Below, in pieces: positions 1 to 64,000 of a stretch of DNA of 64,000 nt. The notes beneath the pieces were generated by a model, which saw only the letters and a list, made by a program, of their open reading frames with translations, was not told the DNA's origin and searched no databases. The DNA is taken from assembly GCA_029582155.1 (NCBI GenBank), contig CM055906.1:14513291-14577290 (forward strand), in the 5' to 3' direction. How positions within the stretch are numbered: position 1 is the first letter of the stretch; the number at the start of each line of letters is the position of its first letter. The position numbers were made by a program, and so were the translations under genes. The stretch is from Panopea generosa (Eukaryota > Mollusca > Bivalvia > Adapedonta > Hiatellidae).

Positions 1-270
1 CACATCAAGTATCCTTGAGTATCCGACAAAACTGAGAAACTGACTGGTAACTGTGTTCTGATATTATTTGGGTGGTTATACTCACATTTATTGTGAGGTC
101 TTCCTCTACAAATAAGTTTGCCAGTTACTTGATTAAGGATGGTTGTTCTACTCAGTTCATTTTGAGGTCTTCTTCTACCAATAAGTTTGCCAGTTACTTG
201 ATTAAGGATGGTTGTTCTACTCAGATTTATTTCTATGGTCATCCTTGATCAATAAAACTTGATATACCAT
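1..270 (+). repeat. SINE-A tail with internal 69-bp duplication
   Basis: This stretch resembles the 3' body of SINE-A: a 'gccagttacttg...ggatgg...ttctactcag' block followed by 'tgaggtcttcttc'. The block occurs twice about 69 bases apart (near 120 and 190), and an older partial copy starts near 80. Other copies of this body lie near 10240, 49870, 50300, 60770 and 61430. No tRNA-like head is visible, so the copy is 5' truncated or begins before the window. Confidence 0.6.
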
Positions 271-377
271 AACTATATAACAAATGGTGTTACACACTAT
301 TAATTGTCTAGCTGGTATCAAATGTAGTCACTTTGTTGATACATATTTAAGCCTATTGTTACAAAATATAGTTTTAG

Positions 378-588
378 TAAAATGAGGCTGCTGAATCCCA
401 TTATATATTTTGATGTGAAAAAAGTCACTGAAAAAACAAAAAAAACAATAGATGATGCAAAATTCAAAGGCTGCCACAACACCACAAATATAATCATTGC
501 ACAGAAATTCTTAAAAGAAGAACATAAATACAGTAGAAATGACAGCGTCAGCACCCTGGAACAGTCATTATCAAAAAACGCCTCTTAG
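378..588 (+). CDS. Possible terminal exon of an unrecognised gene
   Basis: An open frame of about 69 codons follows an AG at 376-377 (tract 'tagttttag') and ends at TAG 586-588. The peptide is polar and lysine-rich, reads like ordinary protein (it includes KKVTEKTKKTIDDAKF and ends in SLSKNAS), and is followed by AT-rich sequence that could be a 3' UTR. If it is an exon, it enters with one base completing a split codon and the rest of the gene lies left of the window. I do not recognise the protein. The pyrimidine tract is weak and the frame is short, so it may be chance. Confidence 0.3.
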
Positions 589-954
589 GAAGCTCAAACC
601 TGCTTTACAGTTGCACCAGTCTTCGCACAAAACCCATTGTTATATTTTTAAGTGAACACGACTTTTACATAGTTTTGTAAATGTGCAGCTAACCATATTG
701 TTATGTTGTTTTGGCCTACGGAAGCTTATTTTGCAGTCTAGCTTTGTTAGATGAATTTTGCAGATCTGATTATTAATTATTGTTCATTTGAGCTGCGTCT
801 TTTTAAAGTTGTGTGTTTTCTAGTTAATACATTGTAGTGATGAATGGTGAGATTTTACTTGTCACTTGTTGAAGTTATGTTGGTTAACAGGTGTTAACCT
901 AATTATGAATAGTACCTGTAATTAAAATTAGGTTAAAGTTTCAAATACATGTAG
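589..954. other. No gene seen; possible 3' UTR
   Basis: AT-rich sequence without a convincing reading frame or repeat. If 378-588 is a terminal exon, the first few hundred bases would be its 3' UTR. Confidence 0.4.
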
Positions 955-1225
955 ATGGACTTAATTTTCACCTGTTAAAGTCATGTTAGTTATGTTTAGC
1001 CGACATGAAAACATACTGTGTTAAATATTAATTTTCACCTGTTTAAGTTTTAAATACAGGCAGATGTAGACTTACTTTTCACCTGTTAAAGTCATGTTGG
1101 TTAAGTTTTAGCCAACATCAAAACATACTGTGTTAAATATTAATTTTCACCTGTTAAAGTCATGTTGGTTAAGTTTTAGCCAACATCAAAGCATACTGTG
1201 TTAAATATCAATTTTCAACTGTTAT
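955..1225. repeat. 68-bp minisatellite, about 4 imperfect copies
   Basis: The unit begins 'ttttcacctgttaaagtcat' and continues through 'ggttaagttttagccaac' to 'catactgtgttaaatatta'. The repeats starting at about 1081 and 1149 are 68 bases apart and nearly identical; flanking ones are more worn. Single related blocks recur near 860 and 2060. Confidence 0.75.
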
Positions 1226-1299
1226 ATAGGTTAACAGTCGAATTAACGAAATGATGTTGATTGGTCATTTGTTTAACCAAATGAAATTCTGGTTAGAGA

Positions 1300-1950
1300 T
1301 TTTTTTATTTTGCCCCCGCCATTTTCAATGGGGTGGACATATAGTATCGTGCTGTAGGTATGTACGTACGAAAATGGTTTCCTACTTATATCTTTAGTTT
1401 TAACAAACAGATTTAAACCAAATTTGTTGTGTGACTTCACATTCAGATAATAAAGGTCAAGTTAATATTTTGTTCCAGTCTGATGATATTTGATGGAGTT
1501 ATGCCCCTTTTTGGACTTACATTATTGACAAATGTCAAGAAATTTGTTTCCAATCGATATCTCTTGAAGGATTGGATGGATTTTATTCATATTTATTAGA
1601 AAGATGTATGGTGAAAAACTACAGCTCAGGATTGATTTCCGTCAAAACCCTTGCATATCAATTAAGTTTTCTGGGCTCTAATTGGCTGATAGTTTCCGGC
1701 CTCTAAAGTCTTTATTTATGGACCGATTTTGACAAAAATTTACATTTGGCTTTATATTAACAAGACCCAGGTCAAGTTCAACAATGGATGGAATTGGCAC
1801 ATATCAGTAAGTTGATCAGGACTCTGATTGGCTGATGGTTTCCGGGTTCTAAAATCTTTATTGATGGACCGATTGATATTTGGCTTTATTGATATCTACA
1901 ATGTAGTTACAAAGTGGGGGCATCTGTGTCCCATGGGCACATTTCTAGTT
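1300..1950 (+). repeat. Interspersed repeat with two internal copies of a 145-bp block
   Basis: The segment opens with 'gcccccgccattttcaatgg' and closes with 'cccatgggcacatttctag'. Inside, 'attggctgatagtttccgg...tggaccgattt' occurs near 1680 and again near 1825, about 145 bases apart. No coding sequence is visible. It resembles the low-copy subrepeat elements common in bivalve genomes; the family name cannot be assigned here. Confidence 0.45.
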
Positions 1951-2540
1951 TTCACCAGGTACTGTTGTTATTGCATTAGTTAATATTTTGATTATCAATA
2001 TGATATTAATTAACAAAAGGATTGGTCCAGTGATATTTTATTTCCAAATGTTGAAATGATTGATTTAGTTTTTACCTGTTTAATCATGTTGGTTAAAATT
2101 TTAGTTAACATAAATAAATTATTTTGGAGATTGCTTTTTTGTTACCATGTTTATTAAGAATACTAAAAAAACTAATTAGATATCACCTGTTTAAATAGTA
2201 TGAAATTATACATACATTCAGTTCAGTCGATATTTAAGAAAATATTTTGAACTTTATTTGTTAATTTTTGTAAGTTAATATTGGTACTGTCAACTCAAGT
2301 GGGATATATTGTTTGTTAAAGGCTGCATATCAGGAAAAGTTACCACAAACATAAAAAGGTTAAAACTAAGTTTGAAATGAATATAAAGCATCCCAGTACC
2401 ATTTATAAATATGCATGATTTGGAATTTTAAAATCTGCCAAAATAATATCATGCAAGTATTGCTTGAAGACTGTAACTTAGTAATTCCGACCATGTCAAA
2501 GAGGAACCAAGTTCAACAATAGATTTTAAGTGGATATTTT
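1951..2540. other. AT-rich spacer, nothing recognised
   Basis: No reading frame, tRNA-like head or tandem repeat found. Blocks similar to the 68-bp unit ('acctgtttaatcatgttggttaa') appear near 2075. Confidence 0.4.
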
Positions 2541-2544
2541 AATT

Positions 2545-2690
2545 ACACAAAACTTACAATTCCATACATTCTCAGACATTTTAAGTACACAAAACTCAAC
2601 ATTCCTTGCTTTCTAAAAACGTATCTTGCTCAAGGACACCACACATAGCCATGGCAGCATATCAAACTGAGAGATAGGTAAATCAGACTG
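2545..2690. repeat. Stray copies of the 42-bp unit joined to a SINE-B fragment
   Basis: About 1.5 units of the 42-bp repeat that forms the array at 6760-8030 occur here ('cattctcagacattttaag', 'tacacaaaactcaacattcc'). They run directly into 'cttgctcaaggacaccacac', a minus-strand fragment of SINE-B. The large array likewise ends against a SINE-B copy at 8021. Confidence 0.65.
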
Positions 2691-2794
2691 CCATGTCAGT
2701 TTACTTACATGCTGTTCTGGTTCTTATATATAGCTTGTTTACAAATAGAGTTTTGTGGCATACAGCAAGTTAAGAAATTCATTAATTCTGTGAA

Positions 2795-2985
2795 GCATGT
2801 GGTCCAGCGGCAGAGCATCGTACCCATGATCGGAGGGTCAAGGGTTCGAACCCCTGCCATAGGTATGTGTAGTGTCATTGAGCAAGACACTTTGTCCACA
2901 TATGCTTAGTGCTGGTTTTACCCAGGAAGACTTTAAGCATGGTTAAGTTTTTGATTAATAGTTAAGACAAATTAATTGAATATCA
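2795..2985 (+). repeat. SINE-B, tRNA-derived
   Basis: The head carries an A-box-like 'tggtccagcggcagagca' and a B-box 'gggttcgaacccc'. The body contains 'gagcaagacactttgtc' and 'cttagtgctggttttaccca'. It is not an intact tRNA gene because no acceptor stem pairs. Related copies lie at 8021 and 39170 on the plus strand, and at 15725, 21085 and 43275 on the minus strand. Confidence 0.75.
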
Positions 2986-3790
2986 CCTATAAAAATAGTA
3001 TTGGTTTATGTTTGTGTTGATATTATAAAGTAGATGGGATCAAGTATCATTTATACAAGTTAGTTTGATCAACATGTGAAATATTAGATTTATTTTGTTA
3101 TTACAGTGATATGTATGAAATCAGATGATTTGTCGTTATTAAAATGTCAGGTACTGTGTTTTAAACCTATAGTGTGCATCAGCGATTGAACTTTTGATAA
3201 ATATTACCATAGTAAATATAGTGAATGGAACAGCTAACCTACTACCTGACATTTTATATACCTGACATTTTATGTATTTCCTCAAAAAATATCAAAGCAA
3301 TTTCCTTAAAATTTTGACTTAAATAAAAAATGCAAATTTAGGCTATGTAAAATCAATATATAATTGTCTATTGACGTTGTATACAAATTCTAACAATGCT
3401 ACTCAATGTTTTGACAAAGATATTGGAAATACAAAAGTAGTGGGTCAGCTGTTCTATTCAGTTATGTATAACATACCAGAAAAATAAACTTGTCAAAATG
3501 TATCTAACCAAATTTCTACCTGTCATTTTTTATGGGTGCCAATTTAAACATGTGCCCTGTTTACATTTACCATTTATTGTTTATTTTTCTCTCTTATATA
3601 TGTAACTCATCATTGATGTTAAATTATTAAGAAAAATAGGATTGTTTACTTCTGGAGTAAGTTACAGTAAGCTAAATTGGTCAGTGATAAAGGCTGTGAT
3701 CCAAACTCTGATTTTTTACTCTCAACGTTATTTCTTTAACAAAAAATTTACAATCAAATACATAAATTTTATCATCATCATGGTTAAGTA
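2986..3790. other. AT-rich spacer, nothing recognised
   Basis: No coding sequence or dispersed repeat recognised. A short local duplication ('acctgacattttat', twice) lies near 3245-3270. Confidence 0.4.
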
Positions 3791-3794
3791 GTCA

Positions 3795-4065
3795 AATAAA
3801 AGCTGTTCTGTGGGTTAGTGGTTAAGGCATCCACCTCAGAAGTGGGTGGTCGAAGGTTCATATATTGATGGAAGAACTTGTTGTTTTTATGCGGCTGTTT
3901 GCTCAACAAACGTCTAGTTGAACTGTAGGCTCCGAATGTCTAACAGTCAGACACCTGGCAATGAAAGCTTTTGGGAAGTAAATTGTGAACAACATAAAGG
4001 TGTCTCATAAGCCCATTGTGGCTGACAATTTCAATAGGGGTGACACTATAATAAACAAACACTTT
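3795..4065 (+). repeat. SINE-E, tRNA-derived
   Basis: The tRNA-like head has 'gtgggttagtggttaaggca' and a degenerate B-box 'gtcgaaggttcat'. A long body follows ('gcggctgtttgctcaac', 'gacacctggcaatgaaagct') and the end is 'gacactataataaacaaac'. Only one copy was noticed in the window. Confidence 0.6.
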
Positions 4066-4539
4066 ACTTCTTTTTTATTTCGCTGTAAAATATATATGGT
4101 TTTAGTGTAATCTGAATTATTATGTGACTTTTAAAGATACTAATAGATTATGACAACATGATTTTCTTCTTTAAATTCAAGACTAGTTTCAAATTTAATA
4201 TCACATGAATTACCTATTTGGTCACTGTATAAAATGGTCTAACTGTATACATGTATATCCATCAGCAAACTTAAATGGCCTAATAAAAGATAAGTTATCA
4301 ATCATAAATGAATGGCCTATTCTTTGATTGACTTTCAGTTAGGTAGAGTTCTTGTATACATAAACATTTCTACCATATTTTAACCAGAAAACAAGAAATG
4401 TCACTGGTAAGTGTCCCTTGCCTCCCAAAGGGTCGTTGAAAAATAACAATATAATTATGTTATAATAGGAAGGAATGTATCCATGAATATAAAGAGTAAT
4501 GGACTGATGTTTCAGACTACACATGCAATTTTATGTTTT
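4066..4539. other. AT-rich spacer, nothing recognised
   Basis: No coding sequence, RNA gene or repeat recognised. Confidence 0.4.
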
Positions 4540-5830
4540 TTACATTAAAGCATGACCTTGACCTTTGTGTTACCTTGACCTTGACATCTGATGTAATGGT
4601 CTGGGTATTTCAACAGTTAAATGCTGATGAAACATTATCATGACATGCTGATCACTTGTGTCAAGCTATTTTAAAATCCCTAAATGTAAGACAAAGTTAC
4701 AGATCAATTGTTGATAAATTGAGCCAAGTGTTTTTGAAATCCATCCATATATGATAAAGTTAAAGGACGGACTTGAAATCTCAAACAGGTTCAAAGTGTT
4801 GTCATACATACTAAAAGTGTGACCTTGACTTTTGAGGTATGGGTCTAGGTCTTACTTATGACACGTTGTTATGTCATCTTGATAAATTGAGCCAAGTTAA
4901 AAGGCAAAGTCACAGACCAGACACACAATATCAAACAAATTGAAAGTGTGACCTTTATCTTTAAGGAAAGATTCTGGGTCTTACATGCAACACTTAATTA
5001 TGTCATGTTGATCAACTGAGCCAAGTGTTTTTAAAATTTATCCATATATGACAGACTGGACAAGAAATGTCAACATGACTGAAAGTGTTGTCAAACAAAG
5101 TTAAAGTGTGACCTTGACCTTTGAAGTTGGTATTAAGTGCAACACGTCGTCATGTTAGGTTGATCATTTATAACAAGTATTTATTAAAATCCATCTATGC
5201 ATGACAAAGTTGCAGACACGAAATCTCAAAGTGTTGTCAAACTCAAATTGTGACCTTAACCTTTGAGGTACGGGTGCAGGTCTTACTTGCGACATGTCGT
5301 CATGTTATGTTGATCAGTTGTAGCAAGTATCATTAAAATCCATATATGCATGACAGTTACAGGCCCGACACAAAATCTCACAGACTCAAAGTGTTGTTAA
5401 ACAAACTCAAATTGTGACCTTGACCTTTGAGGTACAGGTGTGGGTCTTACTCGCAAACTCGAAGTGTTGTCAAACAATCTGAAATAGTGATCTTGACCTT
5501 TGAGTTATGGGTGTGGGTCTTACTCGCGACACGTCATCATGTTATGTTAATCATTTGTAGCAAGTATTTCTAAAATCGGTCTATGCTTGACAAAGTTACA
5601 GGCGGGACACGAAATCTCACACAGACTCAAAGTGTATTCAAACAAACTCAAATTGTGACCTTGACCTTTTAGGTATGGGTGTCGGTTTAACTCGTGACAC
5701 GTTGTCATGTTATGTTGATCATTTGTACCAAGTATCATCAAAATCCGTCTATGCTTGACAAAGATACAGGCAGGTAACGAAATACTAGATGGAAGGACGG
5801 ACAGATGGATGGATGCTGCGATTACTATAT
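4540..5830. repeat. Diverged satellite-like array, unit about 165-175 bp
   Basis: Units contain 'gtgaccttgacctttgagg', 'gtcatgttatgttgatcatt' and 'gacacgaaatctcacac'. The 'accttgacctttgagg' block recurs near 4800, 5110, 5250, 5416, 5490 and 5660. A second array of the same unit lies in SORD intron 3 (51195-51625), and a single related unit is near 33950. Copies are too diverged for a recent expansion. Confidence 0.7.
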
Positions 5831-5848
5831 GCCACCCAAAAATTTTTT

Positions 5849-5871
5849 TTGGGGGGGTGGGGGGGGGGGGC
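5849..5871 (+). repeat. Oligo-G tract with G-quadruplex potential
   Basis: Twenty bases, all G except one T (5851-5870), are preceded by a T run. The tract ends the satellite at its left. Such runs are prone to length errors in sequencing, so the exact length is uncertain. Confidence 0.7.
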
Positions 5872-6759
5872 ATAAAAATTATCCTTTGTTCTTTTTCATT
5901 TTATAGAGAGTTTCAAGATGCATTATTCCAGTTATTACTTACATTAGCCAATAATGATTTTGGCCTTCTGGAGAGTAACAAAGTAAAATGACCAGGGCTG
6001 AATTTCAACAAGTGTTTAAGTCTTATGATTAAATTCTTAAAAAAACCTAAATCAAAGAAAAACTTCCAGGCAGTCATTATATTTTAGACTGGCTCAAGAG
6101 TTACTGCATTAATTTTTGTTTCACTGACCAAATATTGGTATGTTGATTTTTATTACCATCTACTTAACTAAGTAAATACTTCAAATGAAACTGATGATGT
6201 TTATTTAGGCATAAAATATATTTAACTTAGATTAATTAACTAGTCTGCAAATCTTCACTCTTTAAGTTTTTCAAGAATTTTCTTAACTAAGTTTTGTAAG
6301 TGAAAATTGATCAAGTATCTGTATTCATATGTTTTGGTGACTTATACATATGTTTTGGTGACTTATACATATGTTTTGGTGACTTAGTTGACACATTAGA
6401 AGACCATTTTCTGTTTCACCAACATTTCACTTAAATACTTTAAAACTTAGTTTTGACTGGTTATTTATCTATCATATAATCAATATCATTGAAACCATAT
6501 GCCATTTAACTGGAAGTAGTCTAAAATCATGATCACCTGGCTGCTTTTCTTAGATATAAGTTTTTAAGTACTGAAGTATATGTAGGTGAAACATGAGTCA
6601 GGCCTCAGTTTCACCTAACATCTCATCTTGACATTTTCCCCAACTTAAATCTTTGAAAGGTTATATCTTCATTTTCATTAAACAGTTTGCATTTTATTAT
6701 TTACAAATAAGTAAATAGTTTTGTGACTTCAGTTCTGAGTAATAATGTAAAGTGTAATG
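5872..6759. other. AT-rich spacer with a small 23-bp triplication
   Basis: The unit 'catatgttttggtgacttat' occurs three times in tandem at about 6325-6385. Nothing else was recognised. Confidence 0.5.
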
Positions 6760-8030
6760 GGCAGAAGATCTTAGGTACACAAAAGTTAACATTCATTGCA
6801 TTCTGAGACATCTTAAGTACACAAAACTTAATATTCCTTACATAATGAGACATCTTAAGTACACAAAAGTAAACATTCCTTGCATTGTGAGATATCTTAA
6901 GTACACAAAAGTTAACATTTCTTGCATTCTGAGATATCTTAAGTACACAAAACTTAACATTATGAGACATCTTAAGTACACAAAAGTTAACGTTCCTTGC
7001 ATTCTGAGATATCTTAAGTACACAAAAGTTAACATTCCTTGCATTCTAAGCCATATTAAGTACACAAAACTTAACATTCCTTACATTATTAGACATTTTA
7101 AGTGCACAAAAGTTAACATTCCTTGCATTCTGAGATATCTTAAGTACACAAAACCTAACATTATGAGAAATCTTTAGTACACAAAAGTTAACATTCATTG
7201 CATTGTGAGATATCTTAAGTACACAAAAGTTAACATTTCTTGCATTCTGAGATATCTTAAGTACACAAAAATTAACATTTCTTGCATTCTGAGATATCTT
7301 AAGTACACAAAACTTAACATTATGAGACATCTTAAGTACACAAAAGTTAACGTTCCTTGCATTCTGAGATATCTTAAGTACACAAAAGTTAACATTCCTT
7401 GCATTCTAAGCCATATTAAGTACACAAAACTTAACATTCCTTACATTATTAGACATTTTAAGTGCACAAAAGTTAACATTCCTTGCATTCTGAGATATCT
7501 TAAGTACACAAAACTTAACATTATGAGACATCTTAAGTACACAAAAGTTAACATTTCTTGCATTCTGAGATATCTTAAGTATACAAAATTTAACATTCCT
7601 TACATTCCAAGACATCTTAAGTACACAATATGTAACTTTTTTTACATTATGAGACATCTTTAGTACACAAAAGTTAACATTCCTTGCATTCTGAGACATC
7701 TTAAGTACACAAAACTTAACATTCCTTGCATGCTGAGACATCAAAGTACACAAATCTTAACATGCCTTGCATTCCAAGACATTAAAGTACACAAGAATTA
7801 ACATTTTTTTGCACTCTCAGACATCTTAAGTACACAAAAGTTAACATTCCTTGCATGCTGAGACATCTAAAGAACACAAAAGTTACCATTCCTTGCATTC
7901 TGAGACATCTAAAGTACACACAAGTTAACATTCCTTGCATTATGAGACATCTTATATACATAAAATTTAACATTCCTTGCATTGTGAGACATATAAGCAC
8001 ACAAAACTTAACATTCCTTACAGGTGGTCC
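6760..8030. repeat. 42-bp minisatellite with 360-bp higher-order repeat
   Basis: About 30 units of 42 bp ('cttaagtacacaaaagttaa', then 'cattccttgcattctgagac') are mixed with shorter units of about 33 bp. The three consecutive 60-base stretches 6961-7140 and 7321-7500 are identical, and the flanks differ only slightly, so a 360-bp block was recently duplicated. Because 42 is divisible by three, long stop-free frames appear on both strands. They translate to simple 14-residue repeats and are not taken as genes. The array stops at the head of a SINE-B. Confidence 0.9.
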
Positions 8031-8200
8031 AGTGGTAGAGCAACTGACCCAGGATTGAAGAGTCAAGGGTTCAATCTTCCACCTCAGCTATATATGGAGT
8101 CCTTGAGCTAGATTTTTTTTTTCCGTATGCCTAGTACTGGTTCTACACTAGAAGAATTTGAAAGTTCTAATAGCTTGTTTCACAATCAAAGTAAAATAAA
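8021..8200 (+). repeat. SINE-B, tRNA-derived
   Basis: The A-box region 'ggtggtccagtggtagagca' and B-box-like 'agggttcaatctt' are followed by the family body 'cctagtactggttctacac' and a tail ending 'cacaatcaaagtaaaataaa'. The insertion abuts the last 42-bp unit. Confidence 0.75.
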
Positions 8201-8433
8201 TATGTTTAAACTACATCTTTATTAATGATAATGGAAACCTAACCACCTCAACAAAATGACGAAATAGAAAAAAATAGAAATATTTGAACCCCCATTTTGA
8301 AATAAACAAATTGAATAATAGCAATGATTTTGTATAAGTATTGCTCCATTATTACATTCACTCCATCAAAATATTCACCATTATTTATTAACAAAACATT
8401 TATTCACATTGAAAGTTGTGCACGTACATGTCT

Positions 8434-8735
8434 TTCAGGTCCGCCTCGCATGCGGAAGGTCGTGGGTTCGATTCCCTGGTCATACCAAAGACTTTAAAAA
8501 TGGTACTACATGTAGTAGCTTCCTCGCTTGACGCTCAGCATTTAGATGAGTTCTAGGTCTGGTCAGCCCGGTGTCAGTATAATGTGACTGGATGGGGTAT
8601 CATACCATGTGTCTGCGGCATGATACTCCAGTGTGACAGTGCTTAGAATACTGTCTCAAGTAGACACCGTCGCGATATGACTGAAAAATTGTTGAAAGCA
8701 ATGCTAAACACCATACAACAATAACAACATGTCTT
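8434..8735 (+). repeat. SINE-D, tRNA-derived, long body
   Basis: The head has a good B-box ('gtgggttcgattccc'). The roughly 230-base body includes 'gtgactggatggggtatcat', 'cggcatgatactccagtgtg' and 'gcgatatgactgaaaaattg', ending near 'taaacaccatacaacaata'. A second copy at 49315-49615 is nearly identical over the body, so this family is fairly young. Confidence 0.8.
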
Positions 8736-9580
8736 TCAACACACAATTATTCAATGAAAGTAATACTCTCTGTTGGTATCCTCCTATCTTATATGTGTGT
8801 ACCATATAGCTTTGTTTTAAATGGAATTATGACATTATTGATCTAGTGAGACAATGTCTGCATTATCCACACAGAACTAAATCAGTATTAACCTATAACG
8901 TAACACTTTTCTTAAGGGATGTTAGATATATAATATATACAAGTTATAACAAATACCGGTAATAAAAAATTTAGCTGTTCCATTACAGTAAGTTATCATT
9001 TAACTATATTCTATGTTATTTTTACTTTATTTAGAATTAAAAGTTTATTAAAGAATAATTGTAAATATTTTTTTATATTTTTGATTGTGTTTTTGATTAT
9101 GCATATCATACAAAAAGGCATTATATTTAATTTATTGCATTCCTATATCGGATTATCAGGTGTCATTTGTTTATTTGACTATTATATTAGATTATCAGAT
9201 TGTTATCCTTGGTTGCTATTTTGTCTTTCATTGTTAATTTTGTTTTTTCCCATTTACACTGCTATATTTACATAAAGAAAGAAATTTATTGGCTTTACTG
9301 ATCGGATTTTGTATGATTTTTAAAACAAATTATTATAATTTGTTGATATTCTTCTTCAATGTTTTGTAATTTTTAAGGAATTTTGAATTACCCGCTGGAA
9401 AGCAACATTTTAATTATCAAACAATATTAATTACAAGATTCAATATTTCTTTACTGATATTTGTAACTAAAACATAAATGTTTTCATTGCATTACAAAAC
9501 ATTTTGAAGCACTATTTACACATGACATTTAGTATTGGAATATCTATAATATTTAAATAATTGCAAGAAATTACGCTCAT
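8736..9580. other. AT-rich spacer, nothing recognised
   Basis: Very AT-rich. Short hydrophobic frames here have no recognisable content. Confidence 0.4.
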
Positions 9581-9793
9581 TTAACGCCTTACTCCATAGA
9601 TACGCGTTTTCCCACACCAATCACAGAAAGCCTTTGAAAACAGTGCAGGAAGAGTTAAGATTGCTTGAGCAATCTGAACACTTCCTGCACTGTTTTCAAC
9701 TCTTTCAGTTTATATAAACATAATTCACCCAATAATTCAAAAGCCTTAGATATTAGAGGTGTCCAAAGGCGTCTATATGAATTAAAGGGTTAA
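9581..9793. mobile_element. MITE1 copy 1, with internal hairpin
   Basis: The ends are TTAA plus imperfect terminal inverted repeats ('ccttactccatagatacgc' at left; 'gcgtctatatgaattaaagg' at right). The centre is a near-perfect hairpin with arms 'gaaaacagtgcaggaag' and 'cttcctgcactgttttc'. Other copies lie at 23357, 47268 and 54560. No coding capacity. Confidence 0.85.
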
Positions 9794-9799
9794 AAGGGC

Positions 9800-10100
9800 C
9801 TCATCTATGTTGCCGATATATTTTTGATCTGGCCCTAAAACTGCACACTTATATAAAATATCATTTATTATGGATATTCTGTTCAATAACTTAAATTGTA
9901 TTTTGTCTCTGTAGTGTAAAACTCTTTCATTTTGTTGACAACTACTAAACCACATCCCGCGATAATGTCTCTCATTGACCAGTATCAGGAAATTGTCGAC
10001 TTGTGTATTACAGAATTTTTCATAAATAAGATAAACTACAAGGATGGAACCAACCATTATCTTCGAATGGGATCTTCCTCTTTGTGATTCATTAAACTTT
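9800..10100 (-). pseudogene. Possible decayed retroelement fragment
   Basis: The minus strand is open for about 125 codons from 10159 to 9782. The stretch 'ILYKCAVLGPDQKYIG' reminds me of the 'ILYKC...KYIG' region that precedes a GIY-YIG-like domain in some invertebrate retroelement proteins. This is recollection, not a search. There is no start context and no continuation, and the frame runs into MITE1 at its 3' end. It may be chance. Confidence 0.25.
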
Positions 10101-10234
10101 ACATCATTTATTGAACAGAAAATTATAGGTGAGACATCTTTAACTGAATATATATACATGTATTTATATCAGGTGAGCTTTTTATTATTATTTTTTTGCC
10201 AAATATGGTATAATGTCCTTATTCAGAAAAGAAT

Positions 10235-10440
10235 GTAGAGTCCACTGTGGTCTAAGGTACCATCTTGAGATTACTTGTCTCTTATTGCTAAAGTCCTAGG
10301 TTAGAGTCCCACTTACTACAGAAAACTCTATAATTATGAGAAAGTTTGCCTGTTATGTGCGGAACGAGGGAGGTTCTATTCAGATTCATTCTGAGGTCTT
10401 CTTCCAGTTATAAAACTGGATATATATGACAGGAGAAATA
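10235..10440 (+). repeat. SINE-A copy
   Basis: The head contains 'gtggtctaaggtaccatc' and 'taggttagagtccc'. The family body follows ('gaaagtttgcctgttatg', 'cagattcattctgaggtct', 'ataaaactggatatata'). Confidence 0.7.
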
Positions 10441-10747
10441 TTGAAATATTGTTTCTTTTTTTGAAAACTAGTATGACATCTTAAAATTATCTCTAAATAT
10501 AAAAGTTTCAGTTGATAATAATATTCCTGGATTAGGATTTCCAAGATTAGTTGTAAAATTACCAGATCTATCCCTATATATTTGTTAAAAATAACAGACT
10601 CACTTAGTCTAGAACATATGTAACCATATCCTTAGCGAGATATAGTATTATATTAATTATTTATTATACATTTTGTCATATATTTAGCTAGACATGTATG
10701 TGAGTCAGGTGAAAATTAAGAAACATCTAACAAGACACATATAAACA

Positions 10748-10950
10748 CAGGCACTTGTCTAAATTTCAGGTGGTACATTTGGAAACTGCAGGCACTTGTC
10801 TAAATTTCAGGTGGTATGTTTGGAAACTGCAGGCACTTGTCTAAATTTCAGGTGGTACGTTTGGAAACTGCAGGCACTTGTCTAAATTTCAGGTGGTACG
10901 TTTGGAAACTGCAGGCACTTGTCTAAATTTCAGGTGGTACGTTTGGAGTT
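10748..10950. repeat. 41-bp minisatellite, five copies
   Basis: The unit 'gcaggcacttgtctaaattt' plus 'caggtggtacgtttggaaact' is repeated five times. The last three copies are identical, so the array is young. Confidence 0.9.
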
Positions 10951-11639
10951 TTCTAGGAAACCCAACTCTTCCTCAACCAACATAGTTTGTGATTTTGGTA
11001 TCAAAAAAAAAAAGTTTTATTGTAACTTTGGGTGGTGATCTTTCCTTGTTCAAATTTAAAAAATGAAAAGTTTTTACAGTTACATTTATTTTTTTTTGTG
11101 ATCATTTTCTCATATTTAGCCCCTTTTTATAGCAATAAATAAGAAAAACTTCTATATCTATTATAGACTATATGAAATTATTGCCATTGATGGAGAAATT
11201 ACTTCTTCCTTATTCTTCATAAACACTCTATTTCTGTTGTGTTTGTAAAATCAAGTACCCTACCATTTTTTGTTTTCAGTCGGTCACTATTTAAATTCAG
11301 AATAAAAATATTAAATAATTGGTAATTGGAAAGTCATCATTTTTATCAGCTTTACTGTGGTACAAAAATTATTAAATTTAGACAAAAATTCAAAGAGTTA
11401 TAAAAGAAATACAAAAGTTGCCACCTGAAATTTCAGCCGTTTATATTATATTGATATTAGTTTGCGAGTCTGTGTAATCAAGTCATTGATCGAACTAATT
11501 GGACAGCTAATCCCTTCTTGTTACCTCATACCTCAAATATACATAACAGGCACAAGGTAACATGTCACAAACACATTCAGCTGCTGATGTAGAACACAAC
11601 TGGAAAAAATGAGTGTTACAAAAAAAATTCAAGTCTTAT
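10951..11639. other. AT-rich spacer, nothing recognised
   Basis: No coding sequence or dispersed repeat recognised. Confidence 0.4.
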
Positions 11640-11745
11640 AAAATAGGGTTGATCATGGCCAGGTGGTCTAATGGACTGTCTCAATATCAATTATACCATA
11701 TATAACCTGAAATGTGTTGAAAATGGCATTAAACCCTTTTCATAT
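11640..11745 (+). repeat. Internally deleted SINE-A
   Basis: A head fragment ('catggccaggtggtctaatg') joins directly to the 3' end of the family ('tataacctgaaatgtgttg', 'aaaatggcattaaaccc'). The middle is missing. Confidence 0.6.
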
Positions 11746-12025
11746 AGAATTAGAAATAAACAGAATTGAGAAACTAAGGCATCATTATGTGTTTGAAACC
11801 CTATAGTTACCTAAGTTCCCATTGTTTAGAAAATTTAAATATATAGATCCTGACATGAAAAAGGAATGTTCAAAAGCAATATTTTGGTATCAGCAGACGT
11901 CTTTGTCATAAAATGGTTTCTGTTGTCATGACATTATATGGTAATCATTATTATGTGGATAACTATTAAGTATAAAATAACAACAGGGATCCAGCTATTG
12001 CTGTCAAGGTAGAGGAATAAAAGAA

Positions 12026-12240
12026 TTTAACAACTTGGAACCAATGTTGTCAATGTAGAAATATAAATAACAGCGAACCAGTTAACTGTTGTGCATTTAG
12101 AGGTATAAAATAACAATAAGGAACCAATGTTGTCAATGTAGACTTTTAAAACAACAGGGAACCAATATTGTCTATATAGACATATAAAACAACAGGGAAC
12201 CGGTGTTGTCAATGTAGACATAAAGTAACAACAGGGAACA
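12026..12240. repeat. Minisatellite, about five imperfect copies of roughly 40-45 bp
   Basis: The unit contains 'aacagggaaccaatgttgtc' and 'aatgtagacatataaaa'. The spacing varies. Confidence 0.7.
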
Positions 12241-12780
12241 AGTTGAATGTATGTAATTTTTATTAGTATTAGACTGAAGTAATTTTAGAATAATCTATGG
12301 GAGATAACTTGAAATTATTTATTGTTTAGTTTGTTGAGTAACAAATGTGATTTTATAGACATTTTCAGTAAATATATATACAGAATGTAGAATGTGCTTA
12401 ATTGTTTATTGACATCCCCCTGTTTTAATCATTGTTATTTTTAATTAAAATCCAAATTGATATATTGTACAGTGTTGATATACATGACCTTAAATTGTAT
12501 TTATTAATACCCTTCAAAGTGTATGTAAAACCAACCTTTGCCCTTATATTATCATGTTTTATTATCTTGTTTGTTCTCTCAATTGTTTACATTAATTAAA
12601 ATCTTATAATTACTTTCTGACTGAGTATTTTGTTGTTTCTTTCTAAACCAGCTGAAATTAATTCACACTGTCAATTCTGTTCTTTACATTTTATAATGAA
12701 AAGAAAGCATGCTCAGTTTTATTATGTCTGTTTATGAGTGGTAATGAAATGTGCAACACCCAGGCCATTATATTCATTAA
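12241..12780. other. AT-rich spacer, nothing recognised
   Basis: No coding sequence or repeat recognised. Confidence 0.4.
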
Positions 12781-13080
12781 GGAATTATATAGAGAAGGAA
12801 AAGCAAATGATTGAGGTTTTGCAAATGCTCACATAGTCAGCAAAATCTCGCAATATCTCGTTTACATTCATCTCAGGAACACAAATCAAAATTCTTACAT
12901 TGCAGAATGATTAATTGTCAACAAAAAAATACCATTCCCATAAATTTGTGTTTAAAATTGTTGAAGTACTTGTGATTACAAAATTTGTATACCGCAGCTA
13001 AAATAACGACAAATTATGATAAATTTTCCTTCAAACACTTAGTAAGGAGATGCAAGTTTCCTATCCTTCTATACAAGTCC
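12781..13080 (+). mobile_element. MITE2 copy
   Basis: The copy begins 'ggaattatatagagaagga' and ends 'tcctatccttctatacaag'. The ends form an imperfect inverted repeat. The interior has 'aaatctcgcaatatctcg', 'gaagtacttgtgattacaaa' and 'ccgcagctaaaataacgac'. Other copies lie at 19136 and 55111 (plus), and at 54174 and about 59880 (minus). No coding capacity. Confidence 0.75.
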
Positions 13081-13139
13081 TTGTATTCATCAACTCTTGG
13101 TTAATGTTATTGTTCTTCTTGTCTACCCACAACTGCCTA

Positions 13140-14652
13140 TAAACTTGTCCCTATTGTAAATATTTATAAACTACCTTGTCCCTGTTGTAAATACTTATCA
13201 ATGTCCTTGTCTCTTTTGTCAATATTTATCAATGGCCTTGTCCCTATTGTAAATATTTATCAATGACTATGTGACAATTGTCAATATTTATCAATGGCCT
13301 TATCTCTATAGTAAATATTTATCAATGACTATGTGACAATTGTCAATATTTATCAATGGCCTTGTCTCTATTGTAAATATTTATCAATGACTATGTGACA
13401 ATTGTAAATATTTATCAATGTCCTTGTCTCTTTTGTCAATATTTATCAATGGCCTTGTCCCTATTGTAAATATTTATCAATGACTATGTGACAATTGTCA
13501 ATATTTATCAATGGCCTTATCTCTATAGTAAATATTTATCAATGACTATGTGACAATTGTCAATATTTATCAATGGCCTTGTCTCTATTGTAAATATTTA
13601 TCAATGACTATGTGACAATTGTCAATATTTATCAATGGCCTTGTCTCTATTGTAAATATTTATCAATGACTATGTGACAATTGTCAATATTTATCAATGT
13701 CCTTGTCCCTATTGTAAATATTTATCAATGACCATGTAACAATTGTCAATATTTATCAATGGCCTTGTCGCTATTGTAAATATTTATCAATGACTATGTG
13801 ACAATTGTCAATATTTATCAATGTCCTTGTCTCTATAGTAAATATTTATCAATGACTATGTGACAATTGTCAATATTTATCAATGGCCTTGTCCCTATTG
13901 TAAATATTTATCAATGACTATGTGACAATTGTCAATATTTATCAATGGCCTTATCTCTATAGTAAATATTTATCAATGACTATGTGACAATTGTCAATAT
14001 TTATCAATGGCCTTGTCTCTATTGTAAATATTTATCAATGACTATGTGACAATTGTCAATATTTATCAATGACTATGTGACAATTGTCAATATTTATCAA
14101 TGACTATGTGACAATTGTCAATATTTATCAATGTCCTTGTCCCTATTGTAAATATTTATCAATGACCATGTAACAATTGTCAATATTTATCAATGGCCTT
14201 GTCCCTATTGTAAATATTTATCAATGACTATGTGACAATTGTCAATATTTATCAATGTCCTTGTCTCTATTGTAAATATTTATCAATGGCTATGTGACAA
14301 TTGTCAATAATTATCAATGGCCTTGTCCCTATTGTAAATTTTTATCAATAACTATGACATTTGTCAATATTTATCAATGTCCTTGTCTCTATTGTAAATA
14401 TTTATCAATGACTATGTGACAATTGTCAATATTTATCAATGGCATTGTCCCTATTGTAAATATTTATCAATGACCATGTGACAATTGTCAATAACTATCA
14501 ATGGCCTTAACTCTATGGTAAATATTTATCAATGACCATGTGACAATTGTCAATATTTATCAATAGCCTTGTCCCTATTGTAAATATTTATCAATGACTA
14601 TGTGACAATTGTCAATATTTATCAATGGCCTTGTCCCTATTGTAAATAATAA
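13140..14652. repeat. 62-bp minisatellite made of two alternating 31-bp units
   Basis: Half-unit A is 'tatttatcaatggccttgtc' plus 'cctattgtaaa'. Half-unit B is 'tatttatcaatgactatgtg' plus 'acaattgtcaa'. They alternate strictly for about 24 dimers, except near 14040-14110, where B occurs three times in a row. Half-unit B contains the palindrome 'gacaattgtc'. Both halves share 'tatttatcaatg', so the dimer arose from one 31-bp ancestor. Confidence 0.9.
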
Positions 14653-14879
14653 TATAAAGTTTTAATGTGCATTGTAATAATCTGTAGTTTTTTGTGAATA
14701 AAATAGTGTTTAAAACAATATTATTCAAATTAAAGGACATTAATTACCAGCCAAAGAAGTTTTGGAATATCAAATATCAGCATAACTTTCACTTGTGCAA
14801 TTATACAATCACAACAAGCACATTTGAGTGATTTATGTCCCCCGCTATTTTCAAAACATTTGATTCAGGCATTCTTAGT

Positions 14880-15655
14880 TTATGCACGGAATCAAAAAAA
14901 ATACGATTTTTTCACAATTGAAGGGGCATAACTGAGAATGACATGTGTTTTGTCATTATAAATATTGTATCAAAATTTCAAAGTATTTGATTTAGGCATT
15001 CATAAGTTATTGCACGGAAACCAAAGCATGACGTTTTTTCACAAATTAAAGGTGCACTCTACGACACCAAACGTCACAACTTAACCTGTGTTTTGTCATT
15101 ATAAACATTGTTTTAAAATTTCAAAAGATTTGATTCAGGCATTCTTAAGTCATTACATGGTAACCAAAGTGTGACGATTTTTCACAAATTAAAGGGGCAC
15201 AACTCTACAACACCCAAATGTCAAAACCCCGAAAGTCGAACTTAGCCTGTGTTTTGTCATTATAAATATTGTATAAAAATTTCAAAATATTTGATTTAGG
15301 TATTCATAAATTACTGCATGGAAACCAAAGCATGATGATTTTTCACAAATCAAAGGGGCATAACTCTACAACACCAAACGTCACAACTTAGCCTGTGCTT
15401 TCTTATTATAAACATTGTTTTAAAATTTCAAAAGATTTGATTCAGGCATTCTTAAGTCATTACATGGTAACCAAAGTGTGACGATTTTTCACAAATTAAA
15501 GGGGCACAACTCTACAACACCCAAACGTCAAAACCCCAAAAGTCGAACTTAGCCTGTGTTTTGTCATTATAAACATTGTATTAGAATGTCAAAAGATTTG
15601 ATTCAGGCATTCTTAAGTGATTGCACGGAAACCAAAGTGTGACGGACGGACATAC
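14880..15655. repeat. Diverged tandem repeat, unit about 155-180 bp, five copies
   Basis: Units contain 'ttcacaaattaaaggggca', 'tgtgttttgtcattataaa' and 'gatttgattcaggcattc'. The array ends in 'gacggacggacatacagac'. This architecture (diverged subrepeats plus a 'gacggac' end) recurs in the element at 16240-17315. Confidence 0.65.
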
Positions 15656-15724
15656 AGACCCAAATTAGTGTATGTTTATCTTTAGATATTGAATGAGTGT
15701 TTTTTGTATTTTACTGAATGTGTT

Positions 15725-16060
15725 GTATTGAACTTAATGATTTTACATCGGTTGTGAAACAAGTTCTTACAACTTAGACAAATCAGTCTTCCTTGGTGGA
15801 ACCAGTACTAAGCATATGTGAGAAAGTGTCTTGCTCAAGGGCAGCCCTGGAAGAGAATCAAACTCGCAGTTCTACAATCCTGTTCTACTGCTGTACCATG
15901 CACTCTAGAACTTAGACAAATGAAGTCTTCCTGGACAGAATCAGTACTTATCATATGCGATAAAGTGTCTTGCTCAAGGACACTACACATAGCCATGGCG
16001 GACAATCAAATCCACTACTCCTAATCGTGGATCCAATTCTCCACCGATGCACCACATGCT
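15725..16060 (-). repeat. Two SINE-B fragments in tandem
   Basis: Read on the minus strand, the SINE-B body occurs twice. Plus-strand markers are 'cttccttggtggaaccagta' near 15790, 'cttcctggacagaatcagta' near 15927, and 'gtgtcttgctcaagg' at about 15825 and 15965. Confidence 0.65.
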
Positions 16061-16239
16061 TGAATCAAAATTCTTTGAAATATGTTACTTTAAATAGAAG
16101 GCCACATTTGAAATATGGTGTTTATATCCAGATATTACATGTATGCCATTATTTGTTATTAACCTTCATTAAATAAAGAAATTATTATCATTTTTATTAT
16201 AAATAATTACCATAATATTCAATTATATTTACTCATAAA

Positions 16240-17315
16240 AATAAACAAGAGGGCAAAGATGGCCCTATATCGCTCACCTGACTGACCTTGAGTCACCCAA
16301 CAAAAGTAGATTATATAATACATGTACGCTCAAAATTCCAGAAAGATGAGATGGGCAAGAACCGGTAGTTAGAATTTTGATTAATTTTGTTTTGAAGATG
16401 TAACAGATGTGTAGAAGAGTTCAAACTTGGTAGAGGTTCACCCATGGTAAATGTCAGTGAAATTACATCAAAATCAGGTCAGTAGATTCTGACAAGAAGG
16501 CTTTTGAAGTTTTTACTATAGATGCTAAGTCTTAGAACTAAGATAAAAATCGAGTTCCAGAACAAAACTAACCTGTTATGTTTGAGAACTGTTTCAAACT
16601 AAAGCATCAGACTAAACTATTGTGCATGAAACAATCCGCAGTTCCAGCACAATAAATATTCCTATGAGTTTCAAACACAAGCCTTCCTAAAGTATATCAC
16701 TTGAAAGAATCTTTGTTGCAGTTAATAATATTTGAATAATATTCAATCATTGATTATAATTGTATCATTCATCTTTTTATGATGAATTATATTTTAAAAC
16801 TTATATCTAGTATAATATTGTATAATAATAGCAAAAAAAAGTTTATTTAAAGTGTTTATTACCTCTTCTTATAATAATTGCTATATACAGACAAAACAGC
16901 AGAAGTAATTTGACATCAAAACTAACCCCACCCCCTGGCTGCTATGTTTTGTGACAAATCAAGATGGCTTAAACAAACTTGGTAGAGAGTCACCCAAGGA
17001 ACATTTCTGTGAAATTATTTTAAAATCGAGCAAGCAGTTTCTGACAAGAAGATTTTTTAAGTTTTTACTATAACTTATATAGTAAACTAACCCAATCCCC
17101 TGGCCGCCATGTTTTTTGACGAATCAAGATGGCTTGAACAAACTTGGTAGAGGGTCACCCAAGGAACATTTCTGTGAAATTCTATCAAAATTGGCCCAGT
17201 GGTTTCAGAGGAGAAGTTGTTAAAAGCTGAAAGTTAACGACGGACGACAGACGAAGGACACAAGGCGATCACAAAAGCTCACCTGTGAGCCTTCAGCTCA
17301 GGTGAGCTAAAAAGA
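16240..17315 (+). repeat. Interspersed element bounded by inverted 'ctcacctga/tcaggtgag'
   Basis: It starts 'aacaagagggcaaagatggc...cgctcacctga' and ends 'gctcaggtgagctaaaa'. The right end itself is a hairpin ('gctcacctgtgag...ctcaggtgagc'). The interior has repeated blocks ('aacttggtagaggttcaccc', three versions). No coding sequence. It resembles elements I associate with bivalve genomes. Confidence 0.55.
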
Positions 17316-17804
17316 CTGAAATTTTCAGTTTAACAACATAATCATTTAAACATTATTATAATGATTTTTCAAAGTACATCGTACATGTATGTGGCGAGAA
17401 ATAGAAACACACAAATTATAAGATTTTCTTTTATTATAATTATTATAAATAAATTATCACATGAATTTAAATAAAATAACAAAATTACATAACAACAAAA
17501 TATAAAATGCACCAAAAAAGTTATATTATCTCCAGGTTACTAGTTCTTTACCTGTGATTACAATACACAATAATACTTTCAAAGATTGGATGAATGCAAA
17601 AAGAAATCTGAAATTAATTTTAAAAAAAGGAGTCAAATTTGATCATGTTTCTCATTTTAGATGTTAATTCTTCATAACAATGATTTTCAAGATTTTTCTC
17701 CTCCCACCCCCATTTTTTGCAAACCAGGAAAAGTATTGACGGTGGAGTGCTTAACCAGGGAAAAAAACTATTTGAATATAAAATTACTTAATGAATAAAT
17801 ACTC
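17316..17804. other. AT-rich spacer, nothing recognised
   Basis: No coding sequence or repeat recognised. Confidence 0.4.
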
Positions 17805-18030
17805 TGTGAAACACATGTACATTGAAACACATGTTCACTGAAACACATGTACACTGAAACTCATGTACACTGAAACACATGTACACTGAAACACATGTAC
17901 ACTGAAACACATGTACACTGAAAAACATGTACATTGAAACACATGTACACTGAAACACATGTACACTGAAACACATGTACACTGAAATACATGTACATTG
18001 AAACACATGTACATTGAAACATGTGTACAT
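17805..18030. repeat. 16-bp minisatellite, about 14 copies
   Basis: The unit 'actgaaacacatgtac' repeats every 16 bases and contains the palindrome 'acatgt'. Because 16 is not divisible by three, the stop-free minus-strand frames are simple shifts of the repeat and are not genes. Confidence 0.9.
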
Positions 18031-18954
18031 AACCTGTATATCTCAATCGCTCTCAATACCATGGATCATAATGCAAATATGGGATATTTTAGAATCCCTC
18101 TGCAGAAAAAGATATTTAAAACTACTAAATACATATGGATAAAGGAAAAAATGTTTGTTTTACCTTAATTCAGTTGTTTATAGTTAAATATAGAACCTTA
18201 TCAATAAACATGTACTATACATTAGATATATTTATAATTATCCACTTTTTGCAGTCACCTATAGTTATCTATATTTTTTAATATAATTTCCTTTTTCTCT
18301 CTTAAAAATCAATTAAGCTAAGGATGATTCTATAACTTGCAATGATTTGTCAAATCTTTTAAAATTTTAGTATAAGTGATTGATTGGTGAAACAAGTTTA
18401 ACTTGACAGTTCTCTAGCAATTTCCAAAACATACACTCTTCATTTTATTGTGACATAAATTTGACATAAAACCCAAGGATTAAAAGTCTGCATGCCCCCT
18501 TTGATAAATGATCTCTTATTACAAATTGAACATTTAACATATAAATAGAGATATAAATAGAGATATATATGAATCAATTAACACAACACTGAATGTACCA
18601 GCACAAGGGCTGACTAAAGCTTCAACAACAGTTAAAGCAACTAAGCCCAGATTCACCAAGCATCTGAACTATCTCAGATTTTCCTCGTGAAACTTAAATT
18701 TGTAAAATTTACATTGATCATTTTGTTATTTGTAAACACTTAGTCAGTATTTGTTTTATCTTTAACCCCTTAGTCAGTATTTGTTTTGCCTTCACTTCTG
18801 TAGTGATTTAGCCATTCAGTGTGAATAAATCAGTTCAAGTCATCATTTAGAGAAATTTATTATTTTTAGTTGATGAAAATCTCAGCTTCATATGTTTAGT
18901 GAAACCAGATGCTGATATTGAACTCTAAAAGTGCTAGTAAGAATGTCTAAATCT
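18031..18954. other. AT-rich spacer, nothing recognised
   Basis: No gene or clear repeat, apart from a local 'cttagtcagtatttgttt' doublet near 18740-18790. Confidence 0.4.
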
Positions 18955-19120
18955 CAAGAAGGGTAGTAGTGTAGTTGGCTGCTCGCTCCAGAGGTTTATC
19001 AGATGGCTCTAAAAAAACAAAACCCTCAGTACTGGTTCTATGCAGAAAGCAAACTCAAGAGCGGCTCATAAAAGTTATGATCTTTTGTGGCAATTGAACT
19101 AGAATAAATTAGTATAAAAT
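18955..19120 (+). repeat. SINE-C, diverged copy
   Basis: It shares 'ctcagtactggttctatgca', 'aactcaagagcggctcat' and a tail 'aattagtataaaat' with copies at 28440, 42092 and 43065. The tRNA-like head is worn. Confidence 0.6.
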
Positions 19121-19135
19121 TATTTCTAAATCCAA

Positions 19136-19570
19136 GGAATTATATAGTGGAGGAAAGGCAACTGTTTTAGATTGTGTGAACGCGCATGTATTCATGCAAA
19201 ATCTCGCAATATGTCGTTTTTAATTATCTTAACTTCCATTCATCTCAGGAATACAAATAAAAATTCTTACACAGCGGAATGAAATAGTCATCAAAACAAT
19301 ACCATTCCCAGAAATTTGTGTTTTAAATTGTTGAAGTACTTGTGATTACAAAATTTGTATACTACAGCTAAAATAATAACAAATTACAATAAATTTTCCT
19401 TCAAACCTCAATATCTTTAAATCCAGAGCATTTTGCGTGATCTAAGATCTAAAAATTCAGTTGCCTATGAATTATGAACGATTAATATGCAAATCATGAA
19501 TCCTTTGTGTGCTGTTTCATCATCATTTAGTTAATAGGAGATGCAAGTTTCCTATCCTTCTATCCAAGTC
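19136..19570 (+). mobile_element. MITE2 copy, longest in the window
   Basis: It has the same ends and interior landmarks as 12781-13080 ('ggaattatatagtggagg' at the start, 'tcctatccttctatccaag' at the end). Extra interior sequence lies around 19400-19520. Confidence 0.75.
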
Positions 19571-20304
19571 TTTGCTAAATCTAACATTTTACAGATGCAT
19601 CACGATATGGTTACAACTCGAAATAAGCCACTTTCATGTGTTTTTTTTCTTGTGGGGAAAAGTATGACATACGGTAAATTATATCCATATAATTTGCTTT
19701 AAAAAAAGACACATATTTACTGCAGGCAGATTAATCTCCACTTTCAGAATGAACAAGGTAAAAAGTGGCACACTGATGCAGTCAAAGCAGAACCAATTCA
19801 CGACTAAATGATGAGCTTTCAGCTTATTTTAGTTACAACACAATAGTATCAAGCTTCAGAGAAAGAGGACAACATACCATCTATACTTATTTGTCTAGAA
19901 TAGCACTGTTGGTACGTAAACTGTGCTCATGACAAATAGAATTTAAGACAATACGAAGTTGCTTATTCCTATTTATCTTTACTGCCAAGAAATACTTTTT
20001 ACTGAAATTCATTGGTCCAAGTTACTACAAATCATTGCACTCTTCTGGCCATAGTCTCAGTGGTGATTGTTAATCAAAAGTGCATCTCATTATTATCTGT
20101 CTCTCACCACTGATTCAAGTGGGAAAGTTATCAGTTACTTGCGGAGATGGATGTGCTCAAGAACTGGTTAACCTTCACGGATTCCAGGAAGAAGTGATCG
20201 CCTGTTAGCTCTCGATGCATTAAATGGTTTGTAAATATTCAAAGTACACTCTTCTAACAATTTCAATTTACAATATTGTTACTATGTATTAACTAGGTTA
20301 TACT
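19571..20304 (-). other. Region downstream of SLC25A46 stop; 3' UTR candidate
   Basis: The 3' UTR of SLC25A46 should lie here on the minus strand. No convincing AATAAA signal was seen on that strand close to the stop. A repeat tail at about 20085-20245 ('gggaaagttatcagttact', 'gttagctctcgatgcatta') matches one at 47760-47890, so part of the UTR may be repeat-derived. Confidence 0.4.
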
Positions 20305-20730
20305 TCAATAATCATGTGCCCGCCTTTGTGGGGTTTGTCTGTGTCCATTTGAATGTGACAAGTCTGTTGTTGAAATTGTATTGAACAAATATTGCACCAT
20401 TTTAAGTCCTGCTGCGTAAATAGAATATTGTAATACGAATGATCCAAAGCCTTGATACAGTGAGAAAAATCCTTCCTGCGTAAGTATTGTTCGGAAGCAG
20501 TCTATGACCCCATAATATTGTGTCCCGATCCCAGCTACTTCCAGACCGTTATCCATATTATCTACCAGCACTCTGGTTCCCTGCACATAAAGTCTGTGGA
20601 GAACTGTCTCGAAAGGATAAAGTACTAAGTCTGCTAGAAAGGTTCCTGTGAAAGTTGCAAGAAGGCTGGGGAAATGTTGATCATATAGTGACACTGTAGG
20701 CTCATTCCCATCCACTGGGGAGGAGTTGTC
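20305..20730 (-). CDS. SLC25A46: SLC25A46 coding exon 9 (terminal)
   Basis: 426 bases including TGA at 20307-20305. It starts DNSSPVDGNEPTVSLYDQHF after acceptor 'ttttag' and carries the best-conserved part: LADLVLYPFETVLHRL, YVQGTR, DN, GTQYYGVIDC and LYQGFGSF. It ends with a polar tail of about 20 residues not seen in human. Confidence 0.96.
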   Translation of the reverse strand, partial: DNSSPVDGNEPTVSLYDQHFPSLLATFTGTFLADLVLYPFETVLHRLYVQGTRVLVDNMDNGLEVAGIGTQYYGVIDCFRTILTQEGFFSLYQGFGSFVLQYSIYAAGLKMVQYLFNTISTTDLSHSNGHRQTPQRRAHDY

Positions 20731-23700
20731 CTAAAATTCACAGAAAACGTTCTCTTTATAGTTCTGCATGTTGGCATAATATAAAGTAATTTTAATTATT
20801 AACATAAAATGAAAAGCAAAAACATTTTGATTTTTTGGGTGGGGGGGTAAGATCAATGGAGTTTAATAACATTTTTCAACATACAAGTTGTGGCATCCAA
20901 TTTTATTGTTAGAGGAAGACTTTTAAAAGTTTATTATCAAATAAAGGGTTTCGAAAAATAAAACAAAACTAAACACAAGTGAAAGTAAACAATATATCTA
21001 TATAGTTTTTTCTTTGATTATTGAGGTTTTAAAAAGCATTCAAGTACGTCTACCAAGATTAAACATTGACAGTGTAAACTTACTTACATCAATTATACAA
21101 CAAATTCTAACAACTTAAACACATCCAGATAAAGTGTCGTGGTCAGAAACACCACAAATGTCAATGGCGAGCGACTGAACCCATAATGCTCCAATTCTGG
21201 GTTAAGCACTACCTACAGACCACAGTCACCACCACTCCGTATTAACATTAATACATGTGACCTGAGGTTCTGTATTGATACTTACATTAGATTCCTCCTG
21301 TTTCTTTGTTTTTATTCTGATAACAGCGTAGTATACGAGAGACTGTATGCAATATTGACTCAACCGGAATGCAGCAGTTGGTAGAAGAAGCTGATACATT
21401 GGCAAGATCCATGCTGTCTCATATCCTCTGCAAACAAGTCGATTTAATCCCTCGAAAAAGAATTCCAGAAACGTTGGTGCGTTATTGGCCCCATGACTCT
21501 GAAATTAACGGTATGTGCTAGATATAGAAACTTATTTCAATTCAATTCAAATTTATTCAGGTATATAAGATCATTATACAACATATATATCCATGATGAT
21601 AAAATAACAGTAATAAATCAAGAAAAATAAATAAGTAAATTAATTATAGTAATCATCTAAGAATTAAAGATCTTATAACCTGGGATAACCCATTAAAGCA
21701 GCAAACGCGTTTTTTTTCCAACGGAGTCCCTTCCCTTTAAATTATGATTTTTTATTAAATTAAAAAAAATATGATATACATTAAATCTTAAGAATGTAGA
21801 CATTTGATATAAACTTGTTTAAAATTTAATGTAACAGTACAAAAAACATTTAATTATCTTATACCCTGAATAACTGAATAATACATATAAGTGGTTCACA
21901 ATACAAGAATTATTTTCAACATATACTTAAAAATTAAATATTTGATTAGCAACAGAAGAGAATGGAGCTTAATGCCATTTCAACATACAGGTATAAATGT
22001 TCTATATGATGTATATGCGTGTATCTGAGTATATATGGATGGAACCATTATCGTTCTGCAAGTATAACTGTAAATGTATCAGTTATTTATTAAAGTGTTT
22101 TGACCAAACTGGGCTCAAACCAAGACAGCAGATTTGAGATGTAAGTCTATACAAGACTGTATTGATCATGGGAAATAACCATTGCTTAGCAGGGAGACGT
22201 AACAAACCTATTGTCATGAAGAATGTTGAATGTAAGTCATTTTATTTTTTATTGAATTCTGTCTTACAGGAAACTTACAATATATATTTAACGAAATAAT
22301 ACAAACAATACTAAGGGTGCTTAAACTTAATACATAAACATCTACAGGTCAGATATTTATAGCTAAACCTTAGGTAGGTAAAGAGTGTCTTAAAAAATTA
22401 AAATTTGGAGACAGACTACAAGCTTCAGAATAACATTTTGTTTAATGCATAAAAACAAGCAGTAACTATTGACTTGCATAGCAAAACAAGAAAATTGATT
22501 TTTGCATATCAAAACCAGTCTCTATCTATCCCTACCTGTATCAAAACCTGTCTTTATCTATCCCAACCTATCAAAACCAGTTACTTCAAATTCTCGCATA
22601 TCAAAACCAGTAATTGCAAGTCCATACCTATCAAAACCAGTAATTGCAAGTCCATACCTATCAAAACTAGTAATTGCAAGTCCATACCTATCAAAACTAG
22701 TAATTGCAAGTCCATACCTATCAAAACCAGTAATTGCAAGTCCATACCTATCAAAACCAGTAATTGCAAGTCCATACCTATCAAAACCAGTAATTGCAAG
22801 TCCATACCTATCAAAACCAGTAATTGCAAGTCCATACCTATCAAAACTAGTAATTGCAAGTCCATACCTATCAAAACCAGTAATTGCAAGTCCATACCTA
22901 TCAAAACCAGTAATTGTAAGTCCATACCTATCAAAACTAGTAATTGCAAGTCCATACCTATCAAAATCAGTACATGTGCAAATCCGTACATGTACCTTTC
23001 AAATTCAGTAATTGCAGATCTTTACATATATGTATATAAAATTCATTAACCATGTATATGAGTTCATACTTACGTAGTTTATAACATCAAGAACTTACCT
23101 GAACTGTTTCCACAAAACTGCTTACATAAAACGGTGTTGCTACTAAATACCCCGACCTAAAAAAAACAAACAAAAAAATAATACAGAGCTGCAATTTGTC
23201 ATGTACAACATCTGGCCCCGAGATTACAAAAAATTCCGCCATGCTCAACTCAAAAACAAATGGACTCGTTATAACAAAATAATGTAAATACATTAACTTA
23301 CTGGTACAAATCTATACAGTGATTTTTTCTAATTAAATACTTTAATTAGTGTTCTATTAACCCTTTACTTCATATAGACGCCTTTGGACACCTCTTACAT
23401 AGACACCTTTCGACACCTAATATTGACGCCTTTGGACACCTAATATAGAAAAAAAGCTTTTGAATTATTGGGTGAATAATGTTTATATTAACTAACAGAG
23501 TGGAAAACAGTGCAGGAAGTGTTCAGATTGCTGGTTACGAGAAATCTGAACTCTTCCTGCACTGTTTTCAAAGTCTTTATTTATGGAGTATGGGTTAAAA
23601 GCCTGAAAATTGTTTTAGAAGTACACATTTGAGTTGAGCATGAACTTTGTTATATAGCACCAAAACTTTATTCTTTACAAGTTCAAAAACCAATCATATA

Positions 23701-26700
23701 AAAATGATGACTTTTTTTATCCAATTTATCATGATTATGTAATTAATATGACTTATCCTTTATAATCCATGGTTTCAGTTGGGTAATTGTAGGCAATGTA
23801 TCATGAATATTTATTTAGTATGACTTATCCTTTATATTCCATAGTTTCAGTGGGGTGATTGTAGTGCAATTTATCATGAATATGTATTTAATATGACTTA
23901 TCCTTTATATTCCATGGTTTCAGTGGGGTGATGTAGTGCAATTTATCATGAATATGTATTTAATATGGCTTATCCTTTATATTCCATGGTTTCAGTGGGG
24001 TAATTGTAGTGCAATTTATCATGAATATGTATTTAATATGACTTATCCTTTATATTCCATGGTTTCAGTGGGGTGATTGTAGGGCAATCTATCATGAATA
24101 TATATTTAATATGACTTATCTTTTATATTCCATGGTTTCAGTGAGGTGATTGTAGTGCAATTTATCATGAATATGTATTTAATATCATGAATATGTATTT
24201 AATATGACTTATCCTTTATAATCCATGGTTTCAGTGGGGTAATTGTAGTGCAATTTATCATGAATATGTATTTAATATGACTTATCCTTTATATTCCATA
24301 GTTTCAGTGGGGTGATTGTAGTGCAATTTATCATGAATATGTATTTAATATGACTTATCCTTTATATTCCATGGTTTCAGTGGGGTGATGTAGTGCAATT
24401 TATCATGAATATGTATTTAATATGGCTTATCCTTTATATTCCATGGTTTCAGTGGGGTAATTGTAGTGCAATTTATCATGAATATGTATTTAATATGACT
24501 TATCCTTTATATTCCATGGTTTCAGTGGGGTGATTGTAAGGCAATCTATCATGAATATGTATTTAATATGACTTATCTTTTATATTCCATGGTTTCAGTG
24601 AGGTGATTGTAGTGCAATTTATCATGAATATGTATTTAATATCATGAATATGTATTTAATATGACTTATCCTTTATATTCCATGGTTTCAGTGGGGTAAT
24701 TGTAGTGCAATTTATCATGAATATGTATTTAATATGACTTATCCTTTATAATCCATGGTTTCAGTTGGGTGATTGAAGTGCAATCTATCATATTTATGTA
24801 TTTAATATGACTTATCCTTTATATTTCATGGTTTCAGTGGGGTGATTGTAGTGCAATTTATCATGAATATGTATTTAATATGACTTATCCTTTATAATCC
24901 ATGGTTTCATTGGGGTAATTGTAGTGCAATTTATCATGAATATGTATTTAATATGACTTATCCTTTATAATCCATGGTTTCAGTGGGGTAATTGTAGTGC
25001 AATCCATCATGAATATGTATTTAATATGACTTATCCTTTATAATTCATGGTTTCAGTGGGGTAATTGTAGTGCAATCTATCATGAATATGTATTTAATAT
25101 GACTTATCCTTTATAATCCATGGTTCCAGTGAGGGTAATTGTAGTGCAATTTATCATCCAACTTTTAACTTTACTAACATAATACAACTGACTGCTTGTA
25201 GCATAATATTTTCCAAGCTGTATTTTGCTACTTTCCCCTATCATCTATTTTTAAAAGTTAATGCTGCATTTGCAACAACATTTTGTGAATGAATGATTAG
25301 GTAAACAAATGTTTTCAGGTTAAAAACATCAATTACACATGGCAAACTCAAAATAGTTGGTTCGATTGTAGAACTATTTCTTTGCTGTAGGTGATTCACC
25401 AGCATGCGATGTCGCACTTAAGATTCATCCGCTAACCGATATATCTTATGCAATTTTTTTTTCTATTTTTAAATAAAAAGTGGTGAAAACAAATAGTGTT
25501 TCATGTTAAATAAATTACATGGTTAGTTGCTTAGAATGTCAACTGTATTTTGGCTTGTGACGAGAAGAAATATATGCTTGCCACAGGCTCGCTTTTATAT
25601 TTTACAGTCACCAAAAAACAGATAACATTCTAAACTACTAATTATGTAATTTATTTATCATGAAATACTAAATTAATGGAGTGTTAACTGCTCATGCCAA
25701 ATCCTGGAACCTATCCCTGTCTCAGCACTCGATATGGTATACTTTTGGGTGGGCATTGTATTCCTCAGATAACATCACAAGCTACAATTGATTTTTGCAC
25801 TTTGACATATCACAAATATGACAAAGCTATATGGATCTATCTTCCAACTTTTGACAATAAAACATAAGCATTAAATGTCATGCCAGCAACAACAAATCAC
25901 ACCAAAAACCGTTCAAAATTAGTCTTTTCAGTCATCAGAAAACCGTGAGACCCAGGGACATGCAATTCACATTTTTTACAAATGATCCATATATGTACCA
26001 TTTATTTTCCAGTGCTTGCTATAGTAAGAAGATTTTCAAACTTTAGCTTATATTTGACCATTTTGGCCCACCACTTATGTCCCAGGGATGTGGGAACCAT
26101 GCAATTCACAAATTTGATTCATCCTTAGGTACCAAAGCTGCATACAACAATTCATTACGATTGAGCTTACAGTTTTTGAAAAGAAGTCGAAAATGTTTAT
26201 TGTTTACGGACGCACGATAGACAAAGCACAACGATGGACAAAAAGCGAACCCAAAAGGTCCCTAAAGCTGACTGATGATAGTCATGTTTTATTTGAATAT
26301 AAACATGTAATACATTTACTCTTGTTTCACATTTTCATGAAATTAAAAACATAAATATATTAAATAAATAAAAATACTAGTATATTTCTAAATGTTATAA
26401 TCCATTATGGTTTATAAAATTTTAACAAACATATAAACTAAGTGTCCTCATTATGATTAATAATTATGCAAGAGATGACAATATTTCTTGGATTCACCAA
26501 ACCACTCAAAGCAAACAAACTGAGAGATTCAATGTCTCTATGAAGAAGACTTTATGACAGTATGCATGACCTACTGAGTTCATGCTTTAGGACACAGGTC
26601 AGTACAAAAGTGTCAGCTAGTGCTAACACAGTGACTAAAAACTGACTATATAATTATATAAACATATATATGTGGAAAGTATACATATGGAAAAGGGGCC

Positions 26701-29700
26701 TATTTCCTGCAAAGATATCCTGATAAGAATGTTATGCATGTCCACTCCATGTTTGTGATTAATGAGGCTGATTCATGATATGTCATTGCCGGAACACTTA
26801 ATTTGAGTTGATGATCATGAATTTAAGGGTGATTGGTGCTGGGCATCCCTGTTTAAATCTGTGTTTGATTTATACTTTACAAACATTTCATCCACCACAT
26901 TTATCATGAAACACACATGTACATACATGGCAAAACTTACGCCTTTAAAAGTAGATGTAAGCAATGTTTCTTCACAGTACTGTATGATGAAACTTGGCTG
27001 AAATGGGATAAAAAAAAGATTTCTGTCAAAGTAGCAAACAAAATAAACAGGATTTTGTGTGTTGTTAATGAAGTTTATCAATTTTTATGTTAAGCATACA
27101 TGTATTTATACATGTATGACAACACGTTTCATTGGCTCAGACAGCTCAGACACATGAATCTGAGTAAAACTATTCTTTCCTTGTGTAACTGATAAACTTT
27201 TTCAAATAAAGATTTTGGCAAAACTTCAGACATCTCTTAGACACTTGACCATCGAGGACCATGCATGATTTGTTTCTACTCATTAACTTCAATCATTACT
27301 TTCTTGTCAATATATAAGTTGTACACATTTAGGCCAATTTGATGTTTTAGTTGATAAGATTTATCAGTTTTATCACATGATTTACGGTGCAGGAGTGTAA
27401 TAAACCCATGAAATATTTTTTATATTAACCTAGTTTAATATCACTACCGACTTATTACTTGGCTTTTTCTGTACCAGTATAACTCAGCTCTGGTATGTCT
27501 AGATACTTTTCAATTTGCCCAAATATATAAATGATATTGATGTTATTTGAAGACGTCATGTCATATTATTACTGAAAAAACTAATATGCACATTGTTTTT
27601 CTCCCTCCTTATAGAGATGATATGAGAGAAATATGGTAAATGTACCATTGCCACTTTTGGTTAAATTCTTAAGTATGATAAAAGAGAATTTTACAATAGT
27701 GTTGTATTACCCTCATGATTACCCTGTATTTTAACACAATGTGGGTAAATTTACCCATTACCGTTGAAATTGATCTGGGGTACATTATAAATTACTCCTT
27801 CTGGAAACCAAATGTTTTAATAGAGTTTTTATGCTGAAGAATGGTTATTCTGAAAAGGCTTGTTTAAATATTTAATGTTTTTTCTAGCTTGTAAAAGGCA
27901 AATGAAATAAGCAAAAGGCTTTTACTTGAAAATAACTGATTCATTTTATTTATATTAATTGAAATCAAGGAATTTTATATTTTAGTCCTATTTAATACCG
28001 TATTTGAAAAAAATACTCCCACCTGCTCCATCTTAAGGATGAATCACACATTTATCTGTGACTCTTAATATAAATCAATGGTTCAGACTTTGACCATGTG
28101 TGCTTATTAACAGGAAAACAAATAATATTTAAAACATGTTTGAGAGAATAATACAGCAATATTACTTAATATAAAGAGTTGTTCTTGGAATGACAAAGCA
28201 GAATGACCTTGGTCAAGTTGTCTGTATCTCAATTATAAAAGTCTCACTCTATTCTAAATAACAACAGAATGGTCCCAAAACAAGAATGAAGTACAACTAT
28301 TAGAGAAGTTAGTCTAAACTACTATTAATTCGATATGGTTTTAGAATTGTTTTTATCTGTTTGAATACTTAGTAACATTTTAACAACATTTTCATGACCC
28401 ATTTATTATGACAATTCAATATATAAGTGTAACAGTGATTAAGGGGGACGGTACTCTAATGGATAGAGTGTTGGCCGCCTCTCGCCAGAGGTTGTGGGTT
28501 TGATCCGCAGCTCAACCCGATGCCTCTCATACAACAACACTCAGTACTGATTGTACCCAGGAAGCGGACACGAGAGCTGTTCATATAAGCTCTGACCTTT
28601 CATCTCAATTGAGCTAAAATAAATCAGTATAAACTAAAGCATCATAAATAAACAAATAGTATTATATAACAATATTAAGCATTTGTAAAAATCATCTGAA
28701 ATTTTAACATTCTTGACTTGTCATTCATTCTTTTAACAACTATTTGTTCTCAATTTGTCATTCTGAACTAAATAAACAAAGACAATAATAATAGTACAAT
28801 AGTAAGATGATCCTCTCATCATTTTACAACATTGAGGGCTAACAGATGATCAATTATCCTAACCATTCTTTCCTGGAATGCTGGATGGTTAACAAGTACT
28901 GTATCACACCCATGGCTGCATGTAATTGATATCTTTTCGGATTGAATCAGTGATGAGAGACGAAAAGAAATGAAACGCATTATAAAGTATATCAATCATC
29001 ACGGAGAATGTGTTAGGCAAAGGTTTAGACTCACCACCCCTGGACTGATAGTCAGATGTGTTACCGACTGCGCAAACTGGGCCTGGCTATTGTTTAAAAA
29101 GTTTTTAAATTGTATTTTCATCTTTTTATTTAAATCATCGACCAAATCAAATCTGTGATATAATTTGCAATTAGTTTATTTAAGGGGATAACCCACAAAC
29201 TAAGACACTTACGTGGGCCAGCTGGTAGCTTCATTAATGGCTGTTTCTGCCACCATGTTGAGTCCCCGGGCAGACAGATTACTGATGAACCCTTTCCACA
29301 TCGAAATCACAGGCTGAAATAGGAGAGAAAACAAATAAAAAGTTACTGGAAAAACTAAACCTGGAGATATGTCCATAAACGTTAGGGCCCGTAAACTCTG
29401 ATATACAAATATGTAAAGCTTCTACAAGTACTTACTTGCTGAAGATCTCTTTGGAAACCAATGGTGTTTGATAATGGAAAGAGATTGTTTCTCAAAGTTT
29501 ATATGCAGTTATTTACTTTTAATTAGATTTAATATCGAAACTAATCAATTTTTCATTAAACAAAGCCATGTCTTACTGAAACACTTCCCCTGTTTCTGTA
29601 ATGGACCATTCAATTTTATTAACTTTCTGTCATACTACGCTACCTCATGCATTTTATCTAGACTTTAAGCATGAGATAGAAATACCTTGCACCAGACAAT

Positions 29701-32700
29701 AGCAGATATCCTTGCTATTCTACCATTCCTCCAACTATATAGAAATATAAAATGTTTACCTTGTTTTTGTTTAGGCTGATCATGACAGGAACCAGAGATA
29801 TAGGGGTTAAGTGAAGTTTGTTGGCTGGGTGGTATATCTGAAAAAGTAAAGCACAGCTTTTTTACTTTATATTAACAAAGACCGAAATTAAGCTACCTGT
29901 ACTTCTGAATCTGATAATGATAAATTCAAATGTTGCCAAAAAGTTTAAAAAATCTATCATTCTTGACTTTTCTGTCAACAATTGTATGTATATTTAATTC
30001 AATAAAAATAAGCTTTTTTCTGCATTTGGAAATATTTTTCGAAAAAATTACACCTTAAAAAAAATCTGAATGACGATATCATGGTTGTCAAGCAATATTT
30101 AAGTGCTGTCTATTTTTAAAATGGGGAATTCATTTCAACTACTCCAATTGAAACGTCAATTTTGTCAAGATTCGGAAGATTTGATATACCAATCATTTGT
30201 ATTTTATTCATTTTTGATAATGATATGCTATTTATCCATTTTAAAATGATTAAATTTTTTAAGATATTTCTAGCATTTTTCTGATATCAGTAAAACAGTT
30301 AGAAATGTCTAAAAAAATAAAATAATTATCAAAATGGATAAAAAGCATCTCATTATCACTAATATATCAAATCCAATTGATTTAGTATGGCAAATCCACC
30401 AAAACATGATAAAGTCGATATTTGAATTGGAGTGGTAAACTTGAAACGAAAACCCTATTCTAAAAACAGACTGCACTTTACTACTGCTTGATGTCATTCG
30501 CACTCTTTCTAAGATGAAACAATTTTTACTATGTGTAAACCTGTATCAATGATGGATCTACTCTTTAAAAAAAAAGAACAGGGTACACCCCCTTTCCCCT
30601 AAACTCCTATATGTTATTAAAATGAATTATATTTCTAATGAAAATGTATTTGCTCGTTCAGATTTCGTTTTGCATCCACTCCCATCTAAACTGAAAACCT
30701 GGATTCACCCATGAGTAAAACAGATCAATTTGAAATCAAAATGATTTATTATATATGTCACAAAATATGTTGAACTTTTAAGCGGAAAATCTATTTTGGT
30801 CTAACCTAAGCGCATAGCCCAAGTTAGGAAATCCCTTTTTAATATATTATTTTGTCACAGGTCTGATCTCCAACTCAATACTGGTTTTTATCCAGGATAT
30901 ATGCAATGCCTCAGCTTTCTTCATAATCAAGGTTAAATATAAAAGCATATATTTAACTGATATTCAACTCCATTCCTATTTATCCAATACCCTGTTTTGA
31001 GAATGATGTTCAACTCCATTCCTATTTATCCAATACCCTGTTTTAGGAATGATGTTCAACTCCATTCCTATCTATCCAATACCTTGTTTTGAGAATGATG
31101 TTCAACTCCATTCCTATTTATCCAATACCCTGTTTTGAGAATGATGTTCAACTCCATTCCTATTCATCCAATACCATGTTTTAGGAATGATGTTCAACTC
31201 CATTCCTATTTATTCAATACCCTGTTTTGAGAATGATGTTCAACTCCATTCCTATTTATCCAATACCTTGTTTTGAGAATGATGTTCAAACCATTCCTAT
31301 TCATCCAATACCATGTTTTAGGAATGATGTTCAACTCCATTCCTATCTATTCAATACCCTGTTTTGAAAATGATGTTCAACTCCATTCCTATTTATCCAA
31401 TACCCTGTTTTGAGAATGATGTTCAACTCCATTCCTATTTATCCAATACCCTGTTCTAGGAATGATGTTCAACTCCATTCCTATTTATCCAATACCCTGT
31501 TTTGAGAATGATGTTCAACTCCATTCCTATTTATCCAATACCCTGTTTTAGGAATGATGTTCAACTCCATTCCTATTTATCCAATACCCTGTTTTGAGAA
31601 TGATGTTCAACTCCATTCCTATTCATCCAATACCAAGTTTTAGGAATGATGCTCAACTCCATTCCTATTTATTCAATACCTTGTTTTGAGAAAGATGTTC
31701 AACTCCATTCCTATTTATCCAATACCCTGTTTTGAGAATGATGTTCAACTCCATTCCTATTCATCCAATACCATGTTTTAGGAATGATGTTCAACTCCAT
31801 TCCTATTTATTCAATACCCTGTTTTGAGAATGATGTTCAACTCCATTCCTATTTATCCAATACCTTGTTTTGAGAATGATGTTCAAACCATTCCTATTTA
31901 TCCAATACCCTGTTTTGAGAATGATGTTCAACTCCATTCCTATTCATCCAATACCATGTTTTAGGAATGATGTTCAACTCCATTCCTATTTATTCAATAC
32001 CCTGTTTTGAGAATGATGTTCAACTCCATTCCTATTTATCCAATACCCTGTTTTGAGAATGATGTTCAACTCCATTCCTATTTATCTAATTCCTTGTTTT
32101 TAAGCCAATGGATAATAATATTGCAGATGACTACTTTCTTGTTGTATTTAACAAAGACAATGTTTACGCCACAAACATCAATACTCACCTGACATGATCG
32201 CCGCAGCACAATAAATGGATGCGAAATAATCTCAAATCCCCATATGCTGAAAAAAAAAGATTACAATTGCACAAAATGGCCTATAAATTAAATATATTTA
32301 AACATCCAGTATTTATTATGTTCTAAATGTAGGAAAAGTACAAGAGTGGTCCTGACTAGGTGAATATTATCTAGGTTTTTAGTTGTCATATTTATGCACT
32401 AACTGGTACAAGAGCAAAACGTTCCAGTGCTTCTTGAATATTAATAAAACATAATATTTTGATTAAAACACTTTTTAAATCAATATCACATACTGGTATT
32501 CTAAAGTAATATATATATACACTAAACTGCATGAGAAAGTTACATTCTGAACAGATCAAACAGATGTGTATGCACTGTCAATGCTGTATGGTTAAACCAT
32601 TTTAAGAAATATTCAATACCCATCATCAGTGGCATAGCTGACCCTAAAACGACATGCAAGCCTACCAGGTTCTAGGGGTGTGTGGAGGCATGCCCCTCAG

Positions 32701-35700
32701 ATTTTTTTCATTTTTAGAATAAATTTCCTAGATATGATGCATTCGAAAGAAATAAAAAAGTTAGTATCATCATATTTAACATGTTTTATCAATTATTTTC
32801 TTAAGAATTACATTCAACATTTGCGTGACAAAAACTAACCTAGACAATTGATAGTGACGTGAACTAAAGATGCTGTGTAATGACATTATCACATGGGAAT
32901 CATCAACAATTTAAAATCAGTTCTCTTTCTTTATCCACAATGGAGATGACATTGATGTATGTGTGCCTTTATATATATATGTAACTGGGTAAGACTAGAC
33001 ATTCTGTCATTAAGCATGGCTGACCATAGGTATGTCTTTAATTACTTCATAACGCTGAAACTTCTCTCAGTTGTTGCCGCTGAGGTGATATGATTAGTAG
33101 TTGGTCAGTATGCATGCCAAACCTGGATACAAGATATTTTTGCCCCTCTCCAGTGTTCGAGGTTCGTGTTGGACACGTTGTGCATGCTCAGTTAAATACC
33201 TTGTATTTCTTGCTTCTCATCAATAAAACACTTTCGCACCTAATTCAATTCAAACACTTTACATCAAACCAATGCCATTTAAATGATTTATTTTAAACAT
33301 ATATATACCTACAGTAGCATTCTTACATTTAAACTATTTGTACACAAAGTACAAGTAGTTGCATTTTAAGAAGTGGAAAGTGGGGTATAGTCCATTTTAT
33401 GATACATGTATATAATATAAAAAAAGTCAAAACATGATTATGAAAGCTTGGGTATTATGGCATAAAGGAAGCTACACCACTGTCTTTCATATGGAATCAA
33501 TTTTATGACTATAGGCCAAACAGGTTCTTAGAAACAGAGCTTTATGCAAAAACTTCACATTGAAATGATGCCACTGTCACCATGAAAACACATGTTAGAT
33601 AGTATGTATCTTTTCTTTTCTTTGAAATATCTCACATAATAAAAATCTTAGGCAAACTTTAGTTATACCAGTACTCACCTTCCAGTTCCCAGAGCTACCC
33701 CTGCTAGTTTTCTCACTTGATCTAAAACATAAATAGAGGTAGCTTAAAATGACCAGACTTGTGTATCCTGACATTATGAGATATACCGGTATATAACAAC
33801 AATTGATCCTAAATAGAACCATTTATATGCCTAACGGACACAATGTCAAGCCACCCAGTACAGACCCGAGTCAAACATTGTCTCAATATGGTAAATATTT
33901 ATGACATTTTACAAGATATGAAATTGTTAATTATTTCTGATGTTGAAGTTTCACGTGTGACTTTGACCTTTGGGCTATGGACCTGTCTTGTGCGCTTTGT
34001 CTCACTATAGTGAACATTGGTGCCAAATCATTTCAAAATCCCTCAATGCATGAATAAGTTATAGCCAGGTCAAGATTGGATCAGGGAGTAGTGGTGGTCT
34101 AGTTGTTAGCATTTATGCTTTGAGGTACCAGGTTTGTAGTGAAACATATTGCACGTCCATATGGAGCCTTTCAAAGATTTTTGGACAGCAGATCAGATAT
34201 CAAAATAATAAACAAGAGATGTGGAAATTCCTCGAAAACAAGGTTTTTCAAACATTTTAGCTATTCTGTAACTATAACACTTTCATGTCAAAATTTTGTG
34301 TACATTAAAGCAGAAAATAAAAAAGCATACAATTCAAATTTTGCTTTTTTATTTGTAAAACATTGATGCAATAGTTTTGTTAAAAAAGCATGAAATAAAG
34401 TTTTTCTCTTGTTTCTGTGCTATTCACTGTAAAATATTACTTCTGTAATTCACATTATGAAAGATATAATGTGGTTATACTCCGAAACAAACATGCATAT
34501 TCATAAAATAATACATCAATATTTTCACATTTTGCATTGAGGCTTTAGTGATGGTATTGTTTCCAGTACCCTAAGATAGGAGGTAAGTCACACATGCTCA
34601 ACTGATAGCAACAATTTTTAAACACAATGTTTGATTCTACAAATATATTACAAAACATTATGAGAAATTTAGCTGTGTTGTAAAAATTTTAAATGGACCT
34701 GTGCATTTCTCTAAATCATTTGTATTTTTTATAATTTTTTTTGCATCATGGCTATTAACTGAGCAAGAGCACCGCAAACCATTTTCAAGATAAAAATGTA
34801 CATGTTAATGGAGTTTCATTTTAATATATATCAATCCAAACTATTTTAGTATCTTCATCAAAATAACAAAAGAAAAAGATAATTTTTACTTTACCGCTAG
34901 AAAAATTGTAAAAGTTTGATTATGGAAACAATCAAGTTTAGCACTTTTGACTAATTAAAGGGCCATAACTCTGAAGATAATAGTCATAATTGGCTGGTTA
35001 TTAAACTTGGCGTAGATTTTATAGAGATTCACACTTTCTGTAAGATTGCTTCAGTTCTGATAAAGAATACTCTAGTTATTGAGCGGAAACGGGCAATTTT
35101 AGCATTTTTTACTAATTAAAGGGCCATAACTCTAAAGATAATGGTCTGTATTAGCTGGTTATCGAACTTGGCCTAGATTTATAGAGATGCACACTTTGTG
35201 TAAGTTTGCTTCAGTTCTGATAAAGAATAATCTAGTTATTGAGCAAAAACAGTAAATTTAAAAAAAAAAATTACTAATTAAAGGGCCATAACTCTAAAGA
35301 TAATGGTCCGTATTGGCTGGTTATTGGTCTTGGCATAGATTTTATAGAGATTCACACTTTGTGTAAGTTTGGTTCAGTACCAATGAAAAATACTGTAGTT
35401 ATTGAAAGAAAACGGGCAATTTAAGCACTTTTGACTAATTAAAGGGCCATAACTCTAAAGATAATGGTCTGTATTGGCTGGTTATCAAACTTGGCCTAGA
35501 TTTTATACTGGTACACACTTTGTGTATGTTTGTTACAGTTCCAATGAAAAATACTCTAGTTATTGAACGGAAACAAAAAACTTTACGCCGCCCATCCACC
35601 CGCCCGCCGGCTTCGCCAATCTAATAACCTGGTTTTCAACTTTGAAAAACATGGTTAAAAAGCTTTCTGTTCACGCCTTATTTAATCAGCTACCCGGTTG

Positions 35701-38700
35701 GATTCGTGATGTAGTCACATCAATGAGTTTTCAAATACATCCCTAAAAGGCCCTATGCTATAAAAACTAGTATGCAATTCTTCAGAGGGGATTTAAATCT
35801 GTTAGGTCTGTGTGCAGAGAGTAATACCCATGTAGTGCACATAAAAAAAGATCTCTGGACTTTTATAATATATAAATCAGTGATTTTAATGACCGTACAC
35901 CTCCCTTTGAAAATAGGTTTTCTTCGATTCTCCATCAATGATTGCTTTAAGTATATAAAAGTATTTTTTGTCATCTCCGCAAGTACTGTATGCTTTCTTA
36001 CTTGAACCAGACAGGAGTGAGATATGAATGACAATGAAACACAATGTTGTTTCAATCATCAAGAAGAATGTGGCAAGGATGGGGATATAAAATCATGACC
36101 CCTTGGTTTATAGTCAGATATGCTACCTACTGAGATAACTACACCTGAATGTATTAAGGTCTTGTTTAAGCTTCCAATAATTGAAACCTCAGTTCCTATT
36201 GTATATCATAACCATTTGTTTTGACGTTTTCATAATTGCCGAGGCTGTAGAGAAGATATTCATTTTTCTGGCACAGCCAATGCTGAAAAGAAGATATATT
36301 CATTATTCTGGCACAGCCAATGCTGAAGAGAAGATATATTTATTATTCTGGCACGGCCGAGGCTTAAGTGAAGATATTCATTATTCTGGCACAGCCAAGG
36401 CTGAAGAGAAGCTATTCATTATTCTGCCATGGCGGAGGCTGAAGAGAAGATGTTCATTATTCTAGCACGGCCAAGGCTAAAGAAAAGATATTCATTATTC
36501 TGGCATTGCAGTGGCTGAAGAAAAGATATTCATTATTCTGGTGTGACCAAGGCTGAAGAGAAGATATTCATTATTCTGGCATGGCTGAAGAGAAGACATT
36601 CAGTATTCTGGCACAGCTGAGGCTGAAGAAAAGATATTCATTATTCTGCCATGGCGGAAGCTGAAGAGAAGATATTCATTATTCTGGTGTGGCCGAGGCT
36701 AAAGAGAAGACATTCATTATTCTGGCATGGCCGAGGCTGAAGAGAAGATATTCATTATTCTGGCAAAGCCAAGGCTGAAGAGAAGATATTCATTATTCTG
36801 CCATGGCCGAGGCTGAAGAGAAGATATTCATTAATCTGCCATGGCCGAGGCTGAAGAGAAGATATTCATTATTCTGCCATGGCCGAGGCTGAAGAGAAGA
36901 TATTCATTATTCTGGCAAAGCCAAGGCTGAAGAGAAGATATTCATTATTCTGGCACAGCCAAGACTAAAGAAAAGATATTCATTATTCTGGCATTGCAGT
37001 GGCTGAAGAAAAGATATTCATTATTCTGGTGTGACCAAGGCTGAAGAGAAGAAATTCATTATTCTGGCACAGCCAATGCTGAAAAGAAGATATATTCATT
37101 ATTCTGGCACAGCCAATGCTGAAGAGAAGATATATTGCCTGTTGCACAGTAAATGGGCCAATCTTTAAAAAAAACAGGTAAATGAATAAAAAAATATATA
37201 TATGTGTTAAATTCTAAATTAAACCATTATTTCTATAACATAACATAATTACCAAAATGTAGTTGTTTTTTTTTTCATGCAAAAATCCATGAATTTTTTT
37301 TTAAGAGCGCTTTTAATGGCTCAAAACAACTGTTTTAGGGCGTAATGTGTTAGCATCTAAAATTTACCCATTATTTAAATATACATAAAATTCATTTAAT
37401 TGCTCATTTACCCATTTTATTAGAATTTATCAATAGATATTTTAATTACTTTTATTTTGATGTATGGCTTTTCATAATTAACTAAGTCGTTTTTCTTATG
37501 TAGACTTTTGAACGATATCACTAGTTCGTAATGGAAAAAATTCAATTAAAACCTTTGTTCCCTTATTTATTCATAAATATATGAATATGTACTAAATGAA
37601 TGTTTATTTTCCTTCCTATGCTTTGCTATTGTATGTGATTCAAAAGCAGAGTTTTATTTTTACTGTTAAAATAGTGTATTTGTGAAAAAAATACCTAACA
37701 TCAGAAAATTTCAATTTGTGACAAAAAAACTGTAACGTCCGTCCCCCTGCCATATATTCTTCCAAAAAGATAAACAGAATAATACATTCACCTGCTGACA
37801 TACATATCCATGTACTATCCAAAAAAAAGTTAAATAAAACTTGGTCTGAGCATATTAAAGGAAAATATACACTAAAATGTAAAATTTACATGTAACGTCC
37901 GTCCCCGTAACGTCCGTCCCCCTATATTTACAAATAATAAATCTATGTTTTTATCATCTTTTCACATTTTTTTCACTTTATAAAAGTATTTTATGTTAGC
38001 AGTGTGCTGTTTAGACTTGAATAAAAATTAAAAAAATAATATATACATATATATTGACCATATTATAGACTTTTATAATAAATTCATAATGCAAGATCAA
38101 TGAATTGTGGTATTTAATAAAATTTTATAGCTACAATCTCATGGAAGAGTACTTTCTTAAATTTCTTATACACATGTTTGTTTAGGAAACAAAAATTAAG
38201 AGAATTTGCATTTAAATTGAATGTTTAAATTCACTTTAAAAAATATGGGACGGACGTTACAAAAAGGGGACGGACGTTATTTGATTTTTTAGTAGCAATG
38301 TACAATTGATACAAACCCTCTAATTTAACTGAAATGTTGAAATTAGCAATAGTCCATAAAATGATGTAATATTACATACATCCTGTCATTAACCTAGGGG
38401 TTATTAAACATGGGGTGATCTATGGAGGCACTGTGTGCAGTATGCAGACAGAGGGGGGCAGTATGTCTCAAGAGTATATTACCACATGGTGTGAATGTAG
38501 TCCTTGGGGAAATTAGGAGAGCACAGTAGGATGTCAGGTAAATTGACAGTAGCATATTCCTTGTACAATATAGATGTAGACATTATATTCCATTTGGCAC
38601 TTCTTAAAAATGTGAGAAATTCATATTTGTCCTGGGAACTAGAATGGGTAATGATGTTAAATGAGGGTAAAATGGCAGGTAGAATACACAGTATAATTAA

Positions 38701-41700
38701 CAAAGTGGCATGTCAAAAATACTGCTCAACTTGGCTTCATCTAAATTTACTTTAAAAGGGTATGAAATAAAAATCTTATCATTCGTTTCTTGTCGTGCAA
38801 TAATGGATGCAGAAGCTTAACGTGAGAAAGAAAGAGACAAAAAGCACCGCCAAAGAAAAATTGAAGCTTAATAAGGTAATTATATGATTATTTTATTTTA
38901 ATATCCCTTTATACATCACATGGTTTATAAATGGACCATTCTTTATTCCTGATTTATAGGGTGTTTTTTTTATAATTTATTGACCGAGTAGCAAACAGTG
39001 TAGACCCTGCTCAGACTGCATGGATGGCTGATCGGGTTCAACATCTACACATGTTGCTTAAAACATTTAAGTTGTTTTTACCTAGTTAGGGGTTATTTTA
39101 ATATGTTATAATCATGTTTGCTATTTCAGGGTTATTTTAATATTTAATAATCATGCTTGCTTTGTAATTACTGCACTTTATCTGCATACGCTTAGTACTG
39201 GTTCTACCCAGGAAGACTTTGAGCACGATTTGTCTAAGATGTAATAACTCTTTTTCACAATTGATGTAAAATAAGTTAAAAACATTATTTAAATAAGTAA
39301 ACTAAACTGTCTGTAAATACATACCATATATTGTGTGTATAGTTGAGATAGACAGACAGACAGACATACGTATTGAACTTAATAAAATATTGAAAAACAG
39401 TATCGGATCTATGCTGTTCAAATTATAGGTATTGTAAACACTAGTTCATTTTGTAATATTTTACTTTAACATAATTGCAGGAAAAGCATGCAGAAACTTA
39501 GAAAAAAGATGTAACTAGGAAGAAATCAGAGAGCCAAATATTGACGGACACTACTGAAAATCAACCTAGAAAGTTCAAATCTGTCTTTAACAGAGAAAAT
39601 TAAATCAGCAACAGCAGACCGTGTTCGTAAATTCAGTGAAGACAACACCGAAAAAATGAGACCATCATGCCTACAACCCCGAACCCCTAAAAACCAAAGA
39701 CATGAACAACATAGGGAAGACATGAAACTACTGCGCAGCCAGTAAAAGATTGATAAAGAGGCTAACAATTTTCGACTCCGTGTTCACCTGAATACCCCAA
39801 AGGACAGTAAGAAATCGGTTTCAAATTCCCCAATAGTTGACAGTGATAAAACATACAAGTATAAAAGTAGTAAGGCTAGAGCATTCAAACGTGTTAAAGA
39901 AACTTGGCTTGGAACTCCAGCTGAGAAGGCGCGTATCATTGAAAAGTTGTTGAAAATACGACAACACGGTCTCGCCAGATGTCAAGTCAGAGTCCCTCTG
40001 TACAGGCTGTGTTAAACCAAAAAGTGACTCGAAAAAAACTAAACACACAATTCTCTATCAATGAATCTCTGAAGCAGAAATTAGGAAACCGAAAAGAGAA
40101 ACAAAAATCCACAACAGGCATTGTTGCATCTAAATTACTTGGATTAATTATATATTAGTTTAAAAGTTTTAGAATTTAGTAGTGGTTTCCTTAAAATGTA
40201 GTTTTAATATCATCTCATTTAAATGTAACGTCCGTCCCCTTGTGCTATAGACAATTTTAAGTTCCTATAAAATTACTAAAACTTGGACAAAAAGGGTATT
40301 GGATGCTGAAAACAAGTCCCATTATTATCAAATATTGTGTAATAGTATGACCAAGTATAACCAATAATTCAAACGGAAAAATTTCAATGAATTTCAATGA
40401 ATGCATGACAAAATCATGAATTAACATATTTTAATTGAAATATATTATAAAAATAATATTTTGAAATTGTATTTTTTTTTTAAATTATAAGTAGCTACAT
40501 TTCTTTTACACATTACTTTTACTAAATAAGAATTGTATGAACTCAAACAATTGTATCTCTCTGAGAGTGATGTTCAAATTTAATGTAACGTCCGTCCCCT
40601 TATATTGTAACGTCCGTCCCCTGAGCCCTTATGTTGTACATATGCTATTTATTAAAATTGACATAAAAGAGACTGTAATAAATGTTCATAGTATGTTATA
40701 TTTGTGTTACTTCTTTATTTTAATATTAATTTTATACAGATTAAACAAGTAAAACCATCTTTTAAAGAAAAGATAAAAGTATGGTTATATTTGTTTTGCC
40801 CGTATAGAATCTACAAAATGTAAAAAAAAATACTTAAAAGTATATTTTTTTCAAATGTTGCTTATATGTTACTACAGATACACAAGATGAATACATGTAC
40901 CTATTTTAAAGACTTAGACATTAAAAACAAGCACACACATCAACATAACTTATGAAGCTGTAACGTCCGTCCCCTTGTCTACCTGCCTAGAGAAATATAT
41001 GATTTTTTTTAAAATTTAAGTTGAAACTTATCTCTTCTTCGGTTGTCTTACATACTTAAAACATAAATGTATTAGAAAAAAACAAAAACAAATGAATATC
41101 TTAAACTTTTTTTTTTTACTTAGATGCTAACATAATTGGCCCATTTACTGTGCAACAGGCAATATTTATTATTCTGGCACGGCCGAGGCTTAAGTGAAGA
41201 TATTCATTATTCTGGCACAGCCAAGGCTGAAGAGAAGCTATTCATTATTCTGCCATGGCGGAGGCTGAAGAGAAGATGTTCATTATTCTAGCACGGCCAA
41301 GGCTAAAGAAAAGATATTCATTATTCTGGCATTGCAGTGGCTGAAGAAAAGATATTCATTATTCTGGTGTGACCAAGGCTGAAGAGAAGATATTCATTAT
41401 TCTGGCATGGCTGAAGAGAAGACATTCAGTATTCTGGCACAGCTGAGGCTGAAGAAAAGATATTCATTATTCTGCCATGGCGGAAGCTGAAGAGAAGATA
41501 TTCATTATTCTGGTGTGGCCGAGGCTAAAGAGAAGACATTCATTATTCTGGCATGGCCGAGGCTGAAGAGAAGATATTCATTATTCTGGCAAAGCCAAGG
41601 CTGAAGAGAAGATATTCATTATTCTGCCATGGCCGAGGCTGAAGAGAAGATATTCATTAATCTGCCATGGCCGAGGCTGAAGAGAAGATATTCATTATTC

Positions 41701-42636
41701 TGCCATGGCCGAGGCTGAAGAGAAGATATTCATTATTCTGGCAAAGCCAAGGCTGAAGAGAAGATATTCATTATTCTGGCACAGCCAAGACTGAAGAGAA
41801 AATATTCATTATTCTGACACAGCCAAGACTGAAGAGAAAATATTCATTATTCTGCCATAGCTGAGGCTCAAGAGAAGATATTTCATTATTCTTAAATTCA
41901 TAATTCTGGCATGGTCGAGGCTGAAGAGAAGATATTCATTATTCTGGCATGGTCGAGGCTGAAGAGAAGATATTCATTACTCTGGCATGGTCGAGGCTGA
42001 AGACAAGATGTCCATTATTCTGTCATTTTAGGTTTGAACATGGAAATTTCAAGCTAGACATCAAGACTGAAGTGCTCCAGCTTCCGGTTTTAAGAGGGGC
42101 GGTGGTCTAATGGATAGTGTTGGCCGCACACGCCAGAGGTTGCGAATTCGACCCCAGCTCGACCTGATGCCTCTCATAAAACAACACTCAGTACTGGTTC
42201 TACCCAGGAAGCAGACTCGAGATCGATTCATGTAAGCTCTGAGCTTTCATCGCAATCGAGCTAAAAGAAAGAAGTATAAACTAAGTGCTCCGGCTTCCAA
42301 ATCCAATTTTGCAAATTTTTCAATATCTATTTTTTTTATTAAAAACTGTTGTTTTTTTCAATTTGCAATACTGCTTCATTTTACTAAAATATTTATTACA
42401 ACAATACAATAAATGTTGAATGAATGGTAATTATCCAATTTGACAGCAACAAATCGCGAAAATTAGTGACAACGAAAGTAAAGCCGGCACCTGACCTTCA
42501 CCTGATTCAATGTCTTTTTACCTGCTTGTGTTGGTTGTGGACTTCGAGGCTGTCTGAAATGTCCACTTGTATATAAAACATCATCACTTGCACTTGAATG
42601 GGGATAATTTTGAGGGAAATGATAATTTTCTCCCAT
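20305..42636 (-). CDS. SLC25A46: SLC25A46-like mitochondrial outer membrane protein, complete gene of nine coding exons
   Basis: The product is a divergent member of the mitochondrial carrier family that sits in the outer membrane and, in vertebrates, affects mitochondrial fission, cristae and lipid traffic. Coding exons join in phase (gene order): 42522-42636, 33679-33721, 32189-32246, 29760-29837, 29213-29313, 26941-26979, 23099-23156, 21286-21498, 20305-20730. The total is 376 residues, against 418 in human. Matches to the human protein from memory include HPFIVLRR, LHLTP, MWKGF, HLLLK, ATPFYVSSFVETVQ and YPFETVLHRL. Carrier-type repeats are partial: the PFETVLHR motif at residues 274-281 is kept, whereas the first (HPFIVLRR) lacks the acidic residue, as is usual in this family. 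P274, R281 and L282 correspond to human P333, R340 and L341, positions hit in neuropathy patients. The N-terminus is short and polar. All introns are GT-AG. It shares a 174-base upstream gap with SORD. Confidence 0.93.
21085..21240 (-). repeat. SINE-B copy in SLC25A46 intron 8
   Basis: Plus-strand markers are 'caacttaaacacatccagat', 'aaagtgtcgtggtcagaaac' and 'caccacaaatgtcaatggcg'. This is a worn minus-strand copy. Confidence 0.5.
21286..21498 (-). CDS. SLC25A46: SLC25A46 coding exon 8
   Basis: 213 bases, phase 0 on both sides, residues 165-235 (SHGANNAPTFLEFFFEGLNR...KKQEESN). It corresponds to the human 'GILECVKEGIGRVIG...' segment with its hydrophobic stretch ending in a basic KTKK run. 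Acceptor 'tttcag', donor 'gtaag'. Confidence 0.9.
21499..23098 (-). other. SLC25A46 intron 7
   Basis: 1.6 kb, AT-rich, containing the 30-bp array. Nothing else recognised. Confidence 0.6.
22596..22978. repeat. 30-bp minisatellite in SLC25A46 intron 7, about 13 copies
   Basis: The unit 'tccatacctatcaaaaccag' plus 'taattgcaag' is exactly 30 bases, and most copies differ only at one C/T. It is open in several frames on both strands because 30 is divisible by three; none is taken as a gene. Older units extend left to about 22500. Confidence 0.93.
23099..23156 (-). CDS. SLC25A46: SLC25A46 coding exon 7
   Basis: 58 bases, residues 146-164, SGYLVATPFYVSSFVETVQ, nearly identical in pattern to human 'LTYVVAMPFYSASLIETVQ'. 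Acceptor 'ttttttag', donor 'gtaagt'. Confidence 0.95.
23357..23598. mobile_element. MITE1 copy 2
   Basis: TTAA flanks, 'ccctttacttcatatagacg' at left and 'ggagtatgggttaa' at right. The central hairpin has arms 'gaaaacagtgcaggaagtg' and 'cttcctgcactgttttca'. The left end has an extra local duplication of 'gacgcctttggacacct'. Confidence 0.85.
23735..25165. repeat. 73-bp minisatellite in SLC25A46 intron 6 with higher-order repeat
   Basis: About 19 units of 'atttatcatgaatatgtatt', 'taatatgacttatccttta' and 'ccatggtttcagtggggt'. A block of about 457 bases is repeated: the rare variants 'ccatagtttcag', 'gtgatgtagtgc' and the doubled 'atatcatgaatatgtattta' occur in the same order starting near 23819 and near 24275. 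Confidence 0.9.
25670..26290 (+). repeat. Worn interspersed repeat in SLC25A46 intron 6
   Basis: Two blocks share 'cccagggatgtgggaacca'-like and 'gcaattcacat' sequence, and the end has 'gcgaacccaaaaggtccct' with 'acggacgcacgatagac'. This layout resembles other subrepeat elements here (14880, 16240). Family not assigned. Confidence 0.35.
26941..26979 (-). CDS. SLC25A46: SLC25A46 coding exon 6, 39-base microexon
   Basis: It encodes part of T132, then TVKKHCLHLLLK and part of A145, matching human 'KQIGEHLLLKS'. The acceptor must be the AG at 26980-26981. The stronger-looking 'atttcag' 19 bases upstream would bring a stop into frame. Length 39 keeps phase on both sides, so skipping it would be in frame. 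Confidence 0.85.
28440..28640 (+). repeat. SINE-C in SLC25A46 intron 5
   Basis: The head 'ggtactctaatggatagagt' and B-box-like 'gtgggtttgatcc' are followed by 'ctcagtactgattgtaccca' and 'gagctgttcatataagctct', with a tail ending 'aaatcagtataaact'. Confidence 0.75.
28945..29100 (-). repeat. SINE-F-like tRNA-derived fragment
   Basis: On the minus strand it reads 'gcgcagtcggtaacacatctg', a tRNA-like A-box region, followed by 'gtccaggggtggtgagtcta'. A similar piece is at 36035-36145. Confidence 0.5.
29213..29313 (-). CDS. SLC25A46: SLC25A46 coding exon 5
   Basis: 101 bases encoding residues 99-131 (PVISMWKGFISNLSARGLN...EATSWP) and two bases of T132. It aligns with human '[20 protein letters not shown]'. 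Acceptor 'atttcag', donor 'gtaagt'. Confidence 0.93.
29314..29759 (-). other. SLC25A46 intron 4, nothing recognised
   Basis: 446 bases, AT-rich, with no recognised repeat or gene. Confidence 0.6.
29760..29837 (-). CDS. SLC25A46: SLC25A46 coding exon 4
   Basis: 78 bases, phase 0 at both ends, residues 73-98 (IYHPANKLHLTPISLV...NKNK). It aligns with human 'NYHAQHYHLTPF...FNKTQ'. Confidence 0.93.
30080..30510. mobile_element. MITE3: large imperfect palindrome (foldback-type element)
   Basis: The left arm (about 30080-30290) and right arm (about 30300-30510) are reverse complements with many differences: 'tcaagcaatatttaagtgct' pairs with the region ending 'ctgcttgatg', and 'gataatgatatgctatttatcc' pairs with 'ggataaaaagcatctcattatc'. 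Single-arm relatives lie at about 43670-43880 and 48660-48810. No coding sequence. Confidence 0.7.
30845..30935 (+). repeat. SINE-B tail fragment
   Basis: 'caactcaatactggtttttatcc' resembles the SINE-B body and is followed by an A-rich tail. Diverged. Confidence 0.35.
30963..32100. repeat. 46-bp minisatellite in SLC25A46 intron 3, about 25 copies
   Basis: The unit is 'gatgttcaactccattccta' plus 'tttatccaataccctgttttgagaat', with period 46. Variants alternate between 'gagaatg' and 'aggaatg'. The array ends 88 bases from exon 3. Confidence 0.92.
32189..32246 (-). CDS. SLC25A46: SLC25A46 coding exon 3
   Basis: 58 bases. It completes S53 and encodes IWGFEIISHPFIVLRRSCQ (residues 54-72), the end of the first carrier-like helix and its modified signature. 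Acceptor tract 'tttttttttcag', donor 'gtgagt'. Confidence 0.93.
32247..33678 (-). other. SLC25A46 intron 2, nothing recognised
   Basis: AT-rich intron. No repeat family from this window was recognised inside it. Confidence 0.6.
33679..33721 (-). CDS. SLC25A46: SLC25A46 coding exon 2
   Basis: 43 bases. It completes the split codon D39 and encodes QVRKLAGVALGTG, matching the 'LNRFAGFGIGLAS' part of the human protein. Acceptor 'ttttag', donor 'gtgagt'. Confidence 0.88.
34085..34215 (+). repeat. SINE-G-like fragment
   Basis: The head-like 'gtagtggtggtctagttgtt' is followed by 'ttggacagcagatcagatat'. The latter is shared with the minus-strand copy at 52370-52530. Confidence 0.45.
34930..35590. 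repeat. 163-bp tandem repeat, four copies, in SLC25A46 intron 1
   Basis: Each unit begins 'ttgactaattaaagggccat' and contains 'gctggttat...acttggcctagat' and 'tgtgtaagtttgcttcagtt'. Starts are near 34953, 35114, 35277 and 35440. Confidence 0.85.
36035..36145 (-). repeat. SINE-F-like fragment
   Basis: On the minus strand it has 'tagttatctcagtaggtagc', a tRNA-like A-box region. It resembles the fragment at 28945-29100. Confidence 0.45.
36250..37134. repeat. 38-bp minisatellite, left part
   Basis: The unit is 'gaagagaagatattcattat' plus 'tctggcacagccaaggct', with period 38 and sequence variants. The stretch from 36271 recurs at 37067 (offset 796) and, after the transposon, continues at 41163, keeping rare variants in the same order. 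So copy 1 (about 36270-36970) and copy 2 (37067-37134 plus 41163 to about 41800) are a recent tandem duplication. Confidence 0.92.
37733..37921 (+). promoter_or_regulatory. Transposon 15-bp motif, copies 1-3
   Basis: 'taacgtccgtcccc' begins at 37733, 37893 and 37908; the last two lie head to tail without a gap. The preceding base is G in all three. Role unknown; a binding site for the element's own protein is a reasonable guess. Confidence 0.75.
38247..38279 (-). promoter_or_regulatory. Transposon 15-bp motif, copies 4-5, inverted
   Basis: 'gggacggacgttac' (38247-38260) and 'ggggacggacgttat' (38266-38280) form a pair on the opposite strand, 19 bases from start to start. Confidence 0.75.
39170..39295 (+). 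repeat. SINE-B fragment nested in the transposon
   Basis: 'cttagtactggttctaccca', 'ggaagactttgagcac' and a tail 'cacaattgatgtaaaataag' match the SINE-B body. It lies in the intron-like gap of the decayed gene, so it inserted into the transposon. Confidence 0.7.
39349..39368. repeat. (GACA)n microsatellite
   Basis: About five copies of 'gaca' in the transposon interior. Confidence 0.7.
40225..40974 (+). promoter_or_regulatory. Transposon 15-bp motif, copies 6-9
   Basis: Copies begin at 40225, 40585, 40608 and 40961, all on the plus strand and all followed by CCCCT or CCCCTT. The last lies about 190 bases from the right end. Confidence 0.75.
41163..42025. repeat. 38-bp minisatellite, right part
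   Basis: It continues copy 2 of the duplicated array directly after the transposon. It matches 36337-36970 with constant offset 4826, including the rare 'gcattgcagtggct' and 'ggtgtgaccaaggct' variants. It ends in more worn units by about 42020. Confidence 0.9.
42092..42285 (+). repeat. SINE-C copy
   Basis: The head 'ggtggtctaatggatagtgt' and 'gaggttgcgaattcgacccc' (B-box) are followed by 'ctcagtactggttctaccca', 'cgattcatgtaagctctgag' and the tail 'aaagaagtataaacta'. It is the best preserved member of this family here. Confidence 0.8.
42522..42636 (-). CDS. SLC25A46: SLC25A46 coding exon 1
   Basis: It starts at ATG 42636-42634 (MGENYHFPQNYP...), gives 38 codons plus one base, and has donor 'gtaaaa' just below 42522. 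The N-terminal segment is low in hydrophobic residues and poorly conserved, as in other family members. The start is chosen because it is the only ATG in this exon and the 5' flank leads straight into the intergenic region. Confidence 0.85.
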
Positions 42637-42810
42637 CTTAAATTTCTGTTTAGTTCCTTTTCAAGGGAGAGAACGCTTCAGAATAGACAAGGGACTTAAC
42701 TCAATCCTCTTGCCATTCGGATAACCTTTGTTGTTGATATTCGCAGATTGTACGCTGAAAATTGAGATAGATCTAGCTGGTAATTTTTGTTGTTAAATGA
42801 AAGTATCAAA
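42637..42810. promoter_or_regulatory. Shared SLC25A46-SORD intergenic region, likely bidirectional promoter
   Basis: Only 174 bases separate the two start codons, which point away from each other. The region has no TATA box in a convincing place and is not GC-rich. It must hold both 5' UTRs unless upstream non-coding exons were missed. A start-site map would be needed to split it. Confidence 0.75.
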
Positions 42811-42864
42811 ATGGCAGATAAAAACTTGACCGCTATACTTATGAAACAAGGGGATATTAGACTG
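42811..42864 (+). CDS. SORD: SORD coding exon 1
   Basis: 18 codons, [18 protein letters not shown], then donor 'gtaagt'. It aligns with human 'NNLSLVVHGPGDLRLE'. The ATG is preceded by 'atcaaa'; no earlier in-frame ATG fits. Confidence 0.9.
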
Positions 42865-45055
42865 GTAAGTCATATTTTAGTTTGCAGATGACATAATGTA
42901 GATTTTATTTTTGCAGGTGGTGAAAATGGGTCGTGCTTATCATACAAATAGGTCAAGGTAATTTTGCAATGTGTAATGTGTTTGCTCAGTGTTATACTAT
43001 TGTAGTAGTGACTAAATAACAGGTAAAGTAATTCTATGCAACCACCAGTTTAAGAATGGACATCCATGCAGAAGAGTTATGTAGTGGATTGAGGTGTTGG
43101 CCACTCACACCAGAGGTTGCAAGTTCGATCCTCAGCTCAATGTGATGCCTGTCAAAAAACAACCAACACTTCCGGTTCTACCTAGAAAGCTGACATGAGA
43201 GCGATTTAAATTAGCTTAAAGATATATATCTTCATAATAGAGCTGAAGTCAGATAGTAACAGATAAGAGGCATGTTGTTTTAAACAATATCTTACAACTT
43301 GGACAAATCGCGCCCAGGGTCTTCCTTGGTAGAACCACTACTAAGCATATGCAGAGAAAGTGCATCCACATATCAAACTATTTTACAGTGTATTGGAATA
43401 TGATAAATACGCATTCTAAAATGTGACCATAATGTTTGTACATGTATCTAGAATAGTCAAGTGCTTATATATGTTTTTTTTTTTTCATTTACTTTTAATT
43501 AAATTCCCTAGGGAGTCATGACTTGTTTTCAAAATTATGATAAATTTAATACTCTTTCCTGTAAAAAAAATGTAACAACTAATGTATCACAAAAATGAAA
43601 ATACAGTTGCAATTCAAACGTTAAAGGGAGTATATTTATCAGAATAAAACACTATAAATGTCCTAAAAAAATAAAATAATTATCAAAATGGATAAAAAGA
43701 ATCTCATTATCATTAATAAATATAAACTGAATAGATTAGTACAGATATGTCAAATCTAACAAAATATGACAAAATAAATATGTAAATCAGAGTAGTAAAC
43801 ATGAAACGAAATACCCAATCTAAAAATAGACAGGTCTTAAATACTGTTTGAAGATATTTGCATCGTCATTCTGACACTTTCTAAGATAAAACAATTTTTA
43901 CTAAATGTAAACTTGTATTATAACAGATCAAATGAAATCATGTGACGCATTTCATACATCACAAATATGTTGCCATTTTAAATGAGAAATCTATTTTAGT
44001 CTAACCTAGACGTGTACGAAAGACCTTTTTAATATAATAATTAGGAATGTTTAAATATATATAAGTGAGTATAGTATATATTGAAAAAAATGTTTTTACC
44101 CAATTTTGATATTTTGAAAAGTCCTGATATATTCCCATTAAGCTATACAGAAAAAGTGCTCTGCTGGTGGAGCAACAGAGTTTAGACTGGAAGGTCATGA
44201 GTTTAATCCCCATCACAACCTGCATTATTAATAAGACACATTATTTAAAAATTGGAAGCATAAGTTGTGCACAAGAAGACATCAAAGGCTATTTGTATAG
44301 AAGAGCTTGTCTTATATTATATTATATTTCAAATAAATATTTACTTTTAGAATATAAATAAAATGTCACAGAATGAATGTTTTGATAAACATGCTAATTG
44401 GGACAGACAGACTAGACCAGGTGAATGTAATTAAAGACATTTGGTTGTCTGCCATCAATGAAGATGCACTTAGGCAACAAACAGTGTAGGATAATGTTTT
44501 GCAAGAATGATGTTGACTCTTTATTTCATTACTTATGCATTTGCTACATAATTTTTCTTTTAAAACTGAAAAATCAGAATCAATGTAGTTAGTATTGTAT
44601 TTTTGTGTCAATATTGTGTATAAACATTAGTTACATTCTTTTAAGCACTTTTGAAACTTGCCTGAATGAAATAATTAAAAACAAAATGTTACTGATCTTG
44701 TGATTCAATCATACAATGAGACCCAAGACTATGACAGATGATGAAACACAGATTCATACTCTGTTATACTAGTGAATGATGACTAATTAAGAAAATTTGA
44801 AAATAAAATTGAGCTCATTTGCATTATCTACAGACAGGCTCTTGATCAGTGACCTTTAGCCCCTGAACAGGCTTTGTCTGTCACACACACAGGTACTACC
44901 TTACACTTCATATGTCACACACAAAGGTACTTATTATCTTACACTCCATATGTCACACACACACAGGTACTACCTTACACTTCATATGTCACACACACAG
45001 GTACTACCTTACACACCATATGTCACACACATGCACACATGTACACACAAACGCA

Positions 45056-45094
<39 letters not shown>

Positions 45095-48000
45095 ACTACT
45101 TTACACTTCATATGTCACACACACAGGTACTACCTTACACTCAATATGTCACACACACTGGTACTACCTTACACTCAATATGTCACACACACAGGTACTA
45201 CCTTACACTCAATATGTCACACACACAGAAGTACTACCTTATACTCTATATGTCACACACATGCACACATGCACACACACACACAAACACACACAGAAGT
45301 ACTACCTTACACTCCATTTGTCACACACACAGAAGAACTACCTTATACTCTATATGTCACACACATACAGGTGTCACATATGTTCAGATCACCCTGTTGG
45401 TTAGCTACGGTCAATTTAAGTTCAGAATTTCTACTCGCCAATATAGGGCCACTCTTATTATGATATAACGGATATATCTTCACATTACTCATTCCAACGA
45501 GCATTGACAGGGCTTGAGGAGTAGGCAGAGCTTAATAACAATTGGTTTCTTGTCTTATTTGTTACACAGGGTATCTGAAGAACAAATTCATAGGTAATTT
45601 TCACTTTTTACTCAATTCTCAGATCCTTTTAAATTCAAACAAAAATGAAATCTTTGAAAATATGTAATTATTAAAACTGTTTTTTATGATATATCTATGA
45701 TATGTATCAGAGCTAAATCCTGCGTTGCTAGGGAAACATTTAGCTAACTGTATGATTTTCATGTCTGGCCTTGTTGCAATCTAACTAATACTTCCATTTA
45801 TCTGTATATTTTAATCCAAATTTTTCTGGGTCAAGTTGAGCTGAAGATTTGTGCTGACTGATAAGTCAGATAACAGTGATAAACAATTAAATAGAACAAG
45901 CATCAATAGTATATAGAAGACATGGGTCAGTTACTAAGGGAGTTAGTTGGTTACTGTTATTGGACAGTACTTCACTGGCTTCCTGTGATAACTGTAATCA
46001 TGTCTCTGGTGTGTTGTGTACCCAGGAATGTCAGTCATGGACGGGTTAGGGGTCCAATGTTATTTGTGTGAATCTAGGAGGGAGAGCTAAGTGTATTCCA
46101 TTGGTTCAATTAATGTTTTTCTCCATTTTCACTGAAAAAGATACATTTTTAGATAGATATATGAAAAAATCCATGGGGTCCAGATCCCATGAACACCTCA
46201 ATAAATCCACCAATGTGTTAGAGTTGTTAGTTCAAATGTACGGGTAAATGTCTCACACCACTATTACATTTCACATAGGGCTCCATTGTAATATTTATGT
46301 CCAAAACACAAAGAAAAATCAACTCCTACACCTACGGCTAGTGTGAAACGATATTCTAAGAATAATAAAGTTTATTTACAAGTCCAATATACTATTTAAA
46401 CACAAGTTACACAGCCTAACATTTTAAGTTTCAACTCAAGATCGTCCCTAACCAATCTTCAAAACCAGGCTCTGGTGTTACTTTCTCATTCTCTTTATAT
46501 TGTCATCTCCCCAAACTGCTGCCTCTTTGTTTATTAGAGAGTCATGACTGGTGTGACCTTTTAAGATTGTCACTTCCCACTCTAATTTAATGTTAACATT
46601 CACATGTTACTTTATTTAGTTATACATGATAGATAATCTATGACCAACCATGGCAGTCTTGACCCTTAGTCATGACATAGACAGATGTCATCCTGACCAA
46701 AATTAATGCAGCATCCTTGTGTATTGTTTAAAACTCATACTTGTTACTACCCATGTCATTTAATCTTAAATTTTAGCTTTTACTATAATCCCACATGTCC
46801 CATGTCATATAAACATGTTAAGACGTGTTGTGTGTCCTTGATATTGTGCATATGATGACTTTTAGTCAGCATTTTCTTATTGGCTTATGATGAAATTCAT
46901 GATTTCATATTTAAGTTTATTTTTCTCTAACCCCTTTTATTCTTTTTAATATGTGATTCCATAAAATACTGTTAGAATACTGTTTACTTACTGTTAGAAT
47001 TTGCTCTGTACTATTGATTTGATCTCACACAATTTCATGTACATATGCACATGGTGAATGCGATGAGGATGAATTTATAATACAGATGTATTTATAACTT
47101 CCTATTTACATGTATAATGGGCATAATACATAACATACTCATATATAAAACATTCCAACAAGAAGTGTTATTTTTATTCATTAGCTAGGAGCCACTGTTC
47201 CTACTGACCAGACAGAAGGTCAGGCGGGCTGATCACGCTCTATATTGAAAATATAAATGGTATAATTATCCCTTTACTTCATATAGACGCTTACGTGCAC
47301 AAAATGACCTATTTATGTGTCGACAGGCCGTAAAACACCATTCATTCATTTATTCATTCATTCATTCATTCATATAGATGCCTTTTGACACCTCTAATAT
47401 AGAAGGCTTTAGAATTATTGGGTGCATTATGTTTATATTAACTGACAGAGTGGAAAACAGTGCAGGAAGTGTTCAGATTGCTCATTATGAGCAATCTGAA
47501 CTTTTCCTGCACTGTTTTCAAAGGCCTTCTGTGATTTGGTGCGGGAAAACGCGTATATATGAAGTAAAGGGATAAACAGTGAGCTCAGAGTTAACCAAAT
47601 GTAATTTATAATAAAATTATTGAGTTTCTGAAGTAAGCTCAGATTTTCTGTGTATCACTCTGGTTATAGGCAAGGACTAGTAAGCTCAGTCACTAACCCA
47701 TCTGTCACTATCATGCATTGATTGATATGTGACATTATGTCTCATTGTCATTCATCTCTCACTGTTCATTCAAGTTGGAAAGTTATCAGTTACTTATGGA
47801 GGTTACTAGTTAACCTTTTAGGATCTTAGGATTAAAGAGTGGTTTGGTTAACTGATCGTCTATTAGCCCTTGATGACATAAAGATAACACTAAAATATTT
47901 AAACAAACAATCACACTGGGTCAGTTTCCAGGCCAGAACCAATAATTAGAGTTGTTTTTATGACAGGGTAGGGAAACAAATGGGTAGAGCCTGGAATTGA

Positions 48001-51000
48001 ACTTGCAACTTCAGATGTGATTAACCAACCACCTTATCTGCTACACCATAACCCCACTTTGGTTAATTGTAGTTGTAATTTTTATTATGCAATGACAAGT
48101 ACTTTGTTGAAAATTATATGTTGTAATATGAACAAACCAATCTCATAACTTGACTTTAGGAAGTGTGAAGCTAAGGAGTGGAGTCAAATTACAGTGGCAT
48201 ACGATATACATTATTAAACTTATACGTATACAATATAAACCTACAGTTATAACTAACTTTCAAATGGGGTAACTTGATATAGCATGAAAATTTGATTCAA
48301 ACTATATTAACCACTTAACAATTTTAGCCTGCCTGCCTTGATAGTATCATCATCATTATCATCATCTGCATTGTCAGCATCAAGATTGTATTTTGTCAAC
48401 ATAATTACCATCATCATCATCATCATCATCTTTATCATCTTTATCATCCCCATCATCATATGTCATCAATGTACTTTTCACACTTGGGGATTATTCAGTG
48501 TTTTTTTCTCACATTTTGAAATTGGGGGTAATTAAATTCTCCCTCAATTAACGAGACTTTGATGTTAGGCAGATTGCAGAATTTTAAAGAACATTTCATT
48601 AAGGAAAATTTAATATATCAGGATTTTTTAAAATTTTGAAGTTTATTAAAAACATGAGGTGAAGATCTTCAAGCAGCATTTTAATGCTGGCTATTTTTAG
48701 AATGCCTATGGGGTTTACTTACTTCAATTTAAATATCAATTTTTATCATGTTTTGGTGGATTTGACATACCAAATCATTCAGATTTATTTATCAATGATG
48801 ATGAAATGCTTTTTTCCTGATGTACTCCCTTTAAAAATAGCATCAAAAATGCAAAATTAGATGGACATGGAAAACCCTGATATCAGAAAATAGTAAAATT
48901 GCCATATATATATATAGAGAGAGAAATAAGACATATCTTAATATACAATAATTAACCAAGATGCCTGGGTCCCAAAATTGGGAACTAGACAGTCATTTTG
49001 AGAATTTTTTGTCTAATTCCCCCCAGAATGTTCCCACAGTAAGTGCATATGTGATTATTTTATTGAAACCAATAACAGGAAAAACACTTGTTACAAGAAG
49101 TGTGTTATAAGGTTTCTGCTTGGTTAGATAAATTCACATGGTTGTTGTTGTTGTAGACTTAAGGCACGGTTTAGTAGACAACAACACTACTCTCTGATTG
49201 CTAAATGTGTAGTACAGAAGCAGAAAAAACATAACAAATGTTTGATCATAAACAGCTGTAAGTAAAGGATTGCAGTATGATAATCAGTATTTAACATAAT
49301 TTGATTCTAACAATAACGGACATCCTGGAGCGTCCAACTCGCAATGGTTCAATCCCCGACCGGGTCATACCAAAGACTTTAAAAAAGGTACTAGAAGCTT
49401 CCTCGCTTGATGCTCAGCATTTAGAGGAGAGTTCTAGGTCTGGTCTGCCCAGTGTCATTATAATGTGACTGGATGGGGTATCATACCATGTGTCTGCGGC
49501 ATGATACTCCAGTGTGACATCGCTTAGAATACTGTCTCAAGTAGACGCCGTCGCGATATGACTGAAAAATTGTTGAAAGCAACGCTTAACACCATACAAC
49601 CTGAAGAAGACTTGGAAAGGGCCGAAACTAGTTAATATTAAAACAATCAAAACAGTAGTTTATTCCATTGCCAAAACCTACCAATCTAAATAATGGACAT
49701 GGTTAGAGATTATGTATATTTCTTCTTCAGGAAGACAATCCCATTCCAGAACCAGGCCCTGGCCGTAAGTATGCAGAATTTAAAAAAAGCACCTTTTATA
49801 TAGCATCTAATTGTTAAATTATTATCTATGAAAGTTTTGTAAACATTTGTACTTGGTTTAGAGTGATATCGGGGTCTTCAACAGTAAATTGATCTGAATT
49901 ACTGTTTCAAAATGAGGTAATGGGTTTGAGTCCAACACAGTTTATGTGAGAAAGTTTGCTAGTAACTTGTGGAAGGATGGTGGAAACCTACACAGAATCA
50001 TTCTGAGATCTTTCTTAAACAATGAAACTGGATAACACATTATAACCTGTTATATGTTGAAAACCCCATATTGTCAATTTTACACTCAGCAGTAATGTCT
50101 GAGAATGCAAAACATAAAACCATAATTAGAAAGGTTTACTTCTATGAGATCCATAATCCAAAATTTCCACTTGATCTTAAGGTTAAAAGCCAAGGTCACA
50201 GAGGTCCGAATATAAGTACATTTTATAACATAATTGGCAACATTCATATTAGCGTACTCTATACAGACATCATCTATGGCTATGATGTTGTTTCAAGATT
50301 TATTTTACTTTTTACTGCTGAGGTTGTAAATTTAAGTCCAACTTGATCCAATCTTTATGTGATAAATTTGACAAGAACTTGCAAGAGAATGGTGGTGCTT
50401 CTCAGTTGCCTTCTTCGTGAGGTCTTCCTTCAATAAAGCTGAAATCCACATATAACCTGTAATGTGTTTAAAATGGCATTAAACCACATTAAAAATATTT
50501 TATTATATGAATGATTACTATATACCATTTTCATAATTATAGCTAACTTGTTCCCACTTCAAACAGAATGTAATAAAAATGTATGTTAAAGTATGGTTTT
50601 CTCCACAGAGGTTCAGCTGTCCATGCAACATGTTGGGATCTGTGGATCAGATGTTCACTACTGGCAGCACGGAGCTATTGGGGACTTCATCGTCAAGGCA
50701 CCGATGATCCTGGGACATGAGGCGGCTGGAATTGTCAGTAAACTTGGAGAAGGGGTCACATCCCTTAAACTAGGTATATTTGTGTTTGTTTATGCCAGAG
50801 CATGGCTACAGAGTTGGCTTACAGTCTAACTGTTGTCCATCTGTGATTTGCACGTCGCCAATGTGTAACAAATGTGCACAGTTTACAAAGCAGTGCATTC
50901 TTATATATTAAATGTGACAACTCACAGTGTTTATTAATCAGTTATTCTTTGCCATTGTTTGTATGGCCAATACTTTTCTGTTGACACTTCGAATATGAAC

Positions 51001-54000
51001 TGTGATGTCTAAGCCCTCGGCAGCATAAAAATGATGCTAAATATTTAAAAAAAAAAATTCTAGGTGTTTTCACTCAACTCTGATGTGTAAAATTCAGAGC
51101 TTATTGCTGATCTAATTAAAATGGATTCATTATCCAAAATGATGTTGATTTTATGTAAATGTCATACAGTGACTGCTAGATACTAAAGTAGTTATGCCTT
51201 ATCTAGTTTTTGGTACGGATGTGGGTCTAACACGCAACGCGTCTTCATGTCATGCTGATAAATTGAGCAAAGTTTTTTTGTTGAAATTTATCCATAGGTG
51301 TCAAAGTTACAAACAGGACACGAAATCTCAAACAGACTGAAAGTGTTGTCAAACAAAGTTAAAGTGTGACCTTGACCTTTGAAGTGGGAGTCTGAGTTTA
51401 CGCATGGCATGCCATCATGTTATGTTGATCATTTGTAGCAAGTATTTATAAAATCCATGTATGCATGACAAAGTTACAGGCCGGGCTCAAAGTCTCACAC
51501 AGTCAAAGTGTGACCTAAACCTTTGAGGTATGGGTGTGGGTCTTACGGGTGACATGTCATCATGTCATGCTGATGAATTGATTGTTTTTGAAATTTATCC
51601 ATAGGTGACAAAGTTACAGACCGGACAATTTGATAATAAATGAGCACTGTTCATGTAATATAAGTACATGGCTTATATAACATATTTTTGCTTCAGGTGA
51701 CCGTGTGGCTATAGAACCAGGTGTGCCATGTCGTAGATGTATGGATTGTAAGAAAGGTCGCTACAACCTTTGTCCGGACATGCAGTTTTGTGCCACACCC
51801 CCTGTACATGGCAATCTGGCTCGCTTTTATGTTCATGATGCAGATTTCTGTTTTAAGTAAGTTTTCTTTATTTTCATTATTTATTTTGGTTGAGATAAAT
51901 TTTAATTTTGATGTACATATATGATCTGTTGTACATTAGTAGAAAAAACTAAGCTATGGTTACTTGACACTGAAAAAGATCTATTAACATTTTTGTATTT
52001 GTAAGATTTATTTGATGCGAAAAGGAATAGCATGCCTGTATTGAGAAAAATAATGTTATATTGCTGTACATCATCATCTGCCTGTCTGTTTGTGCATTTG
52101 TCCGTCCAATCACTTGTATATCCTCCTGTAAAAATTTTGGTGTCTGCATAATTTTAAGTGAAAATGTATTTCACATACATCCACATCATGAAGAACGCTA
52201 TAATGTTCTTGTAGTTATCAGGTCATGTTCATTTTGATTCCAGTCTTGTAAATAAAGAAAGTCTGTTTCCTGGTGTGTGGTTTTTTGAGTGGCCATTGGG
52301 TTAATCATGATGTAGTGAGTGATATTGCACATCTCTAACGAACCTTTTAATGATTTTTTATTTTGCATCTCTCCTGTTATGGACAGCAGATCGGATATCC
52401 AAATAATAAAAAAAGCTGTCCTTCCACGCCTTATATAATCACGCTAGCCATGATTGAACACGCGATCTCTAGCATAATCAGCCAACACTCTATCCACTGC
52501 ACCAGACTAAGTGTCCTCTCTTGCAGTATCTTAATGTTATTGGTACACCATCAGCATTTCATTCATTTTCTTGTCCCACTTTATCGGCTCCAGATATTTT
52601 TGGATTCTCACAATCTGTTTATAAGACTTTATGAGAACTATTGAGTTTATCCGAGTCCCTAACATCTCCCAATTTAGATCTATTATACCCTAATGTAAAA
52701 GCAGGGAATTCTCTGTCTGTCCAACAGTTCAAATTACACTGGATAATAGGTTTAGGAAATTGTCACATGGTTCATCTGATAATGAGCAACTGACCAATCA
52801 GCGTGCACGTTTGTCACAGCTGCTTACAGCCTAGTTAAATATTTCTTTTATAAAAGTATAACAATTACAACTAAAACCTGTCTTAGATAGTCATATAAGG
52901 GACCTCTCAAGTCATGTGACTGCCTGTTAGAGGTTGGTGTACCTTAAAATTGGACACTTATGCAAACATGTATTTTTTACATGTATGATGTATGTGTATA
53001 TACACCAGTACATGAACATGTACTCACCAGTACATGAACATGTACTATACATTTTGTACATGTTGAAGCTATTTAAATCAATTACAAAATATATTCTTTA
53101 TATATATCAAGTTTGATTATTTGCAATTCTGCAAAATAAAATAGTAATGAAATAAAAATAACAAATATTGAACATTTTTATGAGTATTTAAATATTTTTA
53201 AGTACCAGTGAAGATTTTGTTTTTCTTGTACCTTGGTAAAAATAGACTTCCTTTATGATAACCTCTCTGGTTATTAAAGTGGTCATCTTGTTTTTCAAGG
53301 TCAATGGCAAGACTTAGCATAATAAAAATTATGACACTGAATATATTTTATAACCCTTAATCATTTAAATACAGATTGCCTGACCATGTTAGTACAGAGG
53401 AAGGAGCTCTTCTGGAGCCCCTGTCTGTAGGGGTTCATGCGTGTCGCAGAGCAGGGGTCACACTGGGCAGCAAGGTTCTCATCTGTGGGGCAGGTAATAC
53501 ATCTTCTTTAACATTGACATTGCAGTGACTGTGTCCCTTTAAGATTAAAATTTATATCATTTGCTTATAATTAAAAACTACGTATATCTGTAATGGAATC
53601 CTAATTGAAATCTATTATGTAGTGAATAAATGGATCCCTTTTTTGGAGACTGAATTTAATAATAAAGTTGAAATTAACAATTGCATAACCATTACCTTTA
53701 TATTTTGAGCTGTAACGGATAACTTAAGATAATGATACATGTAGGTAACAAGAATTTGAATAATATCGTTGTTATACACTGTTATACGCATAACTGTAAT
53801 ATTTTCAAAAAATTTTCACAAATCGTTTGCTTCATTAATGAATGTTTGTAGGTTTGTAGAACATCATATAGGTACTTCAGAATTCACTAAAAATCATTTG
53901 AATATTGTGAAAGCTACATAATTTTGTAATATTGTCTTTCTTACAGGTCCTATAGGTTTGGTTAATCTGCTGACCGCAAAAGCATGCGGTGCCTCACAAG

Positions 54001-57000
54001 TTTGTATTACAGGTGAGTGGGTGTGGTTAGGTGAAGGGATATTAGTTTTAATTACAGGTAAGTGGGTGTGGTAAGGTGAAGGGATATATGTTTGTATTAC
54101 AGGTGAGTGGGTGTGGTTAGGTGAAAAGATATGGGGAGGAATGTGGGTTGAGCAGTTGGTGAGTAGGATCAAGGATTTGTACAGAAGGATAGGAAATTTG
54201 CATTTCTCTACTAAATGTTGATAAAATAGCATGGAATCAATTAATATTTTGACAAATTATTCATTAACAGTTCACTTATGTTTTAAACATGTAAAATGAT
54301 CTTCAATTAAAAGCAATTTTGAGTATTTTTCTTTTTAGTCAGTGTATACAAATTTTGTAATTATAATTATGTACTTCACCAATTTTAAACACAATTTGCT
54401 CAGAGTGGTCTCATTTTCTAGAGAATTCCATAGTGCTGAGTAGGATTTTTTAGAAATTACATACATTGAAAATGAGGTTTTGCATGACAATGGAAGCATT
54501 CATAAAATCTCAATGACTTGCCTTTCCTTCTCTAGGTAAGTCCGTGGTAGGTCTCACTCTTAACCTTTTACTCCATAGATACGTGTTTTCCCGCTCCAAT
54601 CACAGAAGTCCTTTGAAAACAGTGCAGGAAGAGTTCAGATTGCTCGTTACAAGCAATCTGAACACTTCCTGCATTGTTTTCCACTCTGTCAGATAATATA
54701 AACATAATTAACCCATTGCTGATACTGGTGAATTAATGCTTTCAGTATTAGAGGTATCCAAAGGCGTCTATATGAAGTAAAGGGTTAATAGGAGTTTACA
54801 TTTAAATGGTTTATATATAATCTGTTAAGTCGTTGAACACATTTTCATTTCACTTTTAGCTTTATTTTCAAAAAATATGGGAAGCTGTATATTGTACTCA
54901 CCACAGTGTTGGCATTTGATTATTGTTTATTTTGTTATCAAGCTTATATCTCAGAAACTACTAACTTTATACTATTGAAACTTCACATAAAGATTACTAC
55001 CAAAACAAAGACTCGAGGGATAACTCTGTTTTACAAATAATCCAAATTATAGCTCCTTGTATTTGGTGAAGATTTTTAACAATTCTACTAGTCATATACT
55101 ATTATATCATGGAATTATATAGAGAAGGAAAGGCATCTGATTGATATTTTGTGAACACTCACATGTTCATGCAAAATCTCGCAATATCTAGTTATCCAAT
55201 AACTTAACTTCATCTCAGGAACACAAATCAAATTCTTGCATAGAAATTCTCATCAGAATAATACCACTCCCAGCGGTTTGTGTTTGAAATTGTTGAAGTA
55301 CTTCCATTTACAAAATTTGTATTCTGCAGCTAAAATAACAACAAAATACGAAAGATTATTTCCCACATAATTAATCCTTCATGTGCTATTTTATCACCAT
55401 TTAGTCAATAGATTCAGGTTTCCTATTCTTATATATATAAGGTATAAACCAACCATTGATTTTTGTTCTTTATTCTATAGTAAATAATAAAAGTTTAAAG
55501 ACTTGTCATACATTGAGAGACCCAAATGAAAGAAGTGAATGTCTGCACTACCGAAATATGATGAGAAAAATAGGGGTCATGTGTCGTATTATAAGAGACT
55601 TTTTCTTTTAAATTCACAATTCAAATATGACATTGCTTTCAAAATGTTCAAAATACATCAATGATGCCATTTAAATAAAAAAATGAGCATTAAAATAAGG
55701 AAAATGCATTTTTAAAGAAGAAGAAACAAGGATTATTTATAACCGTCATTATGTGACTACCGTACGGAAGCACTTCCTTTTTCCAATGGTGGTACTATGC
55801 CTATAGGACCTTGTATAATAGCAATGAATAAAGTGACTATTTCCATTCCTGTATAACAGGAGAATGAGGTGACAGAATTACTAGTAACAATACAGTATAT
55901 TCAATTTTACCATCATTTGGATTTTCCAGAGGCAAAACTTAAAAGTGTCCTTTTCTGATATTGAGATTGATATTCAAAGATGTTTGAAGTTGTGTTTCAA
56001 CATCATTAATTTTATATGAAAACACATTAATAATTTTAAAAGATATTATATTTTCTTAGATTTGGATCAAAACAGACTTGACATGGCAAAGAAACTTGGT
56101 GCAGATTTCCCTTTAAAGGTCACATCGAAAGATCCAAAGGAGATGGCACAGAAAATAGAGGAATGTTTCGGTGAAAAGCCTGATACTACCATTGAGTGTA
56201 GTGGAGCGCCACCTAGTGTTAGAACTGCAATATTTGTAAGTTATTTAGCAGGGTTTGGATATGTTATGTGACTAGTCAGTATTGTGTTTTTGAAAAAGAA
56301 AATGAAATGTCTAATATGGTAACCAATAAGTTTATTAAATAAATATAAGCATCTCTTTCTCTCTTTCTCTCTCTCTCTCTCATGAAAATGTTGCCTTTGA
56401 TATGTTTCAGGCGACACGATCAGGTGGTTGCGTAGTCCTTGTTGGCCTGGGGCCTTCTGATGTTAACCTGCCCATAGTTGATGCAGCTGTTAGAGAGGTA
56501 GACATTCGAGGAATATTCCGCTATGTCAACTGTTACCCCACAGCTCTTGCCATGATTGCCTCAGGTATACGCGTATATTGCATAAGTACAACATTTTTGT
56601 TTGTGAGAAAAAGGTTGAGTTTAAGAAAAAAATACCTTTGTGAAAAATGCAAATTGTTCGTCTTCTTGAAATTCATTTACACTTCTGTTACTTTTATTAC
56701 CTTAAAAAAGGCTGACGGGGTTTATGAATATTTATAAAAGTTACGTCCCTTTAATCAGTGTGTTATAGGCATACGTCGGTGAATCTTCAGAAATATTTCA
56801 CTTCCATCAACAGGACCCAAGGAGACAAATGGAATAATTTGGTTTTGATTTAAGATCACATTATAGCCCCTTTAGTATTAGCAAATTTGGCTAAGGTTTT
56901 ACAGTAAACTTATAGTCCCTTTACTACCAGTAGTCACACATCAGTGAAGTATCACTGTTAACACTACCATTAGATAACTCTGATTTAGACAGAATGTTTG

Positions 57001-59220
57001 CCTTTACTATATTTAGAAATTTGATATAAGCGTTGAGAAAACCTGTCTCAGAAAAAAATATTGGTATTTAATTGAAAAGTAGTTGGTGTGTTCAGTATTA
57101 AAATAGGAACTCATAAGGACAAGTGCCATAACCAGCTTTACCTGTGTTTTCATTAGATATATATCCCTTTTATATTTAGAAAACTGGGTTAGACTTTTAA
57201 AGCATGTCTCATATTATCGTCCAGTTCAAATTGTATGCTAGCTATTGTTTTTAAGACAAGCTTCAATTCCCCTGTCCTCTGATAGCTCTTATTCGTAAAT
57301 GTAGTTTGGTATGGCCACTCAGTTTGTAACTGTGGTTTTGTATGGTCACTCAGTTTGTAACTGTGGTTTTGTATGGTCACTCACTCAGTTTGTAACTGTG
57401 GTTTTGTATGGTCACTCAGTTTGTAACTGTGGTTTGGTATGGTCACTCAGTTTGTAACTGTTGTTTGGTATGGTCACTCAGTTTGTAACTGTGGTTTTTT
57501 TATGGTCACTCAGTTTGTAACTATAGTTTGATATGGTCACTCAGTTTGTAACTGTGGTTTGATATGGTCACTCAGTTTGTAACTGTGGTATGGTATGGTC
57601 ACTCAGTTTGTAACTGTGGTTTTGTATGGTCACTCAGTTTGTAACTGTGGTTTGATATGGTCACTCAGTTTGTAACTGTGGTTTGGTATGGTCACTCATT
57701 TTGTAACTGTGGTTTGGTATGGCCGCTTAGTTTGTAAATGTGGTTTGGTATGGTCACTCAATTTATAACTGTAGTTTTGTATGGCCACTCAGTTTGTAAC
57801 AGTGGTTTGGTATGGTCATTCAGTTTGTTACTGGTTTGGTATGGCCACTCAGTTTGTAACTGTGGTTTGGTATGGTCACTCAGTTTGTAACTGTGGTCTG
57901 GTATAGCCACTCAATTTAAAACTGTGGTTTTTAATAGGAACTCTCAGTTTGTAATTGTGGTTTGATATGGTCACTCGGTTTGTAACTATGGTTGAAATGG
58001 TCACTTATTTTGTAACTGTAGTTTGGTATGGCCACTCAGTTTGTAACTGTGGGTTTTGATACGATCACTAAGTTTGTAACTGTGGTTTGATATGGTCATT
58101 CAGTTTGTTACTGGTTTGGTATGGCCACTCAGTTTGTAACTGTGGTTTGATATGGTCACTCATTTTGTAACTGTGGTTTGGAATGGTCACTCAATTTGTA
58201 ACTGTGGTTTGATATGGTCACTCAGTTTGTAACTATGGTTTGATATGGTCACTCAGTTTGTAACTTTGATTTGGTATAGTCATTAAATTTGTAACTGGTT
58301 TGGTATGGTCACTATGGTTTGGTATGGCCACTCTGTAACTGTGGTTTGATATAGTGACCCAATTTGTTATTTCGTTTGGTACGTTCACCCAATTTGTTAC
58401 TGTGGTTAGGTATGGTCACCCAATTTGTTACTGTGGTTAGGTATGGTCACCCATTTTGTAACTGTGGTTTGGTATGGCCACTTCCGTCTGTTTTTTAAAT
58501 ATGGTCACACAATATTCATGGAGTCCAATGTATGTTTTATATTCAGTATATTTATCAGTAATATTTTTTGATATCAATAAATCATTTTGAATTTGCAATA
58601 TAAATATTTGATTTTTTATATAAAAATTATATTTATATAAATAATGTGAATTTATGATGTCATAAATCTTTATTTTGATATTATAAAACTGAGTTATGAA
58701 TTAGTAAAATAAGAATTAATTAATATATAATTGTATATAATGTAATATCAAAGTTTAATTTTATTCACTGCAAAATAGGATGTAAACTATTTGAATTATG
58801 GATATCATAAAAAAACATTGAATTCGTGATATTACTAAAATGGAATAAAACCTGTTTTAAGCAGTCAATTAAGGGAAGGAGCAAAAGTAGTATTTTAAGA
58901 CAGGTTGTTGCTGAATACAGGTGAATTTGCTGTTAAAGCATAGAAATGGGAAATAGCAAATTTGGTTGCTTAAGACATATGGCAGATTGATAAAGATGAC
59001 TGCTTACACAGGACTGACTTCATGCATAAATGAATGATAAAATACACTGAACAACGAGTCCTCATGAATATTCATAATTGCATTATTTCACATTTCAGGT
59101 AAAGTTGATGTCAAGCCTCTGATAACACACAGATTCACTATTGAGGAGACAATGAAAGCGTTTGAGACGACACTAAAAGGAGAGGGCATAAAAGTCATGA
59201 TCAAGTGTTCAAGAGAATAA
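42811..59220 (+). CDS. SORD: Sorbitol dehydrogenase, complete gene of nine coding exons
   Basis: Zinc-dependent, NAD-linked polyol dehydrogenase of the medium-chain family; it oxidises sorbitol to fructose in the cytosol. Coding exons: 42811-42864, 49731-49764, 50609-50773, 51697-51856, 53375-53493, 53947-54012, 56060-56235, 56411-56564, 59099-59220. All phases agree and give 349 residues, against 357 in human. Catalytic zinc ligands are C41 (GICGSD), H66 and E67 (GHEA), with E152 (LLEPLS). The nucleotide site is GAGPIG at 176-181, with D200 at the end of the second strand, as expected for NAD. Unlike mammalian SORD, it keeps all four structural-zinc cysteines: C96, C99, C102, C110. Introns hold MITEs, SINEs and minisatellites. 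Transcribed away from SLC25A46. Confidence 0.96.
43065..43235 (+). repeat. SINE-C copy
   Basis: 'gttgcaagttcgatcctcag' (B-box), 'cggttctacctagaaagctg' and 'gagcgatttaaattagctta'. Diverged. Confidence 0.65.
43275..43370 (-). repeat. SINE-B fragment
   Basis: Plus-strand 'cttacaacttggacaaatcg' and 'cttccttggtagaaccacta' are reverse complements of the SINE-B body. Confidence 0.6.
44155..44235 (+). repeat. tRNA-derived SINE head
   Basis: 'gctctgctggtggagcaaca' with 'gtcatgagtttaatcccc' has A-box-like and B-box-like spacing. The body was not assigned to a family. Confidence 0.45.
44875..45372. repeat. CA-rich minisatellite, unit about 33 bp
   Basis: The units are 'tgtcacacacacaggtacta' plus 'ccttacactcaata', with pure (CA)n inserts near 45058-45092 and 45255-45290. 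Long stop-free frames here reflect the CA content and are not genes. Confidence 0.88.
45470..47260. other. AT-rich part of SORD intron 1, nothing recognised
   Basis: No exon-like sequence, RNA gene or family repeat was recognised. Confidence 0.4.
47268..47575. mobile_element. MITE1 copy 3, split by a nested insertion
   Basis: The ends are 'tatccctttacttcatatag' and 'gaagtaaagggata'. The central hairpin lies at about 47452-47522. The left part is interrupted at about 47290-47372 by a sequence ending in (attc)n, flanked by 'tcatatagacgc' and 'tcatatagatgcc', which look like a target-site duplication. Confidence 0.8.
47290..47372 (+). mobile_element. Short retroposon-like insertion inside MITE1
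   Basis: About 80 bases: 'tgcacaaaatgacctattta', 'tgtcgacaggccgtaaaaca', then an 'attc' repeat tail. The repeated flank of about 12 bases and the simple tail point to LINE-driven insertion. Confidence 0.6.
47745..48055. repeat. Repeat tail plus minus-strand tRNA-derived SINE
   Basis: 47760-47890 ('gaaagttatcagttacttat', 'tattagcccttgatgacata') matches 20085-20245. Just after it, the minus strand of 47935-48055 reads 'gttatggtgtagcagataag' and 'gcaagttcaattccaggctc', a SINE head. Confidence 0.5.
48398..48456. repeat. (ATC)n microsatellite
   Basis: Mostly 'atc' trinucleotides, interrupted by 'tttatc'. Confidence 0.8.
49315..49615 (+). repeat. SINE-D copy
   Basis: It matches 8434-8735 over nearly the whole body: 'gcttcctcgcttgatgctca', 'ggatggggtatcatacca' and 'gatatgactgaaaaattg'. 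The head has 'caatggttcaatccccgac'. It ends 116 bases before SORD exon 2. Confidence 0.8.
49731..49764 (+). CDS. SORD: SORD coding exon 2, 34-base microexon
   Basis: [11 protein letters not shown] plus one base of Q30, after 'ttcttcag' and before 'gtaagt'. It matches human 'ENYPIPEPGPNE'. Skipping it would shift the frame. Confidence 0.93.
49870..50080 (+). repeat. SINE-A copy in SORD intron 2
   Basis: 'atgggtttgagtcc' (B-box-like), 'agaaagtttgctagtaactt', 'tacacagaatcattctgaga' and 'aataaaac'-type middle, ending near 'gttatatgttgaaaacccc'. Confidence 0.7.
50300..50495 (+). repeat. SINE-A copy in SORD intron 2
   Basis: 'gaggttgtaaatttaagtcc', 'gacaagaacttgcaagagaa', 'cttcgtgaggtcttcctt' and the 3' end 'aatggcattaaacc'. 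Confidence 0.7.
50609..50773 (+). CDS. SORD: SORD coding exon 3
   Basis: 165 bases, residues 30-84 plus one base of G85. It carries the catalytic zinc ligands C41 in [10 protein letters not shown] and H66/E67 in GHEA. Acceptor 'ctccacag', donor 'gtatat'. Confidence 0.97.
51195..51625. repeat. Satellite-like units in SORD intron 3
   Basis: Two to three units of the family seen at 4540-5830 ('gtgaccttgacctttgaagt', 'gttatgttgatcatttgtag', 'gacaaagttacaggcc'). Confidence 0.7.
51697..51856 (+). CDS. SORD: SORD coding exon 4
   Basis: 160 bases, residues 85-137 plus two bases of K138. [15 protein letters not shown] begins it, and the structural zinc loop has cysteines at 96, 99, 102 and 110. Acceptor 'gcttcag', donor 'gtaagt'. 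Confidence 0.97.
51857..53374 (+). other. SORD intron 4
   Basis: 1.5 kb, AT-rich, with a SINE-G-like copy and nothing else recognised. Confidence 0.5.
52370..52530 (-). repeat. SINE-G, tRNA-derived
   Basis: On the minus strand: 'gtctggtgcagtggatagag' (A-box), 'gatcgcgtgttcaatc' (B-box-like), then a body ending 'ggatatccgatctgctgtcc'. The 3' body is shared with 34165-34215. Confidence 0.65.
53375..53493 (+). CDS. SORD: SORD coding exon 5
   Basis: 119 bases: [19 protein letters not shown], then [11 protein letters not shown], then the strand leading to GA of the nucleotide-binding loop. E152 of LLEPLS is the fourth catalytic-site residue. Acceptor 'aatacag', donor 'gtaata'. Confidence 0.97.
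53494..53946 (+). other. SORD intron 5, nothing recognised
   Basis: 453 bases, AT-rich. Confidence 0.5.
53947..54012 (+). CDS. SORD: SORD coding exon 6
   Basis: 66 bases, completing [11 protein letters not shown] and ending VCIT plus one base of D200. Its last 14 bases and its donor belong to a 45-bp unit repeated twice more downstream. Confidence 0.95.
54000..54135 (+). repeat. 45-bp triplication covering the SORD exon 6 donor
   Basis: 'tttgtattacaggtgagtgg' plus 'gtgtggttaggtgaagggatat' occurs with offsets 0, 45 and 90. GT donors are at 54013, 54058 and 54103. Units 1 and 3 are nearly identical; unit 2 has 'ggtaag' and one changed base that makes a stop in the shared frame further on. Confidence 0.9.
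54174..54545 (-). mobile_element. MITE2 copy in SORD intron 6
   Basis: Plus-strand 'gtacagaaggataggaaatt' at left and 'gacttgcctttccttctct' at right are the reverse complements of the family ends. It follows the donor triplication and is followed directly by MITE1. Confidence 0.65.
54560..54788. mobile_element. MITE1 copy 4 in SORD intron 6
   Basis: TTAA at both ends; 'ccttttactccatagatacg' at left and 'gtctatatgaagtaaaggg' at right. The hairpin at about 54612-54682 has arms 'gaaaacagtgcaggaagag' and 'cttcctgcattgttttc'. Confidence 0.85.
55111..55440 (+). mobile_element. MITE2 copy in SORD intron 6
   Basis: 'ggaattatatagagaaggaa' start, 'aaatctcgcaatatctag' interior and 'ggtttcctattcttatat' end. 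Confidence 0.7.
55441..56059 (+). other. Rest of SORD intron 6, nothing recognised
   Basis: AT-rich, with no recognised repeat or gene. It leads to the acceptor 'attttcttag'. Confidence 0.5.
56060..56235 (+). CDS. SORD: SORD coding exon 7
   Basis: 176 bases: D200 [16 protein letters not shown], then [15 protein letters not shown], then [18 protein letters not shown]200 sets NAD preference. It ends in phase 0; donor 'gtaagt'. Confidence 0.97.
56357..56382. repeat. (TC)n microsatellite in SORD intron 7
   Basis: A short TC run about 30 bases before exon 8, which may also serve as its polypyrimidine tract. Confidence 0.75.
56411..56564 (+). CDS. SORD: SORD coding exon 8
   Basis: 154 bases: [14 protein letters not shown], then [16 protein letters not shown], then LAMIAS and one base. 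It aligns with human 'ATRSGGTLVLVGLG' and 'VDIKGVFRYCN'. Confidence 0.97.
56565..57294 (+). other. Left part of SORD intron 8, nothing recognised
   Basis: AT-rich. The reading frame of exon 8 stays open for some distance past the donor by chance. Confidence 0.5.
57295..58485. repeat. 31-bp minisatellite in SORD intron 8, about 38 copies
   Basis: The unit is 'tatggtcactcagtttgtaa' plus 'ctgtggtttgg'. Units are diverged, with several shortened copies. It fills about half of the intron. Confidence 0.9.
58486..59098 (+). other. Right part of SORD intron 8
   Basis: AT-rich. The last 105 bases (58994-59098) are the source of a downstream copy at 59522. Confidence 0.6.
59099..59220 (+). CDS. SORD: SORD coding exon 9 (terminal)
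   Basis: 122 bases after 'catttcag': [17 protein letters not shown], then [17 protein letters not shown] and SRE, with TAA at 59218-59220. It matches human 'NVKPLVTHRFPLEKALEAF'. Confidence 0.97.
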
Positions 59221-59389
59221 ACATTCACATACTATATTATACATTTGTATATTGTGAAATATTTAGCCAGTATGTTTTGTTATAATACAAGTAGGAACAT
59301 ATTTAATATTTTAAAATGATATAAAATGGAGAGAAAAAAAATGTAGTTTTTTTTATATGAAAATATATTTAAACCAAAAAGCAGTTGCA

Positions 59390-59395
59390 AATAAA
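59390..59395 (+). terminator. Likely SORD polyadenylation signal
   Basis: AATAAA, 170 bases after the stop codon, in AT-rich sequence. It is the first canonical signal after the gene. Confidence 0.6.
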
Positions 59396-59521
59396 GGATC
59401 TTACATAAATGCTTGTTTATTATTAAATTCATTAAACGAGTTGGCAAAAGTATAGTGTGTAAGGCCCAGTCAAGCAATATATAGTTTTTACTGATGAGTT
59501 CATAAAATTAAATAATAATTG

Positions 59522-59638
59522 AGATGACTGCTTACTCAGGAATGACTTCATGCATAAATGAATAATAAAATACACTGAATAATGAGTCCTCATGAATATT
59601 CATAATTGCATTATTTCACATTTCAGGTAAAGTTGATG
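59522..59638 (+). pseudogene. Downstream copy of the SORD intron 8/exon 9 junction
   Basis: 117 bases that match 58994-59110 with about five differences (offset 528). The copy has the branch/acceptor region, 'catttcag' and the first 12 bases of exon 9 ('gtaaagttgatg'), then the match stops. It lies beyond the SORD polyadenylation signal. Confidence 0.9.
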
Positions 59639-59639
59639 A

Positions 59640-60765
59640 TTCTTTTAATCACATAATACAATAACATGTTTATGTCATTCAATGTATGACGGCAATATAT
59701 CAAAATAATATCAATTTCATTAGTTTATTGACGTCAATTAAATATTCTGCCAAGTCATAAAATTCAAAAATTGATAATGGCAACCTGTGACAGATGGACA
59801 GAGGTGTTTTATGTGGTTTGTCTCTAGTACTGTCATGATTAAAGGAGATACAAAAATTATGCATTGAATGTTCAAATTATTCATTTCATCAAGGACTGTA
59901 ATAGAGAAGGACAGAAAACGCGCATCTCCAGACTAAATGTTGACAAGATAGCATTCAAAGTATAATTATATGGTTTTATGATTGTGATATTTTGGTCATG
60001 AGAAATGATCATGAGTTTAATAATATTGCAGTTTGGGGTAAAAGTTTTGTAATTTTGTTGTTTTCAATGACAGTTTACACATTTTGTAATCAGATGTACT
60101 TCAGCAAATCTGTTCAGACTATTTTGAGAATGGCCTAATTTGTGTTTAAAATTTTGTTCTGCAAAGTAACAATTTTGATTAGTATTCTTGAGATGAGTGA
60201 AAGTTAAGATAATTGAAAACAAGATTTTAATGAAATTAGGCGTTGTATGTCTGATTTCATTCATACAGTATAAAAATACATTGTTTATAAAATTGCAATA
60301 ACACAGACTTTACAATATTTTGTGTTGTGTTGTGTTTCACAAAATCTTAGTCAGTTGCTTTTCCCTGCTCTATACAAGTATTCAATGCCATTCATTAAGT
60401 ATACTAATGCATTTTTATAAAATTGCAATATCACAGATTTATTTTGATGAGAAATTGTTGATATTTTAACCTAATGCCATGAGTTAAACAAATTAAAAAT
60501 AGAGCTCCCAAAAGAGGGAACTGAATGTGGTGCTATTTTAGAAACATGCTTTCATCTATTCCATTTTCTGGGAGTTGAATTTGCTTACATTCTGGCACCT
60601 TTGAGTTGTTATTTTTTCCATAACAATCCATATTATACTGTGGAAACAATGAAGTGTTAGCAGTATCTGTTAAATGTTTAAGAAATCAAGTTTATATACT
60701 AAAACTTCATTCTATAATTTATCAAATGACACCCACAGCAAATAACAATCTGCAAGATTATTGTT
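59640..60765. other. AT-rich spacer with a worn MITE2 copy
   Basis: The minus strand of about 59880-60380 carries worn MITE2 landmarks ('gcgcatctccagactaaatg', 'cacaaaatcttagtcagttg'). No gene recognised. Confidence 0.45.
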
Positions 60766-60990
60766 AGGTGCTTTTCTCTAACAACTACTTGCCTCTTACT
60801 GCTGAGGTCATGGGTCCGAGCATAGTTTGGTCAAAAAAATTATATGAGAAGGTTTGCCAGTTACTTGCAGAAGATGGTGGTTCAAGTCAGATTCTTTTAA
60901 TGTCATCCATCATCAATACAAATGATAGATCTATGCCAAATATAAACTGGCATGTGTTCAAAAACAGTGTTAAATCCCCGTTCTACTATT
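60765..60990 (+). repeat. SINE-A copy
   Basis: 'ctgaggtcatgggtccgag' (B-box-like), 'gagaaggtttgccagttact', 'tggttcaagtcagattcttt' and 'gtgttcaaaaacagtgttaa'. Confidence 0.7.
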
Positions 60991-61419
60991 GCTGTCAAAA
61001 CAAGTTGAAATAATATCTTCTTCTACCTGAAACTCTACACCTAAACAATCAACATTTAAATTGAAACAAGTATTTCTAGAATTGGTTTATACTTGTCAAT
61101 ATGCTAAATATGATGCCGTTCAACATTTCACAAGAGTAAAAGCTGCCCGATGATGTCCATCCCATTAATGTTTAGAAGCCAAGGCTTCAGTTAAAACACA
61201 GACAAACAATTTTACCCTCATGTTGATGCTATGTTCCATTTGTTTGTTTACTTTGAAGTAAGTTAAATGCTGGGAATAGTTGTCGGTAAAAGAAGACTTG
61301 GTGACTGTGGTAGTATAACCTCAAGCAACATTCTAAAAAAGAGACAAATAAAAAAGACAAAATAATAATGTAAGGCCATTCACAGACACTCCATATCCAC
61401 ATTTGTACACATACACTAG

Positions 61420-61590
61420 GTTCGAGTCCCTCTGTCTCCAAAACTTTTATGTGAGACAGTTTGCGAGTTACTTTCGGAAGGAAGGTTGGTTCTACTCGGA
61501 TTCATGCTGAGGTATTCTTCCACAAATAAAACAGTATATGCCATATAAAACCAGATATGTACTGAAAATGGCGTTAAACCTATTAAAAAA
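61420..61590 (+). repeat. SINE-A copy
   Basis: 'ggttcgagtccctctgtct' (B-box), 'gagacagtttgcgagttact', 'ctactcggattcatgctgag' and the 3' end 'aaaatggcgttaaacc'. Confidence 0.75.
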
Positions 61591-62600
61591 TACATACGTT
61601 CATATATATGTGCACATATCTACTCGTATGTATACACAGACGTATCAATGTTGTCACACTTTTATAAAGTTTGCCAGACTGTGACTTTACTCAGAACACT
61701 TCTTCAAGGGTCTTTCTTCACTACACTAACACTGGATGCGATATATACATGTTTAGTCTTTATTGTGTATACTGTACCCATAAACCTTATTGACACAACA
61801 ACAAAACTGTTATTCAGATGTATTGTGCATAAAACAATATTCACGACAGTGCAAATACATTAATTATTTTTTTAACAATGCTTTTATAAAGGAAAATGTT
61901 CGTGGCGTTTCTTAAAATGTCCTCAAATGATCGTAGTCTTCTTTGCATTGGTTTGGCCCTATTTGATTTATAATTCACAGATCTTCAAACACCAAAAAGG
62001 CAGCATCTGTATCAAGACATGCTTTAAAATTGATCACTTTAATTCAGTCATCTGATGCAGTTTTCAATGACTTCAGCATGTTGTTCAATATGTGCTTTGC
62101 CCACATGTTTTGACTACCCCCATGATGCTATTCAACATGATAAGGTCTGTACTACTGCCCTTTGATGCAACTGATAATCAAAGCTTGTTTTACTCATATA
62201 TATATCCGAGAATAGTATACAAAAAAAACCATTTATTTATGATAAATAAACATCATTACTGAAAATACAACGTTGGCGTCGCGTGTTTCGCCATAAACGG
62301 AAAAAATCAGTCGCATTTTTCCGCGTAAATTAAAGTAAATTATCTGATATCGATAAGATGTTGGACAAAAAACAAACAGAGTTTGATATGGCCGGGTGGG
62401 TAAATTTGACACAAAGAAATGCAACTATTGACTTTTTAATATATTGATAACATCGTATTATACATGTAAATGAACAAAAATGTTATATTTTTTCTTTTGA
62501 AATCTATTTCTGTGTATTTAAAACGAAAGAAATATTTCGGCATTTCTCGCGGTTTACAACTGCAGGAGGTTCATGTTAAAATCGTTTATATACAGCATAT
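61591..62600. other. Spacer, nothing recognised
   Basis: Short frames exist on both strands but none has recognisable content. Confidence 0.4.
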
Positions 62601-62601
62601 T

Positions 62602-62924
62602 CTTACGGTGTCCCGTTACGGCTATCGTAGTTTCGACTTTTCACCATCGTATTTTCGTTGTTTCGACTTTTCACCAATGTAGTTTCGCGTTTTCACCGTC
62701 GTTGTTTCCATTTTTTCACCATCGTAGTTTAGTGTTTTCACCATCGTTGTTTCGCGTTTCACCATCGTAGTTTCGCGTTTTAACCATCGTTGTTTCGACT
62801 TTTCACCATCGTGGTTTCACGTTTTCACCAACGTAGTTTCGACTTTTCACCATCGTAGTTTTGTTGTTTCAACTTTACTTAATTTAATAAATATGCCACG
62901 ATGGCCCCAACGGGACACCGTATA
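62602..62924. mobile_element. Element with inverted ends and an internal 27-bp repeat
   Basis: The left end 'tacggtgtcccgtt' (62604) and right end 'aacgggacaccgta' (62909-62922) are inverted repeats that extend imperfectly inward ('ggctatcgt' / 'acgatggcc'). Between them about ten units of 'gttttcaccatcgtagtttc' type repeat every 23-27 bases. No coding sequence. It lies just downstream of the C1q gene. Confidence 0.75.
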
Positions 62925-62975
62925 TTCTCGTCCTTGCGTATTTATTTAATTGTATATGAAATTACGAAAACGAAT

Positions 62976-63578
62976 TCATTTTGCCTGAATGAGATTCGCT
63001 TTGAATGAATTCCAACCATACCCCTCGTACAATGTAGCAGTGTTGCCTCTTAGTTTTCCCGCCCATACCTCGTCGTTCTTTTCAAGTAGCTGTGTCGTTA
63101 CTTCCGTATTACACGTATGGTAAGCATTGTCTCCAACAAGGAATTAGCCAATTACTTTACCGTTTTGAAAAATTCCCGCCACCATCCATTTGTTTATATC
63201 CAAACAGACACTCACATAAAATGTGTATATTCCTGCAACTGGTGCTACAAACACTCCTCGCACGACATTGAACGCCCTTCCCACGTTGGTAATTGTGATG
63301 TCATACTTTATCTTCTCGCCCACTTTAATATCAATTGCTGACGACAACCTCACATTGACAGCTATCAAAGTCGTCGTTTTTTCAACCCCGGTCAACTTCT
63401 CCTCTAAAGTTTTCATTTTCATTTCCACTGTAAGCAATCTTTCCATCATTTTAGACTCGTACATGAACTTCGGGCAGTCTTCACTTGGAGGTTCGTGAGA
63501 TTTAACACAGCGAGCGACTATAATTAGCCCAAAAGCAAACAACATCGATAATCCAGTTGTCATGTCTGCTATTGTCAA
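62976..63578 (-). pseudogene. C1q-domain protein gene, single exon, with one in-frame stop
   Basis: A 200-codon frame runs from ATG 63578 (or a second ATG at 63563) to TGA 62978-62976, broken only by TAA at 63146-63144 (codon 145). It starts with a signal-peptide-like segment (LSMLFAFGLIIVA), then a short coiled coil (about residues 38-68, MERLLTVEMKMKTLEEK), then a C1q domain: RLSSAIDIKVGEKIKYD, TNVGRAF, GVFVAPVAGIYTFYV, and after the stop NTEVTTQLLEKNDEVW, LYEGYGWNSFKANL. Such secreted globular C1q proteins act as recognition molecules in bivalve immunity. The domain is otherwise complete, so the stop is recent, polymorphic or a sequencing error. AATAAA lies at 62946-62941 on this strand. 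Confidence 0.85.
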
Positions 63579-64000
63579 ACCGCGACTATAACTACACAGT
63601 CAAGCAATGGCAAACTGATGTTTGAAATACAACGTTTTCACATTGTAGGAAATATACGCTTTCATGTAAAATATGCTTTGCATTGTGTTCTTCTAATTAG
63701 CTAGTAGTGCTTATGACCGTAACGAAAGCAAAGCGGAAGTCTCCACAATTGTGAAGTCTCAGTTTTAAGTACGCCTCATTAAGTGGCAAGTGTAGTTGCC
63801 GTGTTTTTATTCTCTGGTTAGTTTATAAAAAGGGGTCAAATATGAACATATTGACATAATCTAGACAACAGCTTCGAAAGGTTATGCAGGTCTCCTAAGT
63901 CGGGGTTAATAACTAAGTATTTTAACAAACCAGAACGTAGCGACCGTATGGAGCGTTGCTTCTACTTTTGTAGCACTTCTTATAAAGGGATTATATTGGC
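63579..64000. other. Upstream of the C1q gene; no further gene seen
   Basis: It should hold the minus-strand promoter of the C1q gene, though no clear TATA box was found next to the ATG. A plus-strand 'tttataaaaagg' near 63821 is TATA-like but has no gene after it within the window. Confidence 0.4.

Follow-up and report, generated by a model that had tools for sequence, protein, structure and literature searches.

The 64,000-nucleotide stretch of DNA analysed here (the window) carries a transposon in which a 15-bp motif is repeated at nine sites. The reading we favour, with some reserve, makes this element a DNA transposon of the cut-and-paste type whose transposase is DDD-type with an RNase H fold, and takes its motif arrays as predicted binding sites for a protein the element needs. 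Function is indicated because, in the consensus of its copies, nine identical sites stand in unrelated flanks and, less firmly, because some old subfamilies keep the sites. Judged from sequence, the simplest idea is still that the sites would bind a protein acting on the element, as the earlier note had proposed.

That note had placed an AT-rich 4-kb element at 37135-41162, and its AT-rich setting, its limits and its 28-bp terminal inverted repeats (TIRs) were confirmed:

37135..41162, + strand: non-autonomous DNA transposon of 4,028 bp, an internal-deletion derivative (from TIRs, 2-bp target-site duplication (TSD), empty site, same-length copies and a fuller copy, L009)
37135..37162, + strand: left 28-bp TIR
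41135..41162, - strand: right 28-bp TIR
37133..37134: left TSD, TA
41163..41164: right TSD, TA
36238..37134: array of a 38-bp satellite, flanking the insertion on its left and outside the element
36314..36363: matching empty site, an uninterrupted satellite stretch (50/50 identity with the two flanks when joined and stripped of one TA)

The element termini read TTGCCTG..CAGGCAA. A 2-bp direct repeat flanked seven of the eight copies in which both ends were read; the eighth is L009, where a 2-bp duplication would fit, given a change in its last base. The TSD was TA in two of these eight copies and AT, GA or CA in the rest (L009 taken as AT with one base changed), a count that leaves out L017 and L010. 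Exact 19-bp element ends occurred 133 times genome-wide (0 in the reversed control), and 27 facing pairs about 4.0-4.2 kb apart were counted in the 100 listed of these 133 end matches. TIRs and a TSD are both found, as in DDE/D cut-and-paste transposons.

The motif, with core CGTCCGTCC, occupied nine 15-bp sites within the AT-rich element:

37732..37746, + strand: site 1, exact
37892..37906, + strand: site 2, exact; forms a head-to-tail pair with site 3 (15 bp from start to start)
37907..37921, + strand: site 3, exact
38246..38260, - strand: site 4, one mismatch; exact in the 4-kb consensus
38266..38280, - strand: site 5, one mismatch; same strand as site 4, 20 bp away; exact in the 4-kb consensus
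40225..40239, + strand: site 6, exact; position compared across 71 genome-wide copies
40585..40599, + strand: site 7, exact
40607..40621, + strand: site 8, exact; site 7 lies 22 bp away
40960..40974, + strand: site 9, exact; right end 188 bp away

The split of seven sites on one strand and two on the other was as first described, while the claim of nine exact 15-mers holds for the seven + sites only, the two - sites having one mismatch each. The 13-mer TAACGTCCGTCCC is common to all nine sites, each site has two CpGs, and a T precedes eight of the nine, giving a 16-bp site. Both - site mismatches were private to the window copy in a nine-copy alignment, and all nine sites were exact in the consensus of eight 4-kb copies, where they were sharply bounded and their flanks unrelated to each other. 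Five sites lie to the left and four to the right of the coding region, at 188-1146 bp from the element ends. Such distances are larger than those usual for CACTA or hAT repeats.

The pairs reported at 37893/37908 (head to tail) and 40585/40608 (close) were both present, with true starts at 37892/37907 in the former and at 40607 for the second site of the latter. The pair called inverted at 38247/38266 is in fact head to tail, both sites lying on the - strand 20 bp apart with the first starting at 38246, and is inverted only with respect to the seven + sites. No further copy occurred in the window outside 37135-41162, in line with the earlier observation, even when two mismatches were allowed, and none was obtained in 100 shuffles. 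When copies were aligned, as the note had advised, site spacing varied, and the only spacings to recur were those within the close pairs: 15 (14 in L096), 20 and 22 bp. A regular interval of about 355 bp from one site group to the next was rejected because spacing differs among copies. Rfam returned no match and a literature search on the motif found none. A 14-mer of the motif occurred in 41 viral contigs, with one match each, which was taken as chance.

Between the two arrays lie the remains of a gene:

38803..38875, + strand: putative first coding exon remnant with an in-frame stop (by eye; L009 counterpart; splice sites predicted)
38876..39480, + strand: putative intron, GT..AG (predicted from sequence)
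39481..40143, + strand: broken N-terminal transposase remnant with frameshifts and stops (tblastn; residues 1-228 of the 897 of L009)

These frameshifts and stops bear out the decay described at first sight, and the loss goes further: about 2.1 kb of transposase core that L009 has, with the RNase H-like core in it, is also missing from the window element. L009 itself is 6.1 kb long, and its 898-codon frame is intact. By this comparison the window element is an internal-deletion derivative of the 6.1-kb element. The L009 protein matched no Pfam family at E<=1, hence no EnSpm, BED, hAT or Tc1/mariner family, an absence that is not proof. Transposase relatives gave weak Pfam matches (the best to DUF6746, E 0.012, in two of six), the best E values with the transposase were 3 in NCBIfam and 1.4 in PHROGs, and the transposase queries had no match in PDB by sequence. 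Looking for the transposase in viral contigs, by protein search or degenerate pattern, yielded no lead, none of 26 pattern matches to possible bacterial or archaeal relatives was confirmed, and a literature search on six transposase peptide strings found no match.

The transposase core, modelled with moderate confidence (mean pLDDT 63, pTM 0.51, six sequences), resembles integrase-type RNase H folds. The 50 structure matches listed comprised integrases and Argonaute-type proteins; no cellular transposase was among these 50, which excludes nothing. Residues D253, D336 and D377 were invariant in all six aligned sequences, of which L090 and L091 are close to each other, and they would form the catalytic triad. 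A predicted RNase H-fold core with three ordered acidic residues, as in DDE/D transposases, is thus found. Distant transposase relatives carried neither the motif nor a similar interspersed repeat within 7.6-7.8 kb, a span in which their ends were not reached. Counts from the genome protein search are lower bounds (51 of 788 candidates scored).

A deletion derivative could keep its arrays to titrate transposase or to accompany a truncated N-terminal repressor, as in the precedent of the P-element derivative KP. The window copy does hold all nine sites together with residues 1-228, and several copies are open across 186-203 codons. However, six of the seven copies L010-L016 are split into two frames within the first 73 residues, the protein match of L013 breaks at residue 166, and eight copies gave a pooled pN/pS of 0.76 with a stop in five of the eight, so that we regard this explanation as very improbable.

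Genome-wide, 763 exact motifs were found (2 in the reversed control). The 103 places read of these 763 (100 listed and three more in L016) all fell in the element, in its old relatives or in another repeat carrying a fossil copy, and about 70 element copies (up to nine sites each) with about 286 carrier-repeat places roughly account for the 763. In all 103 places read the motif is confined to this transposon lineage or its carried fossil, without the scatter outside such elements by which, on the earlier note's own terms, its idea would have been refuted. This bears on whether the motif might instead serve a host transcription factor or boundary protein, recruited by the element as promoter/enhancer or insulator for its gene. 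A GC-rich, CpG-bearing motif resembles a factor site, and the arrangement, with five sites ahead of the start and four beyond the gene rather than near the ends, would suit such a use. Confinement to one lineage in the 103 places read speaks against it, because the sites of a host factor would be expected elsewhere too, and we consider a host factor unlikely.

At one site compared across 71 genome-wide copies, the motif differed at 16/1065 positions (1.5%) and its flanks at 23/2272 (1.0%). Once a copy is inserted, its motif decays much as the flanks do, in a neutral-looking way, so exactness among copies reflects recent spread; as proof of constraint it was rejected, since the motif of young copies is not better conserved than the flanks. 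Of the two causes offered earlier, recent spread or function, both apply, to different facts: spread explains why copies agree, and function why nine identical sites stand in unrelated flanks.

Older copies gave a divided picture. In three old motif-found copies pooled, mismatches amounted to 15/257 in the motif and 208/1007 in the flanks, and this retention at about 20% divergence stayed after removal of all exact sites (p 6e-4). The signal between subfamilies is partly biased because its loci were found through at least one exact motif, as were the three old loci of this pooled test and eight of the nine aligned 4-kb copies. It is further weakened by two protein-found copies without retention, L096 (5.4% diverged; 11/119 motif vs 17/483 flank mismatches) and L095 (17.6% diverged; 4/47 vs 22/152, p 0.21), which together gave 15/166 vs 39/635. 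With a divergence of only 5.4%, L096 has decayed since its insertion and bears little on active lineages. In L019 and L048, motif-found and 5-6% diverged, the difference between motif and flanks was not significant (p 0.22 and 0.18). That old, active lineages keep the sites is indicated by these alignments, not settled.

The sites might have no function and be a by-product of ancestral make-up that looks conserved through young copies and motif-based finding. Post-insertion decay at the pace of the flanks and the two protein-found copies agree with this, though L096, one of those two, tells little about active lineages. It leaves unexplained both the nine identical, sharply bounded sites in unrelated flanks and the retention at about 20% divergence once exact sites are set aside, and we think it quite unlikely. 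Exact repeats in a young element alone are no proof of selection, and copies need to be sampled independently of the motif.

In eight copies, element CpGs outside the motif had changed in 7.1% of cases against 1.2% for other bases, about six times as often, which suggests germline methylation. With two CpGs per site, the motif could on this ground be a target for methylation or small-RNA silencing; the earlier note had offered a methylation or silencing target. Motif CpGs showed no faster decay than the element's remaining CpGs: they had changed less in the eight copies (1.7% vs 7.1%, p 0.0005), and in a second comparison (71 and 49 rows) they stood at 1.8% vs 3.9% (p 0.19), with six rows of one shared haplotype left out (5/284 vs 22/294 with them). 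Nor would the element gain from keeping such a target, and we give a silencing target next to no credence. Protection of motif CpGs was not upheld either, given p 0.0005 in the eight copies but p 0.19 in the second comparison.

Returning to binding sites, we infer that a protein binds the motif, that the element encodes this protein, and that binding serves end synapsis and/or regulation of the transposase gene. The putative binder is most likely part of the element's own transposase, possibly an alternative product. The protein would bind both motif arrays and loop or bridge the element, the transposase core would cut at the 28-bp ends, and insertion would follow with a 2-bp stagger. Having lost the core, the window copy could be moved only in trans.

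Among arrays of subterminal repeats, those of plant CACTA and insect hAT elements have received the closest study (PMC2613891, PMC10368747). Here a long site with sharp boundaries recurs in exact copies in an animal genome, with a transposase family missed by the libraries searched. One assembly holds about 70 copies, one copy with an intact frame, older subfamilies and relatives apparently without arrays, which together make co-evolution of site and binding domain testable.

The motif arrays are most likely comparable to CACTA or hAT subterminal repeats. In Spm/En, subterminal repeats are recognised by the element-encoded TNPA (PMC2613891). As described for maize Spm/En and soybean Tgmt*, CACTA/EnSpm elements share with the present element a short motif in both orientations and both subterminal regions, internally deleted derivatives and a short TSD, which is 3 bp in Tgmt* and 2 bp here (PMC2613891). 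The repeated motif lies farther inside than usual, and its sites, which reach 1.1 kb inward, are identical, whereas CACTA/EnSpm repeats are variable and typically nearer the end; the termini are TTGCCTG rather than CACTA. In the hAT elements Hermes and Tol2, subterminal repeats are contacted by the N-terminal BED domain of the transposase, which resembles the arrays found here, but in Hermes the sites, AAGT, are short and lie near the ends, unlike those of the element (PMC10368747). The hAT TSD is usually 8 bp, in some cases 5-7 bp (PMC12730594), against 2 bp here, and Kolobok duplicates the 4-bp TTAA (PMC9587614), against TA, AT, GA and CA here. Tc1/mariner (ITm) elements share the 2-bp duplication, and the window copy sits at TA, but the element also duplicates GA, CA and AT. 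Academ has a TSD of 3-4 bp, which would not fit 2 bp. In length, the 6.1-kb L009 fits Academ, a DDE/D superfamily amplified in bivalves with a curated mean of 5,565 bp, beside which it is set by description only (PMC10294476); the host here is likewise molluscan. More speculatively, and in our view improbably, the element would represent a DDD-transposase family missed by Pfam, NCBIfam, PHROGs and PDB sequence searches, with a 2-bp duplication of free sequence, one lineage of which evolved long-range arrays of 16-bp sites for docking and regulation. If so, sister lineages without arrays would stand in the same genome, and the stepwise gain of a subterminal-repeat system could be traced.

All nine sites of the GC-rich 15-mer in the window lay inside one DNA transposon, seven as exact copies on the plus strand and two with one mismatch on the minus strand. 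The number and strands given in the earlier note were thus confirmed, while its claim of exact copies held only for the seven plus-strand sites. As in the note, no further copy was seen in the window, here even at up to two mismatches, and none appeared in 100 shuffles. The sites formed two arrays, one on each side of the gene. Within the 4,028-bp element, one array lay 598-1146 from its left end and the other 188-938 from its right end; the close-pair spacings of 15, 20 and 22 bp recurred in relatives. The window features were as follows:

37135-41162, the element, bounded by 28-bp inverted repeats
36238-37133, 41162-41892 and 41896-42026, rows of the 38-bp satellite in which the element is embedded
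36314-36363, empty site of the insertion, in the same satellite array
63144-63599, minus strand, 151-codon frame resembling (by eye) a C1q domain protein, a family expanded in bivalves

The empty site was identical at 50 of 50 bases to the joined flanks minus one TA. Flanking 2-bp repeats were found in seven of the eight copies with both ends read (TA, AT, TA, GA, CA, GA and CA in the window and loci L011-L016), and the eighth, L009, fits an AT duplication if its last base changed. The satellite (36238-42026) displayed a higher-order structure: 36500-36799 and 41326-41625, one on each side of the element, were 100% identical. The array therefore contains both a longer repeat unit and a second copy of the insertion site.

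Across the whole genome (1.474 Gb, 39 contigs), exact motifs numbered 376+387 (reversed pattern, 1+1), exact 19-bp element ends 69+64 (reversed control, 0+0), and the 47-bp stretch around site 6 was found at 71 places with at most three mismatches. With the motif masked in the queries, the 103 exact motif places in the loci read were assigned to the element (71, at least 85% identity), old relatives (6) and another repeat, B (26). None of these 103 places (genome total 763) lay elsewhere, and the earlier reading, which motif scattered outside such elements was to count against, was not refuted. Repeat B (L001, L002, L023-L028, L030-L035, L037-L047) has its own CpG-rich ends (by eye). A fossil of the element lies within it, seen as BLAST segments of 67-76% identity; one repeat appears to have taken up another and multiplied it. 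A 36-bp sequence spanning the best-preserved site of B occurred at 146+140 places with at most three mismatches. These B places, about 286, and the sites of about 70 element copies, nine at most in each, together roughly match the total of 763 motifs. End-only clusters of single copies in one orientation (C3:49.0-50.5 Mb, at least 7; C4:68.3-68.4 Mb, at least 3) may belong to a local repeat or to a segmental duplication.

The window element and L010-L016 lacked about 2.1 kb present in L009 (C1:29745400-29753800), a 6.1-kb element with a stop-free 898-codon frame. Among the 57 protein matches listed (counts are lower bounds), L009 alone covered the whole query stop-free, and other copies also kept shorter stop-free pieces. 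pN/pS was 0.41-0.46 between L009 and the 4-kb consensus and 0.76 pooled among 4-kb copies, which suggests past constraint on the coding lineage and near-neutral decay since. Four 4-kb copies (L010 at 2180-2629, L011, L013 and L014) had a 150-codon open frame directly upstream of the transposase start.

No transposase match was found in Pfam, PDB (by sequence), NCBIfam or PHROGs. Given the ends, the absent Pfam matches and a TSD that is short and of free sequence, Tc1/mariner, hAT, Kolobok and canonical CACTA were ruled out or unsupported. The best candidate lead would be Academ, a superfamily reported in PMC10294476 to have expanded in bivalves; its curated elements average 5,565 bp. The host may be molluscan, judging by the C1q-like frame at 63144-63599 and the style of the repeats. 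A distant transposase relative on contigs C10 and C3 showed neither the motif nor another interspersed repeat in 7.6-7.8 kb, a span short of the element ends. Its C10 (L093/L100/L101) and C3 (L094/L102/L103) copies shared 99.2-99.5% identity across some 6.2 kb and had C-terminal coding tandem repeats; the family was probably active recently. A further transposase relative occurred in L090 (148-2700) and L091, followed in frame in L090 by an OTU-type cysteine protease-like domain (DGNCLPRCGS..., by eye).

In the 4-kb consensus, the nine sites were identical at 15/15 positions, while their 25-bp flanks agreed at 0.33 and 0.29 (0.29 expected); a T preceded the motif in eight of nine. Post-insertion motif decay resembled that of the surroundings, both in eight copies (motif 10/1065, noncoding DNA 194/16405, 30-bp flanks 22/2968) and in 71 copies (16/1065 against 23/2272 flank bases; motif exact in 56/71). 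Motif CpGs changed less than others in the eight copies (5/299 against 39/552, p 0.0005), a difference that was not significant in the wider comparison (5/284 against 10/258, p 0.19) once six rows sharing one haplotype were excluded; keeping them gave 22/294 in place of 10/258.

Motif retention between subfamilies was mixed. Three old copies found through the motif (L029, L036, L022) had mismatches at 15/257 motif positions against 208/1007 in 40-bp flanks (p 9e-10; 4e-7 with one exact site per locus dropped, 6e-4 with all exact sites dropped), and the B fossil had 6/73 against 304/1432 in its background. The difference was not significant in L019 and L048 (5-6% diverged), and the protein-found L096 (11/119 against 17/483) and L095 (4/47 against 22/152) displayed no retention; L096 being only 5.4% diverged, its changes would be mostly post-insertion. 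The five old loci (L029, L036, L022, L096, L095) pooled gave 30/423 against 247/1642 (p 4e-6). Such a pattern would fit a sequence needed by active copies and lost by dead ones, on sampling that is not clean.

The motif is a real transposon feature, its arrays being probably functional binding sites. In the simplest reading, an element-encoded protein would bind them cooperatively, and binding may serve end synapsis, gene control or both; the main rival has a host factor as the binder. The motif itself was found in no paper of the literature searched, while the kind of feature is already known. An element-encoded binder would make the arrays comparable to the Spm/En repeats, bound cooperatively by element-encoded TNPA (PMC2613891), and to the Hermes repeats, bound by BED domains (PMC10368747).
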